Part shown: positions 1 through 64,000 of the stretch, piece after piece
Layout: each line of letters begins with the position of its first letter
How positions within the stretch are numbered: the stretch's first letter is position 1
Origin: a virus
Strand: one strand, 5' to 3'
Length of the DNA: 64,000 nucleotides
Virus record (IMG/VR): IMGVR_UViG_3300020205_001800
Coordinates: 36,627 to 100,626 of that record
Notes under the pieces: model-generated
Seen by the model: the letters and a program-made list of their open reading frames with translations, nothing else
What the model was told of the DNA's origin: nothing
The model's database searches: none
Made by a program: the position numbers and the translations under genes

Positions 1-1
1 C

Positions 2-904
2 GCAAAAGGGCTATACGCATTTTTCTTGGAAATCGGTAGGGTTGCATCTGTAGATGAGATGTCTGCTGCACACCCTGAAAGTAAGTATGCAATGACAAAA
101 GCAATGAAAGAGTTAAAAGACAGCCACTACATTAAGGCTGTCCGATTTCAACAAAACGCCGGGCAATGGAATACGTTGCTCAAATTTTCTGACCCAAAAC
201 TAAACTTATATGTAACTGAAGCCGACACTCCAAATACGAGTGTTCTGTCTACTGTTAGTACTATAGATATAGACAATAGTACTAGTACAGCTAATAGCTC
301 TAATATAGATACAGTTACTAACGTAACTGTATCTATAGGGGCTGCGCCCCTTAAGAAGAAAGGTACTGTAATGACTTGGCCGACTTTTGATGAAGAGCAA
401 CCTGAACGCAAAAAGTACAGCTTCCGAGTTCAGGAAGAGTCCGACGCTACCCCAGGCGCTGTAGGTAAAGTTGAGGATAAGAAAGCACTCCGAAACCAGA
501 AATACAAAAAGAATAAGTTCATGGCTGTTCCTGAATCGATGCGTCGTAATGAACGGCCTGAAGATCAGTGGACTACCGCCGATCTTGTTGCTGAGTTCTA
601 TGATTTAAACCGCGACGCAGACCACGGCGCCCCAAGCCAAGTTAATGGCAAGCATTTAACAACTTGGATTAACAAGATGGTTGGAGAAGGCGTAACTCGG
701 CTAGCTTTACTAAAAGCAATCCGGATGTTCTTTGCTGATCCCCGACTCACCCGAGATGCGGGAATTGGAAGCCCTCTGTATAGTCGCTTTATTGCCTACT
801 ATCAATCCGTCCATGGAATCGTTTCTCGAGTTGCAGAAACTGTTTATGAAGACGAGGATATGAAGGCACACCAAGAAAAAATGCTTAAGTTATTGGAGGG
901 CTGA
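2..904 (+). CDS. Partial helix-turn-helix replication-initiation-like protein
   Basis: The frame is open to the left edge, so the N-terminus lies outside the window. The first visible residues have the helix pattern of a winged helix-turn-helix domain (EMSAAHPESKYAMTKAMKEL, then a wing). A low-complexity Ser/Thr/Asn linker follows at about residues 80-110, and a helical C-terminal domain comes after it. The gene overlaps the stop of its own frame with the start of an AAA+ helicase loader (TGATG). Phage primosomal initiators often have this winged-helix, linker and helical-domain plan, so a role in loading the replicative helicase is likely, but this is inferred from context. Confidence 0.6.
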   Translation, partial: AKGLYAFFLEIGRVASVDEMSAAHPESKYAMTKAMKELKDSHYIKAVRFQQNAGQWNTLLKFSDPKLNLYVTEADTPNTSVLSTVSTIDIDNSTSTANSSNIDTVTNVTVSIGAAPLKKKGTVMTWPTFDEEQPERKKYSFRVQEESDATPGAVGKVEDKKALRNQKYKKNKFMAVPESMRRNERPEDQWTTADLVAEFYDLNRDADHGAPSQVNGKHLTTWINKMVGEGVTRLALLKAIRMFFADPRLTRDAGIGSPLYSRFIAYYQSVHGIVSRVAETVYEDEDMKAHQEKMLKLLEG

Positions 905-1581
905 TGTATAACATTGCGGAACTTCCCGGAAGCATTCGGGCACAGATTAATGCCGCGGGTCTCCCAATGAAAACCATTGGGTGGCAATTTGATGACCTAG
1001 AACAAAGCGAGTCTTTGGACAAAGTCCGGGATTGGGTGGAATTAGTCCGCTCAGGCAAAGTAATCCAAGCTGCTGGAGAACGCACCTGCGGCCTAGGATT
1101 GATGCTGGTAGGGGAACCTGGTCACGGTAAGACTACTCTCGCGTCTGTGGCCCTACAGGAGCTTTTAATGACCATGCCTAGGACTGTCTGGGGGGTTCCC
1201 GATTCAGCTCCTAAACGACCAGGGCTATTTATGGACTATCCCAAGCTTCTACGACTTCAGAAGGCTCAGTGGTCTGAGTTTGACGATTCAACAGAAACTA
1301 TGATCAATGGGATTTACGGAGAGGCTTCTAGGGAAAACATCGTTCGAACATTTGTTCTAGACGACCTAGGCAAGGAGTACAGAACTGCCAATGGTTGGGC
1401 TGAGAATACGTTTGACGCTCTTTTACGGGCTCGCTTTAATGCCGGCCTTCCCACTATTGTTACGACTAACGTTCCACTAAAAAACTGGGGCACAGTGTAC
1501 GGAGAGCCTATGGGTAGTTTTGCCCGTGAAGCTTTCATTCCACTTGCCATAATAGCTACGCAAGGAGACCGACGACGATGA
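904..1581 (+). CDS. DnaC-like AAA+ helicase loader
   Basis: The 225-residue protein has a Walker A motif (GEPGHGKTT, about residues 71-79) and a Walker B motif (FVLDDLGKEY, about 155). An Asn-bearing strand (TIVTTNVP) after Walker B fits sensor 1. This is the DnaC/IstB-type ATPase plan. It probably places the DnaB-like helicase encoded at 2284 onto single-stranded DNA. It lies between a helix-turn-helix initiator and other replication genes, and its stop overlaps the next start (ATGA). An IstB-type transposase helper is unlikely because no transposase is present. Confidence 0.8.
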   Translation: MYNIAELPGSIRAQINAAGLPMKTIGWQFDDLEQSESLDKVRDWVELVRSGKVIQAAGERTCGLGLMLVGEPGHGKTTLASVALQELLMTMPRTVWGVPDSAPKRPGLFMDYPKLLRLQKAQWSEFDDSTETMINGIYGEASRENIVRTFVLDDLGKEYRTANGWAENTFDALLRARFNAGLPTIVTTNVPLKNWGTVYGEPMGSFAREAFIPLAIIATQGDRRR

Positions 1582-1877
1582 GGACATCAATGACAAACGA
1601 TTGGCAAACCACTCAGATTTTTCTTTCTGACAATGGTGTTTTTGAGGTAGAAGTAAGCGCCTCTAGTTTTCGGCTTCGTTGTAAATGCAATGGTTACTCA
1701 ACTCGTTTAAGTTGCAAACATACACGATTTGTAAAACAACGCATGAATGCTAATAACGGCATTTACCCAACAGAGATTTCTACTAAGGCCTCAAAAGTAG
1801 ACACCCTTATTGCAAGTAAAGATCCAAAAGCTTTTAGAGAGCTTTTAATTCATTACGGCAAAATCGAGGTTATTTAA
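1578..1877 (+). CDS. Small SWIM-type zinc-finger protein
   Basis: This 99-residue protein has a C-x-C-x8-C-x-H pattern (RCKCNGYSTRLSCKHTRF), which matches the SWIM zinc finger found in proteins that bind DNA or proteins. An AAGGAG ribosome site at 1562-1567 favours the ATG at 1578 over a second ATG at 1590. The gene is coupled to the helicase loader. Function is unknown; a replication accessory role is inferred from position. Confidence 0.65.
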   Translation: MRTSMTNDWQTTQIFLSDNGVFEVEVSASSFRLRCKCNGYSTRLSCKHTRFVKQRMNANNGIYPTEISTKASKVDTLIASKDPKAFRELLIHYGKIEVI

Positions 1878-2297
1878 ATGCGAGGGGGGGATATCTCAAA
1901 CGAGGTTCCTCTCCGAGTAGCTGTGACAGTTGATTGCGTCCTTTCCCGTAGACCAACAATCAAAAAAGTATTAGGTGTCACGGTGACTGGTCAAGAGGTT
2001 ACTTATAACCGTCAAGCACTTTCTTTGTTTTGGCGATTTGCAGATAAGCAGGGTTACACCCTAGAGTTGGTCGGGTTCGACTATTCACAAAAAGACATGG
2101 ACAGTGTCTTGGAAGATCTTGACAACTTAGGCACTAATCCGTTTAACTACGCACATTCTTATAACGTACCGGCAGATCTAGTTGCAGAACTTCCTTATAG
2201 ACCAGAATTAAAGTATGTTGTAGACATTCCAGCAAGAGCTGGTCGTTATGGATCTTGGTATTTAGACATGGAGGCGATTGCAAATGGCAGCAGATAA
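1878..2297 (+). CDS. Conserved-looking protein of unknown function
   Basis: A 139-residue soluble protein. An N-terminal strand, VAVTVDCVL, and a later acidic strand, YVVDIPA, faintly recall a HAD-like fold, but the nucleophile signature DxDx(T/V) is not intact, so no enzyme is claimed. The ATG directly follows the upstream stop. Its last 14 bases overlap the DnaB-like helicase gene, so the two are probably co-translated. Confidence 0.6.
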   Translation: MRGGDISNEVPLRVAVTVDCVLSRRPTIKKVLGVTVTGQEVTYNRQALSLFWRFADKQGYTLELVGFDYSQKDMDSVLEDLDNLGTNPFNYAHSYNVPADLVAELPYRPELKYVVDIPARAGRYGSWYLDMEAIANGSR

Positions 2298-3522
2298 TGA
2301 GGTTCGTCTCTTATCTAGAGCAATACGTACTCGTGATATCACACCGCTACTTGAAGCTGGTGTAGAAGATAACTGGTTTTTTGTAGATGAAAATAAGCAA
2401 GTGTGGCGATTCCTACGTCAACATTGGACTAAGTACGCAGAAGTTCCAACAGCAGTAACAGTTAAAGATAATTTTCCCGCCTATCGTTTATTAGCTGTAG
2501 AAGATTCTGCTGAATACTTACTAGACCAGTTAATTGAGTATCGTAAACGTCAAAGCATTATTGAAGTAGTACAAACTTCCGCAGAAGCAATTGCTAGCGG
2601 GGATCACAACGCTGCCTTAGCTGTTATGAATCAGGGCATTGCCCGAATTGCAGACGATGGGCCATCAGAGTCTACGGATATCGATTTAACAGAAAATGCA
2701 ACACAACGTTTTGAGGAATATTTAAATATAAAGACTAGACCTAACGGTTTAATTGGTTTTGCTACAGGGTTTAAAACTATTGATCAGGCTACTGCCGGTT
2801 TACAGCCGGGACAGTTAGTGACAATTATTGCGCCACCTAAAACAGGTAAATCTGTTCTTGCAATGCAAATGGCAGTGAATGTACACCGAGACGGGTTTGT
2901 TCCGATGTTCCAATCTTTTGAAATGACAAACATGGAGCAACAGCATCGTCACGATTCCATGCGAGCTCAGATTGCACACTCTCGCCTTATTCGAGGAAAC
3001 CTTAACAAGGACGAAGAAGCTAGGTACATGAAGACGTTGGAAGAAATGGAGCAGATGCACAAGTTTTACTTAACTGATTCTGTTTCTGCTATGACCGTAA
3101 CTGGACTTGCGGCAAAGATTGAAAAGATTCGTCCAGACATTGTGTTTATTGACGGCGTCTATCTTATGACCGACGACGTTAGTGGGGAACAAAACACTCC
3201 ACAAGCATTAACCAGTATCACCCGTAATTTGAAGCATTTAGCTATGGCTAAGCAACTTCCTATTGTGGTTTCTACCCAGGTCTTGCTATGGAAGATGAAG
3301 AAACGCCAAGTGTCCGCGGATGCTATTGGTTACTCATCATCTTTTTATCAAGATTCAGATGTAATCCTTGGATTGCAAAGGCAAGATGAAGAAGACGACA
3401 GTTCTCGTGAACTTCGTATAGTTGCTAGCCGTAACTGCGGTCCAGCAACAAGTGATCTACTTTGGGACTGGGAAGAAGGGAAATTTGAAGAGTATGGATC
3501 TCCTCAATTTAAGTCCGTTTAA
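2284..3522 (+). CDS. DnaB-like replicative DNA helicase
   Basis: The 412-residue protein has the DnaB/RecA-fold ATPase core: Walker A APPKTGKSV near residue 183, Walker B VFIDGVYLM near 286, and a downstream strand ending STQVLL that fits the DnaB Gln-bearing motif. An N-terminal helical domain of about 150 residues precedes it. The ATG at 2284 is preferred because GGAGG stands at 2271-2275. The neighbouring loader and primase support its role as the fork helicase. The canonical arginine finger region was not verified. Confidence 0.82.
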   Translation: MAADNEVRLLSRAIRTRDITPLLEAGVEDNWFFVDENKQVWRFLRQHWTKYAEVPTAVTVKDNFPAYRLLAVEDSAEYLLDQLIEYRKRQSIIEVVQTSAEAIASGDHNAALAVMNQGIARIADDGPSESTDIDLTENATQRFEEYLNIKTRPNGLIGFATGFKTIDQATAGLQPGQLVTIIAPPKTGKSVLAMQMAVNVHRDGFVPMFQSFEMTNMEQQHRHDSMRAQIAHSRLIRGNLNKDEEARYMKTLEEMEQMHKFYLTDSVSAMTVTGLAAKIEKIRPDIVFIDGVYLMTDDVSGEQNTPQALTSITRNLKHLAMAKQLPIVVSTQVLLWKMKKRQVSADAIGYSSSFYQDSDVILGLQRQDEEDDSSRELRIVASRNCGPATSDLLWDWEEGKFEEYGSPQFKSV

Positions 3523-3745
3523 CGGAAGCCAGTTATGCGCCGAGGTTGATCCGGAGTTGTTCTTTCCCGAAGAGTATGAAAACAGACTGGCAGTGCTTAC
3601 TGCAAAGTCTGTTTGTAATGAATGCCCTCTAACCAGTGCATGTTTAACATACGCATTAGCTAACCCAGAACTTGACGGTATCTGGGGAGCTACAACTCCC
3701 AGAGAGCGACGTAATATGCGTCGCCGAAAGAAGGCATCAAGATGA
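3494..3745 (+). CDS. WhiB-family iron-sulfur regulator (copy 1)
   Basis: This 83-residue protein has the WhiB plan: one N-terminal Cys (SQLCAEVDPELFF), then a CxxC and a further Cys (VCNECPLTSAC), then a G(I/V)WG-type turn (DGIWGATTP) and a basic tail (RERRNMRRRKK). Four Cys ligate a [4Fe-4S] cluster in characterised WhiB proteins, which bind the host sigma factor. The chosen ATG gives the usual WhiB length; a longer reading would overlap the helicase gene deeply. This is one of three WhiB paralogues in the window. Confidence 0.9.
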   Translation: MDLLNLSPFNGSQLCAEVDPELFFPEEYENRLAVLTAKSVCNECPLTSACLTYALANPELDGIWGATTPRERRNMRRRKKASR

Positions 3746-4005
3746 AAGAAATTAAAGATTTAAAGCCAAGTTATGAAAACGCTATGGACCTTAGAGGAGA
3801 ACCTACACACGTATGCGTTTGTGGATCTACCTTGTGGGATATAAAAGCTATGTTCCAAGATTACGAAATTTCTATGTACTTTTTAGACATGGAATGTTCT
3901 GAATGTGGCTCTATGGCTACGGCACCTACGTTAGTAGATATGCCAGAAGATTACGTAATGATGGATGACCGACCTAAGGAGGAATATGATGGGGAAGAAG
4001 AGTAA
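3742..4005 (+). CDS. Small zinc-ribbon protein
   Basis: 87 residues with a C-x-C pair (HVCVCGS) and a C-x2-C pair (MECSECGS) about 30 residues apart, which would form a zinc ribbon. The tail is acidic. The start overlaps the WhiB stop by four bases (ATGA). Function is unknown. Confidence 0.65.
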   Translation: MKEIKDLKPSYENAMDLRGEPTHVCVCGSTLWDIKAMFQDYEISMYFLDMECSECGSMATAPTLVDMPEDYVMMDDRPKEEYDGEEE

Positions 4006-4216
4006 CGAAGACGACCTACGTTCATATGGGTACATGACCCCAGGTGAATTTGTAGACGCTTTGGTTCCAGGACTTAAGGAATACTTACGACATAATTGGG
4101 GAGTTAAACCTGATGAGTTGTATCACCCAGAAGATTTGTTTTCTAACGCAGAGATCTATCTTCAAGTTGCTAGGCACGTAGCCGGTGATTTTATAGTCGC
4201 ACCAAAAAGGAAGTAA
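3989..4216 (+). CDS. Small unknown protein
   Basis: A 75-residue protein. The ATG at 3989 has GGAGG at 3978-3982 and is preferred to an upstream ATG that lies inside the preceding gene. No domain was recognised. It lies directly before the primase gene, whose ATG follows its stop codon without a gap. Confidence 0.6.
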   Translation: MGKKSNEDDLRSYGYMTPGEFVDALVPGLKEYLRHNWGVKPDELYHPEDLFSNAEIYLQVARHVAGDFIVAPKRK

Positions 4217-5194
4217 ATGTATAGAGAAGGGGATGTGCAGAAGGCTCTTCTGCGCTTGGGTATTCCGACCGATCAACGCAATAGTGAGTTGATCGGTATT
4301 TGCCCTATGCACTTAGAACGTACTGGGCGAGAAGACCATAACCCTTCATGGTCTATCAACCTAGAGACCGGTGTCCACCACTGCTTCTCCTGTGGATACA
4401 AAGGTACGCTCCTGACGCTTGTTGCGGAGGTTCAGGATTTTCAGACTAGCTGGGGACGTTTGGATTACGAAGCTGCTAAAACGTGGCTACGTAGTAATGT
4501 GGAGATTGATTTTGAGCTTCTATCAAAAGAACTTGAAGCATTAAAAGATTCTTACGTCTCGCCTCCTCGCCCCATTGAGATGGGCGAGGCACGGTTAGCT
4601 GTTTATTCTGAACCTCCCCAATGGGCGTTAGAGGCACGAGGCTTAACAGCGGAAGCTTGTGCTACTTATAGAGTTATGTGGGACGCTCGCGCAGAAACTT
4701 GGATTACCCCTATCCGTAACCCAGATACTGGGAAATTACTGGGGTGGCAAGAAAAAGGACAAACAAACAGAACATTTCGCAACCGCCCCACGGGTATAGC
4801 TAAATCTACAGCTCTATTTGGTTTAGAGGCTTGGGAACAAGGAACTATGCTTGTAGTTGAATCACCATTAGACGTAGTAAAAGTTTCTTCTGTTGGTTTT
4901 GGCCAACACACAGTGGCTACTTTTGGCGCTGTAGTGAGCGACGCTCAAGTAGAGCTTTTTCGTAAAGCTGATCGTTTAATTATGGCCTTTGATAACCCTA
5001 ATATCGATGCCGCTGGCAAAAAAGCCTCACTAGCGATCTTGGCAAAAGTTAGGACGCTGGGCATGGAATGTTCGTTTTTTAACTACGGAGATTCCGGAGT
5101 TAAAGATGTTGGCGATATGACCGCAGACCGTATAAGATACGGTATAGAAAATGCTAAACACTGCGTATTCGGAGAGTCCGCAATCTACGGTTAG
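4217..5194 (+). CDS. DnaG-type DNA primase
   Basis: The 325-residue protein begins with a CHC2-like zinc finger: C29-x2-H32 and C56-x2-C59 (CFSCGYKG). A TOPRIM-like segment follows, with the conserved Glu in LVVESPLDVV and an acidic strand LIMAFDNPNID. These are the zinc-binding and catalytic parts of DnaG-like primases. It is shorter than host DnaG and lacks a clear C-terminal helicase-interaction domain. It sits between the DnaB-like helicase and the SNF2-type helicase and probably makes the primers for lagging-strand synthesis. Confidence 0.85.
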   Translation: MYREGDVQKALLRLGIPTDQRNSELIGICPMHLERTGREDHNPSWSINLETGVHHCFSCGYKGTLLTLVAEVQDFQTSWGRLDYEAAKTWLRSNVEIDFELLSKELEALKDSYVSPPRPIEMGEARLAVYSEPPQWALEARGLTAEACATYRVMWDARAETWITPIRNPDTGKLLGWQEKGQTNRTFRNRPTGIAKSTALFGLEAWEQGTMLVVESPLDVVKVSSVGFGQHTVATFGAVVSDAQVELFRKADRLIMAFDNPNIDAAGKKASLAILAKVRTLGMECSFFNYGDSGVKDVGDMTADRIRYGIENAKHCVFGESAIYG

Positions 5195-5202
5195 GGGCAA
5201 AC

Positions 5203-5427
5203 ATGTTAGCTTATTGGTCCTGGATTCTTGTAGCTATTGGCGTATCTGGAATTTTTCTTGTAGGTCGTAAAACAATTTGGGGTTGGCTAATCCTTTGCGT
5301 TAACGAGTGCCTTTGGATTGTTTACGCAGTAACAACAGAGCAGCATGGGTTTATTGTAGGTGCCATTATTTATGGCATGGTTTACGTAAAGTCATTCTTG
5401 CATTGGAAACGAGACGAACTCGTATGA
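5203..5427 (+). CDS. Small membrane protein
   Basis: 74 residues with three hydrophobic stretches (about residues 5-20, 25-43 and 48-64) and a charged C-terminus (HWKRDELV). The Trp-rich second helix loosely resembles half of a PnuC-like transporter, but it is too short to call. It overlaps the following helicase gene by ATGA. Confidence 0.6.
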   Translation: MLAYWSWILVAIGVSGIFLVGRKTIWGWLILCVNECLWIVYAVTTEQHGFIVGAIIYGMVYVKSFLHWKRDELV

Positions 5428-6980
5428 CTTTTACAGGCACATTACTTCCGTACCAACCGGAAGCCGTCGACGCCATGGTCGAACGCGGAAAGATGTTGGT
5501 TGCTTATGATTTAGGGCTTGGAAAGACTGTATTGACTATTGCGGCTATCGAATCGCTGATGGACAGCGGTTCTATCCGGGAGCCTGGTATCATTATCTGT
5601 CTTTCCAGCCTTAAGTATCAGTGGGCGGAACAAATTAGAAAGTTTACCGATGGAACTTCAACACCTCTGGTTATCGATGGAACGCCGAAGCAACGAGCAG
5701 CGCAATACGCCGAAGCTTTTGACTGGGGGCATTCACTCGTGGATTACGTCATTATTAACTACGAGCAAGTTGTTAACGACTGGGAGTATGTACGACAGCT
5801 CGCTACGGGATTCGTTGTCTGCGACGAAGCAACCGCCATCAAAAGTTTTAGATCCAAACGATCTAAGTACGTAAAGAAACTTAGCAGCCCTTACAAGTTT
5901 GCTTTAACAGGCACCCCAGTAGAGAACGGCAAGCCTGAAGAACTATTTTCAATTATGCAGTTTGTAGATCCTAAAGTTCTTGGACGGTTTGATTTATTTG
6001 ACTCAACCTTTATTGTGCGCAATCGCTTTGGCGGTGTAGAGCGCTATCGCAATCTACCCGTACTAAATAAGACTCTTAGTAAAGCATGCGTTCGCAAGCG
6101 TCAAACAGATGCAGACGTCGCACCCTTCCTTCCCGAAACCATTTTTGCGGAGCCCATTTTGGTAGAATTTGATTCAGCAGGCGCTAAGTTGTATAAATCT
6201 ATTGCTAATGAGATTTTGACTGATCTTGATGAGGCGGTAGATTCTTATGGCGCAGCTTTTGATATATTCTCGCACTACGGCCAGGCAGACCAATGGGATG
6301 GGGCCGACGCGCTACGTGGCCGGATTATGTCAAAGCTAACTGCTCTACGTATGCTTTGCGACAATCCTGAGCTACTACAGTTCTCAATCTCTACATCGGG
6401 GTACGTTGAGGAACTATCTACTGCAGGACGCCTTGATAAGGTGAACAAAGCACCAAAGCTTTCCGCACTTAAGGAGTATGTCAACAACTTCTTAGAGTCG
6501 GATGATAGAAACAAAGTTGTTATCTTTACTAGTTATGTTCACATGGTTGATATGATTAGAGAAGCGCTAGATTATGAAAGCCGTCCGTATACAGGAGTAA
6601 TGAATGCTAAAGAAAAAGAAGAATCAAAAGTTGCTTTCCAAACCGAAGAGAGCATTCGCATCCTTGTCAGCTCTGACGCTGGGGGTTATGGTGTTGATTT
6701 ACCTCAAGCTAACCTTCTTATTAATTATGATCTCCCGTGGAACGCAGGACTCGCACTTCAACGTAATGGACGAATCCGAAGAGCCTCAAGCACCTGGCCA
6801 TCTATAGTCATTCAAGACTTCCTTATGGAGGGGTCAATTGAAGAACGTCAACACTCTATGCTGGTCCAAAAAATGGCTGTAGCTAACGCTGTAATCGACG
6901 GTGAGGGCATTAATGCGCAGGGTGGAGTAGAACTAAATGTAGGCACACTTAGGGCTTTCCTACAGAACATTACGGTTTAA
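5424..6980 (+). CDS. SNF2-family superfamily 2 DNA helicase/translocase
   Basis: 518 residues with all the main SF2 motifs: Q-like LPYQPEAV near residue 8, Walker A DLGLGKT at 29-35, a DEAT box (VVCDEATAIKSF), motif III (ALTGTPVENG), and in the second lobe motif V (SSDAGGYGVDLPQA) and motif VI (QRNGRIRRAS). The true start is the ATG at 5424 that overlaps the previous stop. Phage members of this family act in fork restart and recombination. No nuclease domain is fused to it. Confidence 0.88.
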   Translation: MTFTGTLLPYQPEAVDAMVERGKMLVAYDLGLGKTVLTIAAIESLMDSGSIREPGIIICLSSLKYQWAEQIRKFTDGTSTPLVIDGTPKQRAAQYAEAFDWGHSLVDYVIINYEQVVNDWEYVRQLATGFVVCDEATAIKSFRSKRSKYVKKLSSPYKFALTGTPVENGKPEELFSIMQFVDPKVLGRFDLFDSTFIVRNRFGGVERYRNLPVLNKTLSKACVRKRQTDADVAPFLPETIFAEPILVEFDSAGAKLYKSIANEILTDLDEAVDSYGAAFDIFSHYGQADQWDGADALRGRIMSKLTALRMLCDNPELLQFSISTSGYVEELSTAGRLDKVNKAPKLSALKEYVNNFLESDDRNKVVIFTSYVHMVDMIREALDYESRPYTGVMNAKEKEESKVAFQTEESIRILVSSDAGGYGVDLPQANLLINYDLPWNAGLALQRNGRIRRASSTWPSIVIQDFLMEGSIEERQHSMLVQKMAVANAVIDGEGINAQGGVELNVGTLRAFLQNITV

Positions 6981-6989
6981 AATAGTTGA

Positions 6990-7133
6990 ATGCCTAACGC
7001 ACCTAAGACTCCGACACGTACGATCCGTGTCTCCGCAGACCTTTGGGCTGCCGTTAAAGAAAAGGCCGCCATTGAGGGCCGTACCGTAACAGATGTCATC
7101 ATTGAGGCGCTAAAGGCGTATATCTCGGAATAA
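6990..7133 (+). CDS. Ribbon-helix-helix DNA-binding protein
   Basis: A 47-residue protein with the RHH/CopG pattern: a strand TRTIRVSAD, helix A (WAAVKEKAAIEG) and a turn into helix B (TVTDVIIEALKAYI). Such dimers act as small transcription repressors. It starts nine bases after the helicase stop. The free 80-base stretch after it could hold the promoter or operator of the Hsp20 gene; I see no firm site. Confidence 0.75.
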   Translation: MPNAPKTPTRTIRVSADLWAAVKEKAAIEGRTVTDVIIEALKAYISE

Positions 7134-7213
7134 AACCTGAGGTAGTATTGTTATACCCAAGCTTGCCCAACACCGGGGAGCTTATTTACTAGTTATCGTC
7201 TAAGGAGATAATT

Positions 7214-7708
7214 ATGGCTATGCCTGGAGGAAATAAGGGATACCCAGATCACGACTGGACCCGTAAAGAGCAGTTCCCAGCAACACCACCAAAACCAATT
7301 ACAATCCAAACTTTATTCCCAAATTTTGACCGTTGGGCTATTGGATTTGACCCTTTGCTTGAAACACTAAAAGCAATTTCATCAGACTCAAAGTTAACTT
7401 CATACCCCCCGTACAACATTTTTAAGACTAAGGACAACTATGTCTTGGAGATCGCTGCAGCTGGGTTTGCTAAAGAAGACATCAAAATCTCTGTTAAAGA
7501 ACTAACATTGACCGTAGAAGGCTCCGCCCTACCGTCTGTGGATAACTATGTTCATAAAGGCATTGCATCTAGAGACTTCAAGCAAGACTTTTGCTTAGCT
7601 GAGTACGTTGTAGTTGACGGCGCTGAGATGAAGGACGGTATGCTTAGGATCCTTCTACGTCAGGAACTTCCTGAAGAGAAGAAGCCGAAAGTAATTAAAA
7701 TCTCGTAA
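7214..7708 (+). CDS. Hsp20/alpha-crystallin small heat-shock protein
   Basis: 164 residues. The alpha-crystallin domain runs from about residue 60 (PPYNIFKTKDNYVLEIAAAG) through the strand series to LRILLRQELPEE at the end. AAGGAG at 7202-7207 marks the start. Phages of several types carry Hsp20 proteins, thought to hold partly folded virion or host proteins. The classical C-terminal I-x-I anchor appears as VIKIS. Context (replication genes, tRNA) does not specify its client. Confidence 0.88.
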   Translation: MAMPGGNKGYPDHDWTRKEQFPATPPKPITIQTLFPNFDRWAIGFDPLLETLKAISSDSKLTSYPPYNIFKTKDNYVLEIAAAGFAKEDIKISVKELTLTVEGSALPSVDNYVHKGIASRDFKQDFCLAEYVVVDGAEMKDGMLRILLRQELPEEKKPKVIKIS

Positions 7709-7716
7709 TTGGGATT

Positions 7717-7788
7717 TGGCCCTTAGCTCAGCGGCAGAGCGGGAAGCTGTTAACTTCTAGGTCCCTGGTTCGATCCCAGGAGGGCCAG
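7717..7788 (+). tRNA. tRNA-Asn (anticodon GUU)
   Basis: A full cloverleaf can be drawn. The acceptor stem pairs TGGCCCT (7717-7723) with AGGGCCA (7781-7787). The anticodon stem is GGAAG/CTTCT with one G-U pair and the loop CTGTTAA, anticodon GTT at 7749-7751. The T arm is CCTGG-TTCGATC-CCAGG. The discriminator G73 is followed by CA, so a complete CCA end is not encoded. Confidence 0.93.
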
Positions 7789-7844
7789 CAATTTGCATCA
7801 TGTCAGTGGTGTGGTATATGGTTTGATTCAAAGGAGGGCAAAAT

Positions 7845-8279
7845 ATGCCAAAAATTATTCCACCAGAACGCGTACCCGAAACAGGTCTTGTTGCAAAGGT
7901 GCGTAAGTTTATAACTCTTAAGCGTCAAATTGATGACTTAACAAAAGAACAAGGTGCAATTAAAACAGAGCTTTCTGATTTAGTTGATACTACCGGTGAA
8001 CCAGATGACAAAGGTCATCTATGGTTGCCACTACCCCAAGAGGTAGATGGTTATCGTTCTTTGCAGCGCCAAAAACGCATTTCACAACGCCTCGATTCAG
8101 ATGCAGCAGAAAAACTTCTTAAAGAAAAAGGGTTAGACTCTCGTTGCTATACACAACTTCCAGTACTGCAGGAAGATGAAGTAATGGCGTGTCTATACGA
8201 AGGCCTTCTCACAGAAGAAGAAGTTGACCTTATGTATCCAAAGAGCATTACATGGGCGTTCGTACCAAGTAAGAGCTAA
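7845..8279 (+). CDS. Unknown protein with N-terminal coiled coil
   Basis: 144 residues. A charged helix at about residues 18-50 (RKFITLKRQIDDLTKEQG) is predicted to form a coiled coil and is followed by a compact C-terminal part. The arrangement vaguely recalls Gam-like nuclease inhibitors, but no diagnostic motif is visible. AGGAGGG precedes the ATG. Confidence 0.6.
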   Translation: MPKIIPPERVPETGLVAKVRKFITLKRQIDDLTKEQGAIKTELSDLVDTTGEPDDKGHLWLPLPQEVDGYRSLQRQKRISQRLDSDAAEKLLKEKGLDSRCYTQLPVLQEDEVMACLYEGLLTEEEVDLMYPKSITWAFVPSKS

Positions 8280-8280
8280 C

Positions 8281-8751
8281 ATGAACGACGACGCATTTGA
8301 CAAGCTATTCGGCGACCTGGAAGAGTACTACCCAGGTTCAAAGCGCAAACGTCGCGCACCGGATCCAAATGCAAAGAAAAAAGAAATTTCTACACCCGGT
8401 ATGTGGGATAAAGATCCCCAGGTAAAAACCTTACCTAACGGAAAGGTGCTAGAATTGTTTAGTGCGGGAGCTATGGCTCTTGCTCTAAATAGACCGTTAG
8501 TTACTTTGAGGCTTTGGGAACGAAAAGGTTATATACCACGTGCACCCTATCGCTTAAAGTCAATGATGGTAAATGGTGTAAAGAAGCCCGGATGGCGGAT
8601 GTACAGCAGAACTATCGTCGAAGAAACTATAAAGTCGTTTCAATCTAGAGGGCTCTTAGACGCTCCTCGGATTGATTGGAATCGAAATCCAGATCTCTCA
8701 TTTGAATTAATGGAGAAATGGACTAAGATTCATGATGAAGAAACAAACTAA
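8281..8751 (+). CDS. MerR-like helix-turn-helix protein
   Basis: 156 residues. Residues of about 60-120 resemble a MerR/excisionase winged helix: FSAGAMALALNRPLVTLRLW followed by ERKGYIPRAPYR and a wing ending GWRMYSR. A basic N-terminal stretch (SKRKRRAP) precedes it. It probably binds DNA; regulation or replication roles are both possible. It lies one base after the previous stop. Confidence 0.65.
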   Translation: MNDDAFDKLFGDLEEYYPGSKRKRRAPDPNAKKKEISTPGMWDKDPQVKTLPNGKVLELFSAGAMALALNRPLVTLRLWERKGYIPRAPYRLKSMMVNGVKKPGWRMYSRTIVEETIKSFQSRGLLDAPRIDWNRNPDLSFELMEKWTKIHDEETN

Positions 8752-8790
8752 CTACTACCTATGGCTAATGGCTAAGAAAGGAACACTCGT

Positions 8791-9516
8791 ATGAGCGTTC
8801 AACAAACTAATCCGTTCAAGGTTGCAAAAGCAGCACCAAACCTTGATTCATACGTCGATACAACTCCTACAGTAGAAGCAGAAGAGCTTCTTGTAGAAGA
8901 ATTCGAAATCGAAAACGAGAACGAATCCGCTGAGCGTTCCTCATCGATTCAATCTGGTTGGGCAGCAGCAAAGAAAGCTGTAGCAAAGTCAAGCAAAACA
9001 TTTGCAACTGACTTTCGCTTTGATGAGGATGTTCAGCTTATTAAGTTCATTTCATCTGATCCGCTTTCCTTTATGCAACACTGGGTTAATCGCCCAGGCA
9101 AGAAATCATTTATCAGTACTGGCGAGGGCGATCCGCTTATCGCAGTTGGAAGCAAGCCTGATCAAAAGTTTGCATTCACAGTGCTTAATCTTTCAGACGA
9201 AGATCCACAACTTCAGCTAATGGTTGTTGGCGTCCGTCTATGTGGACAGCTAGAGAAGTTGGCTTCTGATAAGAAGACTGGCCCACTCAACCGTCAAGAT
9301 CTATACTGGGCTGTCAGCAAGTCTGGCACCGGTACAAAAACTTCATACTCAATCATGCCCGTAAAAGAGCGTGATTTGCTAGAGGATTGGGAAATTGATC
9401 CTGTCGCAGTAACAGCAGCAACTAAGGACATGAAGCCACTTGGACCTGAGGCACTTCACACCTCTACTAATGCGGAACTTGCCGAAATTGCACGCGAAAT
9501 TGCAGCAGCTAATTAG
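8791..9516 (+). CDS. Putative single-stranded DNA-binding protein
   Basis: 241 residues. An acidic low-complexity N-terminus is followed by a beta-rich core at about residues 70-190, rich in aromatic and basic residues (FMQHWVNRPGKKSF, QDLYWAVSKSG). Many phage ssDNA-binding proteins of the gp32-like group have such a core. It stands alone between two gene groups, ahead of a strong hairpin and the DNA polymerase gene. The call rests on composition, size and position only. Confidence 0.45.
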   Translation: MSVQQTNPFKVAKAAPNLDSYVDTTPTVEAEELLVEEFEIENENESAERSSSIQSGWAAAKKAVAKSSKTFATDFRFDEDVQLIKFISSDPLSFMQHWVNRPGKKSFISTGEGDPLIAVGSKPDQKFAFTVLNLSDEDPQLQLMVVGVRLCGQLEKLASDKKTGPLNRQDLYWAVSKSGTGTKTSYSIMPVKERDLLEDWEIDPVAVTAATKDMKPLGPEALHTSTNAELAEIAREIAAAN

Positions 9517-9530
9517 TTCCCATTAATGTT

Positions 9531-9572
9531 GGAGGGCCAGGTTTTTTACCTCCTTTCTCTTCCTGGCCCTCC
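9531..9572 (+). terminator. Strong hairpin after the ssDNA-binding-protein gene
   Basis: A perfect 11-bp inverted repeat, GGAGGGCCAGG (9531-9541) and CCTGGCCCTCC (9562-9572), with a T-rich loop. There is no T-tract after it, so it is either an actinobacterial-style terminator or an RNA stabilising and processing hairpin. Confidence 0.6.
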
Positions 9573-9595
9573 GACCCTTAGCATTTGGAGCACGC

Positions 9596-11572
9596 ATGAA
9601 TATTGTTACCACCAAAAAACAACTTGATGAACTTGTTGCCGCATACGATGCGGTAGATTCTTTTGCATATGACGTAGAAACCGTTGGAGATCATCGCGGA
9701 GACCCACGTCAAAATATTGTTGTATGGATTTCTATGGCTACTCATGGTCGAGTCGATGTGATTCCTATGGGCCACCCAAACGGTGAGTACACTCACACTG
9801 ATTATCCTCTTCTACCTTCTGCACATCTTCGTGCTGAAAAAGGTTTAGAACTTCGTTCATCTGATTACAGCAAGGACGAACGCAAGGCAACCCGCGTATT
9901 TACTGAGGCTCCAGACCAGCTAACTCCTGGTGAGGTTTTTAAAGCTTTGAAGCCTCTTCTAATGAGTGACAAGGTTAAGGTAGGGCATAACCTTAAGTTT
10001 GATCTACAAAGCGTTGCTAAGTACATTGGCGGGCTCCCTGCACAGCCTTACGCTTGCACGCTTAACGCATCTTTTATTATTGATAGCCAAAATAGAAACA
10101 ACCTTGGTCTTGATGACTGCCTTAAGCGTGAGTTTGGGTACGAGATGGTTAAGGGTGTTGGTAAGGAAGTGGAGAAGTACAGCTTTACTGAGGTAGCTAC
10201 TTATGCCGCACTTGACGCAGAGTGGACCTGGAAGCTTTGGCTTAAACTATCTGCTCAATTGGATACTGACGGTTTACGAGGAATCTTTAATCTCGAGATG
10301 GACGTCCTAGAAGTTATTTGCAGCATGGAACTCCGTGGGGCAGACATCGACGTTGTAGAACTTACTAAGCTCAAAACTGATCTTGAGATTCAACTGGAGA
10401 CTACAAAAGCTGACATTTATCGGGTAGCTGGTAAACCTTTTAACATTAACAGTGTCCCTGAAAAACAAAAGCTTTTGTTCTCTAAGAAGAGTGAAGGTGG
10501 TCGTGGGCTTCGTCCTAAGGTCCTTACTCCTGCAGGTCAAAAACGTGTTGACAGTGGCGTAGAACCTACTGTGTCTGACTTCTCTGTAGCAGAGCCTGCA
10601 TTGGCTATGTTTAGGGGTAAGGATGCTTTGGTTGATGCACTGTCTAATTACTCTGACCTTAATAAGCTCTTGACAACGTACGTGGTTCCATATCTAGGTG
10701 GGGATATAACACGTACGTTGTCAGGCAAATCTAAAACTGTTGCAAAGAAAAGCCTTTTGTTTAAGGGCCGTATCCATACGGACTTTGTACAGTATGGTGC
10801 GGAGACCGGCCGATTCTCGAGTCGTAATCCAAATTTGCAGAATGTGCCGGCTCCGCATACTGCTAATGGTAAAGCAATTCGTAACCTTTTTGTTGCTCCA
10901 GAAGGATATTCTTTAGTAGTAGCAGACTATTCTCAGATTGAACCTCGTGTAATTGCATCGTTTAGCCAAGACAGAATTATGTGCGGTGCATACATGAATG
11001 GTGAAGACATTTACACAACTATTGGTAATACTATGGGCGTAGATCGTAAAGCTGGAAAAGTTCTTGTACTTTCCCTAGCGTACGGTGTAGGACCTGATAA
11101 GATTGCGGACTCAATTGGCTGTACTCTTGCCGAAGCTCGTAATCTTTTAGACGAGTTTATTCGTAAATTTCCCGCTGTAGCTCGATATAAGCGACAGGTT
11201 GTTAGTGACTGCCGACGCCAAAGCCCTACACCTTTTGCTAGCACTCTACTCAAGCGTCGCCGGTACCTACCAGATCTTAGATCTAACGAGGTTTGGAAAC
11301 GCTCTAGGGCTGAACGGCAAGCATTTAATACCGTTATTCAGGGGTCGGCAGCAGACCTTATCAAAGTTGCTATGATTAGGGCACACAAGATGATCCCTGA
11401 CGAGGCTTCTCTTATCCTTACAATTCACGACGAACTTGTAACTGTAACTCCCACAGAGTTGGCAGAAGAGACTGCGGCACAGATTAAACTTGCTATGGAA
11501 GGTATCAATGCTCTCAGCATTCCGCTGCTTGCAGATATAACGATTGTTAAGCGTTGGGGAGAGGCAAAGTAA
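9596..11572 (+). CDS. Family A DNA polymerase with 3'-5' exonuclease
   Basis: 658 residues. The exonuclease domain shows Exo I (YDVET, D26/E28), Exo II (VGHNLKFDLQ) and Exo III (YAALDAEWTWKLW). The polymerase domain shows TGRFSSRNPNLQN, motif A (VVADYSQIEPRVIA), motif B region (RKAGKVLVLSLAYGVG) and motif C (TIHDELV). No 5'-3' exonuclease domain is present, as in other phage replicative PolA proteins. It is likely the phage replicase. The start has TTTGGAG upstream. Confidence 0.96.
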   Translation: MNIVTTKKQLDELVAAYDAVDSFAYDVETVGDHRGDPRQNIVVWISMATHGRVDVIPMGHPNGEYTHTDYPLLPSAHLRAEKGLELRSSDYSKDERKATRVFTEAPDQLTPGEVFKALKPLLMSDKVKVGHNLKFDLQSVAKYIGGLPAQPYACTLNASFIIDSQNRNNLGLDDCLKREFGYEMVKGVGKEVEKYSFTEVATYAALDAEWTWKLWLKLSAQLDTDGLRGIFNLEMDVLEVICSMELRGADIDVVELTKLKTDLEIQLETTKADIYRVAGKPFNINSVPEKQKLLFSKKSEGGRGLRPKVLTPAGQKRVDSGVEPTVSDFSVAEPALAMFRGKDALVDALSNYSDLNKLLTTYVVPYLGGDITRTLSGKSKTVAKKSLLFKGRIHTDFVQYGAETGRFSSRNPNLQNVPAPHTANGKAIRNLFVAPEGYSLVVADYSQIEPRVIASFSQDRIMCGAYMNGEDIYTTIGNTMGVDRKAGKVLVLSLAYGVGPDKIADSIGCTLAEARNLLDEFIRKFPAVARYKRQVVSDCRRQSPTPFASTLLKRRRYLPDLRSNEVWKRSRAERQAFNTVIQGSAADLIKVAMIRAHKMIPDEASLILTIHDELVTVTPTELAEETAAQIKLAMEGINALSIPLLADITIVKRWGEAK

Positions 11573-11991
11573 TGTTTTACAACTGGAAACGAAAGCGTAA
11601 ATTAAAACATATTACGCAGGTATCTTTGCCTGTTCTAATTAGACAAGTTATTTACGATTCAATGCTAACTCCTCCCGAGGGTATTGCTACTGCAATGGGC
11701 CTCCCACCAATCTCAGACGAAGTGTCTGAAATGGAAGAGCGTGCTAGCGAAGAGCGTTTGTCTAAGTTTTCTGCTTTGGTTCCTTTTATAGACTCTCACG
11801 CAGACATCGCAGCCCGTATAGCTACCGCTGCGTATGTTTTAGAAGACTCAGACGAAAATATTGATCAAGAAGAGCTAGATAGCATGACCAGATTATTTAG
11901 GCTTGTATCCCTTGCTTCTTCTCTATCTTGCGTATCAACATTAATTAGTTTAGGCTTAGTAGAATCAAAGGTGGTATCACATGAGCAATAA
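11572..11991 (+). CDS. Unknown protein, basic N-terminus
   Basis: 139 residues. A very basic start (NWKRKRKLKH) leads into a helical protein. The ATG overlaps the polymerase stop (TAATG), so it is translationally coupled to it. No family was recognised. Confidence 0.6.
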   Translation: MFYNWKRKRKLKHITQVSLPVLIRQVIYDSMLTPPEGIATAMGLPPISDEVSEMEERASEERLSKFSALVPFIDSHADIAARIATAAYVLEDSDENIDQEELDSMTRLFRLVSLASSLSCVSTLISLGLVESKVVSHEQ

Positions 11992-12367
11992 TTGGTGGGC
12001 TAATAAATTAGGACAGCCTGCGTCAACTAGCAGTACTCCTCCCGTACGACAAGCGCCTAGTGAGGTTTATATACCTAGACCCGGAGATCCGAATACTCGC
12101 GTTTCATATAACCCGGATACCGATCAACTTGTATCTAAAGCAGTAAGTGCTAGAGATGCAGAACGTTGTCCAAACTGTATGTCAGGCAACTACATGGCTC
12201 AAGCAGGACAACGTAAACGTTGTTATGATTGCGGTTACCCAATTGTCCAAGCTGGTAGCGGGGCAGGAATGCCTAGTGGTGCTGGTGGCGGAGCAACAAT
12301 TGCAGCAAAACAAGTCAACCAAGGTGGCGGATTTAATCCAAACGTAATTGTAGATAGGATCGGATAA
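11981..12367 (+). CDS. Zinc-ribbon protein upstream of RecA
   Basis: 128 residues. A proline- and glycine-rich protein with a central zinc ribbon, two CxxC pairs (RCPNCMSGNY and RCYDCGYP). The C-terminus is Gly-rich. It overlaps both neighbours by a few bases. Similar small ribbon proteins often accompany phage recombination genes; the role is unknown. Confidence 0.65.
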   Translation: MSNNWWANKLGQPASTSSTPPVRQAPSEVYIPRPGDPNTRVSYNPDTDQLVSKAVSARDAERCPNCMSGNYMAQAGQRKRCYDCGYPIVQAGSGAGMPSGAGGGATIAAKQVNQGGGFNPNVIVDRIG

Positions 12368-13425
12368 TGACATTAAACCCAGAAGCATTAAAGATTGCGG
12401 CAAGTATTAATAAAAAACTCGGTGCAAATACAGTTGTTCTTGCAGGGGCAGCTCAACTTCCTACACGTATTCCTACTGGATCCTTGACTCTTGATGTAGT
12501 TTTAGGTGGAGGCTGGCCTATGAATCGCTGGGTAGAGCTTGTAGGTGAAGCTTCACACGGTAAAACAGCTATTGCTTTGCGAACTATTGCGGCAAATCAA
12601 GTAAGAGATCCAAATTTTGCTGCGGTATGGATTGCTGCAGAGGACTTTGATGCCAAGTATGCAGAGCTTTGTGGAGTAGACACCAGTCGTGTGTTACTTG
12701 TAGAAACTAACAGCATGGAGCATGCTTTTGATGCTGTAATCCAATTTATGGAAAGTAAAGCTATTGACATGGTAGTAGTTGACTCTTTACCTGCACTTGT
12801 TCCTGGCGCTGAAGACGATAAAACTATGGAAGAATTTACAGTAGGGCGCGGAGCACAGTTAACTAATAAATTTTTTAGAAAGGTTGCTGCTGCTACTAAG
12901 CGCGATCTTATTGATGCAGAGCGACCAGTACTTGGAATTATGATCAATCAGTATCGTATGAAGATTGGCGTAATGCACGGAGATCCCCGTACAACCCCAG
13001 GAGGCTTAGGTAAAGACTATGCCTACAGCATTCGCGCTGAAGTAAAGCGTGATGACTGGCTTGAGGTCGGAGTTGGTCAAGATAAGCGCCGTGTAGGTCA
13101 GACTATCCGTGTACGTACTATTAAGAACAAGACTTTCCCACCTCAGCAAACAGCTTACTTGGACTTCTACTTTGCTCCTGGTGGGGCTGTAGATGCCGGT
13201 AACTACGATACTGGTAAAGAAATTGTTGCTTTATCCATTCTTAACGGCATTGTTGAACGCCGTGGCGGATGGCTGTATTATGGTGACCGTAAGTGGCAAG
13301 GAGCTCAGGCTCTTATTGACTCCCTCCGGGAAGAGATTGATCTGCGTGAACAGATCAGCGCCGCGGTCATGGACACTCTCAAGTCTCACCCAGCAATTTT
13401 GCTGAATACAGACGATGAAGAGTGA
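12367..13425 (+). CDS. RecA/UvsX-like recombinase
   Basis: 352 residues with a RecA ATPase core. Walker A is GEASHGKTA (residues 60-68), replacing the more usual GPESSGKTT. Walker B is MVVVDSLPALVP. A strand after it, LGIMINQYRMKIGVMHG, matches the RecA loop L2 entry. It should form filaments on ssDNA and drive strand exchange, working with the neighbouring nucleases. Length is typical of phage and bacterial RecA. Confidence 0.92.
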   Translation: MTLNPEALKIAASINKKLGANTVVLAGAAQLPTRIPTGSLTLDVVLGGGWPMNRWVELVGEASHGKTAIALRTIAANQVRDPNFAAVWIAAEDFDAKYAELCGVDTSRVLLVETNSMEHAFDAVIQFMESKAIDMVVVDSLPALVPGAEDDKTMEEFTVGRGAQLTNKFFRKVAAATKRDLIDAERPVLGIMINQYRMKIGVMHGDPRTTPGGLGKDYAYSIRAEVKRDDWLEVGVGQDKRRVGQTIRVRTIKNKTFPPQQTAYLDFYFAPGGAVDAGNYDTGKEIVALSILNGIVERRGGWLYYGDRKWQGAQALIDSLREEIDLREQISAAVMDTLKSHPAILLNTDDEE

Positions 13426-13732
13426 AGGACAAAAGCAATCGCTAAGTCATGAAAAGCGATTGGCAAAGAAGATTAACGGCTCGCGCACAGCTGCTTCTGG
13501 AGCCTTTTGGTCTCGTAAAGGTGATGTAAGAAACGACGAGCTTTTGATTGAACATAAGTGGACAGGTAAAAAATCTGTCACTATTAAATCAGAAGTCTTG
13601 AAGAAAATTACAACTGAAGCAATTCTTGATAGCCGTAAACCGGTATTAGGCTTGCACCTTGATGGTGAGAATTACGTAGTTCTATTAGAGGAGGACTTTT
13701 TCGAACTTCGAAATCTAATAAAAGGTGAGTGA
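13415..13732 (+). CDS. Small PD-(D/E)XK endonuclease-like protein
   Basis: 105 residues. It has the compact resolvase-type core: SGAFWSRKGDVRND followed by LLIEHKW, giving the spaced Asp and E-x-K residues of the PD-(D/E)XK fold, then a strand KPVLGLHL. A Holliday-junction or branched-DNA nuclease acting with RecA is likely. It overlaps the recA stop by 11 bases. Confidence 0.6.
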   Translation: MKSEGQKQSLSHEKRLAKKINGSRTAASGAFWSRKGDVRNDELLIEHKWTGKKSVTIKSEVLKKITTEAILDSRKPVLGLHLDGENYVVLLEEDFFELRNLIKGE

Positions 13733-14074
13733 ATGAATCCAGACGATCCAGCATGGACGTGGAGATATGAAGCAAAGTGTCGTGGGGTAGATACAGAGAT
13801 ATTTTTTCCACCGCGAGACAGGGCTTTGTATAAGCCAATAGCTGATCAAGCTAAGGCAATTTGCTGGGGCAAGGACGGTAGTCCTCCGTGCCCGGTTCGC
13901 AAAGAGTGTCTAAAAGAGGCTATAGTTAATGATGAACTGCATGGGATATTCGGCGGCATGTCGCACCGAGAGAGAAATGCGGCTCAACGTAAATACAAAA
14001 AGCAAGGCCTAACGTTAGATGAATGGATAAACAAAGATGGCAAGTACAGAGAAACCTCGCATACTTCAGAGTAA
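13733..14074 (+). CDS. WhiB-family iron-sulfur regulator (copy 2)
   Basis: 113 residues. WhiB features are the N-terminal Cys (EAKCRGVDTEIFF), a spaced Cys pair (ICWGKDGSPPCPVRKEC) and the turn HGIFGGMSHRER. The spacing between the first two cluster Cys is longer than in the other two copies (C-x8-C instead of C-x2-C), which may alter the cluster. It probably competes with host WhiB proteins for sigma factor or DNA. Confidence 0.85.
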   Translation: MNPDDPAWTWRYEAKCRGVDTEIFFPPRDRALYKPIADQAKAICWGKDGSPPCPVRKECLKEAIVNDELHGIFGGMSHRERNAAQRKYKKQGLTLDEWINKDGKYRETSHTSE

Positions 14075-14924
14075 AGAGCTTAAGACTTTTCTTAACGCTA
14101 ACAAGCGAGATACACGTTTGATGGGTTCAGTTGAGCGCCATCTTTTAGCAAAACCTTTTGACAATCGACGCATGGATATTATTCATCCGTCTGACATTAT
14201 TAAACCGGAGTGGTGTGCCTTGGCGCAGTATCACGCTATCCGTGGCAACTATATAGAGACTAGAGAAAAGCCTTCTCTACGTCTTGCTTCAATCTTTGCG
14301 GAAGGTCACACTATCCACGCTAAGTGGCAAACTTGGTTACAAGAGATGGGTGTACTTTACGGTTATTGGCAAAAAGGTAACAAGAGGGTTGGACCAAAGT
14401 TGTCGTCTAAAGTTTCTAGTACTCATACGTACGCAGAGTTTCCTTTAGTTAGCGCAAAGCATAAAATTGGTGGACACACCGATGGTTGGGTTAAAGGCCT
14501 GGGCGCAGACTTTTTAATTGAAATTAAGTCTATTGGTGCTGGAACTCTTCGCTTTGAAGCTCCAGCTTTACTTGCTCAAGCCGAGGGAGATCTAGATAAA
14601 GCTTGGCGTAACATTCGTGCGCCGTTTCGTACGCACCAGATGCAAGGGCAGGTTTACTTACACCTTTGTCATTTAATGGTTGAAGAGGGCCTACTAGAGT
14701 CAGCTCCAAAGGAGATTGTCTTTATCTATGAGCTTAAATCTAATCAAGATTACAAAGAGTTCACTGTCAAGTACAACCCAGAGTTCACAGCTGAGATCTT
14801 TGAGAAAGCTATGGATGTATCTTGGGCAGTTGACAACAATCGCCCACCCGTGTGTAGTATTGATCCTGTAAAGGGCTGTACTCGTTGCGAGCCTTATCGG
14901 GAGGTAGAAGATGCCAAAGTATGA
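14037..14924 (+). CDS. RecB/Cas4-like PD-(D/E)XK nuclease
   Basis: 295 residues. The core motifs are GHTDGW (Asp), LIEIKSIG (E-x-K) and the RecB-type QxxxY helix (HQMQGQVYLHL). The C-terminus carries spaced Cys (VCSIDPVKGCTRCEPY), as in Cas4/AddB-type enzymes that hold an iron-sulfur cluster. It is probably a recombination exonuclease that makes single strands for RecA. The ATG overlaps the WhiB gene by 38 bases. Confidence 0.78.
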   Translation: MASTEKPRILQSKELKTFLNANKRDTRLMGSVERHLLAKPFDNRRMDIIHPSDIIKPEWCALAQYHAIRGNYIETREKPSLRLASIFAEGHTIHAKWQTWLQEMGVLYGYWQKGNKRVGPKLSSKVSSTHTYAEFPLVSAKHKIGGHTDGWVKGLGADFLIEIKSIGAGTLRFEAPALLAQAEGDLDKAWRNIRAPFRTHQMQGQVYLHLCHLMVEEGLLESAPKEIVFIYELKSNQDYKEFTVKYNPEFTAEIFEKAMDVSWAVDNNRPPVCSIDPVKGCTRCEPYREVEDAKV

Positions 14925-15078
14925 TTTTGTATGTATGCCGTGCGACTCTACTGTAGAAATGCACATGACTATCGATTCAGTCGAACGTCCAGCTTGTGAT
15001 AGATGTGGCAACTTCATGACTAAAGTTTTTACACCACCGGCAGTTCATTTTAAAGGCGGAGGGTGGGGCGGACAGTGA
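14911..15078 (+). CDS. FmdB-like zinc-ribbon peptide
   Basis: 55 residues. Two Cys pairs (CMPCDS and CDRCGN) frame a short strand pattern similar to the FmdB/CxxC regulatory ribbon. The start lies inside the end of the nuclease gene, with GGGAGG upstream at 14899-14904. Its stop overlaps the next GTG start. Confidence 0.6.
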   Translation: MPKYDFVCMPCDSTVEMHMTIDSVERPACDRCGNFMTKVFTPPAVHFKGGGWGGQ

Positions 15079-15212
15079 GCAAGAAGAAAAAGAAAAGACG
15101 AGCCGGTAAATCGGTTATGAAAATTGGCGGTCGGCTACATCCGATTAAAATTAGGAAATATAATTTTCCTGTAACTGTTACAAAGGTGGGGGCAGATGAG
15201 CATCAGTCGTAA
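15075..15212 (+). CDS. Very basic 45-residue peptide
   Basis: Starts with GTG at 15075, overlapping the previous stop. The N-terminus is SKKKKKRRAGK and the rest alternates basic and hydrophobic residues. Its 3' end overlaps the next gene by 17 bases. It is likely a real small nucleic-acid-binding peptide, but there is no homology evidence. Confidence 0.45.
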   Translation: MSKKKKKRRAGKSVMKIGGRLHPIKIRKYNFPVTVTKVGADEHQS

Positions 15213-15681
15213 AGTATTAGACTCTTTGGGAGAGTTAGGAATTAGCTTGTCAGCTAAACCTGGGTACGGCATTCCAGATCTTCCTCGTGACATTACTGAA
15301 CTAGATGATGAAGGTCTTATGGACTTATTCGTACAATTTACTCAGTGGAACGATCACCTTTCAGGTGCGCACGCTCTTGCTGTTATTAACGAACGTGAAG
15401 CTCAACGCAACGTAGATGTTGCAGAAGCTAGGGCAATGATGGCTAACTGGACCGGTGCTAAAGGCGGAGATAAAGTAACCGTTATCAAAGCACAGATTAC
15501 AGCTAGTCCCGAAGTAGATGAGTTGTATGATGATTTAAACACTAAGTATGCGTTTAGAAAACTATTGGAAACTCGCGCTAATAATGTAGAACGTGATTCG
15601 CAGGTAGTAAGCCGTGAATTAACCCGTCGTACATCAGACGGTGGCGGGATGCGATCTAGACAAAGGAAGTTTACAACATGA
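15196..15681 (+). CDS. Unknown helical protein
   Basis: 161 residues, mainly helical, with a basic C-terminus (SRQRKF). GGTGGGGG precedes the ATG. It is coupled to the dNMP kinase by an ATGA-type overlap. A DNA-metabolism accessory role is inferred from the neighbours. Confidence 0.6.
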   Translation: MSISRKVLDSLGELGISLSAKPGYGIPDLPRDITELDDEGLMDLFVQFTQWNDHLSGAHALAVINEREAQRNVDVAEARAMMANWTGAKGGDKVTVIKAQITASPEVDELYDDLNTKYAFRKLLETRANNVERDSQVVSRELTRRTSDGGGMRSRQRKFTT

Positions 15682-16220
15682 TCATTGGTCTTACAGGTTA
15701 CGCACAGTCTGGCAAAGATACGGTTGCTAACATTCTTGTAGAAAAATATGGCTATAAACGAGTCGCTTTTGCAGACAAGATTAGAGAATTTTTGTACGAA
15801 ATTAATCCTATGGTTGGGTGCAGCCCCTCAGGCTACTTACGTGATTTAGTAGACCTTAAAGGTTGGGACGAAGCTAAGCAAGAGCCTCAGGTACGCAGGT
15901 TGCTACAAGATTTAGGCGTTGGGGCTAGAAAGTTATTTGGCGATACATTTTGGATTATGGAAGCTCTAGGAGATGTATCTCCACAAGACAAAGTAGTAGT
16001 TTCTGATGTTAGGTTTGAAAATGAAGCCGAATGGATTCAAACATTTCGTGGTCAGATCTGGCGAATTAAAAGACCGGGTGTATCTGCGGTTAACGAACAC
16101 GAGTCCGAGTCACAAATGGACGGGCATAAAGTAGATCAAATTTTTGTAAACGGCGGGTCTATGGAAGATCTCAAAGTATTAATACAAACTAGGATGTCTG
16201 GTTATGCCAAGTCAGAGTAG
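15678..16220 (+). CDS. Deoxynucleoside monophosphate kinase
   Basis: 180 residues. The N-terminus has the P-loop GYAQSGKDTVA and the following strand KRVAFADKIREF that characterise phage dNMP kinases (T4 gp1-like). The strand VVVSDVRFENEAEWI carries the conserved Asp-Arg of the nucleoside site. It should phosphorylate dNMPs to dNDPs and so feed the polymerase together with the ribonucleotide reductase at 32.4 kb. Confidence 0.85.
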   Translation: MIIGLTGYAQSGKDTVANILVEKYGYKRVAFADKIREFLYEINPMVGCSPSGYLRDLVDLKGWDEAKQEPQVRRLLQDLGVGARKLFGDTFWIMEALGDVSPQDKVVVSDVRFENEAEWIQTFRGQIWRIKRPGVSAVNEHESESQMDGHKVDQIFVNGGSMEDLKVLIQTRMSGYAKSE

Positions 16221-16554
16221 AAAACATAGGGGATACAAGTCTCAAAAAATTGTAGCCAACTACCTTGCTGAAAATGGCTGGCCATATGCTGAATCTACTG
16301 GGGCTGGTCGTTCTGGTACTGACGTTACCGGAACTATAGGCATTGACTGGGAAGTAAAAGCACGTACAGGGTTCAACCCCAGCGCTGCTATAAAACAGCT
16401 TAAAGACCGCCATAATGGCAAAGACTTGCCAGTGGCCGTACTACGACTCAACGGCCAAGGAGAGGCTAGTATCGGGGAGTGGCCAGTAATTCTGCGCCTA
16501 GAAGACTTTGTCCAGTTATTAAAAGAAGCTGGATACGCTGACGGAACCACATAA
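16204..16554 (+). CDS. Holliday-junction-resolvase-like nuclease
   Basis: 116 residues. It has the archaeal Hjc/RecU-style pattern: an N-terminal basic helix (KHRGYKSQKIVANYL), then GRSGTDVTG with the catalytic Asp and DWEVKAR (E-x-K), and a strand PVAVLRLNG. It is probably a branched-DNA endonuclease, the second small PD-(D/E)XK protein in the region. It overlaps the kinase gene by 17 bases. Confidence 0.68.
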   Translation: MPSQSRKHRGYKSQKIVANYLAENGWPYAESTGAGRSGTDVTGTIGIDWEVKARTGFNPSAAIKQLKDRHNGKDLPVAVLRLNGQGEASIGEWPVILRLEDFVQLLKEAGYADGTT

Positions 16555-16613
16555 ATCACGTACCTTGTTCTTAGGCGGGCGAATCTAATTCGAACCTAAA
16601 GGACTACAAACTC

Positions 16614-16895
16614 GTGATTGATAAAGAAAATGAAGAACAGTTCCTGCGTGTAAGCGCCGGATCTAATGCACAATCCGTTGGATCAGCTATAGCGCATGCT
16701 CTATATGAACGCCCTCAAATTAAATTGAGAGCCGTAGGAGCTTCCGCTGTAAACCAGGCTGTAAAGGCAATCGCTATTGCTAGAGGTTATGTAGCCCCAA
16801 GAGGCTTAGACCTAACTTGCCGCCCAGGTTTTACTACAGTTGACTCCCGCGATGGACAAATTTCTGCAATAGTCTTTACTATTAATGTAAATTAA
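16614..16895 (+). CDS. SpoVS-like (Alba-fold) protein
   Basis: 93 residues, GTG start with AAAGGA upstream. The sequence follows stage V sporulation protein S closely: FLRVSAGSNAQSVGSAIAHA, then RAVGASAVNQAVKAIAIARG, then a strand (LDLTCRPGFT) and a final strand (AIVFTINV). SpoVS has an Alba-like nucleic-acid-binding fold. The basic loop before the QAVKAIAIAR helix is kept. A 5' leader hairpin (CGAATctaATTCG inside a CTTAGG/CCTAAAG stem, 16570-16601) precedes the gene. Confidence 0.8.
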   Translation: MIDKENEEQFLRVSAGSNAQSVGSAIAHALYERPQIKLRAVGASAVNQAVKAIAIARGYVAPRGLDLTCRPGFTTVDSRDGQISAIVFTINVN

Positions 16896-16940
16896 TATAG
16901 TCTTATCCCAAGAGATCTCTAATCATAGATAGGTACCCAT

Positions 16941-17306
16941 ATGGCACGCTCAACAATTCCTAGTCCTGACGAGGCACTAGCAGGCGCAGCACAGCAAGGC
17001 CGCTCAGTTATGGGCCGTGAAGGCGTAGCCTTTACAGCACCAGGAGCATCAGGAAATACAAACACAACATTGGTTCCCAAAAAGGGAGCACAAGCTGGAG
17101 ACCCAACAGCTGGAGGAAAAGGCACTCGTGCCAACGTTCCTTACACCGGCGAGCGCACAGGCGCTTCATACGGAGTCTCAGGCATGCGATACACAAAGAT
17201 AACAGATCCAGCAGCTGGTGAAACTCAGGCAAATGGAATCATTATCAAAACCGCAACGAACCGCGACCGCTTGAACTTCGATTCTGGAAGTGGCGCTTCG
17301 TACTAA
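16941..17306 (+). CDS. Gly/Ala/Thr-rich protein, possibly virion-associated
   Basis: 121 residues, rich in Gly, Ala and Thr and poor in hydrophobic core, so probably extended or disordered. It stands alone between the SpoVS-like gene and a terminator, which suggests separate and perhaps strong expression. No family was recognised. Confidence 0.55.
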   Translation: MARSTIPSPDEALAGAAQQGRSVMGREGVAFTAPGASGNTNTTLVPKKGAQAGDPTAGGKGTRANVPYTGERTGASYGVSGMRYTKITDPAAGETQANGIIIKTATNRDRLNFDSGSGASY

Positions 17307-17322
17307 TTTCGTGTACAGTTTT

Positions 17323-17357
17323 AGGCCTTGGGAGTAATCCCGAGGCCTATTCTGTTT
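17323..17357 (+). terminator. Rho-independent terminator
   Basis: An 11-bp stem (AGGCCTTGGGA with TCCCGAGGCCT, one G-U pair) with a GTAA loop, followed by ATTCTGTTTT. It closes the 16941 gene. Confidence 0.85.
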
Positions 17358-17370
17358 TACGGAGGTATAC

Positions 17371-17604
17371 GTGTTAGAGAGCTTATATACAGAAGCTAAA
17401 GAACAAGCTAAAGTCAGTAGTTATTGTTTAGTTGGGCAGTGGGCTATGTCCTTAACAGGAAATGATAAAGCAGCGTTTGACGCATCAATTGATGATGTAG
17501 ACTTCTCTACAAGAAGTTTATTTAAGCTATATAAAAAAGCTGGGGCCACCTTCGGGTTAACGTCTTTGCTCACACACCGAAACGGAGAATGCGGATGTCC
17601 TTAG
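17371..17604 (+). CDS. Small helix-turn-helix-like actinophage protein
   Basis: 77 residues, GTG start with ACGGAGG upstream. It has the general pattern of small actinophage proteins in which SYCLVGQWAMSL begins a helical unit and a final basic turn ends HRNGECGCP. Presumed DNA-binding; no experimental role is known to me. It overlaps the following phosphoesterase gene. Confidence 0.55.
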   Translation: MLESLYTEAKEQAKVSSYCLVGQWAMSLTGNDKAAFDASIDDVDFSTRSLFKLYKKAGATFGLTSLLTHRNGECGCP

Positions 17605-18776
17605 CGGATGACTACGATGCAATAATTCAAACAAGTAATCAAGGTTCCGATAAAGCAAATAAAAATATTCCAGAAGCATGGCGTCCACGTTCTGAAATTG
17701 GAACAGACGGTGGCTTTGTTGTTTCAACACCGCGCCCAGATGGCAATACACCTGGTGCTGAAGAAATCTTGCGTGAAGCAAATTTAGATCCTGCAGAGTG
17801 GGCAGTAGTATCACATCGTCGCTCACGTTGGCAGAAGTATGACGGGGACTGGTTAGAATCATTTAGAATCAACGTTGTTCCAGTAAATAGTTCTATAGAA
17901 AAAGATTACGATCTTACAGAATTGCTTCAAACTATTACTAAATGGAAACCTGGCAAGGTTGCAGAAAACAAAGGCGAACTTACTGCGGTGTATAGCATTG
18001 GTGATACCCAATACGGAAAAGACGATACTCCTGCAATCATAGATAGAGTGCTACGTTCTTTAGACGAAGCTGTAGAGCATCATAAGTATTTAACAAAGAA
18101 GTACAACATTGGACAGATTGCATTGCCACAACTTGGTGATTGCATTGAAGGTATGACAAGTCAAAAGGGCAAGGTTATGGGTCGCCACGACATTGGCGTA
18201 TCAGAACAAGTACGAGTGGGGCGTCGCATGCTTCTTGCTCAAATTAAAGCCTTTGCACCATTAGCTGAGAAGATTATTGTTCCAGTGGTTCCAGGTAACC
18301 ACGACGAAGTTCAACGTTTCTTGGTTGGACGGCCAGAAGACTCTTGGCAAATTGATGTAGTTGCATCAGTAGAAGACATTTGTAAAGAAAACGATTTCTT
18401 GCGAGATCGCGTTGAGTTCCGGTATCCGGCTTCAGACGACAGCACTCTTACTATTAACTTAAGTGGAGTTATGTACGGTATGGCTCATGGACACCAAGCA
18501 CGTGACATGGTTAAGTGGTGGGCTGGACAAGCTATGGGCCGTTGTTCTGTAGCACAGGCCGACATACTTAATGTTGGTCACTATCACCATTATCGTTCAC
18601 AAAACGTAGGGCCAAGGTTGTTTATTCAAAACCCAGCAATGGACAACGGTTCCGCATGGTTCCGTGATAAGTCTGGCCTTGAAAGCGCACCAGGAATTAT
18701 TTCTTTAGTGCTTGGCGAAGGTATGGATCCACGCCGTGAGTTGGTAGTACTTGGAGGTGTTAACGATCGTGGATAA
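17595..18776 (+). CDS. Metallophosphoesterase
   Basis: 393 residues. The calcineurin-type metal motifs are present: SIGDTQYGK (modified D-x-H), QLGDCIEG (GD), VPGNHDE (GNHD), GMAHGHQ and NVGHYHHYR (GHxH). The first metal motif has D-x-Q instead of D-x-H. The N-terminal 110 residues are extra. Possible substrates are nucleic-acid ends or nucleotides; phage homologues are usually uncharacterised. Confidence 0.82.
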   Translation: MSLADDYDAIIQTSNQGSDKANKNIPEAWRPRSEIGTDGGFVVSTPRPDGNTPGAEEILREANLDPAEWAVVSHRRSRWQKYDGDWLESFRINVVPVNSSIEKDYDLTELLQTITKWKPGKVAENKGELTAVYSIGDTQYGKDDTPAIIDRVLRSLDEAVEHHKYLTKKYNIGQIALPQLGDCIEGMTSQKGKVMGRHDIGVSEQVRVGRRMLLAQIKAFAPLAEKIIVPVVPGNHDEVQRFLVGRPEDSWQIDVVASVEDICKENDFLRDRVEFRYPASDDSTLTINLSGVMYGMAHGHQARDMVKWWAGQAMGRCSVAQADILNVGHYHHYRSQNVGPRLFIQNPAMDNGSAWFRDKSGLESAPGIISLVLGEGMDPRRELVVLGGVNDRG

Positions 18777-19491
18777 AAAGATTATTTTTAAAGCGCGAGA
18801 TAAGTACGGATTTGACACGCAACCTCGTCCTTACCCAGCAGCACAAAACCTACCTGACTGGTGGAAAGACGCTGCTCCGTATATGAAGTCACCTAAAAAC
18901 CCAGATGGAAAAAAGCTAATTGTTAGCCAAAGAGTTTCTAACGCTGGGTTTAAGAAGTGCTACCCAATGCTCGATGCAATGTTGTCAGGTTACATTATTC
19001 CTCTATGGGCAGATGTTCAAGTATCTTGGGATGAAAAAGGTAACCCCCTAATTAACTCTAGAACCCATGCCCAAGTATTCTCAATGCACGGGCACTCGGC
19101 TAGGGATGTGCATCCTCCGGTTGGTTACACTAATTTTGTATACAAGTATATTAATACTTGGATTCCTATTACTCCGCCAGGGTATTCTGTACTGGTTACA
19201 CCGCCCTTTGGTCATAGAAACTTACCTTTTCAAGCTATTCCAGCAATTGTAGATAGCGATAAGTCCAGTTTAGAGATTGTTCCTCCCATGTGGCTTAAAG
19301 AAGGTTTTGAAGGCATTATAGAAAAAGGAACGCCTTTAGTTCAGATTACTCCGTTTAAGAGAACTTCTTGGAAAGCTGAGTTTGAGTACTACGATGGTCA
19401 TGACTATCAGACTCTTCAGGAACGAAACTTTAACGCAAATATAGTTAACCATTATGTTAGAAACGCGTGGTCTAAAAAAGACTACAAGTAA
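18769..19491 (+). CDS. Conserved phage protein of unknown function
   Basis: 240 residues with a GTG start after GGAGG at 18753-18757. It begins RPYPAAQNLPDWWKD, contains several aromatic strands and an SMHGHSA turn, and ends in a basic aromatic segment. The form is that of the DUF6065-like phage proteins, though this assignment is from memory of the pattern. It ends just before a bidirectional terminator. Confidence 0.55.
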   Translation: MDKKIIFKARDKYGFDTQPRPYPAAQNLPDWWKDAAPYMKSPKNPDGKKLIVSQRVSNAGFKKCYPMLDAMLSGYIIPLWADVQVSWDEKGNPLINSRTHAQVFSMHGHSARDVHPPVGYTNFVYKYINTWIPITPPGYSVLVTPPFGHRNLPFQAIPAIVDSDKSSLEIVPPMWLKEGFEGIIEKGTPLVQITPFKRTSWKAEFEYYDGHDYQTLQERNFNANIVNHYVRNAWSKKDYK

Positions 19492-19492
19492 T

Positions 19493-19527
19493 AAAAAAAC
19501 CCCCGGCTAATAACCGGGGGTTTTTTA
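19493..19527. terminator. Bidirectional Rho-independent terminator
   Basis: AAAAAACCCCCGG, loop CTAATAA, CCGGGGGTTTTTT. It separates the plus-strand replication block from the convergent minus-strand lysis cassette and works for both strands. Confidence 0.93.
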
Positions 19528-19623
19528 TTAATCTTTATCTGCCCACCAACAACCTATTACGGTTGCTAGTACTAACGTAACAAGGAATATTCCTTGAAAG
19601 GTTATATGGGTTAGGTAGTACAT
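19528..19623 (-). CDS. Small membrane peptide of the lysis cassette
   Basis: 31 residues: a single hydrophobic segment (GIFLVTLVLATVIGCWW) with a charged tail ADKD. The ATG overlaps the endolysin stop (TAATG). It is the last gene of the minus cassette. A holin, antiholin or spanin-like role is possible but unproven. Confidence 0.5.
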   Translation of the reverse strand: MYYLTHITFQGIFLVTLVLATVIGCWWADKD

Positions 19624-20174
19624 TACTTACCGCAGGTTGGGCACTTGTTAGAAGAAGTTTTCTTTGCTGGTGCTTTCCCAAATTTAGGGCGACCAAAGCC
19701 AACAATTGAAATCATTACGCCAGCTTTGTTCTTTTTAAAAGCACGAAGTTGTTTGCAAACTTCTCCGCCATTTCTTTGGCTTCCAGACTTCTTTGAAGAT
19801 GTATTTCCTTCAATACACCAAACGGTTCCATCTTCATTGTCTTTTACAACAATACCTACGTGAGAAATTCTATCAACACCATCTGAGGGGAAATCAAAAT
19901 AAACGATATCTCCTGGTTCTGGGTCTGCGATGTCTCCATCAATCCAAGCGCCAGCTTTTTTAAAAGCCTGCGCTCCGCCTGGTGTGTAAACAGTGTTAGG
20001 AATTTTTACGCCAGCTTCGTTCCCGCACCAGTTAATGAAACTTCCGCACCATGGTTGGAAGTTAGCCTTTGTATAAGCACCGTACTTTGTCTCGTTGTCC
20101 TTAGGACCCTCGATAGTACCTAGCTCTGCTGTAGCAACTTCAATAAGGCGTGCCGCTGTTCCTTGATCTGCCAT
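19623..20174 (-). CDS. CHAP-domain endolysin
   Basis: 183 residues. The CHAP signature is clear: the catalytic Cys in PWCGSFINWC (C43), GDIVYFDFPS, and the His in ISHVGIVV (H105). The C-terminus is basic and ends SSNKCPTCGK, a possible half zinc site. There is no signal peptide, so it needs a holin. It should cut peptidoglycan peptide or amide bonds at lysis. It is followed by small membrane proteins upstream in the same cassette. Confidence 0.87.
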   Translation of the reverse strand: MADQGTAARLIEVATAELGTIEGPKDNETKYGAYTKANFQPWCGSFINWCGNEAGVKIPNTVYTPGGAQAFKKAGAWIDGDIADPEPGDIVYFDFPSDGVDRISHVGIVVKDNEDGTVWCIEGNTSSKKSGSQRNGGEVCKQLRAFKKNKAGVMISIVGFGRPKFGKAPAKKTSSNKCPTCGK

Positions 20175-20584
20175 TAGTCTTTATCCCAATCTGTATCAAC
20201 TGGCTGTGGTTCTGGCATAGCACCGTCTGGCTTTGCTGCTAAACGAGCAGCTGTGGCATCGATCTCTGCTTCAAGTTTCTTATCCGCCTGTGTGTTCTTT
20301 GCGTCCATCTCTTTGTTGGACAACTGTGCTGCCATAATGTCTTTAGCACCAGATTGACCAATAAGAATACCCGCAAGAGTTCCTGTAATAAAAGTAGCAA
20401 TGCTGCCTAACACGTTAAAGAACATCTTGTCATTCTCTGACTGCGCTCCGATAGGCTGGGTTACGAATAAAAGACCGTAAAGAATACCTAGAGATGTGCA
20501 CAGTAGAATAGTTCCTAGTGTTATGCCTAGAATGAACTTTAATCTAGCGTCTAGGTCTTGTGGTGTTAGTTTTTCTCTACTCAT
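20174..20584 (-). CDS. Membrane protein, putative holin
   Basis: 136 residues with two membrane helices (about residues 15-37 and 55-75) separated by a short loop, then a charged coiled-coil-like tail rich in Ala, Lys and Asp. It is coupled directly to the endolysin gene. Holin or lysis-accessory function is inferred from topology and position. Confidence 0.6.
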   Translation of the reverse strand: MSREKLTPQDLDARLKFILGITLGTILLCTSLGILYGLLFVTQPIGAQSENDKMFFNVLGSIATFITGTLAGILIGQSGAKDIMAAQLSNKEMDAKNTQADKKLEAEIDATAARLAAKPDGAMPEPQPVDTDWDKD

Positions 20585-20783
20585 TTGGTGTTCCTTCTGG
20601 TTGCGGGGTCTTAACTAAGTCTACCGGACAAGTCTGTGTTGCAGTGCAAATAGGTGGTTTACACTCTTCTACTTCCCAGTTTTTTGGGTCTTGACATGGA
20701 TATCTGAAGAAACCGTCATAACCACAACTGGTTAATGACAGTGTCAACAGTAGTGTGGCTAGTCCGCAGGTAATTTTTTTCAT
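20577..20783 (-). CDS. Small lipoprotein
   Basis: 68 residues with a lipoprotein signal peptide: KK, a hydrophobic stretch LATLLLTLSL and the lipobox LTSC with Cys at residue 20. The mature part has four further Cys. It overlaps the membrane gene. A spanin-like or superinfection-exclusion role is possible; Gram-positive hosts have no outer membrane, so a classical o-spanin is unlikely. Confidence 0.65.
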   Translation of the reverse strand: MKKITCGLATLLLTLSLTSCGYDGFFRYPCQDPKNWEVEECKPPICTATQTCPVDLVKTPQPEGTPNE

Positions 20784-20950
20784 TCATCATCCTTTGGGTT
20801 ACGTAGTGGATAAGTAACCGCCCATGCAAATAACGTTCCAATAATTGCGTACCCCACAATGGTCTTTGCAGATCCATCAAGGACTACCCAAGCAATGAAC
20901 ATGCCTAGCAGAGTCCATAGTTGATCAATCATGTCTCTTATTACTCTCAT
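20780..20950 (-). CDS. Small two-helix membrane protein, holin-like
   Basis: 56 residues with two hydrophobic segments (LWTLLGMFIAWVVL and IVGYAIIGTLFAWAVTY) and charged ends, the size and topology of a class II holin. Its ATG overlaps the stop of the long surface-protein gene and its TGA overlaps the lipoprotein start, so it belongs to the cassette. Confidence 0.6.
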   Translation of the reverse strand: MRVIRDMIDQLWTLLGMFIAWVVLDGSAKTIVGYAIIGTLFAWAVTYPLRNPKDDE

Positions 20951-23637
20951 GGCTTACGTCTCCTGACTCCCTTTGATTCTCCAGAAGCGCCTCCGCCTCC
21001 AGAACTTCCTCCTCCACCAGAACCACCAGTGGATGAACTACCTGCAGCACCAGCGGCAGCTCCTACAGCGTTCATAGCAGCACCTGCGGCTACAACCGTT
21101 GCAACAACCATGTCAGTTGCTTCTTCGCGTTCTTCAGTGGACATATCAGCACCGATACTTCCTAGTGCTTGTAGTGCCTGCCCAGGGTCGCTAAATATTG
21201 CGCCAATTAATTCGGAAGGGCTCTCTAGTAAAACTAGGGCCGCAGCTACGTCTGCTGTAATTATAACTTCATTACCGTTTTCATCCTGCCTAACCTCGAC
21301 CGGAGTATCTTCTGGTAGGTCCTTATACTCAATGCCTGCGTCTTGAATTTGCTCTGATGTAAGGGTTTCTCCAGGGGCTACTGATTCAATAAGTGCTTCT
21401 GCTACCAATTCTTTTTCAGCGGTAGTTAACTTGCCGTCTTCTGATAAAGCTTCAGATAGGGCGCTTACTTCCTCCGCAGTAACTTCTCCGTCTGCATTTA
21501 GAGCATCCATAACAGCCTCGGCATCGGCAACAGTAAGCGTGCCGTCAGATATAACATCCTCTACGGCAGCCGTAACCTCTTCAGTTTCTGTGATAGGCTC
21601 TGGTTCTGGCTCTGGAGCAGGTTCCGGAGCAGTTTCTTCAATAGGAGGTTCTAATGGTTCTGTGGACGGATTTTCTGGCTCTGGCTCTGGTGTCACTGGT
21701 TCTGGTGTTGTTTCCTCGGGTGTGGAAGGTTCAACAGGCGCCTCGGGCTCTACGGGTGGCGTTTCGGGCTCTACCGGTTCTGGTAGGGGCTCTATGGGTG
21801 GTAATGGCTCTTCTGTGGCAGGTTCAGTAGGTGGCTCTACAGGAGTTGGTTCGGGCTCTACAGGCTCAACAGGAGGCTGTTCTGGCTCAGGCACAGGTTC
21901 AGGCTCGACTTCTGGGGTTGGTGGCAGAGGTTCTACAGGATTTGGAGAAATAGGCGATGGATCAGGAGTCACAGGATTTTCAGAAGGTGTGGGATCTGGA
22001 GTTGGAGCGGGCGCGACAGGCTGTGGATCAGTGGTTGGCTCAGGGTTCTGAGGAACTACTGGTGGAACAACTTCTGGAGCAGGAGGATTTGGAACGGGAT
22101 CAACTACAGGAGTCGGTTCGCTCGGCTGTTGAGGTTGCGGTTCAAGCACTGGAGGTGCTGGGGGCACATAAGTTTGAACAGCTGCCACAGCCTGAACCAC
22201 AAGTTGAGTTGCTGAATCCGCCAATTGATCAGCAACAGCAATAGTTGCTGTTGCGCTATCTGTAAGAGTAATTAATGTAGCAACTTCAGTTGCTTTAACC
22301 TCTGTTTTATCTACTACTACTACTTGAGCAGCGGCAATAGTTTCCGTGCTTACCTCAGTCATTGGCTTTACAGGTTGCCCTGCAGCCTCACGAACACCAA
22401 TACGAGGACCATTATGAAGAGCGGTAGTATTTCCTGCAACGGTTCCTACACCAGTCCATTCCCCTGTTGTTGGATTGACTGTCATCTTCCAATTTACATT
22501 TGTAATAGGACTATTTGGTTGTGCAAATTTGTGCAAATTCCAATCGACTTCTAAAGTAGTTTCGGTAGTTTTTACAACAGTTGAAGAGCCATTTGCGTTA
22601 TCGTTCATAAAGTCGCTACCAAAGACTGAGATGTGTGCTCCAGCAGGAAAATCCCACCAGTTATAGTCGCCATTACCAAAGGTAATAGTTGCTTTTGAAG
22701 TTACGTAAATTTGGCTAGCTGTTCCTTGGCCCTCATAAATTGTGTTGCCCATCTTAATATCAAACGGGGTTTGAATTTTAGTCGCACCGTCGTACATAAC
22801 TGGCAAAGTAGTTGTGGTAACTGTTGGAGTTTCAGGGGTAACAGGAGCAACGTATCCGGTTGTTGTGTACACCTTAGTATTCTCTGTTGCGGTTGTTAGC
22901 ACCTCTAAAGCAGTCTGGGCGTTAGTTAAATTTGTAGTGGCTGTAGCTACAACAGCTGTCTGAGAGTCCACAGCCTGCACAGCTATTACAGCTACGGCTG
23001 TAGCGCTCTCGGCAACAGCAAGGGCTGTAGTGGCAGCTGTGATTTCAGGGGCTGCTGAGGAAACTGCTGCTGCAGTTGCCGTCTCAACAGCTGCTGTCAA
23101 TGTTACAGTTGCGCTTTCAATTTTTTCTTGAACGGAGGCTATTGATGGAGTTTCTGGAGTCGTGGCAGGGGTTGTTGTGGTCGTTGTACCTTCTGTTGAC
23201 TGGGTGGATTGTTGGGTGGATTCAGACGAGGGAGCCGTTGATTCGGAAGGTGAAGGCTCTGGAGTCGGGGTTGGAGTTGGACTCGGTTCAGAAGATGGAG
23301 CGGATTCTGATGTTGGAAGAGGAGTTGCGCTGGTCGAAGGCGAAGGTTCAGGCGCAGGAGTCGGACTTGGATCGGATGCAGAAGAAGTTGGTGTGGAGCT
23401 CGGGGATGGACTTGCCTCAGCAGAATATGTCGTACTGGAGGTTTGAGGGTCCGAAGTTGCAGAAGAGGGTTGTGGACTTGGAGATGGAGTTGGAGTCGCT
23501 TCGTTCGAAGACGGTGTGGAAGCAGGACTAACTGCAACCGTATCTACAGTCGGATCTGTTGCTTCTGCTGAATTTTGTCCCAATATAAGCAGGAATAGTG
23601 CGAGGATTAGTGCTGCGAATATGCGCAGTGCGATTAT
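20947..23637 (-). CDS. Long exported Pro/Glu/Ser/Thr-rich surface protein
   Basis: About 896 residues if read from the ATA at 23637 (878 from the first standard start, TTG at 23583). The added N-terminus is a strong signal peptide (FAALILALFLLIL before GQNSAEA), and an AAGGAG ribosome site sits 6-9 bases before the ATA or ATC. Then come about 150 residues of Ser/Pro/Thr repeats, an Ala/Thr helical stretch, a beta-rich domain at roughly 255-395, a long Pro/Glu spacer, three about 18-residue units beginning DGxxT near the end, and a Gly/Ser tail ending RRRKP. It is probably a secreted or cell-wall-spanning protein of the infected cell or virion. The start is uncertain. Confidence 0.7.
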   Translation of the reverse strand: MIALRIFAALILALFLLILGQNSAEATDPTVDTVAVSPASTPSSNEATPTPSPSPQPSSATSDPQTSSTTYSAEASPSPSSTPTSSASDPSPTPAPEPSPSTSATPLPTSESAPSSEPSPTPTPTPEPSPSESTAPSSESTQQSTQSTEGTTTTTTPATTPETPSIASVQEKIESATVTLTAAVETATAAAVSSAAPEITAATTALAVAESATAVAVIAVQAVDSQTAVVATATTNLTNAQTALEVLTTATENTKVYTTTGYVAPVTPETPTVTTTTLPVMYDGATKIQTPFDIKMGNTIYEGQGTASQIYVTSKATITFGNGDYNWWDFPAGAHISVFGSDFMNDNANGSSTVVKTTETTLEVDWNLHKFAQPNSPITNVNWKMTVNPTTGEWTGVGTVAGNTTALHNGPRIGVREAAGQPVKPMTEVSTETIAAAQVVVVDKTEVKATEVATLITLTDSATATIAVADQLADSATQLVVQAVAAVQTYVPPAPPVLEPQPQQPSEPTPVVDPVPNPPAPEVVPPVVPQNPEPTTDPQPVAPAPTPDPTPSENPVTPDPSPISPNPVEPLPPTPEVEPEPVPEPEQPPVEPVEPEPTPVEPPTEPATEEPLPPIEPLPEPVEPETPPVEPEAPVEPSTPEETTPEPVTPEPEPENPSTEPLEPPIEETAPEPAPEPEPEPITETEEVTAAVEDVISDGTLTVADAEAVMDALNADGEVTAEEVSALSEALSEDGKLTTAEKELVAEALIESVAPGETLTSEQIQDAGIEYKDLPEDTPVEVRQDENGNEVIITADVAAALVLLESPSELIGAIFSDPGQALQALGSIGADMSTEEREEATDMVVATVVAAGAAMNAVGAAAGAAGSSSTGGSGGGGSSGGGGASGESKGVRRRKP

Positions 23638-23731
23638 TTATCTCTCCTTAAGAACTATGCTCATACTTTAACATGACACGGTGTATTTTGTGTATCATAG
23701 TTACCCTTACAACTTGATTTTTGGAGACTTA

Positions 23732-23938
23732 ATGACACCTCAAGACTGGGCAGCGTTTGCGCTCTCAATAACTTCTTTAATCGGCGCATTTGCAATAATG
23801 ATTCGGTGGATGGTTAAACATTACTTATCCGAACTTAAACCTAATTCTGGCAGCAGTTTAAAAGACGCCGTTAATAGGTTGGAATCAAGAATTGACGACC
23901 TATACTTTATGCTCGCAGATCGAAACAACAAGGAGTAA
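23732..23938 (+). CDS. Small membrane protein, holin-like
   Basis: 68 residues. One membrane helix (about residues 7-28) is followed by a basic turn and a coiled-coil tail (KDAVNRLESRIDDLYFML). TTTGGAG marks the ATG at 23732. It is three bases before a second holin-like gene and diverges from the surface-protein cassette. It may be a holin partner. Confidence 0.6.
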   Translation: MTPQDWAAFALSITSLIGAFAIMIRWMVKHYLSELKPNSGSSLKDAVNRLESRIDDLYFMLADRNNKE

Positions 23939-23940
23939 TT

Positions 23941-24228
23941 ATGAAACTAGATCCAAAATTAACAGCAGCACTTTCATCTTATGGCCGCGCATTTTTAGCA
24001 GCGGCGCTCGCAGTATGGAGCACAGGAAATCATGACCTTAAGGGTCTAGCCGCAGCAGGAGCTGCAGCAGTTCTTCCTGTAGTACTTCGTGCTTTGAATC
24101 CAAAGGACCCAGCATTTGGCCTAGTAAAGCTTGCTTTGCCAGAAGTTGAGAAGCAATTGGCGTCTATTTTGGCAGATTCAAACAAGAAAGCTGCAACTAA
24201 GAAAGCCACAGCCAAGAAGACGAAGTAA
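23941..24228 (+). CDS. Holin-like protein with basic tail
   Basis: 95 residues. Ala-rich hydrophobic segments (FLAAALAVW and LAAAGAAAVLPVVLRAL) and a Lys-rich C-terminus (NKKAATKKATAKKTK) match a common actinophage holin plan. AAGGAG precedes the start. Confidence 0.65.
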   Translation: MKLDPKLTAALSSYGRAFLAAALAVWSTGNHDLKGLAAAGAAAVLPVVLRALNPKDPAFGLVKLALPEVEKQLASILADSNKKAATKKATAKKTK

Positions 24229-24237
24229 ACTTTAGGC

Positions 24238-24771
24238 ATGCCTCAATCACATCAAAACTGGCAATACCTAGGAGCTAGCGGTTACATTGGTGCCTACACC
24301 ACTACAGGTGGTGGCGGTACTCCAATCGTACCTCGCAGCTCTATGGATTTCTTGCGTCTTGGTGTAGGTCGAACCCCTTCCGCAGAGTATCCAGACGGTT
24401 ACTTGGGAACAATTCGTTCTCGACGTGATGATAAGGGCAACGGTTCAGACACCGTCCTAGATTCTTTGAAGTCTAGACAGACTCAACGAGGCTACCAACG
24501 AGGTGTGCACAAAGGTGAGCGTATTGATCCAGGTCAATATATGTGGCCCGATAACTTAAAGCCAGATCGCAGACTTAATCTACGAGTAAAAGAAGTAGAT
24601 TTAGATGGTGGACTAACTATGAACGTAGTTCGTGATGCCCCTAAGTTTGACTTAGCCCCAGCTCCACACTTAGTTAATGATGGTAAAGCAAACGTTTCAG
24701 CAAACGTACCGGCTGAGTTTAACCCTAGAGTGGCCCATCAGTTTACCCACTTAAAGCCACGGTGGAACTAA
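24238..24771 (+). CDS. Unknown protein, probably virion-associated
   Basis: 177 residues, Gly-, Arg- and Pro-rich and largely without hydrophobic core. It is the first of eleven tightly packed small plus-strand genes. A structural or packaging role is inferred from the run only. Confidence 0.55.
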   Translation: MPQSHQNWQYLGASGYIGAYTTTGGGGTPIVPRSSMDFLRLGVGRTPSAEYPDGYLGTIRSRRDDKGNGSDTVLDSLKSRQTQRGYQRGVHKGERIDPGQYMWPDNLKPDRRLNLRVKEVDLDGGLTMNVVRDAPKFDLAPAPHLVNDGKANVSANVPAEFNPRVAHQFTHLKPRWN

Positions 24772-25031
24772 TGTCAGAGTTATACGATCAAAATCAAGAT
24801 CCTAAAGAGGATAAGCCTTTTACATTTAGAGATGCCCACCATCTTGCAGGTCGCATGACCATCATGTCTCGCAGCGGTGTGGGGCCTCCTAGAAAAAATA
24901 TGGGGCACGGAGCAGAGTGCCACGAATGTAGCCAAGGTATTTTTGAAGATACTGAAAAAGAATTAAGTAGAGACAGTCATTTTAAAAAGGCTATGAGCAA
25001 ACATAACGATAATTTAGGGGAGGGTAACTAA
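24771..25031 (+). CDS. Unknown protein with Cys pair
   Basis: 86 residues. It has a single C-x2-C (AECHECSQG) preceded by two His, which could bind zinc. The ATG overlaps the previous stop (TAATG), which favours it over a GTG nine bases upstream. The stop overlaps the next start in the same way. Confidence 0.55.
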   Translation: MSELYDQNQDPKEDKPFTFRDAHHLAGRMTIMSRSGVGPPRKNMGHGAECHECSQGIFEDTEKELSRDSHFKKAMSKHNDNLGEGN

Positions 25032-25843
25032 TGGCTACAGAAAGACCTGCCGTCCCTATGCCTACTTTTACTAACGTAGACTCTACTCCAAGTCGGTCAT
25101 CTAACTTTGAAAGCTCGACAGCTCCAAAAGGAGAAATAGTTAACTCTGCTGCAGTAGCTCCACGAGCTGCCAAAGCAACTGACGAAACTCCAATTACTCG
25201 CGCAAACTTGTCTATGAAACCAGAGCCTCGTGCTTCTGAGAAGTCACCAACACCTGTAGATGAAGATGGCATTCCCTTTTTAACCAACGAAGGTCCAGAA
25301 GGAACATCTTTAAAGCATGCATTGGGTATCACCGGAAACACCGATGCGCGTAGATCAAGCTATAGCCCAATCCCGCAGTATATAACTATAACTAAGCCCT
25401 CTTCTGGACCCGCTACTAAACCAGGTCGAGCAAAGAAATTAGACACTACGACTGTTGATAATAAATATGGCGGTACAAGAGAAGATGTAGGCAACAGCCG
25501 TACTTACTATAAGCTTAGCGATATTGTAAATCACCTTGCTTCACGTAAGCATATGTCAGATAAAGATGCCGCCCTTCACCAAGAGTATTCAGCCCGTTTA
25601 GAAGGTCATCAAAAGAAAATTGAAGCTCTTAAAGCCGCGGGAGAAACTGTACCTACGCTTAAAGATAACCGTACATTTATTAATAGCACATATCATTTGC
25701 CTAAAGGCCGAGCACATTCTTCGTTTATCACAACCGGTGGTGGCCGTAAAAAGGTTCAATTTACAACTCAAAATATTGCTGATGCAATTAAAAAAGCTGG
25801 TGGTGTTCACCTAGCTACACGCTACCCTTACACAGAGGAGTAA
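25031..25843 (+). CDS. Unknown basic protein
   Basis: 270 residues. The N-terminal 120 residues are Pro/Thr/Ser-rich and probably disordered. The C-terminal half is basic and helical (HQEYSARLEGHQKKIEALKA) and ends in a predicted globular part with FTTQNIADAIKKAGG. No family was recognised. Confidence 0.55.
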   Translation: MATERPAVPMPTFTNVDSTPSRSSNFESSTAPKGEIVNSAAVAPRAAKATDETPITRANLSMKPEPRASEKSPTPVDEDGIPFLTNEGPEGTSLKHALGITGNTDARRSSYSPIPQYITITKPSSGPATKPGRAKKLDTTTVDNKYGGTREDVGNSRTYYKLSDIVNHLASRKHMSDKDAALHQEYSARLEGHQKKIEALKAAGETVPTLKDNRTFINSTYHLPKGRAHSSFITTGGGRKKVQFTTQNIADAIKKAGGVHLATRYPYTEE

Positions 25844-25846
25844 CCT

Positions 25847-26200
25847 ATGCCAGGATCACAAGATAGTGTTTATGACCACAGTAAGCCTCGTGACATTGTC
25901 GATAACGGCCCTAAGATCCGTTACGACTACATGGGACCTTTTGCTAGTACAACCGAAGCTTTATTAACTAGAGCTGTTCGTTCTGTAACTTTGCCTAAAG
26001 AGATGGTTCAAGACATTGTTCGTCCACCCCTACCTCAAATTCAACTGTTCCCGCCACGGTTTGGGTACAGAACCCGTCAACTAGGAATCATGGACGTAAT
26101 GAATGTAGACGAACAGTTTGAGCCTACTCGCGTAGATTTTTCTGGATCACCTACATCTATGCAAGGTACTTCACGAAATATGACTGAAGGAATCTGGTAA
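25847..26200 (+). CDS. Unknown small protein
   Basis: 117 residues with a Pro-rich middle (RPPLPQIQLFPPRFGYR). It has the tone of a virion-assembly protein but no family. Its stop overlaps the next ATG (TAATG). Confidence 0.55.
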   Translation: MPGSQDSVYDHSKPRDIVDNGPKIRYDYMGPFASTTEALLTRAVRSVTLPKEMVQDIVRPPLPQIQLFPPRFGYRTRQLGIMDVMNVDEQFEPTRVDFSGSPTSMQGTSRNMTEGIW

Positions 26201-26370
26201 TGGAAGAGGAATACACTACTGAAACTATCTATGACGGTAGTGTTCTTTGTCCCAAATGCGGAATGTTTATGAATCCTTTGGAAGCAATGTACACAGATGG
26301 TAAAATGTGTCCAGCCTGCCGTAATGATCTTTATGGCAAACATATGAGGAGTCGGATGAATGGCGACTAA
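26200..26370 (+). CDS. Zinc-ribbon peptide
   Basis: 56 residues with two C-x2-C pairs (LCPKCGMF and MCPACRND) 19 residues apart, a classic small zinc ribbon. It overlaps both neighbours (by 1 and 11 bases), so it is a real but short gene. Confidence 0.65.
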   Translation: MEEEYTTETIYDGSVLCPKCGMFMNPLEAMYTDGKMCPACRNDLYGKHMRSRMNGD

Positions 26371-26656
26371 AGCGAATTCTGGGGGCAAAGCCCCACGTCC
26401 TAAATCTATGGGCCCTAAGATGACAAAGTCTGGGGCACCTAAGCCTAGGATTACTAAACCAAAGGGTGAGACTAAAACCTTTGCATCAGTAGAGAGCTGG
26501 GAAAAGAAATCTACCGGCCATTGGACATCCGGCCAGTCCAGTGCCCTTAACCCCGGGTCAACCGCAGCCATAACCCGACGTCGAAGCTCTAAGAAGTATC
26601 AAGCAATGAACAAGAAGGTTATTAGGCCTAGAGTTCGTAAACAGGCAGACAGATAA
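26360..26656 (+). CDS. Basic Lys/Pro-rich protein
   Basis: 98 residues, strongly basic, Lys/Pro/Ser-rich N-terminal half, ending in an Arg/Lys-rich helix (RRRSSKKYQAMNKKVIRPR). Probably binds DNA or packs in the virion. No family was recognised. Confidence 0.55.
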   Translation: MATKANSGGKAPRPKSMGPKMTKSGAPKPRITKPKGETKTFASVESWEKKSTGHWTSGQSSALNPGSTAAITRRRSSKKYQAMNKKVIRPRVRKQADR

Positions 26657-26680
26657 TAAAACTAGAGAGATACTGTGCTT

Positions 26681-26809
26681 ATGGGAAAACTAGTAGACCA
26701 CGAAGGCAAGCCTGCCAAGTATAAGGTCGCGCCCTTAAAGATTAAAACTGCTGCCCAGGCAGCAAAAGAAAAAGAAGCTGCAAAAGCTAAGAAAGCGGTG
26801 AAGAAATGA
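26681..26809 (+). CDS. Basic Ala/Lys peptide
   Basis: 42 residues ending in an Ala/Lys/Glu helix (AAKEKEAAKAKKAVKK). An in-frame GTG two codons upstream is an alternative start. The TGA overlaps the next ATG (ATGA), which supports real translation. Confidence 0.45.
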   Translation: MGKLVDHEGKPAKYKVAPLKIKTAAQAAKEKEAAKAKKAVKK

Positions 26810-27363
26810 AGTTTGTACCTCGTCGTGAAACTGGGCGCAAAGCTTTTAAGTTTGGTAATTTAGGCGTTTTAGGTGGAAAGAACGGCGCATCAGTAAGTCT
26901 GTGGGATGCAGCAGACGGTCAGCGTCCTGGTCCACAACCAGCTGATGGCTTTGATAGAGCAAGTTATTCTAAAACATCGCCAAAATCAAAGAGAGAAGAA
27001 GGCGCACCTGATTACCATCCAAAGAAGGAACACGCTTGGGAAGGCGACGTAGATAGCTACGGTCGCAAGGGTGCTATGAAAGATAAGCCTAGTTATGGAC
27101 CAACTGATCGAGCAGAAACTCCAGAAGAAGAAACAGCTCGCGGAGCGCGTATGGAAGTAAGTGATACTGTAACACTTCTTGGCAGCACAAAAAATGGTCC
27201 TTATAAAACTCGTGCCCCTATTGATGCAGACACACGTAGTAGAGGCAAAGCAATTGTTAAACAAAATAAAGATAGAGGAAAGCCTAAGTCGCTACCAACT
27301 AGAGACGATGTTGATAAAGCTACGGCAAAGCCTAAAAAGAGTACAAGTTTGTGGGATGACTAA
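26806..27363 (+). CDS. Unknown basic, largely disordered protein
   Basis: 185 residues. Charged and low in hydrophobic residues, with a repeated SLWD motif near the N-terminus and at the very C-terminus (SVSLWDAAD and STSLWDD). The duplicated motif might be a docking peptide. No family was recognised. Confidence 0.55.
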   Translation: MKFVPRRETGRKAFKFGNLGVLGGKNGASVSLWDAADGQRPGPQPADGFDRASYSKTSPKSKREEGAPDYHPKKEHAWEGDVDSYGRKGAMKDKPSYGPTDRAETPEEETARGARMEVSDTVTLLGSTKNGPYKTRAPIDADTRSRGKAIVKQNKDRGKPKSLPTRDDVDKATAKPKKSTSLWDD

Positions 27364-27391
27364 TGTATGACCAAGCAAAGGATAAAAAATA

Positions 27392-27673
27392 ATGGCAACT
27401 AACGAATCACGTTCACTAAATACCTCTATGAACGAGGGAGCAACTGACGGCAAGTACCGTAAAGTTCGTCCTAATACAACTGTTGCACCAGGAACCGGCG
27501 AAGATCTAACTCTTGCTAACCGTCGTGGACTACACCCATACTGGAACTATGACTTTATTGACCAGGAAGCGCCTTCCAAGGTTTCTCCAGGATCAATAAC
27601 AGCAAACTCAAAGCCACGTTCACCAATGCCAGTTGCTGATATCAGCAACAATCAAATGGGTGCTAACTACTAA
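27392..27673 (+). CDS. Unknown small protein
   Basis: 93 residues, Asn-, Thr- and Pro-rich with no clear core. It lies in the run of small unknown genes, between two short gaps that could hold ribosome sites only. Confidence 0.5.
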   Translation: MATNESRSLNTSMNEGATDGKYRKVRPNTTVAPGTGEDLTLANRRGLHPYWNYDFIDQEAPSKVSPGSITANSKPRSPMPVADISNNQMGANY

Positions 27674-27687
27674 GTTAGGACTTAATT

Positions 27688-28581
27688 ATGGCAAAAGTCT
27701 CACTTGAAGACTTGGGTGATGGCAATCACGAAGATGGATCAAGAGCTACGGTGTTCTCACCCGAAGCCACTACACTTGACCCAGAAACTAATACTTTAAC
27801 CGCAGAAGCTGTTGGCCGTCGTACGTTTGAGTACAAAGGCAACTTAGTAGCAAGCAAAAACAATAGAGGAAAAGATAGCGCCGTATCTTGCGAATACGGT
27901 GGGGTACATCATTCCGGCTATGCTACGACCGTTTTACGCCCTGCTGGTCAAGACCCTATTGCTACTTGCGATATGCATGCAAAGCATCACCTAACAAAAG
28001 TAGACCCATCTACTTACGCAGAAAAACTTACTGATCACGAAACCTATAGAGTAGAGCGTGCTAATCTTCAAGATGAGGGCTTGTTTAGAACAGAGAATTG
28101 GGTTAATCAACAAGTTGGCAAAGATTTTCCTTTCACAACTCGTAACAAAGAGACTAGAGGTCCAGGCGCACCTACAGGTAGCCGTGAGGGTTTAATAGAT
28201 TCAACTACTGTTATGCCCCCAAAGCACCATATTCGTGCAGCGCACAATGCTATGGAGTTTGCTGTTGATAACGGAGATCATACCGGTCCTAATTTTGAGG
28301 CTTATTTACACCACGCTATGACCATAGGTGGCCTCACCGTTCCAGAAGCTAAAAATGCTTTGATCCACGGCGTAAGAAGTTACGAAAAACAACAAGGAAT
28401 TATGAGCGTAGTTCCACGTACGCGTAACAAAGTTGCAGAAGTTGCAGATCAAGCGGCTAAAGATTCTGGCCCTACAGACCAACGAGACGCTATTTTTAGA
28501 GAGTCTGCTGGAATGATGGAAGACATTGGCACCAGCACCGGTAGAGAGTCCAAGAGAGCCCAGGCACCGGCCGCAGAATAA
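27688..28581 (+). CDS. Unknown protein with Cys/His zinc-like site
   Basis: 297 residues. Around residues 70-105 a Cys, paired His, a second Cys and a further His pair (SCEYGGVHHSGY and ATCDMHAKHH) suggest a zinc site similar in layout to the DUF7455-like protein at 51146. The rest is helical. The function is unknown. Confidence 0.55.
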   Translation: MAKVSLEDLGDGNHEDGSRATVFSPEATTLDPETNTLTAEAVGRRTFEYKGNLVASKNNRGKDSAVSCEYGGVHHSGYATTVLRPAGQDPIATCDMHAKHHLTKVDPSTYAEKLTDHETYRVERANLQDEGLFRTENWVNQQVGKDFPFTTRNKETRGPGAPTGSREGLIDSTTVMPPKHHIRAAHNAMEFAVDNGDHTGPNFEAYLHHAMTIGGLTVPEAKNALIHGVRSYEKQQGIMSVVPRTRNKVAEVADQAAKDSGPTDQRDAIFRESAGMMEDIGTSTGRESKRAQAPAAE

Positions 28582-28619
28582 TATTGTGCTAGGATTCCTT
28601 CATAACAAATGGAGGATCT

Positions 28620-29198
28620 ATGGACATTCCTATTTTAGGTGGCGGACTACCCGCTGACCAAGGCAGCTATACAGAAGTTAAAGACGATGGCCCACGCATT
28701 CGTTTACTGTACTGCTATAACTGCAAGACAATCGAGGAATTACCTGACTTTAAAGGTAATCCAGACGACGACGTAACTCTTCAAGTTCTTATTGATCGCC
28801 ACGAATCTGCTGGAATTCCGCACAACGGGTTTTTGTCAGATATTGGGGTAAAAACTTGGTCTCAAGAAAAATTTAGAAAAGAGATCATTAAGAATTTGCG
28901 TAATAAAGTTGGCGGTGGACTTGCCGATTTAGATCCCGATTACTACACGACTAAAGCAACGTTCTACGATGACGCGATGAAGTGTTATTCAGATCATTTG
29001 CGTCCCAAAGGAGCTTGTGGGGATTGGCGTGCAAAGAATAAACGCTTAGTACCAAAGAACACAGCAGATCTTCGCAAAGAGATTGGGTTAGTTTCGGCAG
29101 AGAAGTCTGCAGGAACTAAAGTTTTCTTGTGCGATTTTTGTCCAGTAAAAACATTCTACGCAACCCAGCAGCGCAAGGCCGCTGGCTTATACGACTAG
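28620..29198 (+). CDS. Unknown Cys-rich protein
   Basis: 192 residues with a Cys pair at the start (YCYNCKTIEELP) and another at the end (FLCDFCPVKTFY), which could together form one zinc site that closes the fold. TGGAGG precedes the ATG. A possible extended -10 (TTGTGCTAGGAT, 28584-28595) lies before it, without a visible -35. Confidence 0.6.
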   Translation: MDIPILGGGLPADQGSYTEVKDDGPRIRLLYCYNCKTIEELPDFKGNPDDDVTLQVLIDRHESAGIPHNGFLSDIGVKTWSQEKFRKEIIKNLRNKVGGGLADLDPDYYTTKATFYDDAMKCYSDHLRPKGACGDWRAKNKRLVPKNTADLRKEIGLVSAEKSAGTKVFLCDFCPVKTFYATQQRKAAGLYD

Positions 29199-29205
29199 GA
29201 GCATC

Positions 29206-29463
29206 ATGTCAGAGGAAACAACAACACCGGACTCACCAAAACTAACTACAGGTTTTGCAGTTTTAATTGATCACGACGGAAACGTTTTTATTGAACGTAC
29301 TATGGGAGTACTTACTGTAGAGGTAGGGCGTGAGGCAACTCTTATTGAAGTTCGCCGCTATTGCTCAGAGATCCTTATGGACATTCAGGCACAGTCTGCG
29401 GCCGAGTACACGGTGATGCGTTTAGCGCAAGCAAACAAGCCTAAAGAAGCTGAACAAGAATAG
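29206..29463 (+). CDS. Unknown acidic protein
   Basis: 85 residues. Predicted alpha/beta core with an acidic C-terminus. It starts seven bases after the previous stop with AGGAG upstream. No family was recognised. Confidence 0.55.
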   Translation: MSEETTTPDSPKLTTGFAVLIDHDGNVFIERTMGVLTVEVGREATLIEVRRYCSEILMDIQAQSAAEYTVMRLAQANKPKEAEQE

Positions 29464-29501
29464 TCTTTCCCGTTGTTTGGGGAGACGTAACGACGAAGAC
29501 A

Positions 29502-30431
29502 ATGAAGAATAGGAGTATGAACTTCTTAGACGCTCCGATGCCGGAAATAACACCGGGCGCTACGTCATACTTCAGTGCACCCTCTCAAGAACTAGACCCA
29601 CGACTATTTGAAGGCACCCACCTTCAGTCGTGGGTTCGTTCTGGGGTATTAGGGCTATTGTTTGAACACTTAGCTTTAAATTATTCTAATCCCCATACTT
29701 GGACTAAAGCTTGGCTTGCAGGTTCTGGAGTCTCGTATCAATGGGAAGCAGCAAGAGAACCTGGCGACTTGGATTGCTTAATAGGAATAGATTACGTAAC
29801 TTTTCGCAGAGCAAACCCAGAATTTGTTGCGCTATCAGATCAAGAAATAGCATCTACTTTTAATGAACGATTTAATGCTGAGCTAACACCTAATACTCGT
29901 AACTGGGAAAGCTATGAGCTTACATTCTATGTAAACCCACAGTCAGACATACGAGACATCAACCCTTACGCAGCTTACGACCTTGTTGGCGATGTATGGA
30001 CAGTAGAACCTGATCAAAATCCACAACCACCGTATAGCCGTGATTGGGAACAAAGAACAGAACGAGATCGAGCAAACGCTCAAGAATTATTAGGCCGCTA
30101 CAACTCTGCTCTTAGAGAGGTTCGCTCAGCCACTAATCCAGCTCATCGGGTAAATGCTGACAGAAAGCTGCAGCTTGCAACAGAACAGGTTTCTAATTTC
30201 TATGACGATATTCATGCGGGACGTAAAGTAGCTTTTAGTAAAATTGGGGCAGGGTACTCCGACTATAACAATTATCGATGGCAAGCCGGTAAACGTTCCG
30301 GTGCAATACAGGCTCTTAGAACTATTAAAGAGTACAAAACAGCCACCACACTTAAGGAACAGCAAGAAAAGTATGGGGTGGAATTACCTGACGCGGACAC
30401 ATTACTACGGAGATCAATAAGAGGAAGTTAA
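29502..30431 (+). CDS. Nucleotidyltransferase-like protein
   Basis: 309 residues. At about residues 70-95 it has the Pol-beta-type nucleotidyltransferase pattern: LAGSGVSYQW then EPGDLDCLIGI, the G-S plus D-x-D signature, and a later acidic strand. The C-terminal part is helical and basic. Substrate is unknown (tRNA, DNA ends, nucleotide or antibiotic-like small molecule are all possible). It ends one base before a HAD-like gene, forming a tight trio with it and the TGT-like gene. Confidence 0.55.
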   Translation: MKNRSMNFLDAPMPEITPGATSYFSAPSQELDPRLFEGTHLQSWVRSGVLGLLFEHLALNYSNPHTWTKAWLAGSGVSYQWEAAREPGDLDCLIGIDYVTFRRANPEFVALSDQEIASTFNERFNAELTPNTRNWESYELTFYVNPQSDIRDINPYAAYDLVGDVWTVEPDQNPQPPYSRDWEQRTERDRANAQELLGRYNSALREVRSATNPAHRVNADRKLQLATEQVSNFYDDIHAGRKVAFSKIGAGYSDYNNYRWQAGKRSGAIQALRTIKEYKTATTLKEQQEKYGVELPDADTLLRRSIRGS

Positions 30432-30896
30432 ATGGCTACAGCACTCGTTGCATTAGAAGGCGTACTTAAAACGGAAACAGGCGATCCAATCCCAGAAGGA
30501 ATAAAGCTTTATAGAATCCTCGCCGAACATTACCGTGTCGTCATTACGTCAGACATGTCCTGGCAAGCTACAGATCATTGGCTACGCTCTAACCTGATAG
30601 TTGGGTACGGAGATATCTATGATGATAGATACTTCTTTGAAGGACAAAACTTGCGCTCCAGGCACTTAGCTATAGCTAGGGCCCAAGGACGGGTTGATTT
30701 GTTCGTAGATGTTGATGCGGACTTCTGCGCTGAAGCGGCTTCTATGGGCATAACTACCCTATTATTTGCAAGCCCTAAATTTATACGTATGTCCCGCGAA
30801 GTCAAGCCTTGGCAAGAACTTACGGATGAAATTGACCGCCAACGCCAGGCTCTTCTAAATGCGTATCTCGGTAGCAATGAAAAGCGTTTTGAATGA
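30432..30896 (+). CDS. HAD-like protein with altered active site
   Basis: 154 residues. The strand order resembles a HAD phosphatase: TALVALEGVLK at the place of the DxDGVL motif, VVITSDMSW (motif II), and a late LFVDVDADFCAEAASMG (motif IV). The catalytic D-x-D of motif I is replaced by L-E-G, so it may be inactive or use another mechanism. Such degenerate HAD proteins are known in actinophages. Confidence 0.5.
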   Translation: MATALVALEGVLKTETGDPIPEGIKLYRILAEHYRVVITSDMSWQATDHWLRSNLIVGYGDIYDDRYFFEGQNLRSRHLAIARAQGRVDLFVDVDADFCAEAASMGITTLLFASPKFIRMSREVKPWQELTDEIDRQRQALLNAYLGSNEKRFE

Positions 30897-32404
30897 GCAT
30901 CGTATTTATGGGCGGAGAAGTACCGTCCCACAGACTACTTCTTATTGATGCCGGTGTCAAGAACATCAGCGTCAGCTACACGGGCCTAACTAAGCGTGGT
31001 CTGCCAAAGACCAAAGACTATCTATTATCAGAGAAGTACCCAGATGACGTGAAAATTTACGTTACTGCAGGAACCGCCGCCACATCCACCACCCTAAGTA
31101 CCAGGGAGCTCGAGGATCTAGCGGCTGGTTATGATGACTTTATTGCTATGAACTATGACCGTATTGAAGCGGCCGTAGAGTTCGACTCAGCAACCCTGGG
31201 GCAAACTTGGATTGCAGAGCAGCGACGCACGATTGGGTTTGAATTAGGCGATAAATACTGGCCGGTATGGCACGCCGATTCCAGTCATACGGGGCTTTTT
31301 GCGCTCTCTGAGCAATGGAAGAACGTAGCCATACTAGGAGAGACCATAGAAGCTGACGTTACGTTAGCCGGGCGTACAAGGGCCCTACAGAGTCAATTTG
31401 GAACTACCTTTCACGGGCTAGGTTGCGCTAAACCCGATAACCTTCGCCAGGTTCCCCTGGCAACTGCCAGCACATTATCGTGGCTTAGCCCAATGATGCG
31501 AGGCGAAACAATTGTATGGGATGGGACTAGACTAGTCCGATACCAAAAGAAACAAAAAGACCAAGCTCGTCCCCGTTATAAAGCTGTTATAGAAAAAGCA
31601 GGCTTGGACTTTGACAAGATTATGAATGATGATAGTAACGAGGTAACCCGCCTCGCTATTTGGAGCTACCTGCAGTTGGAGAAATCATTGGACAAGAAGA
31701 AGCCCGGCCATCTAACTATCGTTAATGAAGAGAAGTTATCTGATAACAGTGCAAACATAGATAGTCCAGGAGATGCGGAAACCCTAGGTGTAGATCCTGA
31801 TAACAGAGGGGTTGAGGTGCGGAAAGAATCTGGACTGGAACCTTCAAAAGTGACTCAAAGAGACCCGTCTGAAATGCTCAACTTACCAGTTTTCTCTATT
31901 TCCACTAAGACAATTGTTGACAAAGACGAGTCCGGCAGAGACGTTGTAAAAGATGTTTCAATTATGCAAAGTAACTCTACGTCATTACGACAATGCGACA
32001 CTTGCTTCGTAGCGGCTAATTGCCCAGCGTTTAAACCTTCTAACACATGTGCATTTAATTTGCCAGTTGAGGTAAAGACTAAAGATCAACTTAAGGGTTT
32101 ATTGAACGCAATCATCGAGATGCAGGGTGCTAGAGTCGCTTTTGCACGATTTGCAGAAGAATTGAACGGTGGTTATCCTGATCCAAATACAGGTCAAGAA
32201 ATTGATAGACTCTTTAAATTGGTAAAGAATGTTAAAGAACTTGAAGAAAATAAAGAGTTCGTAAGAATGACCGTAGAACGTCAAACCTCGGGTGGTGTAA
32301 TGTCAGCGCTGTTTGGAGATAGGGCAAATACTTTAAGAGAGATTCCAAACGGGGGCCTTTCTGAAGAAGAAACCACTAGAATTATCTCCGATCAACTCGA
32401 ATAG
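30893..32404 (+). CDS. TGT/DpdA-like protein with Cys-rich extension
   Basis: 503 residues. The first 230 residues look like a tRNA-guanine-transglycosylase-type barrel: LLIDAGVK early, YWPVWHADSS, KNVAILG, then FHGLGCAKPDNLRQVPLATA and STLSWL, the order seen in phage DpdA-like proteins that put 7-deazaguanine bases into DNA. Residues of about 365-385 carry four Cys (CDTCFVAANCPAF, NTC) and are followed by a long helical tail. The ATGA overlap ties it to the HAD-like gene. No queuosine-precursor synthesis gene is in the window. The family call is a motif reading and needs a profile search. Confidence 0.42.
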   Translation: MSIVFMGGEVPSHRLLLIDAGVKNISVSYTGLTKRGLPKTKDYLLSEKYPDDVKIYVTAGTAATSTTLSTRELEDLAAGYDDFIAMNYDRIEAAVEFDSATLGQTWIAEQRRTIGFELGDKYWPVWHADSSHTGLFALSEQWKNVAILGETIEADVTLAGRTRALQSQFGTTFHGLGCAKPDNLRQVPLATASTLSWLSPMMRGETIVWDGTRLVRYQKKQKDQARPRYKAVIEKAGLDFDKIMNDDSNEVTRLAIWSYLQLEKSLDKKKPGHLTIVNEEKLSDNSANIDSPGDAETLGVDPDNRGVEVRKESGLEPSKVTQRDPSEMLNLPVFSISTKTIVDKDESGRDVVKDVSIMQSNSTSLRQCDTCFVAANCPAFKPSNTCAFNLPVEVKTKDQLKGLLNAIIEMQGARVAFARFAEELNGGYPDPNTGQEIDRLFKLVKNVKELEENKEFVRMTVERQTSGGVMSALFGDRANTLREIPNGGLSEEETTRIISDQLE

Positions 32405-32448
32405 CCTTACCTGATAACAGTCAATTTTTCTAGAGAAATGGGTACTTT

Positions 32449-34479
32449 GTGTTTTCGTTTAAACTTACAGAAGATTTCGTCAATTCCTACAAGGAAAAGA
32501 AAGTTCCTTGGGGCTATACAGATGCTGCCGGAAATTCTGTAGGGGAGATTACTTTTCTTCGCACCTACTCTCGTCTTAAAGAGGACGGAACCAAGGAAAC
32601 TTGGGCAGAAGTGTGCGAACGCGTAATCAACGGAATGTATTCCCTTCAAAAGGATCACGCTAAATCCCAGCGACTACCTTGGTCAGACTCAAAGGCACAG
32701 GCTTCAGCCAAAGAAGCCTACGATCGCCTGTTCCAACTTAAGTGGACTCCACCTGGTCGTGGACTATGGGTAATGGGAACTAATATCGTCAATGTTCAGA
32801 AGAATTCAGCCGCACTCCAAAACTGCAGCTTCGTGTCTACTAATGCGATGACAAAGATCGATCCATCCAAGCCTTTTGCCTTCCTAATGGAAGCCTCTAT
32901 GCTGGGAGTTGGGGTCGGCTTTGACGACAAGGGCGCAGACAAAGATTTTGTCATCTACAAACCACAACAAGGAGAAGAATATGTCATCCCCGACACCCGA
33001 GAAGGATGGGTCGAAAGCACATCCGCTCTCATCAATGCTTACCTACGAGCAGATACAAAGGCTCCAGTATTTCGTTACGAAGAAATTAGACCAGCAGGAA
33101 CGCCAATCAAAACCTTCGGCGGAACCGCTGCCGGAGCAGAACCTTTAATCAAACTTCACAACTATATCTCTAAGATCTTTGATAATAGAGAGGGCCAAAA
33201 ACTTACCCGCCGCGACATCGCGGATCTAGGAAATCTCATTGGCGTATGCGTTGTTTCCGGAAACGTTCGCCGCTCAGCAGAGCTCTTAATTGGCCGTATT
33301 GACGATGAGGACTTTCTGAACTTAAAGAATTCAGAGGTTTACCCAGAACGCAACAGTTACGATCCGGCCGCACCGGGCTGGGGATGGATGTCAAACAATT
33401 CTGTCGAGGTATCTGTGGGTCAAGACCTAACTCCCATCATTGATGGCATTGCCCGCAACGGTGAACCTGGCGTAATCTGGATGGACGTTACTCGTCAGTA
33501 CGGACGCCTGGCAGACCCAATCAACAACAAAGACTGGAGAGCCGCTGGATACAACCCTTGCGCTGAACAATCATTAGAGTCTATGGAATGTTGCACTTTG
33601 GTAGAGACATACCTTGGCCGTCACGATTCATTGGACGATTTTAAAAGAACCCTTAAATTTGCATATCTCTATGCCAAGACTGTAACTCTTCTTCCTACTC
33701 ACTGGGAGGAGACAAATGCGATCATGCAGCGCAACCGTCGTATTGGAACATCTATGAGCGGAGTTGCTAACTTTGCGGACAACAAAGGTCTGCCAATGCT
33801 CCGGAGCTGGATGGATGCTGGATACGAAACTGTAAAGAACTATGATAAGAGTTACTCTGAATGGTTGGGTATTCGTGAGTCCATCAAGATGACAACAGTG
33901 AAGCCTTCAGGCACCGTGTCAATCTTGGCGGGAGAATCTCCCGGAGTTCATTGGCCAGTAGGTGGACAATTCTTTATGAGAGCAATTCGCTTTGGTAATG
34001 ATGACCCTATGCTCCCATTGTTCAAAATGGCTAAATACAGAGTTGAGAAGGCATCTGAATCGCCCAAGACTACGTCGGTTGTATTCTTTCCGGTAAAGTC
34101 TGACGCCGTACGTTCCGAAAAGGACGTAACTATCTATGAGAAGATGGCTTTGGCTGCCACAGCACAGCGTTATTGGTCTGATAACTCGGTATCTGTAACT
34201 ATAAGCTTTGATCCCGAGACTGAGGCTCAACATGTTGGCACCGTACTGCATATGTACGACGGACAACTGAAGACCGTTTCATTCCTACCATCAGGTAACG
34301 CGGTATACCCACAAATGCCGTATACCCAAATTACCGAGGAAGAGTATGAAAAGGCAACTATGACTTTATTCCCTATTGACTTTACTGGAGTGTATGCTGG
34401 TATGGCGGCGGATGCGGTTGGTGAGGCGTACTGCACCACAGATGCCTGCGAAGTTAGATTGATCAAAGATAATAGATAA
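32449..34479 (+). CDS. nrdJ: Class II (B12-dependent) ribonucleotide reductase
   Basis: 676 residues, GTG start. Class II features: NCSFVST with the first redox Cys, a strand MLGVGVGFDD, the active-site loop NPCAEQSLESMECCTLVE, QRNRRIGTSMSGVANF and KPSGTVSILAGESPGVHWP, and a C-terminal Cys pair CTTDAC for regeneration. This matches the monomeric adenosylcobalamin-dependent triphosphate reductase type. It makes dNTPs for phage replication and requires cobalamin from the host. The following gene is a tiny acidic protein. Confidence 0.92.
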   Translation: MFSFKLTEDFVNSYKEKKVPWGYTDAAGNSVGEITFLRTYSRLKEDGTKETWAEVCERVINGMYSLQKDHAKSQRLPWSDSKAQASAKEAYDRLFQLKWTPPGRGLWVMGTNIVNVQKNSAALQNCSFVSTNAMTKIDPSKPFAFLMEASMLGVGVGFDDKGADKDFVIYKPQQGEEYVIPDTREGWVESTSALINAYLRADTKAPVFRYEEIRPAGTPIKTFGGTAAGAEPLIKLHNYISKIFDNREGQKLTRRDIADLGNLIGVCVVSGNVRRSAELLIGRIDDEDFLNLKNSEVYPERNSYDPAAPGWGWMSNNSVEVSVGQDLTPIIDGIARNGEPGVIWMDVTRQYGRLADPINNKDWRAAGYNPCAEQSLESMECCTLVETYLGRHDSLDDFKRTLKFAYLYAKTVTLLPTHWEETNAIMQRNRRIGTSMSGVANFADNKGLPMLRSWMDAGYETVKNYDKSYSEWLGIRESIKMTTVKPSGTVSILAGESPGVHWPVGGQFFMRAIRFGNDDPMLPLFKMAKYRVEKASESPKTTSVVFFPVKSDAVRSEKDVTIYEKMALAATAQRYWSDNSVSVTISFDPETEAQHVGTVLHMYDGQLKTVSFLPSGNAVYPQMPYTQITEEEYEKATMTLFPIDFTGVYAGMAADAVGEAYCTTDACEVRLIKDNR

Positions 34480-34519
34480 TAGTGTACGATTTCTACACCT
34501 ACTAGTACCGGGAGTTGCT

Positions 34520-34654
34520 ATGGAAGATCTAAACCCAGATCTATTTGATGAAGATTTCGAAGATGAGTTTGATGAACTTGACTTGGATGAGGATGACCTC
34601 GAAGATATAGAGGGTATGTTCCTCGAAGATGAAATTGAAGTTGGCGAAGGTTAG
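34520..34654 (+). CDS. Very acidic 44-residue peptide
   Basis: Almost half of the residues are Asp or Glu (DEDFEDEFDELDLDEDDLED). GGGAG precedes the ATG. It is a possible DNA-mimic protein or a charge partner for a basic protein. The stop is followed by one copy of the CCAACACAAACAA repeat and then a terminator. Confidence 0.55.
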   Translation: MEDLNPDLFDEDFEDEFDELDLDEDDLEDIEGMFLEDEIEVGEG

Positions 34655-34666
34655 ACTACGCCCCAC

Positions 34667-34679
34667 CCAACACAAACAA
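34667..34679 (+). repeat. 13-bp repeat copy 1
   Basis: CCAACACAAACAA on the plus strand, between the stop of the acidic peptide gene and the terminator. This is the reference form; the orientation follows transcription. Confidence 0.85.
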
Positions 34680-34713
34680 TAAGCCCCCCACCGTAAGGTG
34701 AGGGGCTATTGTT
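34677..34713. terminator. Bidirectional terminator between convergent blocks
   Basis: CAATA-AGCCCCCC-ACC, loop GTAA, GGT-GAGGGGC-TATTG followed by TTTT on the plus strand. It separates the plus-strand block ending with the acidic peptide from the long minus-strand block. Confidence 0.82.
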
Positions 34714-34830
34714 TTATTTACAAGTGCAGTTTCCGCAACCGCATTCAGTTTTAGGTGTTTCTTCAGTTTCTTTGATTTCTTTTAGGACATCACTAATTGT
34801 TTTAATTGGTAATACTGTTTCAAAGTCCAT
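34714..34830 (-). CDS. Small Cys-rich-tailed peptide
   Basis: 38 residues. A hydrophobic and charged helix (VLPIKTISDVLKEIKE) precedes a C-terminal Cys cluster (CGCGNCTCK) that could bind a metal. It is the last gene of the 13.6-kb minus block. Confidence 0.5.
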   Translation of the reverse strand: MDFETVLPIKTISDVLKEIKETEETPKTECGCGNCTCK

Positions 34831-34832
34831 AG

Positions 34833-35075
34833 TTATTCGTCCTTTGGTTCTTTGAATTGTGCAACTGCGGTCATAGATTTACCATCTTCAGACACTTCCC
34901 ATGGTAAACGACTGCGATCAATTTGCTCAGCTGCCCAACGTTTTGCTGGAGCTGCGCTAGAGAATGCGGCTGCTTTTAGAATAGGGCCGTTAATCTCATC
35001 ACTAACAATTGCTAGCCATGCCCCACCCTTATTTAAATTCTTGCGTACTGCAAAGAAGTAATTTACTTTTGCCAT
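34833..35075 (-). CDS. Unknown small protein
   Basis: 80 residues, alpha/beta in pattern, beginning with strands (VNYFFAVRKN, AWLAIVSDE) followed by a helix with several Ala. No family was recognised. Confidence 0.55.
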   Translation of the reverse strand: MAKVNYFFAVRKNLNKGGAWLAIVSDEINGPILKAAAFSSAAPAKRWAAEQIDRSRLPWEVSEDGKSMTAVAQFKEPKDE

Positions 35076-35084
35076 ATTGTTTCC

Positions 35085-35342
35085 TTATCCTAGTTTGATA
35101 CCGTGCTCGGATAGGTCAAACCCTACCATCTTTAAGTCACGTTTGATATTTTTGCCTGCTCTGAAGTCTCCAAGCGATTGGCTACCGAAGAAGACGATCT
35201 TGCCTGTTTCTGGGTTACGTACCCGGATGTGTTTCTTGCCGGGGGTAACGCTTACCTCTAAACCTGCACCCTCAAGTGCAGATACTAGCTTTCTTATATG
35301 TTTATCACGTAGTTTTATACTTACCATAGCCAATATGACCAT
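35085..35342 (-). CDS. HicA-like (dsRBD-fold) protein
   Basis: 85 residues. A helix (HIRKLVSALEGAG) precedes a G-K-K-H-I-R strand and a last helix (IKRDLKMVGFD), similar to HicA mRNA interferases, where a Gly-Ser-His motif lies at this point. Here it reads GKKHIRV. AAAGGAA precedes the ATG at 35342. No HicB antitoxin is adjacent, so a toxin function is doubtful. Confidence 0.45.
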   Translation of the reverse strand: MVILAMVSIKLRDKHIRKLVSALEGAGLEVSVTPGKKHIRVRNPETGKIVFFGSQSLGDFRAGKNIKRDLKMVGFDLSEHGIKLG

Positions 35343-35416
35343 AGTTGTTCCTTTCCCTAATTTATGAGGATATACTTATGCCGTAATCTCTTTTAGAACT
35401 AAGAGTTCACACCATT

Positions 35417-35453
35417 GATGGTGCCTCCGGAGTGCGTCCGGAGGCCTCACCAT
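35417..35453 (-). terminator. Long hairpin after the 35453-35647 gene
   Basis: GCCTCCGGA (35423-35431) pairs with TCCGGAGGC (35437-35445), and outer bases add an AATGGTG/CACCATT-type extension. It lies directly after the minus-strand stop, so it is probably a terminator or an RNA 3'-end stabiliser. Confidence 0.65.
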
Positions 35454-35647
35454 TATTTCTTTAAGAACGTAATGTCTACGATAGCCGCATCTTCACCTGG
35501 GCGATTAAGGTCTGTGGTGGGGATCCACTCGCCTAGATTTTTATCGTATACCCATAGACACCAGTCGTTATCTTCCTTATCTATACGCCACTTAGCTATA
35601 TCAACTTCGTACGTAATCTGGACTTTATAGATTAGGTCATCTGCCAT
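35453..35647 (-). CDS. Unknown small protein
   Basis: 64 residues from the ATG at 35647; an in-frame ATG at 35704 would give 83 residues but overlaps the upstream gene by 29 bases and would translate the CCAACACAAACAA repeat. Two Trp-rich strands (DWCLWVYDKN, LGEWIPTT) suggest a small beta fold. No family was recognised. Confidence 0.5.
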   Translation of the reverse strand: MADDLIYKVQITYEVDIAKWRIDKEDNDWCLWVYDKNLGEWIPTTDLNRPGEDAAIVDITFLKK

Positions 35648-35658
35648 GTATACCCCGA

Positions 35659-35671
35659 TTGTTTGTGTTGG
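35659..35671 (-). repeat. 13-bp repeat copy 2
   Basis: Exact CCAACACAAACAA on the minus strand, 12 bases before the ATG at 35647. Confidence 0.85.
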
Positions 35672-35675
35672 TGGG

Positions 35676-35900
35676 TTAGTGATTGTGTCCTTCGTAGTCT
35701 TCAATGACTGCCATTACGGCGTCATCTAGGTCGGTAACGAGCATTTCAATTTCATCGTCACTCCACCCCTCTACCATTTCTTTTGTTACGATGGATTTCC
35801 AGATTACAGTACTTGGGCCTCCTCCGCAACATCCGCATCCGTTGCCGCATGCTTCGTCACCAAACACTGTGCATTTGCATTCTTCGCACATTGTTGACAT
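35676..35900 (-). CDS. Cys-rich N-terminal protein
   Basis: 74 residues with seven Cys in the first 25 residues (MCEECKCTVFGDEACGNGCG followed by CC) and an acidic helical tail. The Cys cluster probably binds zinc or another metal. Overlaps the next start by TAATG. Confidence 0.55.
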   Translation of the reverse strand: MSTMCEECKCTVFGDEACGNGCGCCGGGPSTVIWKSIVTKEMVEGWSDDEIEMLVTDLDDAVMAVIEDYEGHNH

Positions 35901-36061
35901 TATTCCTCCTTAGATGTAATGGAGATTCCAGTTTCTGTACGTATAGCCGTAATGCTGGGGAACCGGCTTTCAACAGCTTCTTTTGTTTCTTCGAAGGTAT
36001 TGAATTTACTCATGAGCTCATTGAGCTCCGCCATATCTGCTAAAGATATACCGCCTTTCAT
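35900..36061 (-). CDS. Unknown 53-residue protein
   Basis: A helical N-terminal part (LADMAELNELMSKFNTFEE) and a short beta end. It shares stop/start bases with both neighbours (TAATG on each side), so it is part of the operon. Confidence 0.55.
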   Translation of the reverse strand: MKGGISLADMAELNELMSKFNTFEETKEAVESRFPSITAIRTETGISITSKEE

Positions 36062-36531
36062 TATTCCTCCTTACTTTGTAGTTGGATAACTTCATCACCT
36101 TCTGGGCTATAGCAGGATGCCATAACTTTGAGGTGAAGTTCTTCACGCATCTTCTTGAAGGCTTCTTTAGGCCAACCAGATGCCATTACTTTCATCAACA
36201 GGGTGGTTAATGTATACGTTGGGTTGACGTTAAAGGCAAAAGATAGGGAATCTTTAACAGTCTGGTGGTCTTCCATTTCATATGCATACGCAGCAAGAAT
36301 TGTTGCAAAAGGAACAGCTTCTTGTGGGTCTGCTATATCTACAAGGCGTTTTAAGAGTGTTGCGCATTCCACCATTGAATAGTGAACAGGAATGCCTAAC
36401 AAGAAGTCTCTTACTTGTATATCATTGTTAACAGCAAATATAATCCGCTTGGCATCTTCTTCAAGCAGGTTATTTTTACCTACAGATTCACGCACTAATT
36501 CGCACGCTTCTCTTCTGGTTATTGTTGTCAT
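36061..36531 (-). CDS. DUF4192-like protein (copy 1)
   Basis: 156 residues. The C-terminal half follows the actinobacterial DUF4192 pattern: an Ala-rich helix (FATILAAYAYEMED), a helix of paired Leu/Ala (DSLSFAFNVNPTYTLTTLL) and a final amphipathic helix. The role of DUF4192 is unknown. A second similar protein lies at 40998-41504. Confidence 0.5.
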   Translation of the reverse strand: MTTITRREACELVRESVGKNNLLEEDAKRIIFAVNNDIQVRDFLLGIPVHYSMVECATLLKRLVDIADPQEAVPFATILAAYAYEMEDHQTVKDSLSFAFNVNPTYTLTTLLMKVMASGWPKEAFKKMREELHLKVMASCYSPEGDEVIQLQSKEE

Positions 36532-36686
36532 TTTTCTTCCTCCTCTTTATCGAGTCCTAGCATTTCTAGGATATCTTCTGCACCCTTTGCAATTAGAAGG
36601 GCTTTTGCTTTTGCTTTATCCTCCGCCTTTAATGCCATGTCTAGGCGTAGGAGTTCTTCGCTGTATTTCAGCTCTTGCTTGGCCAT
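36528..36686 (-). CDS. Small helical charged protein
   Basis: 52 residues, a probable long helix or coiled coil rich in Glu, Lys, Ala and Leu. Overlaps both neighbours (ATGA and a shared A), so it belongs to the operon. Confidence 0.55.
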   Translation of the reverse strand: MAKQELKYSEELLRLDMALKAEDKAKAKALLIAKGAEDILEMLGLDKEEEEK

Positions 36687-36877
36687 TACAAAGACGCCAT
36701 TAGTCCTGGGGCGTTATCTTGAGCCCATTCAGCCGGCTCAGAGATAGGCTCAATGGTTAGGTTTGCACCACCATCTGCTAACTCATCAGATGCGTAAAGT
36801 AAGAACATTTGCGCTGTCTCATAGTCGTTGTATGGACCAAATAGTGTTTCTGTTAGGCTATCGAATATAACGTACAT
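36686..36877 (-). CDS. Unknown small protein
   Basis: 63 residues with a beta-helix start (MYVIFDSLTETLFGPYNDYE). AAAGGAG precedes the ATG. The 5' leader between it and the VWA gene contains one copy of the CCAACACAAACAA-type repeat directly after the VWA stop. Confidence 0.6.
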   Translation of the reverse strand: MYVIFDSLTETLFGPYNDYETAQMFLLYASDELADGGANLTIEPISEPAEWAQDNAPGLMASL

Positions 36878-36895
36878 TTTGTTGCTCCTTTGTCT

Positions 36896-36908
36896 TTGTT
36901 TGTGTTGG
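36896..36908 (-). repeat. 13-bp repeat copy 3 (variant)
   Basis: CCAACACAACAAA on the minus strand, one A shorter than the consensus, directly after the TAA of the VWA gene. Confidence 0.7.
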
Positions 36909-38843
36909 TTAGCGTCGCCCGCGCTTTTTGATTGCTGATGTAACTACCTGCTTTGCAAACGGTAGTAAATCAGAGGCGTTGTTGATACGAGCAAACACCT
37001 CAGCACCGTGATGGAATTGCTTTGGATCTTGCCCGCGATCGTCGACGAAGTAACTGTAATCACTGTCGTTCATAATCAGTGTCATGGCTGTAAGGATGCC
37101 ACGCTTGCCGATACGCTCAATGATTGCGTCATTTTTCTGTGAGTCAAACACACCGTCAGTTACCATGAACAGCATTTTGTTCTTCTTGCGAGAAGACATG
37201 AGTAACTGCTCTGCAACTAACAGCGTTGGGTATGGCTCGGTACCACCGTTGCCGTAGATGAACTTGTACTGAGTCTTGTCGGCTAACTCTTTGCGGGAGT
37301 AAGCAACCTCAGCTGAGTCATCGAAGGCATAGACAGTAACGGGCGCTTGAATTGACTCAAGAGCACGCTTGATAGTCCAGCAGGCGATGGAAGCCTTCTT
37401 ATCGTTCTGTTGACTGGACATTGATCCTGATCGATCCACTAGGATGACGGCCTCAATATCACATCCATCGTCGCCCTCATCCCAACGATCAAAGGCTGTA
37501 TCAATCTCACAGCCTCTGATTACACGTTGAACATTGAGTCTGCCGGTGGGTGTTTCTTTCTCCCACGTAGGCTCCATGTCATCGCGTAAACGTTGGAGTT
37601 CTTGAGCGAACTTACGGTAAGCAACGATTGATTCACTGGGGACAGAGGTCTTATCGAACTTGCCCTTCTTGGTAATGTCGTCGTGCTTACCATCTCCACC
37701 AACAATAACTTTCTGCTTGGCTTTGATGTCTGCTTGAACATCCTTGCGTGCAAGGACGTTGTCGATAGCTGTATTGAGCATGTCATTGATATTCTTAGGA
37801 ATACCGCCGACGCTATCAACGTGACCAGAACCTGGCGTTGTTTGAGGTGTCTGGTTGACACCCTTGTCACGCAGGTCTAGTGCTTGTTCTGGTGTGGTTG
37901 GTTGTAATGGAGCACCGTCTGCAGGCTTGTCACTGTTGCCATTACCATCAGCATCGTCAGCTTTGTCGGTTGGAGTACCGCATCCGCCGGGATGTGTTTG
38001 TGTTGGTGCAGGCTTGGGCTTTGGATGCCACGGTGCTTCTGCTGTACCCATACCCTTGGCACGATCAGAGTCTTTCTCTTGAGCCTTGCCAGGTTCAGGT
38101 CGTCCCTTGCCTACCGGCATGCGATGACCGCAACCGTTGGGACCACCTTGATGAGATATATCATCATAGATACCCATAGGTGCTAAGACTTCATCATTGA
38201 ATCGTTTAACTAATACCTTAGCTGTGTCGTAGTCGCGTGGGAACGCAAGCAAACGATACTGATCAATGATGTCGATGGCTGCTGGGATTACTTCAGGGAA
38301 TACGAACTCGTCGCGGAACGCCTGACGAATCTCAACAGGTAGGTAACGACGTCCGCGAATGCAGATGTAATTACCACGCATGTTGTCTGCATCTTTACCA
38401 AGCCACCTGGATACTGTGGCTGTGAGATAAGACGCAACGGCTGGATAACGTGCAACGAATAACGTCTCGATACGTTGATCTTCGAGGATATTAGTTGCTT
38501 GTATATAACCATTCTCTACAACCCACTGCATGAACGTCGTACCCTTGCGGGGCGAGTACAAGTGGTGGCTTAGCTCATGATAGTTAAGACCTGTAACTTG
38601 AGTTAATGTCTCAAGGTCCATGTCTTCAATCTGATCTAAGTTAATGTAGATGGATTGCCCGTCTGACCACGCTGGTGCGGGGCCGTCTGGCATCACATTA
38701 ACGATGACGGGGTCGCCAGTTAATACACGGTCACCTTGTTCGTAAACACGGCACAGTGCATTGAGTCGGACAGCACGTTCTTGTGCTTCTTCATCTCTGG
38801 CTTCCCTGTAACGATAACCATCGTCTAACTCTTCGTTATACAT
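36909..38843 (-). CDS. Zincin-like metallopeptidase fused to VWA domain (CobT-like)
   Basis: 644 residues. The N-terminal half has a zincin motif HELSH (89-93) and a downstream NILEDQRIE (118-126) whose Glu could be the third ligand. A Pro/Gly/Asp-rich linker spans about 230-345. The C-terminal third is a von Willebrand A domain with the MIDAS motif DRSGSMSS (470-477) and a later GNGGTEPYPT. The same layout is found in CobT/NorD/DUF2201-type partners of MoxR AAA+ ATPases, and the ATPase gene lies 12 bases upstream. Together they probably remodel or activate a protein or insert a metal. The substrate is unknown. Confidence 0.78.
   Translation of the reverse strand: MYNEELDDGYRYREARDEEAQERAVRLNALCRVYEQGDRVLTGDPVIVNVMPDGPAPAWSDGQSIYINLDQIEDMDLETLTQVTGLNYHELSHHLYSPRKGTTFMQWVVENGYIQATNILEDQRIETLFVARYPAVASYLTATVSRWLGKDADNMRGNYICIRGRRYLPVEIRQAFRDEFVFPEVIPAAIDIIDQYRLLAFPRDYDTAKVLVKRFNDEVLAPMGIYDDISHQGGPNGCGHRMPVGKGRPEPGKAQEKDSDRAKGMGTAEAPWHPKPKPAPTQTHPGGCGTPTDKADDADGNGNSDKPADGAPLQPTTPEQALDLRDKGVNQTPQTTPGSGHVDSVGGIPKNINDMLNTAIDNVLARKDVQADIKAKQKVIVGGDGKHDDITKKGKFDKTSVPSESIVAYRKFAQELQRLRDDMEPTWEKETPTGRLNVQRVIRGCEIDTAFDRWDEGDDGCDIEAVILVDRSGSMSSQQNDKKASIACWTIKRALESIQAPVTVYAFDDSAEVAYSRKELADKTQYKFIYGNGGTEPYPTLLVAEQLLMSSRKKNKMLFMVTDGVFDSQKNDAIIERIGKRGILTAMTLIMNDSDYSYFVDDRGQDPKQFHHGAEVFARINNASDLLPFAKQVVTSAIKKRGRR
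37995..38006 (-). repeat. 13-bp repeat copy 4
   Basis: CCAACACAAACA on the minus strand, inside the linker of the VWA gene (encodes PTQTH). Confidence 0.8.
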
Positions 38844-38855
38844 GGTTTACCTTTC

Positions 38856-40295
38856 TTATAGTTGGCTAGCGAGGTTGCCGGCCCACTCAGTCAACTTTTC
38901 TTCAATTGACTGTCCTTCTGTTCCTTGCGCAGGCATAGGAATCTCAATACCAAAGTCACCCTTGATATTGTATTCATGTGTCTGGAAGACCAAGCGAACA
39001 CTTGGCTGTTCGTCCGAAGAGAAGTGAGCGATGAAGTTCTCAACTGCGAACTCATAACCCAATGCATCTACGAAGTGATGAAACTCCATCAACATATTGG
39101 TTGAGATTGGAGTTTCGTACTGACCCTTGGCTGCTTCAGTACGTAACTGCTTCGATAGCACACGAAGAGACTTGGATGGAACCAACTTCTCTTCTACTTT
39201 GTCATCGTAATCCCATGGGATTTGGATGTCGAAGCGATTGCGGAATGCGAAGTTCAACGACGTTGTGCCGATGTAATCCGGATTCATAGTAGCGAAGATA
39301 GTGAGGTCAGGATGAGCCTCAATGGTCTCGCCATGATGATCAAGCAATGTGATCATGCGACGTCCGTCAAGTAATGAGTACAAGACGGTATAGATTTTAG
39401 GACTGATGAAGTTAACCTCATCAAGAAGCAAGACACCACCGTTACGGACTACGTCAGTAACAGGGCCATCAATCCATGCGAATGAACCGTTGCCGTCAGA
39501 TACGAACTTACCGGTCATCTGGCTTGGCTCCATAGAAGCATTACCAGATACGGTAGCCATACGCAGGCCACGTTCAGCAGCCCATGCCTCAACAGACGTT
39601 GTCTTACCTGGACCAGTAGGGCCGTAGATAAGCACGTTGATGCTGTTGGCACGAGCATGATCGAACACCTTGAAGTCTTCTACTTCGAAGACTTTGCGGT
39701 GAACATAGCGCTTGGCTAGCTCAATGCGGGGCACTGATGCTAATGACGCCATGATTACCGCACCGTTGTTGGTATTAGATTCCATTTGAATTTCAAACTT
39801 ATCTAATACTGCTTGGTTGAGTTGTGGTGCTGGAGTTGTTTGTGTTGGCATAGTTACCAAAGGCACAGTAGAACCAGAACCACGACGGTTGTCGATGATG
39901 TACTCACTCAACGCTACATCTTGCGATGTAACTTGCTCATACAATTCGCACACGCGTTCCAAGAATGAACTTGGATCCGCATTGGGTGCAGCCTTGGTAT
40001 GTGCTTGACATGCTTTGGTGCCGAGTACTGGGGAATAGCCCTTAGCAGTCATAGCTTCTTCATCTGTTGCTGTAACGTACACAGCAACAGGCGTACGAGT
40101 GAGTTGCTCGTCGCTGTCAATCTGTCCAGTGAGACCATCGAAGTCTGTTTCTTCCCACTTATTGTGGGGACCTTTGGTCCCATCTGTCTCACGTGAGTAG
40201 ATGCGCACATCATCACCATGCGGTGTTATTAGTACCTGACGACGCTTAGCGCCCATGGCTGGTGTGTATGACTCTGTGAATATTGCGATATCCAT
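38856..40295 (-). CDS. MoxR-type AAA+ ATPase (CobS-like)
   Basis: 479 residues. Walker A is YGPTGPGKTT (225-233), Walker B is VLLLDEVNF (288-296) and a sensor-like TIFATMNPDYIG follows, in the order of CobS/NorQ/MoxR ATPases. The first 190 residues are an extra domain of unknown fold. It is the presumed motor for the VWA/zincin protein downstream. AAGGGG precedes the ATG. CobS in bacteria works with CobT and CobN in cobalt insertion; whether the phage pair does this is not known. Confidence 0.82.
   Translation of the reverse strand: MDIAIFTESYTPAMGAKRRQVLITPHGDDVRIYSRETDGTKGPHNKWEETDFDGLTGQIDSDEQLTRTPVAVYVTATDEEAMTAKGYSPVLGTKACQAHTKAAPNADPSSFLERVCELYEQVTSQDVALSEYIIDNRRGSGSTVPLVTMPTQTTPAPQLNQAVLDKFEIQMESNTNNGAVIMASLASVPRIELAKRYVHRKVFEVEDFKVFDHARANSINVLIYGPTGPGKTTSVEAWAAERGLRMATVSGNASMEPSQMTGKFVSDGNGSFAWIDGPVTDVVRNGGVLLLDEVNFISPKIYTVLYSLLDGRRMITLLDHHGETIEAHPDLTIFATMNPDYIGTTSLNFAFRNRFDIQIPWDYDDKVEEKLVPSKSLRVLSKQLRTEAAKGQYETPISTNMLMEFHHFVDALGYEFAVENFIAHFSSDEQPSVRLVFQTHEYNIKGDFGIEIPMPAQGTEGQSIEEKLTEWAGNLASQL
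39836..39848 (-). repeat. 13-bp repeat copy 5
   Basis: Exact copy on the minus strand inside the AAA+ gene (encodes PTQTT). Confidence 0.85.
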
Positions 40296-40327
40296 ATAAC
40301 TTACCCCTTCTAGGTATTGGAATCGTT

Positions 40328-40384
40328 GTTGTCTTGCGACAACTACTACCGACTATCGGTAGCATCCCCCTGCAGATGCAGAGG
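40328..40384 (-). other. Three small hairpins between 40393 and AAA+ gene
   Basis: GTTGTC/GACAAC, CTACCG/CGGTAG and CCCCTGC/GCAGAGG inverted repeats stand side by side in the 97-base leader of the AAA+ gene. They could terminate the upstream gene or regulate AAA+ translation. Confidence 0.5.
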
Positions 40385-40392
40385 AAACTTGG

Positions 40393-40647
40393 TTAATCGT
40401 CATCGTCGTCATTTAAAACGCGATTCTCTAATACGGTAGCCATCTCGAATGCTACTACCTTGCCTCGAGGCCACTCGGTGATTAGGTCAAACAACACGCC
40501 GTGTGATTCGGCTTTATCTATAACGAGGTTCATCTGTTTACTGATGTACTCAAAGAACTCTTCTTTTTCTTCATCATTAAGATTATTGAAATCAAAATCT
40601 TGGGCTGTGAAGTCTTCGTCATCATTGTTCTCACATGCTTCGCACAT
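40393..40647 (-). CDS. Acidic protein with N-terminal Cys pair
   Basis: 84 residues: MCEACENNDDED at the start (C-x2-C), an acidic helix, and a hydrophobic second half (VAFEMATVLENR) ending DDDDD. AAAGGAG precedes the ATG. The function is unknown. Confidence 0.55.
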   Translation of the reverse strand: MCEACENNDDEDFTAQDFDFNNLNDEEKEEFFEYISKQMNLVIDKAESHGVLFDLITEWPRGKVVAFEMATVLENRVLNDDDDD

Positions 40648-40675
40648 GTCTATCTCCTTTATCTAGTGGGTAAAA

Positions 40676-40708
40676 CCGAGGGGCATGCCAATATGACACG
40701 CCCCTCGG
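40676..40708 (-). terminator. GC-rich hairpin
   Basis: CCGAGGGGC (40676-40684) pairs perfectly with GCCCCTCGG (40700-40708). It lies in the 350-base gap between the 40393 and 40998 genes and probably ends transcripts that arrive from the right. Confidence 0.6.
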
Positions 40709-40885
40709 GGCTGTTTTGAACACATTACGTAGGAAGTGTTACAGGGACTGGAACATTAGCGACTACGGGCGACTCAGGTCCGACTGGCAGGTGGCGGTTG
40801 GTGGGACTAACTGGTCCTGTTTAACCATCCACTCGTGCTGGTGCCGTCTTGTTTCCGGCTTGGGTTTGATCAAGTATGGTGCAGA

Positions 40886-40951
40886 CTACTTCTCTGTGTT
40901 CTGCAGCATTACCAACGACTCTCCAGTTCTTAGGATGGCAGTTTTCGTCAT
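40886..40951 (-). CDS. Possible 21-residue ORF in a 350-base gap
   Basis: An ATG at 40951 has GGGAG six bases upstream and opens MTKTAILRTGESLVMLQNTE, ended by TAG at 40886. The same frame continues open for 40 more codons, to 40763, in protein-like sequence. It could be a short peptide, a broken gene, or one recoded at the TAG. The gap otherwise holds one copy of the 13-bp repeat and a hairpin. Confidence 0.3.
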   Translation of the reverse strand: MTKTAILRTGESLVMLQNTEK

Positions 40952-40984
40952 GAATGGCTCCCGCTGACCGTCTAATAGGCTGGT

Positions 40985-40997
40985 TTGTTTGTGTTGG
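40985..40997 (-). repeat. 13-bp repeat copy 6
   Basis: Exact copy on the minus strand, directly after the TAA of the 40998 gene. Confidence 0.85.
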
Positions 40998-41504
40998 TTA
41001 TTGAGGGAAGTGGGAAGATCGTTCTTGTTCCCATTGAGCCAATGCGTTAGGGCCTTGAGACACTAACAGGCTTAAGTAGAACGGGCTAGGCATTTGCTTA
41101 GTGATGGCAGATACAATGCTCATAGTATGATTTGATACTGCAGCATACTCAGGCTTGCTACGCATAATTGCAGCGCCTGCTAGTTCTTTGTCACCCCAAG
41201 CAAAAGCTAAGGCTGCAAGATACTCTGTGTATACCTGCAGATCAACGCTTCCATCTTGTGATGAACGAACACCGCTTCGCAGTGCATCTAATATACTGGC
41301 TGAAGACAATGAGCCAGGCTCAACGTTAACAAGTATGTCTGCTAACACTGCGTCCCTGTAGTTTTTGCTTGCTCTTGATGTCTCTACGAAGTTAACAGGA
41401 ATACCTCCTACAACTAACATTCGTCGTGCTGTTCCAGGAACCTCTGCAATATCTGATCGCATAATGGTTACTGAACTGTCATACTCAACTGTTGGGTTTG
41501 ACAT
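40998..41504 (-). CDS. DUF4192-like protein (copy 2)
   Basis: 168 residues. Like the 36061 gene, it has an Ala-rich helix (EYLAALAFAWGDKELAGAA) followed by a Ser/Pro helix, but also a longer N-terminal domain. Its TAA is followed at once by CCAACACAAACAAAC. AGAGGA precedes the ATG. Family role is unknown. Confidence 0.5.
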   Translation of the reverse strand: MSNPTVEYDSSVTIMRSDIAEVPGTARRMLVVGGIPVNFVETSRASKNYRDAVLADILVNVEPGSLSSASILDALRSGVRSSQDGSVDLQVYTEYLAALAFAWGDKELAGAAIMRSKPEYAAVSNHTMSIVSAITKQMPSPFYLSLLVSQGPNALAQWEQERSSHFPQ

Positions 41505-42180
41505 AGTTTGCTATCCTCTTTTCTAGTTCGGTTGGTTCTTGCTTTATTACCTTGCCTTCTCTCAATCGGACTGGGAAACCATCCCATTGAAGAGAAATTA
41601 ATTTACTACCGTAGTCGCGTTTGCCTGTGCCACTACAGTAATAACATTCATGTGCTTTGTAAAGCGTGTGCTTGGAAGCTTTACCGTGAACGCATTGGTC
41701 TGCTTCATGCCAACGTGCATGGGGACGTTGAGGATCAACCTGTGCTGTTGGGTGCAGATCACAAGGTAACTCTCTGTAACAACTAGTAGGTCCCCAACAT
41801 TGCTCGTCTTGCCTGCCAGATGATTTACAGATTCTGCAACCTTGAATCTTTGCTGGTGTGCGTGAGGGGTTGGCTTCTACAATGAACCACTTACTATTGC
41901 GTTGGTGCACATCGTGTACGCCGGAGAAGTCGCGGATAATTCCTCTAACTCCTTGACTCCACAAAGGGTTCCAATGACCATTGGGTGATACTGATTGAAT
42001 AGTTGTAGTGCCGTCGGGGTAATAAAGCACTACGTCATATGAGTTAGCCCAACCAAGGCCTACAGCAATGTGATCGGCTCGTTGAAATAACCTAGCACCG
42101 CGTGTGTATAGAGGTCGTTCTGTTTTCTTCTTGCCACCTTTGAGCCATAACTCTGCGGTGACGTAGTCGTAGACGCGCAC
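41485..42180 (-). CDS. Unknown protein with Cys-rich zinc region
   Basis: 231 residues, GTG start overlapping the upstream TAG. The C-terminal half has Cys pairs in a DnaJ-like arrangement (GCRICKSSGRQ, ECYYCSGTGKR) with extra Cys/His between. The N-terminal half is beta-rich. A role in binding zinc and nucleic acid is possible. Confidence 0.55.
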   Translation of the reverse strand: MRVYDYVTAELWLKGGKKKTERPLYTRGARLFQRADHIAVGLGWANSYDVVLYYPDGTTTIQSVSPNGHWNPLWSQGVRGIIRDFSGVHDVHQRNSKWFIVEANPSRTPAKIQGCRICKSSGRQDEQCWGPTSCYRELPCDLHPTAQVDPQRPHARWHEADQCVHGKASKHTLYKAHECYYCSGTGKRDYGSKLISLQWDGFPVRLREGKVIKQEPTELEKRIANYVKPNS

Positions 42181-42482
42181 TATTTTGCCTCTACTGTGTC
42201 AAACAAGCCTGCATAGCACATGTCGAAAGCTTCTTCGCGGTCTTGTTCTGTGCGGCGGTGTTTGTGTTGGGGCACATCGTAATCTTCATCAAACCATACG
42301 ATACTGATTGGATTACGTCGTGCACGTTCTGGTGCAATGATGAACAGGGCTTGACCTAAGCCGTCAATGACTCCGGTGTGATATGCCCTGCCATGCTGTG
42401 AATCAAGATCGTGAAGTTCAAGTTCTTCTTCAACCATCTTGCGTTCTATGAGCTTAGCTAACTTGCGATGTCTCAATCGCAT
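42180..42482 (-). CDS. Unknown basic protein
   Basis: 100 residues with a basic helical start (RLRHRKLAKLIERKM). It contains a CCAACACAAACA copy in frame, which encodes PQHKH. GGAGGAAACAA precedes the ATG. No family was recognised. Confidence 0.55.
   Translation of the reverse strand: MRLRHRKLAKLIERKMVEEELELHDLDSQHGRAYHTGVIDGLGQALFIIAPERARRNPISIVWFDEDYDVPQHKHRRTEQDREEAFDMCYAGLFDTVEAK
42259..42270 (-). repeat. 13-bp repeat copy 7
   Basis: CCAACACAAACA on the minus strand inside the 42180 gene (encodes PQHKH, a different frame from copies 4 and 5). Confidence 0.8.
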
Positions 42483-42804
42483 TTGTTTCCTCCATTTCTA
42501 CTCTAACTACTTCAACAGGATACTCAGGCACACTACGAAGCTTGTGCCCACGCATTGTTGGTGTAGTCCCACCCTGGATAGAGTGGGTGTCGTTTCTGTC
42601 CATAGCGTCTTGCAGACATGCTGCTATGACTGGGCAGGTCTTGCATACAGCGAGCGCGTTACGCTCTCTGCTTTCTCTTTCTTCACCACGCTCATTATGA
42701 TCGTAGTAAAACATGCTTACGGGGAATTCTTTGCATGCGGCACTATCTTGCCACTTAAAGTTGTCTGGATTGTATACGGATAGGTTGTTGAGACTATTTA
42801 ACAT
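42454..42804 (-). CDS. WhiB-family iron-sulfur regulator (copy 3)
   Basis: 116 residues from the ATG at 42804; a longer frame to 42864 overlaps the upstream gene. The Cys pattern is DSAACKEFP, VCKTCPVIAAC, and the turn HSIQGGTTPTMRG replaces G-I-W-G. AAAGA lies before the ATG. It resembles copy 1 more than copy 2 in spacing. Like the others it may redirect the host sigma factor late in infection. Confidence 0.85.
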   Translation of the reverse strand: MLNSLNNLSVYNPDNFKWQDSAACKEFPVSMFYYDHNERGEERESRERNALAVCKTCPVIAACLQDAMDRNDTHSIQGGTTPTMRGHKLRSVPEYPVEVVRVEMEETNAIETSQVS

Positions 42805-42931
42805 TCTTTGAGTCCAACCTACGCAGATACATGCGCGTCTCCTCCGCGTCCCAGTATCGTTCACGCCAATAGAGGGCTGACCAAATAGATATTACATTGG
42901 TGATTAACCCAAGTATTAAGAATACTTTCAT
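42794..42931 (-). CDS. Small membrane-anchored peptide
   Basis: 45 residues: an N-terminal membrane helix (VFLILGLITNVISIWSALYW) and a charged tail (REERYWDAEETRMYLRR-like). Its TAG overlaps the WhiB start region and its ATG overlaps the upstream stop, which supports translation. Confidence 0.5.
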   Translation of the reverse strand: MKVFLILGLITNVISIWSALYWRERYWDAEETRMYLRRLDSKNVK

Positions 42932-43077
42932 AGTTTTTCCTCACTTACTGTGTCGTAGAGAGTATCGATGCCGTCATTCCACAACATCAATGCTTCTTTT
43001 CTAGTGCAACCGTGAAACAACTGTGCTTCTAATAAGAACAACAGCTTTGCTACGGTGTCTACTTTAGTCTTTGACAT
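42928..43077 (-). CDS. Unknown 49-residue protein
   Basis: Helical, with a hydrophobic middle (VAKLLFLLEAQLFHG). Its TGA overlaps the start of the membrane peptide (ATGA). It overlaps the upstream gene by 14 bases. Confidence 0.5.
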   Translation of the reverse strand: MSKTKVDTVAKLLFLLEAQLFHGCTRKEALMLWNDGIDTLYDTVSEEKL

Positions 43078-43345
43078 CGTCTTCCTCAGTTTCTTCTTCA
43101 TATACCCAACCTACACTTTCGGCTACTGACATCATTACTTCATCAATATTGGCTTGATGATATTTCCAATAATCTTCGTGTGTATCCATGATAGTTGCTA
43201 TCTTGACCCACTGTTCAAGAGGTATTGGTCGCTCATCGTTAAAGAAGAGTTCAAAGTCTTCTTTACCAAATATGCTGTATATGGTAACTTCGTCATCAGG
43301 CTTGAAGTTATCTTGTAAATCTTTGATGACTTCTGATACTTTCAT
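43064..43345 (-). CDS. Unknown acidic protein
   Basis: 93 residues; a first helix (VSEVIKDLQDNF), a DEVTIYSIFGK strand and an acidic C-terminus (EEETEEDD). A CCAACACAAACAA copy lies 22 bases upstream of the ATG. No family was recognised. Confidence 0.55.
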   Translation of the reverse strand: MKVSEVIKDLQDNFKPDDEVTIYSIFGKEDFELFFNDERPIPLEQWVKIATIMDTHEDYWKYHQANIDEVMMSVAESVGWVYEEETEEDDVKD

Positions 43346-43366
43346 TTTGTTATCCGTTCTGTTAAG

Positions 43367-43379
43367 TTGTTTGTGTTGG
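43367..43379 (-). repeat. 13-bp repeat copy 8
   Basis: Exact copy on the minus strand, 22 bases before the 43064 gene. Confidence 0.85.
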
Positions 43380-43446
43380 TGAGTGGTTTAGCCTTGTCAC
43401 ACTCAGGACAGGAGTTCTTTTACCTCAGGAAGAACTATAGAAACCA

Positions 43447-43760
43447 ACTGTCTTATCTCCTTTCTCTGTTGATAAGACAGGGGACACACGCATTACTATC
43501 TGAATTACCGTGAGGCTCACTCTGTGACCTCTCTTGCGTTGTTGCACTCTGTATGTAAGCACAGTCGCGTCTTTTCTTACATACTTCACTCTTACTACGG
43601 GAGGACTAACATGCCCCACTGGGTACCTCTGACCCCATAGTCCGTATCACATCAGCTTCTTCACGCTCCCTGTATGCAAGACTTAGCCTCCCCCATACAT
43701 TCTTCGTCCTCGGTGATAATAGATAACCTATGCGTGTGTCTCCTGCCTTATCGACATGTG
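43447..43760 (-). ncRNA. Non-coding stretch with tandem hairpins
   Basis: No convincing gene is seen between 43380 and 43760. Instead there are inverted repeats in tandem: CTGTCTTATC/GATAAGACAG (43447-43479), GAGG-TCAC/GTGA-CCTC (43513-43532), GTATGTAAG/CTTACATAC (43551-43584), and TGTATG/CATACA (43671-43699). The stems of two hairpins share a TATG-type start. The stretch may encode small structured RNAs; direction is presumed to follow the minus genes. Confidence 0.45.
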
Positions 43761-43859
43761 TTACTTACGAATGATCTTGAAGATAACTATTACGCACACT
43801 GCAATTACAATCAACATGATTGTATCTACAGGTATGTCTAACTCAGCTGAGAGATACAT
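43761..43859 (-). CDS. Small membrane peptide
   Basis: 32 residues. After MYLSAELDIP there is one long membrane helix (TIMLIVIAVCVIVIF) and a basic end KIIRK. The sequence before and over the start codon, AAAAGAC plus ATGTATCTCTCA, matches the 3' arms of the RNA-like elements at 46.4 and 47.3 kb. Confidence 0.5.
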   Translation of the reverse strand: MYLSAELDIPVDTIMLIVIAVCVIVIFKIIRK

Positions 43860-44316
43860 AGTCTTTTATCCTTTCTGTTTGTAGTTGAATTATTTCTTCT
43901 AACGCTGCTTTCTTATCTTTGTAATCATCAAAGGGAACTATCATTGTGTGTTCGTTGATGTATACAAGGTCATAGAGTTTTTGTTTGAGTAGTTCTAACT
44001 CACGCTCCATGCTCTCTAATATTGTCCAACCATGACAGAATTCATCATCTGTTTTGGGGTGCCAGTTGGTAACTGTTTTCTCTGGGATGTTCATGAATTG
44101 GGTGAACTCATGCGCACACTTGTGACACAGCGTGAATTGCAGGGGGTTTTCTTCACCTACATAGTAGATGTTGTCTACGAACATTGCGTAGCCACCATCT
44201 AGGGATAGTTCTAGTGCTACGGGTATGTCTGAGTCCATGTATCCAGGTGCTGTCTTGAATACTTGGGGGTCTTGACATCGTGAGCATTCAATTATTCTTG
44301 TTTTAATATTTTCCAT
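43843..44316 (-). CDS. Unknown protein with zinc-like Cys pairs
   Basis: 157 residues from the ATG at 44316, supported by GGACGGA upstream. Cys pairs ECSRCQDP near the start and LCHKCAHEF in the middle could bind one zinc ion. The C-terminal third is helical. No family was recognised. Confidence 0.55.
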   Translation of the reverse strand: MENIKTRIIECSRCQDPQVFKTAPGYMDSDIPVALELSLDGGYAMFVDNIYYVGEENPLQFTLCHKCAHEFTQFMNIPEKTVTNWHPKTDDEFCHGWTILESMERELELLKQKLYDLVYINEHTMIVPFDDYKDKKAALEEIIQLQTERIKDYVSLS

Positions 44317-44524
44317 TGGTTCCGTCCAGTTTGAGGAATACGAGGATGCTATCGATCCAGTATTGCCATCGTGGGTATTTGATGCGGTTGGGGTCTTCAA
44401 GGTCTGTCAGTAAGCGATGTATGTGGATGGTGGTTTGTTTGTGTTGGGGAATGTCACACACAGCGAGGTGCTCTTGGAAGCGGGCTTCTTGCTTATCGTT
44501 GATGTAATCACAGAACAGTTTCAT
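44303..44524 (-). CDS. Unknown small protein
   Basis: 73 residues, His-, Arg- and Trp-containing, ending in a hydrophobic strand (WIDSILVFLKLDG). It contains an in-frame CCAACACAAACAA copy (encoding PQHKQ). Its ATG shares bases with the upstream stop. Confidence 0.5.
   Translation of the reverse strand: MKLFCDYINDKQEARFQEHLAVCDIPQHKQTTIHIHRLLTDLEDPNRIKYPRWQYWIDSILVFLKLDGTNGKY
44435..44447 (-). repeat. 13-bp repeat copy 9
   Basis: Exact copy on the minus strand inside the 44303 gene (encodes PQHKQ). Confidence 0.85.
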
Positions 44525-45024
44525 TAGAGTGCACTCAGCGCATCGTTGAACATCTGAGCCTTGACTTCTTCATCATTAGACATATTGAGAACAGCAATGG
44601 CTTGGTAAACAGATTCATAGATTGATGGACACTCGTCCGACCAACTACGACCTCTGCGAGTCTGTAAGAAAATTGGACGATCAGGTGATACAGGTCGTTC
44701 AGGATACTTGCCTACGGCTCGTATTACCTGTGCTTCAGTTACTGTAACAGCGGCTTGGGCTGTAACTTGATAGTCTGAACCACTGTATCGACTACGTCGA
44801 ATGTCGTACTCAACTCTGTCTAACTTGCACATACTGTATAAGTAGGTGTGTACATCTTTTTCGTATTGCGCTACTGCTATGTCGTACTCAGCGTCATCGT
44901 AGTACCATTTGGCTAACGCCTTGTCGTACTTGTCCTTCTCTGCTGTCATAAAGACGTAGCGTTCCTGTAGTTGTTCTAACAGGTCTACCCTACGAACTTT
45001 TAATGAGTTCATGGTTGTTGCCAT
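44524..45024 (-). CDS. Unknown protein with helical N-terminus
   Basis: 166 residues. The first 80 are Tyr-, Asp- and Lys-rich helices of coiled-coil type (LEQLQERYVFMTAEKDKYDK). The second half is Pro/Arg-rich and then helical. The 95-base gap upstream is an A/C-rich stretch of CAATAACAACC type repeats with no gene. Confidence 0.6.
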   Translation of the reverse strand: MATTMNSLKVRRVDLLEQLQERYVFMTAEKDKYDKALAKWYYDDAEYDIAVAQYEKDVHTYLYSMCKLDRVEYDIRRSRYSGSDYQVTAQAAVTVTEAQVIRAVGKYPERPVSPDRPIFLQTRRGRSWSDECPSIYESVYQAIAVLNMSNDEEVKAQMFNDALSAL

Positions 45025-45119
45025 TTGTATCCCCTTCTAGGATGTGCATAGGCATGGTAGTTCCATGCACGATGCGGGTTGTTTTTGTGGTTATTGTGGT
45101 TGTTATTGTGATTGTGGTG

Positions 45120-45341
45120 CTACAGGTTCCAGATGAGACCATATGGATCCTGCTCCTTTGCCTTAGTGATGCAGTCCGTGCAGGTTTGGCCTGTTGGTTC
45201 TGCAGTTTGATAGTCGTAGTGACTAAGCTTGATTTCGGGATTGCATACTGCGTGCCACCAAGTGTCGGGGCTGATGACAATCTCTTCATCAGTGCCGCCG
45301 TCTTCGGGGTCGTATAGGTGCGTTTTGTTTGTGTTGGGCAT
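45120..45341 (-). CDS. Unknown protein starting in a repeat copy
   Basis: 73 residues. The N-terminus MPNTNK is encoded by the CCAACACAAACAAA repeat directly after the ATG. A C-x2-C (QTCTDCIT) near the C-terminus and another Cys could bind zinc. The ATG follows the upstream TGA. Confidence 0.5.
   Translation of the reverse strand: MPNTNKTHLYDPEDGGTDEEIVISPDTWWHAVCNPEIKLSHYDYQTAEPTGQTCTDCITKAKEQDPYGLIWNL
45325..45337 (-). repeat. 13-bp repeat copy 10
   Basis: Exact copy on the minus strand, beginning two bases after the ATG of the 45120 gene (encodes PNTNK, the third reading frame). Confidence 0.85.
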
Positions 45342-45342
45342 G

Positions 45343-45585
45343 TCAGCCTATTCTCTTGTTGTAGTAGATGATTGCTTCTTCCAATGTCCACGCGTATTCA
45401 CCTTGGATACAGATTCCTGGACCCTCGATATATGTATGGACAACGAAAGGTGTTACTTTATTGTGGGACAGGAAGCACAGCACGATTGTCGTGCCGGGGG
45501 TTGCTCCGGGCTTACAGGCTAATACATCTCCTCCATTGCCCTCGATGTGTGTCCCCACACTGATGACTGTTACTTCATCAGGCAT
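45343..45585 (-). CDS. Unknown small beta-rich protein
   Basis: 80 residues with alternating strands (TIVLCFLSHN, PFVVHTYIEG) and a final helix. The ATG overlaps the upstream stop (TAATG). No family was recognised. Confidence 0.55.
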   Translation of the reverse strand: MPDEVTVISVGTHIEGNGGDVLACKPGATPGTTIVLCFLSHNKVTPFVVHTYIEGPGICIQGEYAWTLEEAIIYYNKRIG

Positions 45586-45752
45586 TAGTCTTTCTCCTCA
45601 AGGTCGAAGTCTGCAGAGGTCATCTCTACATACTTATCGTCGTCAACTTCCTTCTTATGGGTGTAGATAATAATCTGCCCATAGTTATCCTTGTCAAGAG
45701 CGTAGTTAGGTGCAACTAGCGCAATCAACGATCTGAATAGATAACCTCTCAT
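45585..45752 (-). CDS. Unknown small protein
   Basis: 55 residues; the ATG at 45752 has AAAGGA upstream and overlaps the previous stop (TAATG), which makes it better than an in-frame ATG at 45800. Acidic C-terminus. Confidence 0.5.
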   Translation of the reverse strand: MRGYLFRSLIALVAPNYALDKDNYGQIIIYTHKKEVDDDKYVEMTSADFDLEEKD

Positions 45753-46024
45753 TAGTATCCTTTCTTCCTTAGTAGTCGGAATATGTAGCGTGGCCACCAC
45801 GCATAGGTGCGGAATAGCCAGTCTTTAGTGTCATCAATGGCTACATCACAGATAGTTGTATTGGGGTTGTGTTCTTGCATGACGATTTCAATAGCATCAT
45901 TGAGGAATAGCCAATCGGGGTTATCCATGTCGTCATACCAAGTGATGGGCTTGTCGCCCGTGTAATAGACTGATACAAGAAGAGTCTTACGCTGCCTCAT
46001 GGGCAGTTCTTCAATATCACTCAT
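45752..46024 (-). CDS. Unknown protein
   Basis: 90 residues with strand-helix pattern (KTLLVSVYYTGDKP, DWLFLNDAIEIVMQE) and a basic aromatic end (YIFRLLRKKGY). The ATG lies inside the end of the upstream gene. Confidence 0.55.
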   Translation of the reverse strand: MSDIEELPMRQRKTLLVSVYYTGDKPITWYDDMDNPDWLFLNDAIEIVMQEHNPNTTICDVAIDDTKDWLFRTYAWWPRYIFRLLRKKGY

Positions 46025-46187
46025 TGTCAGCCTTTGCCATCTGCTCACCAATGAAATACGCCATGCATGTATCGCATGACGAACGGTGAACCAGATCGTT
46101 GTAGTGATTGATGAGGTGCTTACGAACCTTCAAGGCGTGGTTGCGAATGTAGTCCCAGTCCGGCGTGTTTGTGTTGGGCTCATCCAT
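46017..46187 (-). CDS. Unknown 56-residue protein starting in a repeat copy
   Basis: The N-terminus MDEPNTNTPD is partly encoded by a CCAACACAAACA copy, as in the 45120 gene. A C-x2-C (SCDTCMAY) is preceded by a His-rich helix (RKHLINHYNDLVHR), so zinc binding is possible. Confidence 0.5.
   Translation of the reverse strand: MDEPNTNTPDWDYIRNHALKVRKHLINHYNDLVHRSSCDTCMAYFIGEQMAKADNE
46166..46177 (-). repeat. 13-bp repeat copy 11
   Basis: CCAACACAAACA on the minus strand at codons 4-8 of the 46017 gene (encodes PNTNT). Confidence 0.8.
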
Positions 46188-46338
46188 GGAGCGCCTTCAT
46201 ATCTTGTGTGATGACGGTGTATGCAATAGCACAGGGACGACAGTAAGTCTCGGTTGGGATACCGCCTAACTGGAATGCGTCAGTGCCACTGTAGACAAGG
46301 TCTGTGTTTTCACAGTGTATTACTTTGCATGTTGCCAT
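46180..46338 (-). CDS. Small Cys-pair protein
   Basis: 52 residues from the ATG at 46338, with AAGGAG upstream. Cys at CKVIHC and YCRPC could form one zinc site. Its leader carries RNA-like element A (46379-46468), and the frame is open into that element. Confidence 0.55.
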   Translation of the reverse strand: MATCKVIHCENTDLVYSGTDAFQLGGIPTETYCRPCAIAYTVITQDMKALHG

Positions 46339-46378
46339 GCTCTTCTCCTTTGTCTTTACTCTTCTTGTGAAGAGTGAG

Positions 46379-46468
46379 AGATACATAAGTCTTTTAGGCT
46401 CGCAGTTTATAGCGTCCGCCGACGACATGGGCTTTTCGCACCCCGTCCTAAATACTACTTATGTATCT
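46379..46468 (-). ncRNA. Structured RNA-like element A
   Basis: A perfect 12-bp closing stem pairs AGATACATAAGT (46379-46390) with ACTTATGTATCT (46457-46468). Inside, TTTAGG/CCTAAA forms a second stem, and two hairpins follow (CGC/GCG around AGTTTATA; GACG-GGG/CCC-CGTC). The layout is cloverleaf-like. It sits in the leader of the 46180 gene, and element B at 47.3 kb shares both flanks. It is not a tRNA. Confidence 0.5.
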
Positions 46469-46511
46469 TCCACCTTCCACACGGTAAAATTTCGCGGGGG
46501 ATTTTGGTGTA

Positions 46512-46763
46512 TTACTTCATAGGATGTAGATATCCATTGGTCTTACGATAGGCATAGACACGTTGTCTAATAGCGCGGGGGTTTGGATACTCTATGGCTA
46601 TTGCTATGTGCTTTATCATGATGCCATCATCTACAAGGGATACCAATAGGCTATCGAACTCTTGGTCTTTGCTATCTCTCTTGCCATGATTGCCTTTGAC
46701 TGTGGATATGTGAGGCATCAGCTCTCTAAGCCTATCTACATGCTGGCGGTGTATTGTTTTCAT
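46512..46763 (-). CDS. Putative helix-turn-helix protein
   Basis: 83 residues; basic, with a helix pair (LVDDGIMIKHIAIAIEYPNP then RAIRQRVYAYR) that resembles a small HTH unit. The ATG at 46763 overlaps the upstream TGA, which favours it over an earlier in-frame ATG. DNA-binding is inferred. Confidence 0.45.
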   Translation of the reverse strand: MKTIHRQHVDRLRELMPHISTVKGNHGKRDSKDQEFDSLLVSLVDDGIMIKHIAIAIEYPNPRAIRQRVYAYRKTNGYLHPMK

Positions 46764-46864
46764 CGCTTGACCATGAGATAGAAGATAGAGGCAGAGATAG
46801 TCAGCCACAGAAGAGTGATAGGCAGACCGGACTGCATAGGGTCTAGGTAATCTAATAGGCTCAT
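46760..46864 (-). CDS. Small membrane peptide
   Basis: 34 residues with one membrane helix (PITLLWLTISASIFYLMV) ending KR. Overlaps both neighbours (ATGA), like the other two tiny membrane genes of this block. Confidence 0.5.
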   Translation of the reverse strand: MSLLDYLDPMQSGLPITLLWLTISASIFYLMVKR

Positions 46865-47076
46865 ACTGCTACCTGCTTTCCATCACATTGCTCATTGAAC
46901 ATAGTAGAGTGCCCACACTCTGTGCATCGGCATCTCCATACACGGACGAACTGATCATCGTAGTCAGCCACCTTCTCCACATAGTCCTCGTTGATACGAG
47001 GTGTCATTGCGTAGGTCATTACGTTCGGTGCCTGGCAATTACTACACGTGAACTTGAACCAAGCTGGTGCTCCCAT
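46861..47076 (-). CDS. Zinc-ribbon protein
   Basis: 71 residues. Two Cys pairs (FTCSNCQAP and RCRCTECGH) 40 residues apart form a probable zinc ribbon. The ATG at 47076 overlaps the upstream stop (TAATG); an in-frame ATG at 47088 is an alternative. Confidence 0.6.
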   Translation of the reverse strand: MGAPAWFKFTCSNCQAPNVMTYAMTPRINEDYVEKVADYDDQFVRVWRCRCTECGHSTMFNEQCDGKQVAV

Positions 47077-47261
47077 TACTTTTCCCATCCTTTCTGATAG
47101 GCGAACTCGTTGTAGCAGCCTGCGCACACATAGGCGCGGGCATTCTTTTCATACTGACTGTGCATAGTGCCACCACACTCAGAGCAGGGCTTATCACCGT
47201 GCCAGAGGATAGATGACATAAGGGCTAGTGCTAGGGTGTTGGCGTTTGTTTGTGTTGGCAC
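47076..47261 (-). CDS. Zinc-ribbon protein with uncertain start
   Basis: 61 residues if it starts at the GTG at 47261 (AGCAGG upstream), 47 residues from an ATG at 47219. It has two Cys pairs (PCSECGGTM and VCAGCYNEF). With the GTG start the CCAACACAAACAA copy again lies just after the start codon and encodes PTQTN. Confidence 0.5.
   Translation of the reverse strand: MPTQTNANTLALALMSSILWHGDKPCSECGGTMHSQYEKNARAYVCAGCYNEFAYQKGWEK
47246..47258 (-). repeat. 13-bp repeat copy 12
   Basis: Exact copy on the minus strand, directly after the possible GTG start of the 47076 gene. Confidence 0.85.
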
Positions 47262-47297
47262 GACAACCTGCTTTCTACTCTCCAGATAGAGAGTGAG

Positions 47298-47395
47298 AGA
47301 TACATAGTGGTATTCCATACTCGCCACCCATTTACAGGCATAGAGCCCATGGTGGTATCTAGTAACAACAGGAGTATTCTGCCCACTATGTATCT
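47298..47395 (-). ncRNA. Structured RNA-like element B
   Basis: A perfect 13-bp closing stem pairs AGATACATAGTGG (47298-47310) with CCACTATGTATCT (47383-47395). Inner stems ATACTC/GAGTAT and CCACC/GGTGG and a GGC/GCC hairpin can form. On the minus strand its flanks GGTGGAAGATACATA and TATGTATCTCTCACTCT are the same as in element A, while the inner half of the stem differs in both arms together. Confidence 0.5.
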
Positions 47396-47403
47396 TCCAC
47401 CGA

Positions 47404-47801
47404 CTATCTGATAACAGCAGGCCGAGCCTAGCCCAGACCTGGTTGGTCTCTCAATGCTCATAGTTGTGGAGTTTGTAGTAGCCAAACTATCTATGATGTG
47501 AGTTATGTCTCAGTATGTGGAAAGAGACCCTAGCCAGAACTAACTGAAGGGCTGACTAGGGTCTCTCGACAGAAGACACGATTTCTTTCTCTTACGGGGG
47601 CGGGCTAACGATTGGCTTGCGCACTTCCATAGCTCTGCGAGCATAGGTCTGACTGCTACCTATACCGATACTCTCGTATCTACCGAGTTGATTCGGATTC
47701 CCCTCTTACCATAGGGCTAGTAACTCCCTATCTACGCCCATAGTTATGTATGGACATAGATAGGGGCGGGGACATAAGCCCCCGCCACTACCCATTACCG
47801 A
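47404..47801 (-). other. Non-coding stretch rich in inverted repeats
   Basis: About 400 bases with no credible gene. It contains AGAGACCCTAG/CTAGGGTCTCT (47523-47566) with an inner CAG/CTG, a GATAC-GAGA-GTATC hairpin near 47670-47690 and CCCTATCTA/TAGATAGGG in 47720-47765, besides the terminator at 47765. These could be small RNAs or RNA processing sites downstream of the first gene of the minus block. Confidence 0.45.
47765..47786 (-). terminator. GC-rich hairpin after 47802 gene
   Basis: GGCGGGG/CCCCGCC, loop ACATAAG, 16 bases after the stop of the 47802 gene on the minus strand. There is no T-tract; likely partial terminator or processing site. Confidence 0.6.
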
Positions 47802-48302
47802 TTACAAAGCAGCGATGATAGCCTGCTTTTCCTCTTCGGTGAATGTAACACCCTTGGTTTTGAGATTACCAAGGGACTTGACCAACGCAGCAGACTTAGC
47901 CTGCGCTAGTGAACCGTCTGCAATAGATGCAAGCAGAGCGGTCTTAGCCTCGTCAGCAAGACGAGACTTGAGTGCGACGAGACGACCGAACATGAGTTCC
48001 TTGTCGCCTGTTGCATCGAACGTGCGCCATACCTGTGCAAGGTCATCTTGCATAGGCACGAGGAACGAGATAGGCACGCCTGAGCGTGCTGAGATGAGAC
48101 CAGACAGAACAGCAGCACCTGCTGCGTCTGACTGCTTCGTGATGTGGTCATACACATCATCGAAGGTTGCCTCAGGAAAAGCCACGAATACCTTCTTGGC
48201 TTGACCTATCCCGTAGGGTGTAGCACCCTCGTTGATTACTGCCAACTCGATAGCCACGATAGGCGCGAGTTGTTCCTTCATACTTAGTGTCGTTGTGGAC
48301 AT
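47802..48302 (-). CDS. First gene of the minus block, unknown
   Basis: 166 residues, Ala-rich and helical, with no membrane helix or Cys. It is the promoter-proximal gene of the block, is set apart by a hairpin leader and a terminator, and has AAAGGA before the ATG, so it may be the most strongly expressed one. No family was recognised. Confidence 0.6.
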   Translation of the reverse strand: MSTTTLSMKEQLAPIVAIELAVINEGATPYGIGQAKKVFVAFPEATFDDVYDHITKQSDAAGAAVLSGLISARSGVPISFLVPMQDDLAQVWRTFDATGDKELMFGRLVALKSRLADEAKTALLASIADGSLAQAKSAALVKSLGNLKTKGVTFTEEEKQAIIAAL

Positions 48303-48320
48303 TTAGTATCCTTTGAACAT

Positions 48321-48409
48321 AGAGACAGGACTATCCTGTCTCTAGCCTTACGGCGTGCCGACCTAGCGAGTCGAACGCTAGCGAAGCACCGTGCGTCGGC
48401 GACCGTAAG
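48321..48409 (-). promoter_or_regulatory. Structured leader of the minus block
   Basis: A hairpin AGAGACAGG/CCTGTCTCT (48321-48343) lies close to the ribosome site of the 47802 gene. Next to it a branched structure forms: CTTACGG/CCGTAAG (48347-48353 with 48403-48409), GCCGAC/GTCGGC (48357-48362 with 48395-48400) and CTAGCG/CGCTAG (48363-48381). It is probably a 5'-untranslated RNA element. No known riboswitch core was recognised. Confidence 0.5.
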
Positions 48410-48614
48410 AGGAAAGAAATCTTCCTTTTCTTCTTGCTCCCTTTGGGATTACACCTCTAGCAAATCAAACAGACACCCCCCACCCTTAAGACACAGGAAA
48501 CACAGGAATTCGGCAGGTGAGACGGATGGTTGGACCTATATTTCATATGACAGTGGCCAAAAATCGGGGGGTATTGAGCGTTACAGGGCAGTAGCCAGGC
48601 TCTAAACTGACCAA
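48410..48614. other. Divergent promoter region without clear motif
   Basis: The minus block and the plus-strand structural block start on either side of this 205-base stretch, so it must hold promoters in both directions. It has a C-run (ACACCCCCCACCC-type) and a G-run (TCGGGGGGTATTG). I could not identify a convincing -35/-10 pair. Confidence 0.4.
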
Positions 48615-49064
48615 ATGGCGGATAACTTGGGCAATAGAGGCGGAATTTGGTCTCAGAACGCCGATGAAGAGGAAATTAGAGCGTTTCAGAGCGGTAGATC
48701 AGCTGCTGATTACGACGAAACCGGTCCTAAAGACGGAAAAATGCCTTATTCAGATGAATTTGGCTCTGAATACGAAGCAATCGATGCAGCAACTACTAAT
48801 TTGAACCGTCCTCGAGCTCGAAAACTGGGCTACAACGCTAGAACTAAGACATTGGTAATCATTTTCTGGGATTTCACATGGTGTGTGTATACAGATGTGC
48901 CATATGTCATTTGGAAAGATCTAAAACAAACTGACTCCACAGGGAAGTACCTAAAGATATCTGGATTAGATGATTGGGACTACTATACATTGGACAGTAA
49001 AGATGCAAATGCGTTACCTAGAACCAAAGACGGAGAGTTCCGTCAAGCTCTATCACAGCATTAG
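48615..49064 (+). CDS. KTSC-domain-like protein
   Basis: 149 residues. The region of about 75-130 follows the KTSC pattern: GYNARTKTLVIIFWDFTWCV, then DVPYVIWKDL and DSTGKYLK. KTSC domains occur beside lysyl-tRNA synthetases and in phage proteins; their role is unknown. The N-terminus is acidic. No clear ribosome site is visible. Confidence 0.6.
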   Translation: MADNLGNRGGIWSQNADEEEIRAFQSGRSAADYDETGPKDGKMPYSDEFGSEYEAIDAATTNLNRPRARKLGYNARTKTLVIIFWDFTWCVYTDVPYVIWKDLKQTDSTGKYLKISGLDDWDYYTLDSKDANALPRTKDGEFRQALSQH

Positions 49065-49103
49065 ACTTACTCTGCTACGCTTTACACCTACGAGAGGGAT
49101 CGA

Positions 49104-49670
49104 ATGACAACGCTTGCAGCAATACAAGGAGATGGTTGGTCAGTAATTGGCTGTGACTCTCGTGCATCGGATGAAGACGGCCGATATATGGAACTTGCTA
49201 CATCTAAGGTTGTCAACAACAACGGAATACTCATTGCAGTCTCTGGAGCTTCCCGCGGTGGAAACATTACACAGTTTGGTTGGAAGCCACCAAAGCCTCG
49301 TAATGCAGAAGACTTAGATTTATTTATGACTAAGCGCTTCATACCTAGCATGCGTAAAGCTTTTCAAGAAGCTGGCTATGAAGGTAAGGAAGACGGCGAT
49401 GCAGCATGGCAAGACTCCAATTTACTCGTTTCAGTACGTGGAGTGATTTACCCAATCTTTAATGATTACTCATGGGATAGAGAAGCACGTAACGTCTACT
49501 ACGCTGGTAGTGGAGGAGACATTGCACTAGGAGCACTAGAGGCTCTCAACTTCTCGAAGATAAATACACCCGAGGCCGCCGAAAAAGCTTTGAGGCGTGC
49601 GATCGAGGCCGCTGTAAAGCACGACATCTATTCAGGTGGAGAGATCCATACATACGTACAAGAGGCTTAA
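49104..49670 (+). CDS. Proteasome-like Ntn hydrolase
   Basis: 188 residues. After the initiator Met the protein begins TTLAAIQ, and a VIGCDSRAS strand follows, so that with Thr2 as residue 1 the Asp falls at position 17 as in proteasome beta subunits. A Lys follows near position 34 (ATSKVV), and GSGGDIALGALEAL matches the Gly-rich helix start. This is the 20S-beta/HslV fold. It stands at the head of the structural genes, so it may act as a prohead-type or processing protease. Active-site identity is inferred from spacing. Confidence 0.75.
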   Translation: MTTLAAIQGDGWSVIGCDSRASDEDGRYMELATSKVVNNNGILIAVSGASRGGNITQFGWKPPKPRNAEDLDLFMTKRFIPSMRKAFQEAGYEGKEDGDAAWQDSNLLVSVRGVIYPIFNDYSWDREARNVYYAGSGGDIALGALEALNFSKINTPEAAEKALRRAIEAAVKHDIYSGGEIHTYVQEA

Positions 49671-49730
49671 ATCCTGCCATCATATGGGGGTTCGAACGAA
49701 CAATCACATTGATCAGTGAGGAAAATATAA

Positions 49731-50792
49731 ATGTCAAGTTACAACCTACCCGCGGCCGTTGGGTCTGCTAATGCTACTGGAGCAGAATCCGTAGCTATTG
49801 CAGCACAACCAGGCGGAACTAACAACAACGGTAATGCTACCGATTCAGCAGGAAACCTCCGTGTAGATTTTGTTTGGGGATCTCGCCCAGCTCTACCAAA
49901 TGACGAGCGTGCTGACGGAACACCTACTATTACTACAGCTTACGGCGCAGCGCAGAACGCACAGTGGACTACATCTAGCACAATTGCTAGCGCACGCCTA
50001 AACCCAGCACTTGGAAACCATTCAGATATCGAAGCTGAGTGGGCTGACTTCCCTTCATTTACAGAAGCAGCAGGTAACTACATGGTTACAGACGCTTCAG
50101 GTAACGGAACAACTGTTACTTACACATCGCAGAACAAGCTTGCTGCAGGAGATGTTGTAAACATCACTGGCCTTACAGCTTCAGCTTACAACCTATCTTC
50201 AGCAACAGTTGCTACAGCTGATAAGCTAAAGTTCACTGTTACTAACGCAGCTAACGCTGGTCTTATCACAGGACAGTGGTACGGCAAGGTAGAAAAGACA
50301 ACAGCTCGTTCAGCAGCTGACGGTGCAGGCGTACCTTACATCGTAGTACCTTCAGTAGTTGGTAACACTACAGCAGTAGCCCTTGACACACTTAAGGATG
50401 CTGGTTACGAAGCAGCTAACATCACTACAGCTTCAGCAGCTACAAACGCAGCTATCTCAGTAACTGCAGCAGCTCGTACAGCTGGTTCAACAACTGCAAC
50501 TCTTACAGCAACCGGAGCAGGCGCAGCCTTCCCAGTTGGCACAAAGATTACAGTTGCATCACTAACTGGTGATGGAGCAGCTCTTAACGGAACTTACACA
50601 GTTACAGCTAATGCAACTAACACAGTTTCATTCGTATCTTCTGCTTCAACCGTACTTGCCCTTACAGGCTTGTCTGCTGGAACAGTCGTGGGCGTTGCTG
50701 GAACAATCAAGTCTCAGACAGTTGCAGCTGGAACAGCTTCAGTTGCCTCAACAGCTACAATCTCAGTTACACCATTCGCAACAGCTTCATAA
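49731..50792 (+). CDS. Virion surface or tail protein with PASTA-like unit
   Basis: 353 residues, Ala/Thr/Ser-rich, with beta-sandwich-type repeats of about 60 residues (VVNITGLTASAY and ITVASLTGDGAALNGTYTVT). A PASTA-like segment lies in the middle (VPSVVGNTTAVALDTLKDAG). GAGGAAAA precedes the ATG, and its own terminator follows. The composition and single-gene unit fit an abundant virion protein (tail tube, decoration or fibre). Confidence 0.6.
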   Translation: MSSYNLPAAVGSANATGAESVAIAAQPGGTNNNGNATDSAGNLRVDFVWGSRPALPNDERADGTPTITTAYGAAQNAQWTTSSTIASARLNPALGNHSDIEAEWADFPSFTEAAGNYMVTDASGNGTTVTYTSQNKLAAGDVVNITGLTASAYNLSSATVATADKLKFTVTNAANAGLITGQWYGKVEKTTARSAADGAGVPYIVVPSVVGNTTAVALDTLKDAGYEAANITTASAATNAAISVTAAARTAGSTTATLTATGAGAAFPVGTKITVASLTGDGAALNGTYTVTANATNTVSFVSSASTVLALTGLSAGTVVGVAGTIKSQTVAAGTASVASTATISVTPFATAS

Positions 50793-50793
50793 T

Positions 50794-50805
50794 CAACACA
50801 AACAA
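50794..50805 (+). repeat. 13-bp repeat copy 13
   Basis: CAACACAAACAA on the plus strand, directly after the stop of the 49731 gene and before its terminator, the same setting as copy 1. Confidence 0.75.
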
Positions 50806-50818
50806 CTTAATAGCGCAG

Positions 50819-50843
50819 AGGCCGGGAGAAATCCCGGCCTTTG
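50819..50843 (+). terminator. Rho-independent terminator
   Basis: AGGCCGGGA, loop GAAA, TCCCGGCCT followed by TTGG. It lies 15 bases after a copy of the 13-bp repeat. Confidence 0.85.
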
Positions 50844-50880
50844 GCATTTATGTGCCACATAATGATGAGATGATTACCTT

Positions 50881-51165
50881 ATGGCCAAAGAACATCAAGA
50901 CTTTGAATTTACAAATGTCGATGGCTACCGCACTGCCGATAGGCGAAATCGCCACCCAGTTAGCGGCCTTCCCTGGTATTCCTATTTTTATGGCATAGGC
51001 TTCGGCGCACCGGGCGCGTATCCTTACACTGGATATGGCTGGGACAAGAGCCCAAACGAAACATCCCAAAACAACTACGGCGAAGGAGACTACAGTGGTA
51101 TCGGAAACGCTTCAGATGGATCAGGAGTTGGTACTGGTACGGCCGATGGAGCGGGTCCAGTGTGA
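50881..51165 (+). CDS. Gly/Tyr-rich small protein
   Basis: 94 residues. The first part has SGLPWYSYFYGIGFG, and the rest is Gly-, Tyr- and Asn-rich and disordered. No family was recognised; virion role inferred from position. Confidence 0.5.
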   Translation: MAKEHQDFEFTNVDGYRTADRRNRHPVSGLPWYSYFYGIGFGAPGAYPYTGYGWDKSPNETSQNNYGEGDYSGIGNASDGSGVGTGTADGAGPV

Positions 51166-51307
51166 CCAATGCCCTGCACGAGCTTATGCCCTAGTGACTT
51201 TATCCACGGGAGATTTGGCTTTTTGCCACCATCATTACAATAAAAGTGCTCAAGCCCTTACAGAACGAGGCGCGGTTGCTAAACTTTTGGACATATCGCA
51301 AGATTAA
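51146..51307 (+). CDS. DUF7455-like zinc protein
   Basis: 53 residues: VQCDQCPARAYALV, then LAFCHHHYNKSA. The CxxC plus C-x-H-H layout and the ARAY...L strand match a small actinobacterial zinc family. The ATG at 51146 lies inside the previous gene's end. The function of the family is unknown. Confidence 0.6.
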   Translation: MERVQCDQCPARAYALVTLSTGDLAFCHHHYNKSAQALTERGAVAKLLDISQD

Positions 51308-51323
51308 AGGAACGGACATATAA

Positions 51324-52031
51324 ATGCCAGGACAACAAGGCGGATGGAATCTTCCACAAGCCAACTCTAATTTTAGTGGTGCTAGAGCCGCAAATCCTCT
51401 TCTTGCATTATTCGCAGGCCGTAGAGCTAACATAGACAAGCTTAATGAGCTTGAGATGGTTACCAAAGCTGGAGTGTGGGGCGCGGATCAAAAAGCCGGC
51501 AACGAAGTAAAGCATGCAAAGAAACACACAGACTTTATGGCTAACTATCAAGTTGGCGACACAATTGATGACGACGGAAACATTACAGGAAAAGCTACTG
51601 ACCCTAAAACAGGTCAGCCTATTGCAAACACAAATCATGGTTTGCCTATTTCTAAAGTTTTATCTGGTGTTCGTGTAGGACAGACCAGCACAACATTTCA
51701 GAAACTTGGAAACGAAGGTAGAGATAGTAAAGCAAATAAAAAGCGTCAAAGAGATCCGGGTGGAAAAAATCGCGGAGGCGGAAAAGGACGCGGTGGATCT
51801 ATTGCTGCAACTGTTGCTGCTGTAAAAGCTGGACACGTTGACTTTGAGCAAGCTACTGGTGGCGAGTTTGGTGATGAACACGGTATTAGTCCAAAGCTAA
51901 CCGCAGACTTTGGTGCACACGTAGCTGGAGGCGGAAATCAAGAATCATACTTAAATCAATTTGGAGATAGCGGTCGCCGTCGTCGTACAAAAAACACACC
52001 GCCACCAGGCAATAACGGAGGAAATTCATAA
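51324..52031 (+). CDS. Unknown basic protein
   Basis: 235 residues. A Gly/Arg/Lys-rich middle (GGKNRGGGKGRGG) suggests nucleic-acid binding. The C-terminus ends in Pro/Gly/Asn. Its stop overlaps the start of the 977-residue gene (TAATG). Confidence 0.55.
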   Translation: MPGQQGGWNLPQANSNFSGARAANPLLALFAGRRANIDKLNELEMVTKAGVWGADQKAGNEVKHAKKHTDFMANYQVGDTIDDDGNITGKATDPKTGQPIANTNHGLPISKVLSGVRVGQTSTTFQKLGNEGRDSKANKKRQRDPGGKNRGGGKGRGGSIAATVAAVKAGHVDFEQATGGEFGDEHGISPKLTADFGAHVAGGGNQESYLNQFGDSGRRRRTKNTPPPGNNGGNS

Positions 52032-54964
52032 TGGCTAGATTAAGTCAAGGTTACGTTGATGATTTTGGACAAGAAGACGTCGATCGTGCAGCTGCAACAG
52101 CGAAGATGGATAGAGAAACTAAGCCATCTCTTCGTCGTGTAGCGTTAGATCCTAACGCTCCAAAAAAAGCTCGTCGCCTCAAAGCTCAAGCTCGTCTAGC
52201 TAAAATAAAAGCTTTAAACCAACCTGTAGTAAAACGTGTAGACACTCCAGCTCCACAACCAGAGCCAACTTACGGTGGACGTCCAGCACCTGCTGGATCT
52301 CGAATTGATGAGTTCCACATCTCAGATCAAGACCTTGCAAAGTCAAAAGTAAAAATTCCTAAGAACCCTGCTGAACCAGGTAAAGATCAAGTTTTAGATG
52401 CTTACGCGTCAACAAAGAAAAGAAATTTAAAAGAGTACGGTCAAGAGACTGAACCGCTAACGGTTGTTAAACAAAGATTAGATTCAGCTAATCAACCAAA
52501 GTTAAACGGCAAGCCTGTAATGGGTCCTAAGACTGAAGAAGAAGCTTCACGTAAGCCATTCTCATCTGAAGATTTAACGTATGCACTAGCTACAGCAGAA
52601 TCTGATGGAGACAAGGGCCAGATCGCTAGCGTTCGTGGGCAACTTACTGAAGCTACTGAAAGAGAATCAAATACAGCTGGAAGAATTGATGCTATTAAAA
52701 CTAGAGCCGAAGCTGGTCAAAAAAACAAAAAGGATGCACAAAACCCCGGCATGCCATCTTACGTATGGGATTCTAAAGCAGATAAGTTTGGTACACGTGG
52801 ATCACGTGGGAAGATTACTCACGTTAGTGATGAACAAGACGACCTCATTCGTGCAGAACTAACACGAAAAGCAGATCAACCAACTCTTGGTAAAGGTGAA
52901 GTCGGTCGTGATGGAAATAAATTTGAACCTTCTACAACAGACTGGCAAGGACAAAAACCTTCTCGCGCTGAAGTAGAGGAAGGTGCAGCAGGACGCGCTC
53001 AACGCGGACCTCGCACTAGTGCTGGAGAAGTTACTGGCAACCGTATTACTAACGAGGGCGGACCAAAAGCGGGTAAGCGCTTCCGTCAAGCTCAGTCGCA
53101 GCAAGATCAGTATGATCGGTTTACCAATACTGAAGAAGGCTATGTAGACAAAGACACGCCTGAAGTATTAGAAAAGCAAGCTCAACTTCTTGGTTCAGAT
53201 GTAAACGACCCAACCTACAAAGCCCCAGGCTCTGCTACAGAGCACCGTGCACGAGCTCGTATTGTTGTACATGGTGGGGTTAAAGAAGAAGTTGTAAAAG
53301 AAATCAAGGGGCAGGAGCTACTTGATCTTCATGACACAATAATGGATAAAAAGCGTTTTGAAGAAAGCCGAGTTGGATCGGGAAATGAAGATGTGTTTAG
53401 CCATGAAAGCGGACACATTAAACCTGGCGACCTTATGGAAACTGGAAATAAACTTAACGGCGTAAATGAAGAGCGACCAGTACCAATTGGTACTGTATTT
53501 AAGCGTAGTAAGGCTGAACTTGGTTCTGGTGCTGGAGAACTTGTAACTTCAAATGCCCCAGGATCAGATTACACTGCTGGAGAAATCCGCCCACTAAGTG
53601 GTTTTGAAGGCCACACACGCGAACGCAGAATGAACGCAGATGGTTCGTTCCGTCACGTATGGGTAGAAAACAAGCTTCCTGCAGATATCCAACACGCTTC
53701 AGATAGAATTGTTGAGAGCGTCAATAAGTTTGGTGGATTTAAACCTAAGAGAGCTGACAAGCTACGTCGTAAAACACGTGCTGAGGCTGATAAGCAAAAC
53801 GCAATAGCAGGCGAGACAGAAGAGTATGGTGTTGACAAGCGTACTCGTAACCGTGCTGCTGGCGGCGGTACCGGAGCAAATGTAGATCTTTCAGCTAAGA
53901 ACCAAGCAGAGATGCGTGCTCGTGGCAAATTTGCTTTTGGTGAAGTAGAAGATGCAGCAACTATTGAGCAAGCTCAACCTACTACAAGCGATTCAATACT
54001 ATCTAGAGCAACACATGCTAAGAAAGCTAAGCGTCTTACAAAGGTACTGGCATCTGCTAACGTGCACTTGGGAGAACCTCCTAAGGCATCAGAAGGATTA
54101 GTTCGTGACGAGAAGTTAGAAACAGCTCCTGGAGCAACTCCTCAGGTTGAGGATGGAGAGCGTTTCAGAGCAGCGGTAGCAGCGGCACCTACTTGGTCAC
54201 GTAAGTCACGACAATTTACTGGAGCAGTTGGACCTACTATTCCTGGTACAGGAAGATCTACTCGCGTATCCCTAAGAACTCTAGAGACTCCGGTAGAAGA
54301 AGGTGGTCTTGGAAAATCTACAACTTCTGGCGCAACCGCAGCACAAGAAATTCAAGATGGTCCCGTAGACCGTTCACGTGGAGATAACAATCCATTTACT
54401 GGCCGCGTTGGGACTGAAGGAACTAGTTTTGTTCCTGCCATGGACACAGTAGTAGTTCGAGGTGGAGAACGACCTGTTCTTAGCCAACAAATGCAACGCG
54501 CAGCGTTAGCATCTACACCCGTTGCCGCTACTCCAGCTGCACCACGCAAAATAGTGTCTACTAAACGTAAGTTGAGTTCTAAAGAGAAAGCTGCTGTTGA
54601 TGCTACAAAGGCAGATGACTCTAAGATGCTAGTAACTCGTGGTGGTGGTGGTGGCCGCGGTAAGGGGCCTATCAAGCTTTATAACCAAGGAGATCGCGTA
54701 GTTCACGCTGTACTGGGCGCTGGAAAGGTTTACGGACAAGATAGCGATGGCGGTCTTTCAATTCACTTTGATCAAGATCCAACAGTACGTATGGACAACA
54801 TTTCTCATAAAGAAGTGAAACAAGAAAACAGCGGACCTGTTGAAATACCAACTAGAGGACGTCGTGCAAGCCAACCTATTAAAGAAACAGCGGAACCTTC
54901 AGAAGGCCCGCTAGATCTTAAGGACGATGGCACAACCCCACTAGATAAACGTTTTGAGAGATAA
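52031..54964 (+). CDS. Giant charged protein with CarD-like C-terminal unit
   Basis: 977 residues, extremely rich in Lys, Arg, Glu, Asp and Gly with few hydrophobic clusters, so most of it is probably disordered. Near residue 890-930 a short beta unit GDRVVHAVLGAGKVYG followed by LSIHFD resembles the Tudor-like domains of CarD/UvrD-type proteins. It overlaps both neighbours by one or a few bases. It may be an internal virion or DNA-condensing protein. No enzyme motif was found. Confidence 0.6.
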   Translation: MARLSQGYVDDFGQEDVDRAAATAKMDRETKPSLRRVALDPNAPKKARRLKAQARLAKIKALNQPVVKRVDTPAPQPEPTYGGRPAPAGSRIDEFHISDQDLAKSKVKIPKNPAEPGKDQVLDAYASTKKRNLKEYGQETEPLTVVKQRLDSANQPKLNGKPVMGPKTEEEASRKPFSSEDLTYALATAESDGDKGQIASVRGQLTEATERESNTAGRIDAIKTRAEAGQKNKKDAQNPGMPSYVWDSKADKFGTRGSRGKITHVSDEQDDLIRAELTRKADQPTLGKGEVGRDGNKFEPSTTDWQGQKPSRAEVEEGAAGRAQRGPRTSAGEVTGNRITNEGGPKAGKRFRQAQSQQDQYDRFTNTEEGYVDKDTPEVLEKQAQLLGSDVNDPTYKAPGSATEHRARARIVVHGGVKEEVVKEIKGQELLDLHDTIMDKKRFEESRVGSGNEDVFSHESGHIKPGDLMETGNKLNGVNEERPVPIGTVFKRSKAELGSGAGELVTSNAPGSDYTAGEIRPLSGFEGHTRERRMNADGSFRHVWVENKLPADIQHASDRIVESVNKFGGFKPKRADKLRRKTRAEADKQNAIAGETEEYGVDKRTRNRAAGGGTGANVDLSAKNQAEMRARGKFAFGEVEDAATIEQAQPTTSDSILSRATHAKKAKRLTKVLASANVHLGEPPKASEGLVRDEKLETAPGATPQVEDGERFRAAVAAAPTWSRKSRQFTGAVGPTIPGTGRSTRVSLRTLETPVEEGGLGKSTTSGATAAQEIQDGPVDRSRGDNNPFTGRVGTEGTSFVPAMDTVVVRGGERPVLSQQMQRAALASTPVAATPAAPRKIVSTKRKLSSKEKAAVDATKADDSKMLVTRGGGGGRGKGPIKLYNQGDRVVHAVLGAGKVYGQDSDGGLSIHFDQDPTVRMDNISHKEVKQENSGPVEIPTRGRRASQPIKETAEPSEGPLDLKDDGTTPLDKRFER

Positions 54965-55146
54965 TGCCAAGGAATTTCGACTCTTTCCTAGTAGATAGAG
55001 GCGAAGAGAACCCTTACAAGTCATTGCGGCATAACGCTAGGGAATACCGAGAAACAATGACTCAGCAAGTGTACGAGAGCCACGAGCCTAGTGGGCTACC
55101 CCTTCCTAAGCCTGGAAGAGGCGCTAGCGGAGAGTCTAGTAACTAA
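54964..55146 (+). CDS. Unknown 60-residue protein
   Basis: A basic/acidic peptide with a Pro/Gly-rich tail (SGLPLPKPGRGASG). Overlaps the giant-protein stop and the next ATG, so translation is coupled. Confidence 0.5.
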   Translation: MPRNFDSFLVDRGEENPYKSLRHNAREYRETMTQQVYESHEPSGLPLPKPGRGASGESSN

Positions 55147-55415
55147 TGCGCTCTAGCCCTGGTCGTCCACGTAAACGTGCTCCTAGAAAGCCTTCACAGC
55201 AACCTACAAATGCTAATGTACGTCGCTTTGTAGAAGAAGGCAAAGGACCAGGCAACACAAACATTTTTGGGTATCATTGTCAAGATTGCGACAAGTACGA
55301 AACCATGATTGGCAACGCTCAACAAAAAAGAGCTATTGACAAGATGGCGCTTAGCCACAAATGCGGTAAGCCTGGGCTTCATGAAGTCCCTAAACGAAAG
55401 GACATTGATGGATAA
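55146..55415 (+). CDS. Basic zinc-finger-like protein
   Basis: 89 residues. A basic start (RPRKRAPRKP) precedes YHCQDCDKYE and a later SHKCGKPGLH, a C-x2-C plus H/C pattern for zinc. It contains a CAACACAAACA copy in frame (GNTNIF). Function unknown. Confidence 0.55.
   Translation: MRSSPGRPRKRAPRKPSQQPTNANVRRFVEEGKGPGNTNIFGYHCQDCDKYETMIGNAQQKRAIDKMALSHKCGKPGLHEVPKRKDIDG
55253..55263 (+). repeat. 13-bp repeat copy 14 (short)
   Basis: CAACACAAACA on the plus strand inside the 55146 gene. This 11-base match is the weakest copy and could be chance. Confidence 0.45.
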
Positions 55416-55590
55416 CAACTTTGAGTTCTCTATAGGTGCTATTCACCAAACCCCTACGCCCGGCATGTCTAAGGAAAGCCGCATAGTACATTCAAAAAAA
55501 ATTTCTCATTCTGGTGGAGAAGAATACAAGTTTGGGTATGTTAACGACATAATCCCCTGTCCTAAGTGTAAGGATGCAACCCATGGCTAA
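55408..55590 (+). CDS. Unknown 60-residue protein with Cys pair
   Basis: Ends in PCPKCKDATH, a half zinc site. It overlaps the previous gene by eight bases and the next by eight. Confidence 0.5.
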   Translation: MDNNFEFSIGAIHQTPTPGMSKESRIVHSKKISHSGGEEYKFGYVNDIIPCPKCKDATHG

Positions 55591-55846
55591 AACAGCAGCT
55601 TGGCAACGTAAAGAAGGACAAAACCCTAATGGCGGACTTAACGCTAAAGGACGTGCTTCTGCTAAAAAAGAAGGTCACAACCTAAAGCCTCCTGTAAAGA
55701 AGGAAGAAGCTGCTAGGTCTGAGAAGTCTGCGGCACGTCGTAAGTCTTACTGTGCTCGCTCAGCAGGTCAAGCAAAGAAGTTCCCTAAGGCAGCAAAGGA
55801 TCCAGACAGCCGCCTAAACAAAGCCCGTAGAGCTTGGGACTGCTAA
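55583..55846 (+). CDS. DUF6321-like basic protein
   Basis: 87 residues. The pattern AWQRKEGQNPNGGLNAKGR then SARRKSYCARSAGQ and a final RRAWDC matches a widespread phage family recalled as DUF6321; the family's role is unknown. An in-frame ATG three codons upstream (55574) is an alternative start. Confidence 0.65.
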   Translation: MAKTAAWQRKEGQNPNGGLNAKGRASAKKEGHNLKPPVKKEEAARSEKSAARRKSYCARSAGQAKKFPKAAKDPDSRLNKARRAWDC

Positions 55847-56247
55847 TGCCATTTGAATATCGAGTTAAGAAGCTACTTACCGTAGTTGATGGTGACACTA
55901 TTGATGTTGAAATTGATTTAGGTTTTAGCCTATCTTACACTTCTCGAGTTCGCCTTGCAGGAATAGACACCCCGGAATCTCGTACAAAAGACCTTGAAGA
56001 AAAAAAACTAGGCCTTGAAGTTAAAGAGTATTTAAAACACCGTATTGAAAACGCAAAAAACCTCATTATTCAAACAGAAAAACCAGACAGCTCTGAAAAG
56101 TATGGGCGTATCCTTGGGACTTTGTTCTCCGAAGGGGTAAACCTAAACCAGGAACTTGTTGATAAAGGGTATGCTTGGGGCTACGATGGTGGAACTAAAG
56201 CAAAAGACTTTGAAACTTTAAAGACTAAAAGAGGGCTGGTTATTTAA
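55846..56247 (+). CDS. Staphylococcal-nuclease-like thermonuclease
   Basis: 133 residues. The SNase fold motifs are VVDGDTIDVEID, RVRLAGIDTPES with catalytic Arg and Glu, and SSEKYGRILGTLF with the second Arg. No signal peptide is seen, so it acts in the cell or virion. It may cut host DNA or trim DNA during packaging. The start shares bases with the previous stop. Confidence 0.85.
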   Translation: MPFEYRVKKLLTVVDGDTIDVEIDLGFSLSYTSRVRLAGIDTPESRTKDLEEKKLGLEVKEYLKHRIENAKNLIIQTEKPDSSEKYGRILGTLFSEGVNLNQELVDKGYAWGYDGGTKAKDFETLKTKRGLVI

Positions 56248-56453
56248 TGGCTAAGATAAAAGCCGGTGGAGCAGACCACGTCGTAAAGAAAAATAAAAAG
56301 GGCGAAATCATCGTTGATCACGCTGCCAGTGCTAAAGCTGGTAAGTACGATAAAATTAATCTAACTAAAAAAGCTGGAGCTAAAACTGTTAAAGATGGCG
56401 AAAAAGCCACTAAAGAATGGCACAAAAAGAATCCGCATAAGAAGGGCAAATAA
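56247..56453 (+). CDS. Lys-rich basic peptide
   Basis: 68 residues, about one third Lys, ending KKNPHKKGK. It is flanked by TAATG overlaps on both sides. Probably binds DNA. Confidence 0.5.
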   Translation: MAKIKAGGADHVVKKNKKGEIIVDHAASAKAGKYDKINLTKKAGAKTVKDGEKATKEWHKKNPHKKGK

Positions 56454-56737
56454 TGTCTGAGACAAAGAAGTTCGGCCCTTACAAGGGCTCTGACGCTAAT
56501 GGTGGTCGCCCTATCTACGTCTACAAGAAAAAGGTAGGCGGTAAGTGGGTTACTACATCTAAGAACAAAGCCCGTGCTGATTATGAATCAAAAAACGGAA
56601 AGCTACCTCGAGATACTGACGTTGACCACAAAGATAACAATAAGAAGAATGACTCAAAGGGTAACCTACGAGCACTCTCTCACAGCAAGAACGTAGGTAA
56701 AGAAAACAAGCGCAGAGCTGGAAAGAAGGCTAAGTAA
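56453..56737 (+). CDS. Small HNH endonuclease-like protein
   Basis: 94 residues. The HNH core appears as DTDVDHKDNNKKNDSKGNLR followed by ALSHSKNVGKENK, with the His, Asn and Asn/Asp residues in order. A basic N-terminal strand pair precedes it. It may nick DNA in packaging or act against competitors. Confidence 0.6.
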   Translation: MSETKKFGPYKGSDANGGRPIYVYKKKVGGKWVTTSKNKARADYESKNGKLPRDTDVDHKDNNKKNDSKGNLRALSHSKNVGKENKRRAGKKAK

Positions 56738-56928
56738 TGGCTATTGAATTTTTTGATCGACGTGGCAATGAAACTGATCCTAATGGCAACGAGATTATTC
56801 GCGGCTTGTCTAGTTCCCCCGGAAACAGGGCCAGTGGATACTCAGTTGTGTATAAGAAGAAACCTCAAGCTGCGGCAGCTGGGTCTCCTCCCCCACCACC
56901 ACCAAAGAACCCGAATAAAAAAAAGTAA
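56737..56928 (+). CDS. Unknown small protein
   Basis: 63 residues with a Pro-run (PPPPPPKNPNKKK) at the end and no fold. It is the last gene before a terminator. Confidence 0.5.
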   Translation: MAIEFFDRRGNETDPNGNEIIRGLSSSPGNRASGYSVVYKKKPQAAAAGSPPPPPPKNPNKKK

Positions 56929-56930
56929 TA

Positions 56931-56955
56931 AAAAAGGCCCCTCTCGGGGCCTTTT
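56931..56955. terminator. Bidirectional terminator
   Basis: AAAAAGGCCCC, loop TCTC, GGGGCCTTTTC. It serves the plus-strand run and the convergent transglycosylase gene on the minus strand. Confidence 0.88.
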
Positions 56956-56959
56956 CTAT

Positions 56960-57496
56960 TTACTTTGGAAAGTCATCCAACCATTTTGTGATACTCGGCT
57001 CTTCTGGAGAACCATCGTAAGCGTCAGGACCTAGTCCCCAAGAACCCCAATTCGTTCCACCAGCCGTCATATAGAAGGCCGCTTTGGCATTGGTTACTGG
57101 ATCAAATAGATCGCTGTTTTTTTCGATGTTAAATTTTTCCCGACGAACGTCCCCCAAAGTACCAATCATGTTAATTTGGAATAGTCCGTAGGAATTGTCC
57201 CCAGTTGCGGGAGTATTGTTCCGGGATGTTGGGTGTCCCCTTGATTCCCTCATAACTACCGCCCAGGCTGTTTTCAAGGCTTTACCTTCAAAACCTACCA
57301 AACGAAGCATATCTACCAACTCTGTTGGAGAAAGCTCTGTGGCGCCTACGTAGACGTCCAGCCCAACCTTTACAGGCTGGACTACTTCGGTAGTTGCTGT
57401 TGCCCCTTCATTTTGGGCGAAAGCTGCGCTAGCCATAAAAGGCAAGTATGCCGCTAATACTATAATTGCTGATTTCTGATATACATTAAATTGCAC
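56960..57496 (-). CDS. Secreted lytic transglycosylase-like protein
   Basis: 178 residues. The N-terminus is a signal peptide (KSAIIVLAAYLPFMASAAFA before QNEG). The domain has AVVMRESRG with the catalytic Glu, and NSYGLFQINM and later aromatic repeats of the SLT/goose-lysozyme fold. It should cleave peptidoglycan glycans outside the membrane. It is a lone minus-strand gene among structural genes, so it may be a virion-linked or secreted wall-degrading enzyme. Confidence 0.78.
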   Translation of the reverse strand: MQFNVYQKSAIIVLAAYLPFMASAAFAQNEGATATTEVVQPVKVGLDVYVGATELSPTELVDMLRLVGFEGKALKTAWAVVMRESRGHPTSRNNTPATGDNSYGLFQINMIGTLGDVRREKFNIEKNSDLFDPVTNAKAAFYMTAGGTNWGSWGLGPDAYDGSPEEPSITKWLDDFPK

Positions 57497-57701
57497 GTCA
57501 TCCCCTGTGTCTAGAAGGCCATCCCTAACTCCTGGTAGTCTTTCACCCTACCCGAGCAGCGCGGTCTATGTCTACCGCACTGGTCTGCAACCTTTTTTGC
57601 TTCGAGGTTTGCTATCCAATTTCTTGAATAGACCACTACCCTAACAGTAAATACAGGGGTAGGACAACCCACAACCCCTTTTTATTTGAGAGGAACATCA
57701 C
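57497..57701. promoter_or_regulatory. Divergent promoter region of late genes
   Basis: On the plus strand a sigma-70-like pair TTGAAT (57624-57629) and GTAAAT (57647-57652) with a 17-base spacer stands 50 bases before the 57702 gene. An imperfect repeat CTACCC/GGGGTAG surrounds the -10. It probably drives terminase, portal and capsid genes. Confidence 0.4.
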
Positions 57702-57905
57702 ATGGGCTATTCAGCACCTTGGAACGCTCCAAAACGTCGTGTAATCGATACAGACGTAGTTGGACTGACAACACCACCTGTAACACACGCTGTAATGGAA
57801 AAAGCGGAGCCTGTAGCTCCTAAGAAGGAAGTTAAGGCCGCAGCAACGCCTAAGCCTGTAGAACCGGTTGTAGAGCCTGTAGAAGAGCCTGAAGTAGAAG
57901 AATGA
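57702..57905 (+). CDS. Unknown Pro/Glu-tailed protein
   Basis: 67 residues with a Lys/Ala/Pro/Glu-rich tail (VEPVEEPEVEE). GAGAGGAA precedes the ATG. It is the first gene after the predicted late promoter. Confidence 0.5.
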   Translation: MGYSAPWNAPKRRVIDTDVVGLTTPPVTHAVMEKAEPVAPKKEVKAAATPKPVEPVVEPVEEPEVEE

Positions 57906-58165
57906 GAATAGAGCGCATCGCTACGAGGCAAGGGCACCCCGTACCAGCGACAGCGCACTCGCCTAAGGGACCATTTCCCCCAGAGCTATTTGCCTCTGGA
58001 CCAATTGTATCTGACTACGTACCGCAAGGCGATAATGGTGGAGAATCCATGCCACTTGGCGCCACAGCGCAGAATAACTTTCAACCATTAAATTGGTTTA
58101 CGTGTAAGGTATGCGATGAAACAATTGCAGAACACGAGATCCCATCACATCTTTGCGAGGAATAA
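57902..58165 (+). CDS. Protein with C-terminal zinc finger
   Basis: 87 residues. The C-terminus TCKVCDETIAEHEIPSHLC has a C2HC-type zinc pattern. The ATG overlaps the previous stop (ATGA). Confidence 0.55.
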   Translation: MRIERIATRQGHPVPATAHSPKGPFPPELFASGPIVSDYVPQGDNGGESMPLGATAQNNFQPLNWFTCKVCDETIAEHEIPSHLCEE

Positions 58166-58168
58166 TTA

Positions 58169-58462
58169 ATGGCGGAACCAAAAGACTTTGGTCCCATCTA
58201 TTGGCACACTATCGTTTATCCAGTAAAACCTAAAGAGTTTTGGGAACGATCAGAAACTCAAGAAATTGAGGGCCAATATAGGGGTGGAGTAGGCATTGCC
58301 CTACGTTTACCACTTACTAGGCTTGGACTAGTATTGGGCCGTTGGAAAACACGATATGAAGAAAGCCAAGCCCTAACTCACGCAATTGGTGGAAGAGCAA
58401 TGGCTCAAACAGAGGTAGACTGGGACACAGTTAGATTCGGCGTATTAGACGAGGACTCATGA
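58169..58462 (+). CDS. Unknown protein upstream of terminase
   Basis: 97 residues with aromatic strands (IYWHTIVYPVKPKEFW) and a C-terminal acidic end. Function unknown. Confidence 0.55.
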   Translation: MAEPKDFGPIYWHTIVYPVKPKEFWERSETQEIEGQYRGGVGIALRLPLTRLGLVLGRWKTRYEESQALTHAIGGRAMAQTEVDWDTVRFGVLDEDS

Positions 58463-58692
58463 TTAAGTTTAAGAATAAGAAAGAACGGGAACTATCTCGT
58501 ATAGAGAAGCGGGTAAACATGCTTCCTGTTGGAGATCTTATTGCTTGGGCAGAACAATCGATGTATACGATCGGAAGAAGTCTTGCTCAATGGCAACGTC
58601 ACGATAGCGCTGCTGCTTTAGAAGAAGCACGGATCCACGCAGAAGTTCTGCATACTATTACAGAGACATTGACTCGGAGAACAACTAAGTGA
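58459..58692 (+). CDS. Unknown helical protein before terminase
   Basis: 77 residues, helical and charged, ATGA overlaps on both sides. Position and size would suit a terminase small subunit, but no HTH or known motif supports it. Confidence 0.5.
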   Translation: MIKFKNKKERELSRIEKRVNMLPVGDLIAWAEQSMYTIGRSLAQWQRHDSAAALEEARIHAEVLHTITETLTRRTTK

Positions 58693-60272
58693 CCTATGAT
58701 GACGAAGATTACGAAGAGGTAGACCTCGAACCAGCAGGCACTGAAGACGAAGAGCTACCGGACGAGAACCCCGAGATACAGTTAGACGAACTATCTAAAG
58801 AGTTTGTGTCGGCATTGATAGATAAAATTATGGCTTTTATGAAGCTTTTAGTGGGGCATGAGCTACACGCGTATCAAGAGCCGTTAGCTAGGCGAATCAT
58901 TGAATCAGTAATTATTAACGATGGTGAAGAAGTAACCGCGCTGGCTTCTCGTCAGTCCGGCAAGTCTGAAACTATTGCTAATACCGTAGCAACCTTAATG
59001 GTTATTCTTCCACGCCTTGCACGTATGTATCCAGACCTACTTGGTAAGTTTGGCGATGGTATATGGGTGGGCATGTTTGCCCCTATCCAATCACAGGTAG
59101 AAACACTGTACGGACGTACAGTTTCACGATTGACCTCAGAGCGAGCGCTAGAAGTACTTGGTGATCCTGAGATTGACGATATGGCCACAAAGACTCCGGG
59201 AGTTGTAAGAAACATCAAACTTAAGAACTCTGGATCAACTCTTATGATGATGACAGCTAACCCAAGAGCTAAGATTGAATCTAAGTCTTTCCATTTAATT
59301 ATTATTGATGAGTGTCAAGAAGCAGACGACTATGTAGTCTCTAAGTCTATTTCTCCTATGGGTGCGTATTACAACGCTACTATTGTTAAAACTGGCACAC
59401 CCACAACTTTTAAGAACAACTTCTATCGAGCTATTCAACTAAACAAGCGCAGACAGACTGAGCGTGGGAAACGTCAGAACCACTTCCAATGGGATTGGCG
59501 TGACGTTGCCAAGTTCAACGTTAACTATGAAAAGTTCATTAGAAAAGAGATGCTCCGTATTGGTGAGGACTCTGATGAGTTTCAGCTCTCCTATAACTGT
59601 AAGTGGTTACTAGAACGCGGTATGTTTGTTACATCCTCTATTATGGAAGAGCTTGGCGATACTTCTCAAGAAATTGTAAAAAGCTGGCACAGATCCCCAG
59701 TTGTTGTGGGAATTGACCCGGCCCGTAAAATTGACTCGACTGTTGTAACTGTCGTGTGGGTTGACTGGGATAGACCGGATGAGTTTGGCTACTACGATCA
59801 TAGAGTGTTAAATTGGCTTGAAATTCAGGGAGATGACTGGGAAGAGCAATACTTCCAAATTGTTAACTTCCTAGGCAATTATGACGTCTTGGCTATTGGA
59901 GTCGACTCTAACGGAGTGGGAGATGCCGTAGCTGGTCGTCTAAAGGTTCTAATGCCTAGGGCAGAAGTTATCGCTATTACGTCTAGTCCAACAGAGCAAT
60001 CCAAACGTTGGAAACACCTTCAAGCTCTAATTCAACGTCAAATGGTTTCTTGGCCAGCCCATGCTAAAACACGACGACTGCGTCTTTGGAAGAAGTTTTT
60101 TCAACAAATGACGGACGCAGAAGTTAAATATAAAGGTCCAAACTTTTTAGTGGCTGCGCCTGACGAAGCCCATGCTCACGACGATTTTGTGGACTCTTTA
60201 GCCATTGCGTGTTCTCTAACCCAAGATATGGTTATGCCAACGGTTGAGGTCAGCTCCTCCCCATTTTTTTAA
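58689..60272 (+). CDS. Terminase large subunit
   Basis: 527 residues, GTG start. ATPase: Walker A-like ASRQSGKSE (86-94), Walker B LIIIDECQEAD near 203. Nuclease (RNase H fold): VVGIDPARKIDSTV, AIGVDSNGVGD and a C-terminal HAHDDFVDSLA, giving three acidic metal ligands. It drives DNA packaging into proheads through the portal. The N-terminal 35 residues are acidic. Confidence 0.95.
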   Translation: MTYDDEDYEEVDLEPAGTEDEELPDENPEIQLDELSKEFVSALIDKIMAFMKLLVGHELHAYQEPLARRIIESVIINDGEEVTALASRQSGKSETIANTVATLMVILPRLARMYPDLLGKFGDGIWVGMFAPIQSQVETLYGRTVSRLTSERALEVLGDPEIDDMATKTPGVVRNIKLKNSGSTLMMMTANPRAKIESKSFHLIIIDECQEADDYVVSKSISPMGAYYNATIVKTGTPTTFKNNFYRAIQLNKRRQTERGKRQNHFQWDWRDVAKFNVNYEKFIRKEMLRIGEDSDEFQLSYNCKWLLERGMFVTSSIMEELGDTSQEIVKSWHRSPVVVGIDPARKIDSTVVTVVWVDWDRPDEFGYYDHRVLNWLEIQGDDWEEQYFQIVNFLGNYDVLAIGVDSNGVGDAVAGRLKVLMPRAEVIAITSSPTEQSKRWKHLQALIQRQMVSWPAHAKTRRLRLWKKFFQQMTDAEVKYKGPNFLVAAPDEAHAHDDFVDSLAIACSLTQDMVMPTVEVSSSPFF

Positions 60273-60274
60273 GG

Positions 60275-60342
60275 TTTAGGTACCTAAAGATCTTAAATAG
60301 GTCGATACTTTTACCTGAGGACCCTCAATCCCTATGCATAGG
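60275..60342 (+). promoter_or_regulatory. Palindromes before the 60354 gene
   Basis: A perfect 14-bp palindrome TTTAGGTACCTAAA (60275-60288), TGAGG-AC-CCTCA (60316-60327) and a 12-bp palindrome CCTATGCATAGG (60331-60342) whose last bases form the ribosome site. They may be operators or RNA hairpins that affect initiation. Confidence 0.45.
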
Positions 60343-60353
60343 AGAAATAAAAC

Positions 60354-60761
60354 ATGGCAGTAGAGAATATCGCCCCAACCCCATCTTTTCCTGAAAAGGT
60401 TGGCGCAACATACGAGCGCAAAATGTCACCTGCAAGTCCAGGACTTCGCGGTCCACTTCGTTTTGAAGAAGGCATTGCAACAGACACAGATGTACCGAAC
60501 GACTTCCAACTAGGTCTTGACCAGGGTTACGATACCCCAGCAGGCCGACCAAACCACAACAACAATGTTATGGAGAAGTACCCAGAAGAAACAATGAAGC
60601 AGCGTGCACACGTTGGTTCAGCAGCTTGGGTCGAAGCACCAACATACCTAAGTGAGTATTCACTAGGTAACTTTGGAGATCACTCTGAGGTTGTTATTGA
60701 GGAAGTTGTTCGCTCAGGAGCACGCTACCAGCGTATGAATCCTGCATCTGTAGCTGACTAA
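60354..60761 (+). CDS. Unknown virion-associated protein
   Basis: 135 residues, Pro/Gly/Glu-rich N-terminal half and a helical C-terminus (SEVVIEEVVRSGARYQ). It forms a single-gene unit with its own terminator, between terminase and portal. Abundant expression is inferred. Confidence 0.55.
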   Translation: MAVENIAPTPSFPEKVGATYERKMSPASPGLRGPLRFEEGIATDTDVPNDFQLGLDQGYDTPAGRPNHNNNVMEKYPEETMKQRAHVGSAAWVEAPTYLSEYSLGNFGDHSEVVIEEVVRSGARYQRMNPASVAD

Positions 60762-60782
60762 ATGTACTAGACTGTGAGAGTA

Positions 60783-60813
60783 CTCAGCCCCGTACCCCTT
60801 CTCCGGGGCTGAG
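60783..60813 (+). terminator. Hairpin terminator
   Basis: CTCAGCCCCG (60783-60792) pairs with CGGGGCTGAG (60804-60813); a short TGCCTTA tail follows. It ends the 60354 gene. Confidence 0.75.
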
Positions 60814-60834
60814 TGCCTTACTTCAGGAGGATCT

Positions 60835-61104
60835 ATGGGAAAGCCGATACCAGAGAATCAAAAACTCTGGAGCTTGTTGCTTGGTCAAGCAAAAGCAAAG
60901 TATCCGTCCCACGGAGATAATGTAAGCTTTCCTGGAGCTAAGTGGTTAAGTTCTGAATATGCTCGTCAAGGGGGAAAGTACGTTGGCTCTAAGCACGACA
61001 TTCCTGAGAATCTACGCGACAAAAGAAAAGAAGCGGAAGATGCTAAGAAAAGAAAACTTGCTGAAGCTAAAAAGAAAAACAGAGATCGCGGATTTATTAA
61101 CTAA
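60835..61104 (+). CDS. Unknown basic protein
   Basis: 89 residues with a compact first half (NQKLWSLLLGQAKAKYPSHG) and a long basic helix (KKRKLAEAKKKNRDRG). AGGAGG precedes the ATG. Confidence 0.55.
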   Translation: MGKPIPENQKLWSLLLGQAKAKYPSHGDNVSFPGAKWLSSEYARQGGKYVGSKHDIPENLRDKRKEAEDAKKRKLAEAKKKNRDRGFIN

Positions 61105-61146
61105 TCGAATTGGTGGGGCGCATATGAAGTCAGGGAGTAACAACCT

Positions 61147-62856
61147 GTGAGTGGTGGTATGGATTTTAGTCCTCCGTCGTATAGGGCTGCCTCATCTGAT
61201 TTAACAATCTCCATCTCTCCACTAGGTTTAGTTGAACTAGCGGATGAAGAATTTGAAGTACACGGTCCACGACTAAACCGTTACTCACTTAACTGGGCTA
61301 TGTACCTAGGACACCACTGGTCTTATCGCCGTGAAATTGGCGAGTCACAGATGGTCTACAACTATTATCGTGCTTTTACCGATTACATCATTAACTTTAC
61401 ATTTGGTCGCGGAGCTTCTTTCCGCAGCCCATCAGCTACAGAAGCTATCGTCCCAGACGTTCTAAAACGTGTGTGGGAGATTGACAACGACAAGCACTCT
61501 GTTATGTGGGAAATGGGCCAGCAAGGCGGAGTATCAGGCGATTGCTTTGTAAAAGTTGCCTATGAAGAAGGTTACGAAGACTCTGTCGGGCGTGTACATC
61601 CTGGTCGTGTTCGTATTCTCCCACTTAACTCTTCTTTTGCATTTCCAGAGTTCCACCCGCACGATCGTTCACGTCTAATCCGTTTTAAACTTAAGTACCG
61701 TTTTTGGGGAACTTCAGCCGAAGGAACTCGACAGGTGTACACCTACACAGAAATCCTTACTGATGATCGTATTGAGGAGTATATCAATGACGAAATTATT
61801 GACAGCCGTCCTAACCCTATTGGCGTTGTTCCCATTATCCATATTCCTAACGTTCGCGTTTCTGGGTCTCCTTGGGGTCTCAGTGACTGTCACGATATTA
61901 TCGTTCTCAATCGTAACTACAACGAAGTTGCTACAGATATTGCAGACATTGTCAACTACCATGCGGCGCCGGTTACAGTAATCACAGGTGCTAAGGCCTC
62001 TTCCCTTGAAAAAGGTCCGAAGAAGGTCTGGGGCGGGCTACCAAAAGACGCCCAAGTCTTTAACCTAGAGGGCGGCGGTCAAGGCCTCGTAGGTGCAATG
62101 GAGTACCTAAAGATAATCAAGACTGCTATGCACGAGATGGTCGGTGTTCCTGAGACTGCTCTTGGTCAAGTACAGCCAGTATCAAATACTTCAGGTGTTG
62201 CACTTTCTATCCAATTCCAACCTTTGATGAACCGATACCAACAAAAAACAATTCAGTACGGCGAAGGTTTGCAACGCATTAACGAGCTAGTACTACTAAC
62301 CCTTGCATTTAAAGAACCAGAAGTATTTACTTATAATCCTGTAGTTAACGGCCCTATTAAGATGGGCGTACAGCTAGAACAGCTGGATCCTAATAGCCCT
62401 ATGACTTACGAGTCTTCCGTTCATTTTCCACCTCCACTCCCCCTAGATAAGCTCATTGTTTTGAACGAAATTCAGACAAAAATGGGTATGGGCCTAGAAA
62501 GTCGTGAGGGAGCACTTCGTCAGCTTGGCGAAGAATTCCCCGATGAAAAGCTTGAAGAAATTCGTTCTGAGCTTATAGCCGATGCTAAGGCTGACGGGGC
62601 TCTACAATTGATCAAGAACCAAATTGCAGCTTCTATAACTTCTCTAACGGGAATGCTCCCAGACGGCACTGTGCCTCCAGGAGCTGTTCCGGGAGATGGA
62701 ACTGGCCCAGGACCATTTGGCCAGCCAGGAGTAATTACTCCTATGGAAGAGGGAGTTCTTATGGAACTTCAGCAAACACAGGTAGATCTAGTTACTGGGG
62801 CGTACGGAACAAAAATTCCTCAACGTCGAACACCAGACGAAGATAAGCCAGAATAA
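61147..62856 (+). CDS. Portal protein
   Basis: 569 residues, GTG start. It has the portal pattern: an early NRYSLNWAMYLGHHW, a central stem-like segment (GVVPIIHIPNVR then LNRNYNEVATDIADIVNYH), VPETALGQVQPVSNTSGVAL and a C-terminal disordered Gly/Pro tail. It follows terminase and precedes scaffold and capsid, as expected. It forms the dodecameric channel at the head vertex. Confidence 0.88.
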   Translation: MSGGMDFSPPSYRAASSDLTISISPLGLVELADEEFEVHGPRLNRYSLNWAMYLGHHWSYRREIGESQMVYNYYRAFTDYIINFTFGRGASFRSPSATEAIVPDVLKRVWEIDNDKHSVMWEMGQQGGVSGDCFVKVAYEEGYEDSVGRVHPGRVRILPLNSSFAFPEFHPHDRSRLIRFKLKYRFWGTSAEGTRQVYTYTEILTDDRIEEYINDEIIDSRPNPIGVVPIIHIPNVRVSGSPWGLSDCHDIIVLNRNYNEVATDIADIVNYHAAPVTVITGAKASSLEKGPKKVWGGLPKDAQVFNLEGGGQGLVGAMEYLKIIKTAMHEMVGVPETALGQVQPVSNTSGVALSIQFQPLMNRYQQKTIQYGEGLQRINELVLLTLAFKEPEVFTYNPVVNGPIKMGVQLEQLDPNSPMTYESSVHFPPPLPLDKLIVLNEIQTKMGMGLESREGALRQLGEEFPDEKLEEIRSELIADAKADGALQLIKNQIAASITSLTGMLPDGTVPPGAVPGDGTGPGPFGQPGVITPMEEGVLMELQQTQVDLVTGAYGTKIPQRRTPDEDKPE

Positions 62857-62859
62857 ATT

Positions 62860-62893
62860 TAGCCAGACAAACCCTTAAAAGTTTGTAAGGCTA
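62860..62893 (+). terminator. Hairpin after the portal gene
   Basis: TAGCC-AG-ACAAAC, loop CCTTAAAA, GTTTGT-AA-GGCTA; an 11-bp stem with an internal two-base loop. A weak terminator or processing site between portal and scaffold. Confidence 0.55.
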
Positions 62894-62961
62894 TTACCAC
62901 ATATCCGCAGGTCATCGTGGCATTAATTCGGACAACGACCTCTTACACCTAAGGAATACAC

Positions 62962-63741
62962 ATGTCAGAATCAAGTACAGTTGTAGACAGCGCTGCTGCA
63001 CAAGAAGCTTTTGCTTCTGAAACAGCACCTCAAACAACAAAAGCAGCACCATCACCACTAGTAACACCAGTTACTAATGAAAAGTCTTACACAGAAGACG
63101 ATCTTAAGAAAGTTCGTGAGCAAGAGAAATCAAAACTCTACCCACAGATTGACTCTCTAAAAGATGAATTGAATTTGCTCAAGAAAGAACGAGAAGAGCG
63201 TATTGCCGAAGCTCAAGCAGCTAAGGACATAGCAGAAGCAGAAGCCCGTAAAAAGGCCGAATCTGAAATGGATGTACGAGCACTTCTTGAGACTAAAGAA
63301 CAAGAATGGGCTCAGAAGTTAGAAGTAGAACGCGGAGAACGCGAACGTGCTTTTACTCTTCTAGAGCGTGAGCGTCAATACGCGGAACTAAACGAGTTTC
63401 GTAATCGTCGCTTAGGTGAAGAGCAGGACAACATTATGCCCGAGCTCTTAGACCTAATTTCAGGAAATACTCCTGAAGAGATCGAACAAAGTATTACAGG
63501 ACTACGCGAGCGCAGCTCACGGATCTTGGAATCGGCACAATCTGCTATGCAGACTGCACGTAAAGAAATGAAGGGGACGAGCGTAACAACTCCCCCTAGC
63601 GGACCTATGGACACCAATTCGGATCAACAACAGTTCACGGCGGATCAAATTTCTGCTATGTCGGTTACCGAGTACGCAAAATATCGTGGGAAGTTGTTGG
63701 GTAAAGCCGCATCTGACCGCGGTAAAGGAATCTTCGGGTAA
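62962..63741 (+). CDS. Capsid scaffolding protein
   Basis: 259 residues. A long coiled coil spans about residues 45-155 (KLYPQIDSLKDELNLLKKER), with Ser/Thr/Pro-rich ends. The C-terminus (TEYAKYRGKLLGKAASDRG) resembles the capsid-binding end of scaffolds. It directly precedes the major capsid gene. Confidence 0.75.
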   Translation: MSESSTVVDSAAAQEAFASETAPQTTKAAPSPLVTPVTNEKSYTEDDLKKVREQEKSKLYPQIDSLKDELNLLKKEREERIAEAQAAKDIAEAEARKKAESEMDVRALLETKEQEWAQKLEVERGERERAFTLLERERQYAELNEFRNRRLGEEQDNIMPELLDLISGNTPEEIEQSITGLRERSSRILESAQSAMQTARKEMKGTSVTTPPSGPMDTNSDQQQFTADQISAMSVTEYAKYRGKLLGKAASDRGKGIFG

Positions 63742-63787
63742 TAAAAATTACCTATTCAATTAAAACTAACTAAGGAGTAACACCGAC

Positions 63788-64000
63788 ATGGCATCAGCCG
63801 TAACAGGTACCGGCAATCTCGCCGCAGCACCTACAGCGTATTCTGGCGCAAACAGCCAGCTTACACAAGCAATTCAGACCATCTGGTCTAAGGAAATTCT
63901 ATTCCAGTCAATGCCTATCCTTCGCTTCGAACAGTTCGCTGTTAAGAAGACAGAACTAGGCGTCGCACCTGGTCTCCAGATCAACTTCATGCGTTACAAC
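63788..64000 (+). CDS. Major capsid protein, N4-gp56 type (partial)
   Basis: Only the first 71 residues lie in the window. The pattern TQAIQTIWSKEILFQSMPIL followed by RFEQFAVKKTELG and QINFMRYN matches the N-terminal arm of the N4-gp56 family of HK97-fold capsid proteins. AAGGAG precedes the ATG. The gene runs off the right end. Confidence 0.8.
   Translation, partial: MASAVTGTGNLAAAPTAYSGANSQLTQAIQTIWSKEILFQSMPILRFEQFAVKKTELGVAPGLQINFMRYN

What the first reader, a model, noticed from the sequence alone, without database searches (positions are those of the whole stretch)
46379..47395. Pair of related RNA-like elements with co-varying long closing stems
Elements A (46379-46468) and B (47298-47395) share flanks (minus strand GGTGGAAGATACATA and TATGTATCTCTCACTCT). 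Each closes with a perfect 12- or 13-bp stem. The inner part differs between them (AAGT/ACTT against AGTGG/CCACT) but both arms change together, which is the mark of selection on base pairing. Inner stems give a branched fold. I recognise no known riboswitch or tRNA.
Basis: partly seen in the sequence, partly recalled or inferred. Interest (0 to 1): 0.68.

Follow-up and report, generated by a model that had tools for sequence, protein, structure and literature searches.

The report
Swappable RNA cassettes in phage leaders
Next to small genes, a freshwater-type actinobacterial phage and its relatives carry a family of folded RNAs that all share the same long, centrally mismatched closing stem but hold many unrelated inner RNAs, which looks like a standard "holder" for cutting different small RNAs out of messenger RNA.

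Summary
A and B lie on the minus (sense) strand, each just upstream of the ribosome-binding site of a small gene. Relatives in IMG/VR gave 41 distinct elements with the same platform: a duplex of about 22-26 bp with a central mismatch (mostly A x C), a variable interior, then a hairpin (P3) just before the Shine-Dalgarno. The stem covaries strongly: 11 of 13 pairs show double changes, 98.8% of cells pair, 0/500 shuffles match. G.U pairs (26) far outnumber A.C (3) on the sense strand, so this is RNA, not a DNA palindrome. P3 competes with the lower stem for the same strand; both are independently supported. Interiors fall into many unrelated types and are not tied to the downstream gene. The window holds a third element, C (43448-43752, minus), a 260-280-nt structured RNA with 43 of 61 pairs showing double changes. 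Rfam knows none of them. Best explanation (inferred, about 50%): an mRNA processing cassette. An RNase III-like cut at the mismatch frees the interior RNA, and P3 then displaces the upstream strand and caps the new mRNA 5' end. No transcript or cleavage data were available.

The parts
46457..46468 (-). Element A, upper stem (P2) 5' arm, 12 bp
   Evidence: pairs with 46379-46390; covaries in relatives
46379..46390 (-). Element A, upper stem (P2) 3' arm
46469..46473 (-). Element A, GUGG (46470-46473) plus mismatch A at 46469; partner C at 46378, UCAC at 46374-46377
   Evidence: A x C is the commonest state of this position
46476..46481 (-). Element A, outer 5' strand X (TGTGGA), complementary to X' TTCACA at 46366-46371
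   Evidence: own pairing stronger than with other elements
46358..46375 (-). Element A, hairpin P3 ACTCTTC-ACAA-GAAGAGT; contains X'
46180..46338 (-). Gene after A: 52-aa CxxC protein, start ATG at 46338 after AAAGGAG
47383..47395 (-). Element B, upper stem (P2) 5' arm, 13 bp
47298..47310 (-). Element B, upper stem (P2) 3' arm
47396..47400 (-). Element B, GUGG (47397-47400) plus mismatch A at 47396; partner C at 47297
47404..47410 (-). Element B, outer 5' strand X (CAGATAG), complementary to X' CTATCTG at 47283-47289
47277..47294 (-). Element B, hairpin P3 ACTCTCT-ATCT-GGAGAGT; contains X'
47076..47261 (-). Gene after B: 61-aa zinc-ribbon-like protein, probable start GTG at 47261
43471..43752 (-). 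Element C, whole RNA between the stem ends: 11 bp + A x C (43741/43482) + 11 bp, with a 236-nt structured interior
43448..43480 (-). Element C, competing hairpin P3: CTGTCTTATC-AACAGAGAAAGGA-GATAAGACAG; its 3' arm repeats the 5' strand GATAAGGCAG (43752-43743); SD-like AAAGGAG (43463-43457), mostly in the loop

Best explanation
A, B and C are members of a family of structured RNAs in the intergenic leaders of a phage operon. All share a processing platform: a roughly 22-26-bp stem with a mismatch in its middle, closing a variable RNA, followed by a hairpin (P3) that uses the same 3' strand as the lower half of the stem. Most likely mechanism (inferred): (1) the nascent mRNA folds into the long stem; (2) a double-strand RNase, probably the host's RNase III, cuts near the central mismatch; (3) the interior leaves as a small hairpin RNA of about 50-270 nt; (4) the lower half duplex, now only about 11 bp and no longer intramolecular, is displaced by P3, so the downstream mRNA begins with a base-paired 5' end followed by its free Shine-Dalgarno. 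The interior RNAs are swappable and probably act in trans. Shown here: the stem, the mismatch, P3, the X:X' competition, the sense-strand RNA nature, the decoupling of interior and gene, and the structured nature of C. Inferred: cleavage, the enzyme, release, and any trans function.
For: Stem covariation: 98.8% of cells paired, 11/13 pairs with double changes, 0/500 shuffles. Sense-strand bias: 26 G.U against 3 A.C cells in 26 distinct cores. P3 starts exactly 3 nt past the mismatch C in 29 of 41 elements, scores 15.5 against 6.4 for shuffles, and its arms co-vary (-7.4 own, -3.3 swapped). X pairs with its own P3 region better than with others (-6.8 against -3.4 kcal/mol for non-standard X). 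P3 and the outer strand X were not in the search profile. Energies fit a cut: uncut stem -29.7, P3 -8.6, lower half duplex -10.4 on average; P3 loses to the intact stem by more than 10 kcal/mol in 41/41, yet nearly balances the half-duplex. The same design recurs in elements without sequence likeness (C; L108 1694-1918; L087 4641-4865). Interiors are not gene-specific: one gene family has 6 interior types, and interior T1 precedes at least 6 gene families. RNase III-excised intervening sequences have the same kind of closing stem: 28 bp with one mismatch and a bulge in Coxiella (PMC4990558).
Against: No transcript, cleavage or RNase data exist here. No phage RNase III gene was found in 13 contigs, so a host enzyme must be assumed, and the host is only inferred. 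The mismatch is common but not universal: it is U x C in some elements and fully paired in L043, L070, L080 and one L093 element. In L063 and L072 the competing hairpin has the ribosome-binding site in its loop, which would also suit translational control. Half-duplex and P3 energies are near balance, not clearly in favour of P3 (P3 at least as stable in 11/41).
Confidence: 0.5

Rival explanations
1. Cis-acting regulatory leaders (riboswitch- or protein-sensing type): the lower stem and P3 are alternative states that set translation of the next gene, and the interior senses a signal.
For: Competing pairings are conserved; elements sit right before the SD of small genes; in L063/L072 the RBS lies inside the competing hairpin.
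Against: The intact stem beats P3 by more than 10 kcal/mol in 41/41, too much for an equilibrium switch. Interiors are swapped among genes. P3 normally leaves the SD outside, and no terminator-like U-tract follows P3 in the window.
Confidence: 0.22
2. Binding site of a phage or host protein on mRNA (for example antitermination of put type, or translational control), with the duplex, its central mismatch and P3 as the recognised part.
For: Fixed position of the mismatch, an invariant G-C and A-U pair, repeated copies along one operon.
Against: Does not explain why P3 repeats the 5' strand (clearest in C: GATAAGGCAG against GATAAGACAG), nor why large conserved RNAs such as C fill the interior.
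Confidence: 0.13
3. Selfish or mobile hairpin elements (like rRNA intervening sequences) that sit in leaders and do no harm because they are cut out.
For: Shared ends with unrelated interiors, tandem copies (L029, L108), mosaic distribution: strict form in 28 of 80 neighbour-gene loci.
Against: Nearly always on the sense strand with a fitted P3 and SD; element C is kept with strong covariation across many contigs; no mobility gene or target duplication was noticed (not searched for systematically).
Confidence: 0.1
4. DNA-level palindromic operator or cruciform.
For: Inverted repeats upstream of genes resemble ESAS-like operators.
Against: G.U (26) against A.C (3) asymmetry on one strand; interiors up to about 236 nt; P3 and X:X' pairing.
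Confidence: 0.03

Closest known systems
Intervening sequences (IVS) of bacterial 23S rRNA
   Same: Long, nearly perfect terminal stem (28 bp with one mismatch and a bulge in Coxiella), variable interior of about 100-440 nt, excision without splicing (PMC4990558, PMC8708148).
   Different: Here in mRNA leaders of a phage, with a competing hairpin at the 3' side, conserved structured interiors, and no evidence yet of excision.
RNase III processing sites between genes of phage T7 early mRNA and in the E. coli rpsO-pnp transcript
   Same: Irregular duplexes of about 20+ bp between genes of a polycistronic mRNA (rpsO-pnp: PMC8708148; T7 from general knowledge).
   Different: Those are simple hairpins; none is known to me with a large conserved RNA inside and a strand-exchange hairpin.
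Extended start-associated sequences (ESAS) of cluster K mycobacteriophages and cluster EF Microbacterium phages
   Same: Repeated sequences in intergenic gaps just upstream of small genes' start sites in actinophages; inverted repeats in the cluster K form.
   Different: ESAS spacers are 4-13 bp, its authors found little support for mRNA hairpins, and promoter hexamers lie inside (PMC3203893, PMC11373665). Here the arms covary and the spacers are about 20-236 nt.
GOLLD/ROOL and other large phage-associated ncRNAs
   Same: Large structured RNAs of unknown role carried by phages (general knowledge).
   Different: No Rfam match; element C is 260-280 nt and embedded in an mRNA leader.

Membership tests
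ESAS/SAS (cluster K mycobacteriophages) | 17-bp imperfect inverted repeat with a 4-13 bp spacer next to a 13-bp SAS | tested here: not met
   Spacers of about 20-236 nt, no SAS consensus seen
ESAS/SAS (cluster K mycobacteriophages) | Arms do not compensate each other | tested here: not met
   11/13 pairs with double changes
23S rRNA intervening sequence | Long terminal stem closing a variable insert | tested here: met
23S rRNA intervening sequence | Lies within rRNA | tested here: not met
   Lies between phage protein genes; no rRNA hit
23S rRNA intervening sequence | Excised by RNase III | not testable with these tools
   Needs an in vitro or in vivo cleavage assay
RNase III mRNA processing site | Duplex of about 20 bp or more between genes, on the transcribed strand | tested here: met
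RNase III mRNA processing site | Cleavage by RNase III | not testable with these tools
   No transcript data; no phage RNase III
Riboswitch | Conserved aptamer core tied to a gene class | tested here: not met
   Nine homologous interior types plus many singletons, decoupled from genes
Riboswitch | Match to a known class | tested here: not met
   Rfam
Transcription attenuator / intrinsic terminator | Regulatory hairpin followed by a U-tract | tested here: not met
   No terminator-like site at P3 in the window
Small self-cleaving ribozyme | Conserved unpaired catalytic core near the cut | tested here: not met
   Only one mismatch is shared, and it varies; no Rfam ribozyme hit

The most novel reading that the evidence does not exclude
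These phages use a standard excision cassette (centrally mismatched stem plus strand-exchange hairpin) into which many unrelated, trans-acting structured RNAs are slotted. This lets one operon deliver a swappable set of small RNAs, for example counter-defence or host-takeover RNAs, along with mRNAs whose new 5' ends are protected by a hairpin.
Probability: 0.33. Interest if true: 0.87.

Novelty: new variant of a known kind. Interest (0 to 1): 0.72.

Why it matters
If right, phages have a modular way to carry many small RNAs inside ordinary mRNA leaders, with a built-in device that separates the pieces after a cut and protects the new mRNA end. It defines a recognisable signature (duplex with a central mismatch, interior, competing hairpin, Shine-Dalgarno) that can be searched for in other phages without sequence likeness. 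Each interior type, including the 260-280-nt element C, is a new candidate non-coding RNA with no known relative.

Tried and rejected
Rfam at gathering and relaxed thresholds: only tRNAs reach threshold. Nucleotide search of annotated phages with the 5-kb region: no match. Streptomyces phage BRock, whose terminase is 53% identical, has no such element in the first 100 kb. Bacterial and archaeal genomes: no match for the platform pattern or for a conserved core of C. RNA ligase (PF09414) and RNase III (PF14622) families: absent from 11-13 contigs, so excision plus ligation is not supported. A true pseudoknot between X and the P3 loop was considered and rejected as the main reading: almost no linker is left, and in L026/L027 and C the P3 5' arm lies wholly inside the lower stem. 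A loose scan for GGA...C mismatch stems gave as many hits in reversed sequence as in real sequence, and was dropped. A pattern for the T1 interior alone found one new genuine member (L129, with the platform); 7 other new loci are coding-like or lack the stem.

Full report
WHERE IT IS. The window is bases 36627-100626 of a 100,626-bp IMG/VR virus record. Its terminase is 52-53% identical to Streptomyces phages BRock and LuckySocke, and its HslV-like gene is 40% identical to that of Actinomycetia phage DSL-LC01 from Dishui Lake water. The host is therefore probably an actinobacterium; this is an inference. Elements A and B lie in gaps of an operon on the minus strand, each ahead of a small CxxC protein gene with its own Shine-Dalgarno.

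THE OBSERVATION. The stems, lengths and shared flanks are as stated. Folding is far better than in shuffles. The stem goes on outward: GUGG/UCAC below an A x C mismatch, then a strand X that pairs with X'. Together they make about 22-26 bp with the mismatch in the middle.

RELATIVES. A pattern scan found one relative with both flanks at B spacing. In that contig element B is kept almost unchanged although the following gene differs, while element A has compensatory changes and a loop of about 160 nt. A search with the neighbouring HslV-like gene brought 80 loci. A pair-aware profile covering only the stem then gave 41 distinct elements scoring at least 34, where the best score in reversed sequence was 25.6. 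The strict form occurs in 28 of the 80 loci, with about 1-4 copies per contig. The platform pattern finds nothing in bacterial or archaeal genomes.

IT IS AN RNA. On 26 distinct stem cores, 98.8% of cells are standard pairs, 11 of 13 pairs have changes on both sides, and none of 500 shuffles or slid controls comes near. G.U pairs outnumber A.C 26 to 3 on the sense strand, as expected for RNA and not for a DNA palindrome. Because the stem profile was pair-aware, these counts lean towards pairing. The following tests do not share that bias.

INDEPENDENT SUPPORT. Hairpin P3 was not part of the profile. It starts exactly 3 nt past the mismatch C in 29 of 41 elements, scores 15.5 against 6.4 in shuffles, and its arms fit each other and not those of other elements (-7.4 against -3.3 kcal/mol). 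X pairs with its own P3 region better than with that of others. P3 and the lower stem use the same strand, so they exclude each other. A free scan for the mismatch position gave A x C most often, then U x C, with C x A and C x C rare, and full pairing in a few.

A THIRD, LARGER ELEMENT. A generic inverted-repeat scan ranks window 43471-43752 (minus) first in the whole genome (49.5; shuffles at most 35.5). It has 11 bp, an A x C mismatch and 11 bp, closing 236 nt. Its competing hairpin CTGTCTTATC...GATAAGACAG repeats the 5' strand GATAAGGCAG. Sequence-only nhmmer found 24 matching loci, some of them overlapping stretches of one contig. In an alignment of 16 distinct copies, 43 of 61 consensus pairs show double changes, with 0/500 shuffles. 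Rfam has nothing like it at E up to 1. Other stems with the same design and no sequence likeness occur in L108, L087 and L047.

INTERIORS ARE SWAPPABLE. Nine homologous interior types plus many single ones were seen. Type T1 has conserved unpaired CUGAG and GUGUA segments. One gene family (MNCxxCGQPV) is preceded by six interior types, and T1 precedes at least six gene families. This argues against a gene-specific sensor. Elements also occur in tandem, with the P3 3' arm of one serving as the 5' strand of the next (L108).

MECHANISM. The intact stem averages -29.7 kcal/mol against -8.6 for P3, so P3 cannot win in uncut RNA. The lower half alone is -10.4 as a separate duplex, so after a cut in the middle the two are near balance and the pieces should come apart. 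That points to cleavage-triggered strand exchange. The closest precedents are RNase III-excised intervening sequences of 23S rRNA, whose closing stem in Coxiella is 28 bp with one mismatch and a bulge (PMC4990558; PMC8708148), and RNase III sites in polycistronic mRNA. The enzyme would have to be the host's, since no phage RNase III was found. Cleavage, release and trans action are not shown.

WHAT IT IS NOT. It is not ESAS: that element's spacers are 4-13 bp, its authors found little support for hairpins in mRNA, and it holds promoter hexamers (PMC3203893, PMC11373665). It is not an attenuator, as no U-tract follows P3. It matches no known riboswitch, tRNA or ribozyme family in Rfam.

LIMITS. 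All evidence is comparative and thermodynamic. Contigs are metagenomic, the host is inferred, and distant relatives without sequence likeness are surely missed.

Noticed in passing
L069 6782-6853 (-); also L080, L090, L093, L095, L097: A strong 72-nt inverted repeat (GATAGGCCACTGGCC...GGCTRGTGGCTTATC) lies directly upstream of the element position nearest the HslV-like gene, where other phages have a promoter-like block.
   Followed up: no
window 47420-47460 (-): Conserved block TTGAGA-18 nt-TAGGCT just upstream of element B, shared in part by several relatives; reads like a sigma-A promoter that would put B at the 5' end of the transcript.
   Followed up: partly
window 46485-46510 (-) and the same place in L020, L026, L027, L047: A TCCCCCGCG...TTTT motif recurs between the upstream stop codon and second-position elements.
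   Followed up: no
window 4416-4627 (+): Second strongest inverted repeat of the genome (score 44), inside ORF 4217-5194; unexplained.
   Followed up: no
L063 8140-8264 (-), L072 8167-8280 (-): Perfect or nearly perfect 23-bp stems whose competing hairpin would hold the SD and start codon in its loop, with its 3' arm inside the coding region.
   Followed up: partly
L108 4099-4390 (-): At least three elements in tandem, overlapping so that the 3' arm of one P3 is the 5' strand of the next element.
   Followed up: partly
window 49104-49670 (+): Phage-encoded HslV/proteasome-like hydrolase; its relatives number about 500 in viral contigs and mark the element locus.
   Followed up: partly
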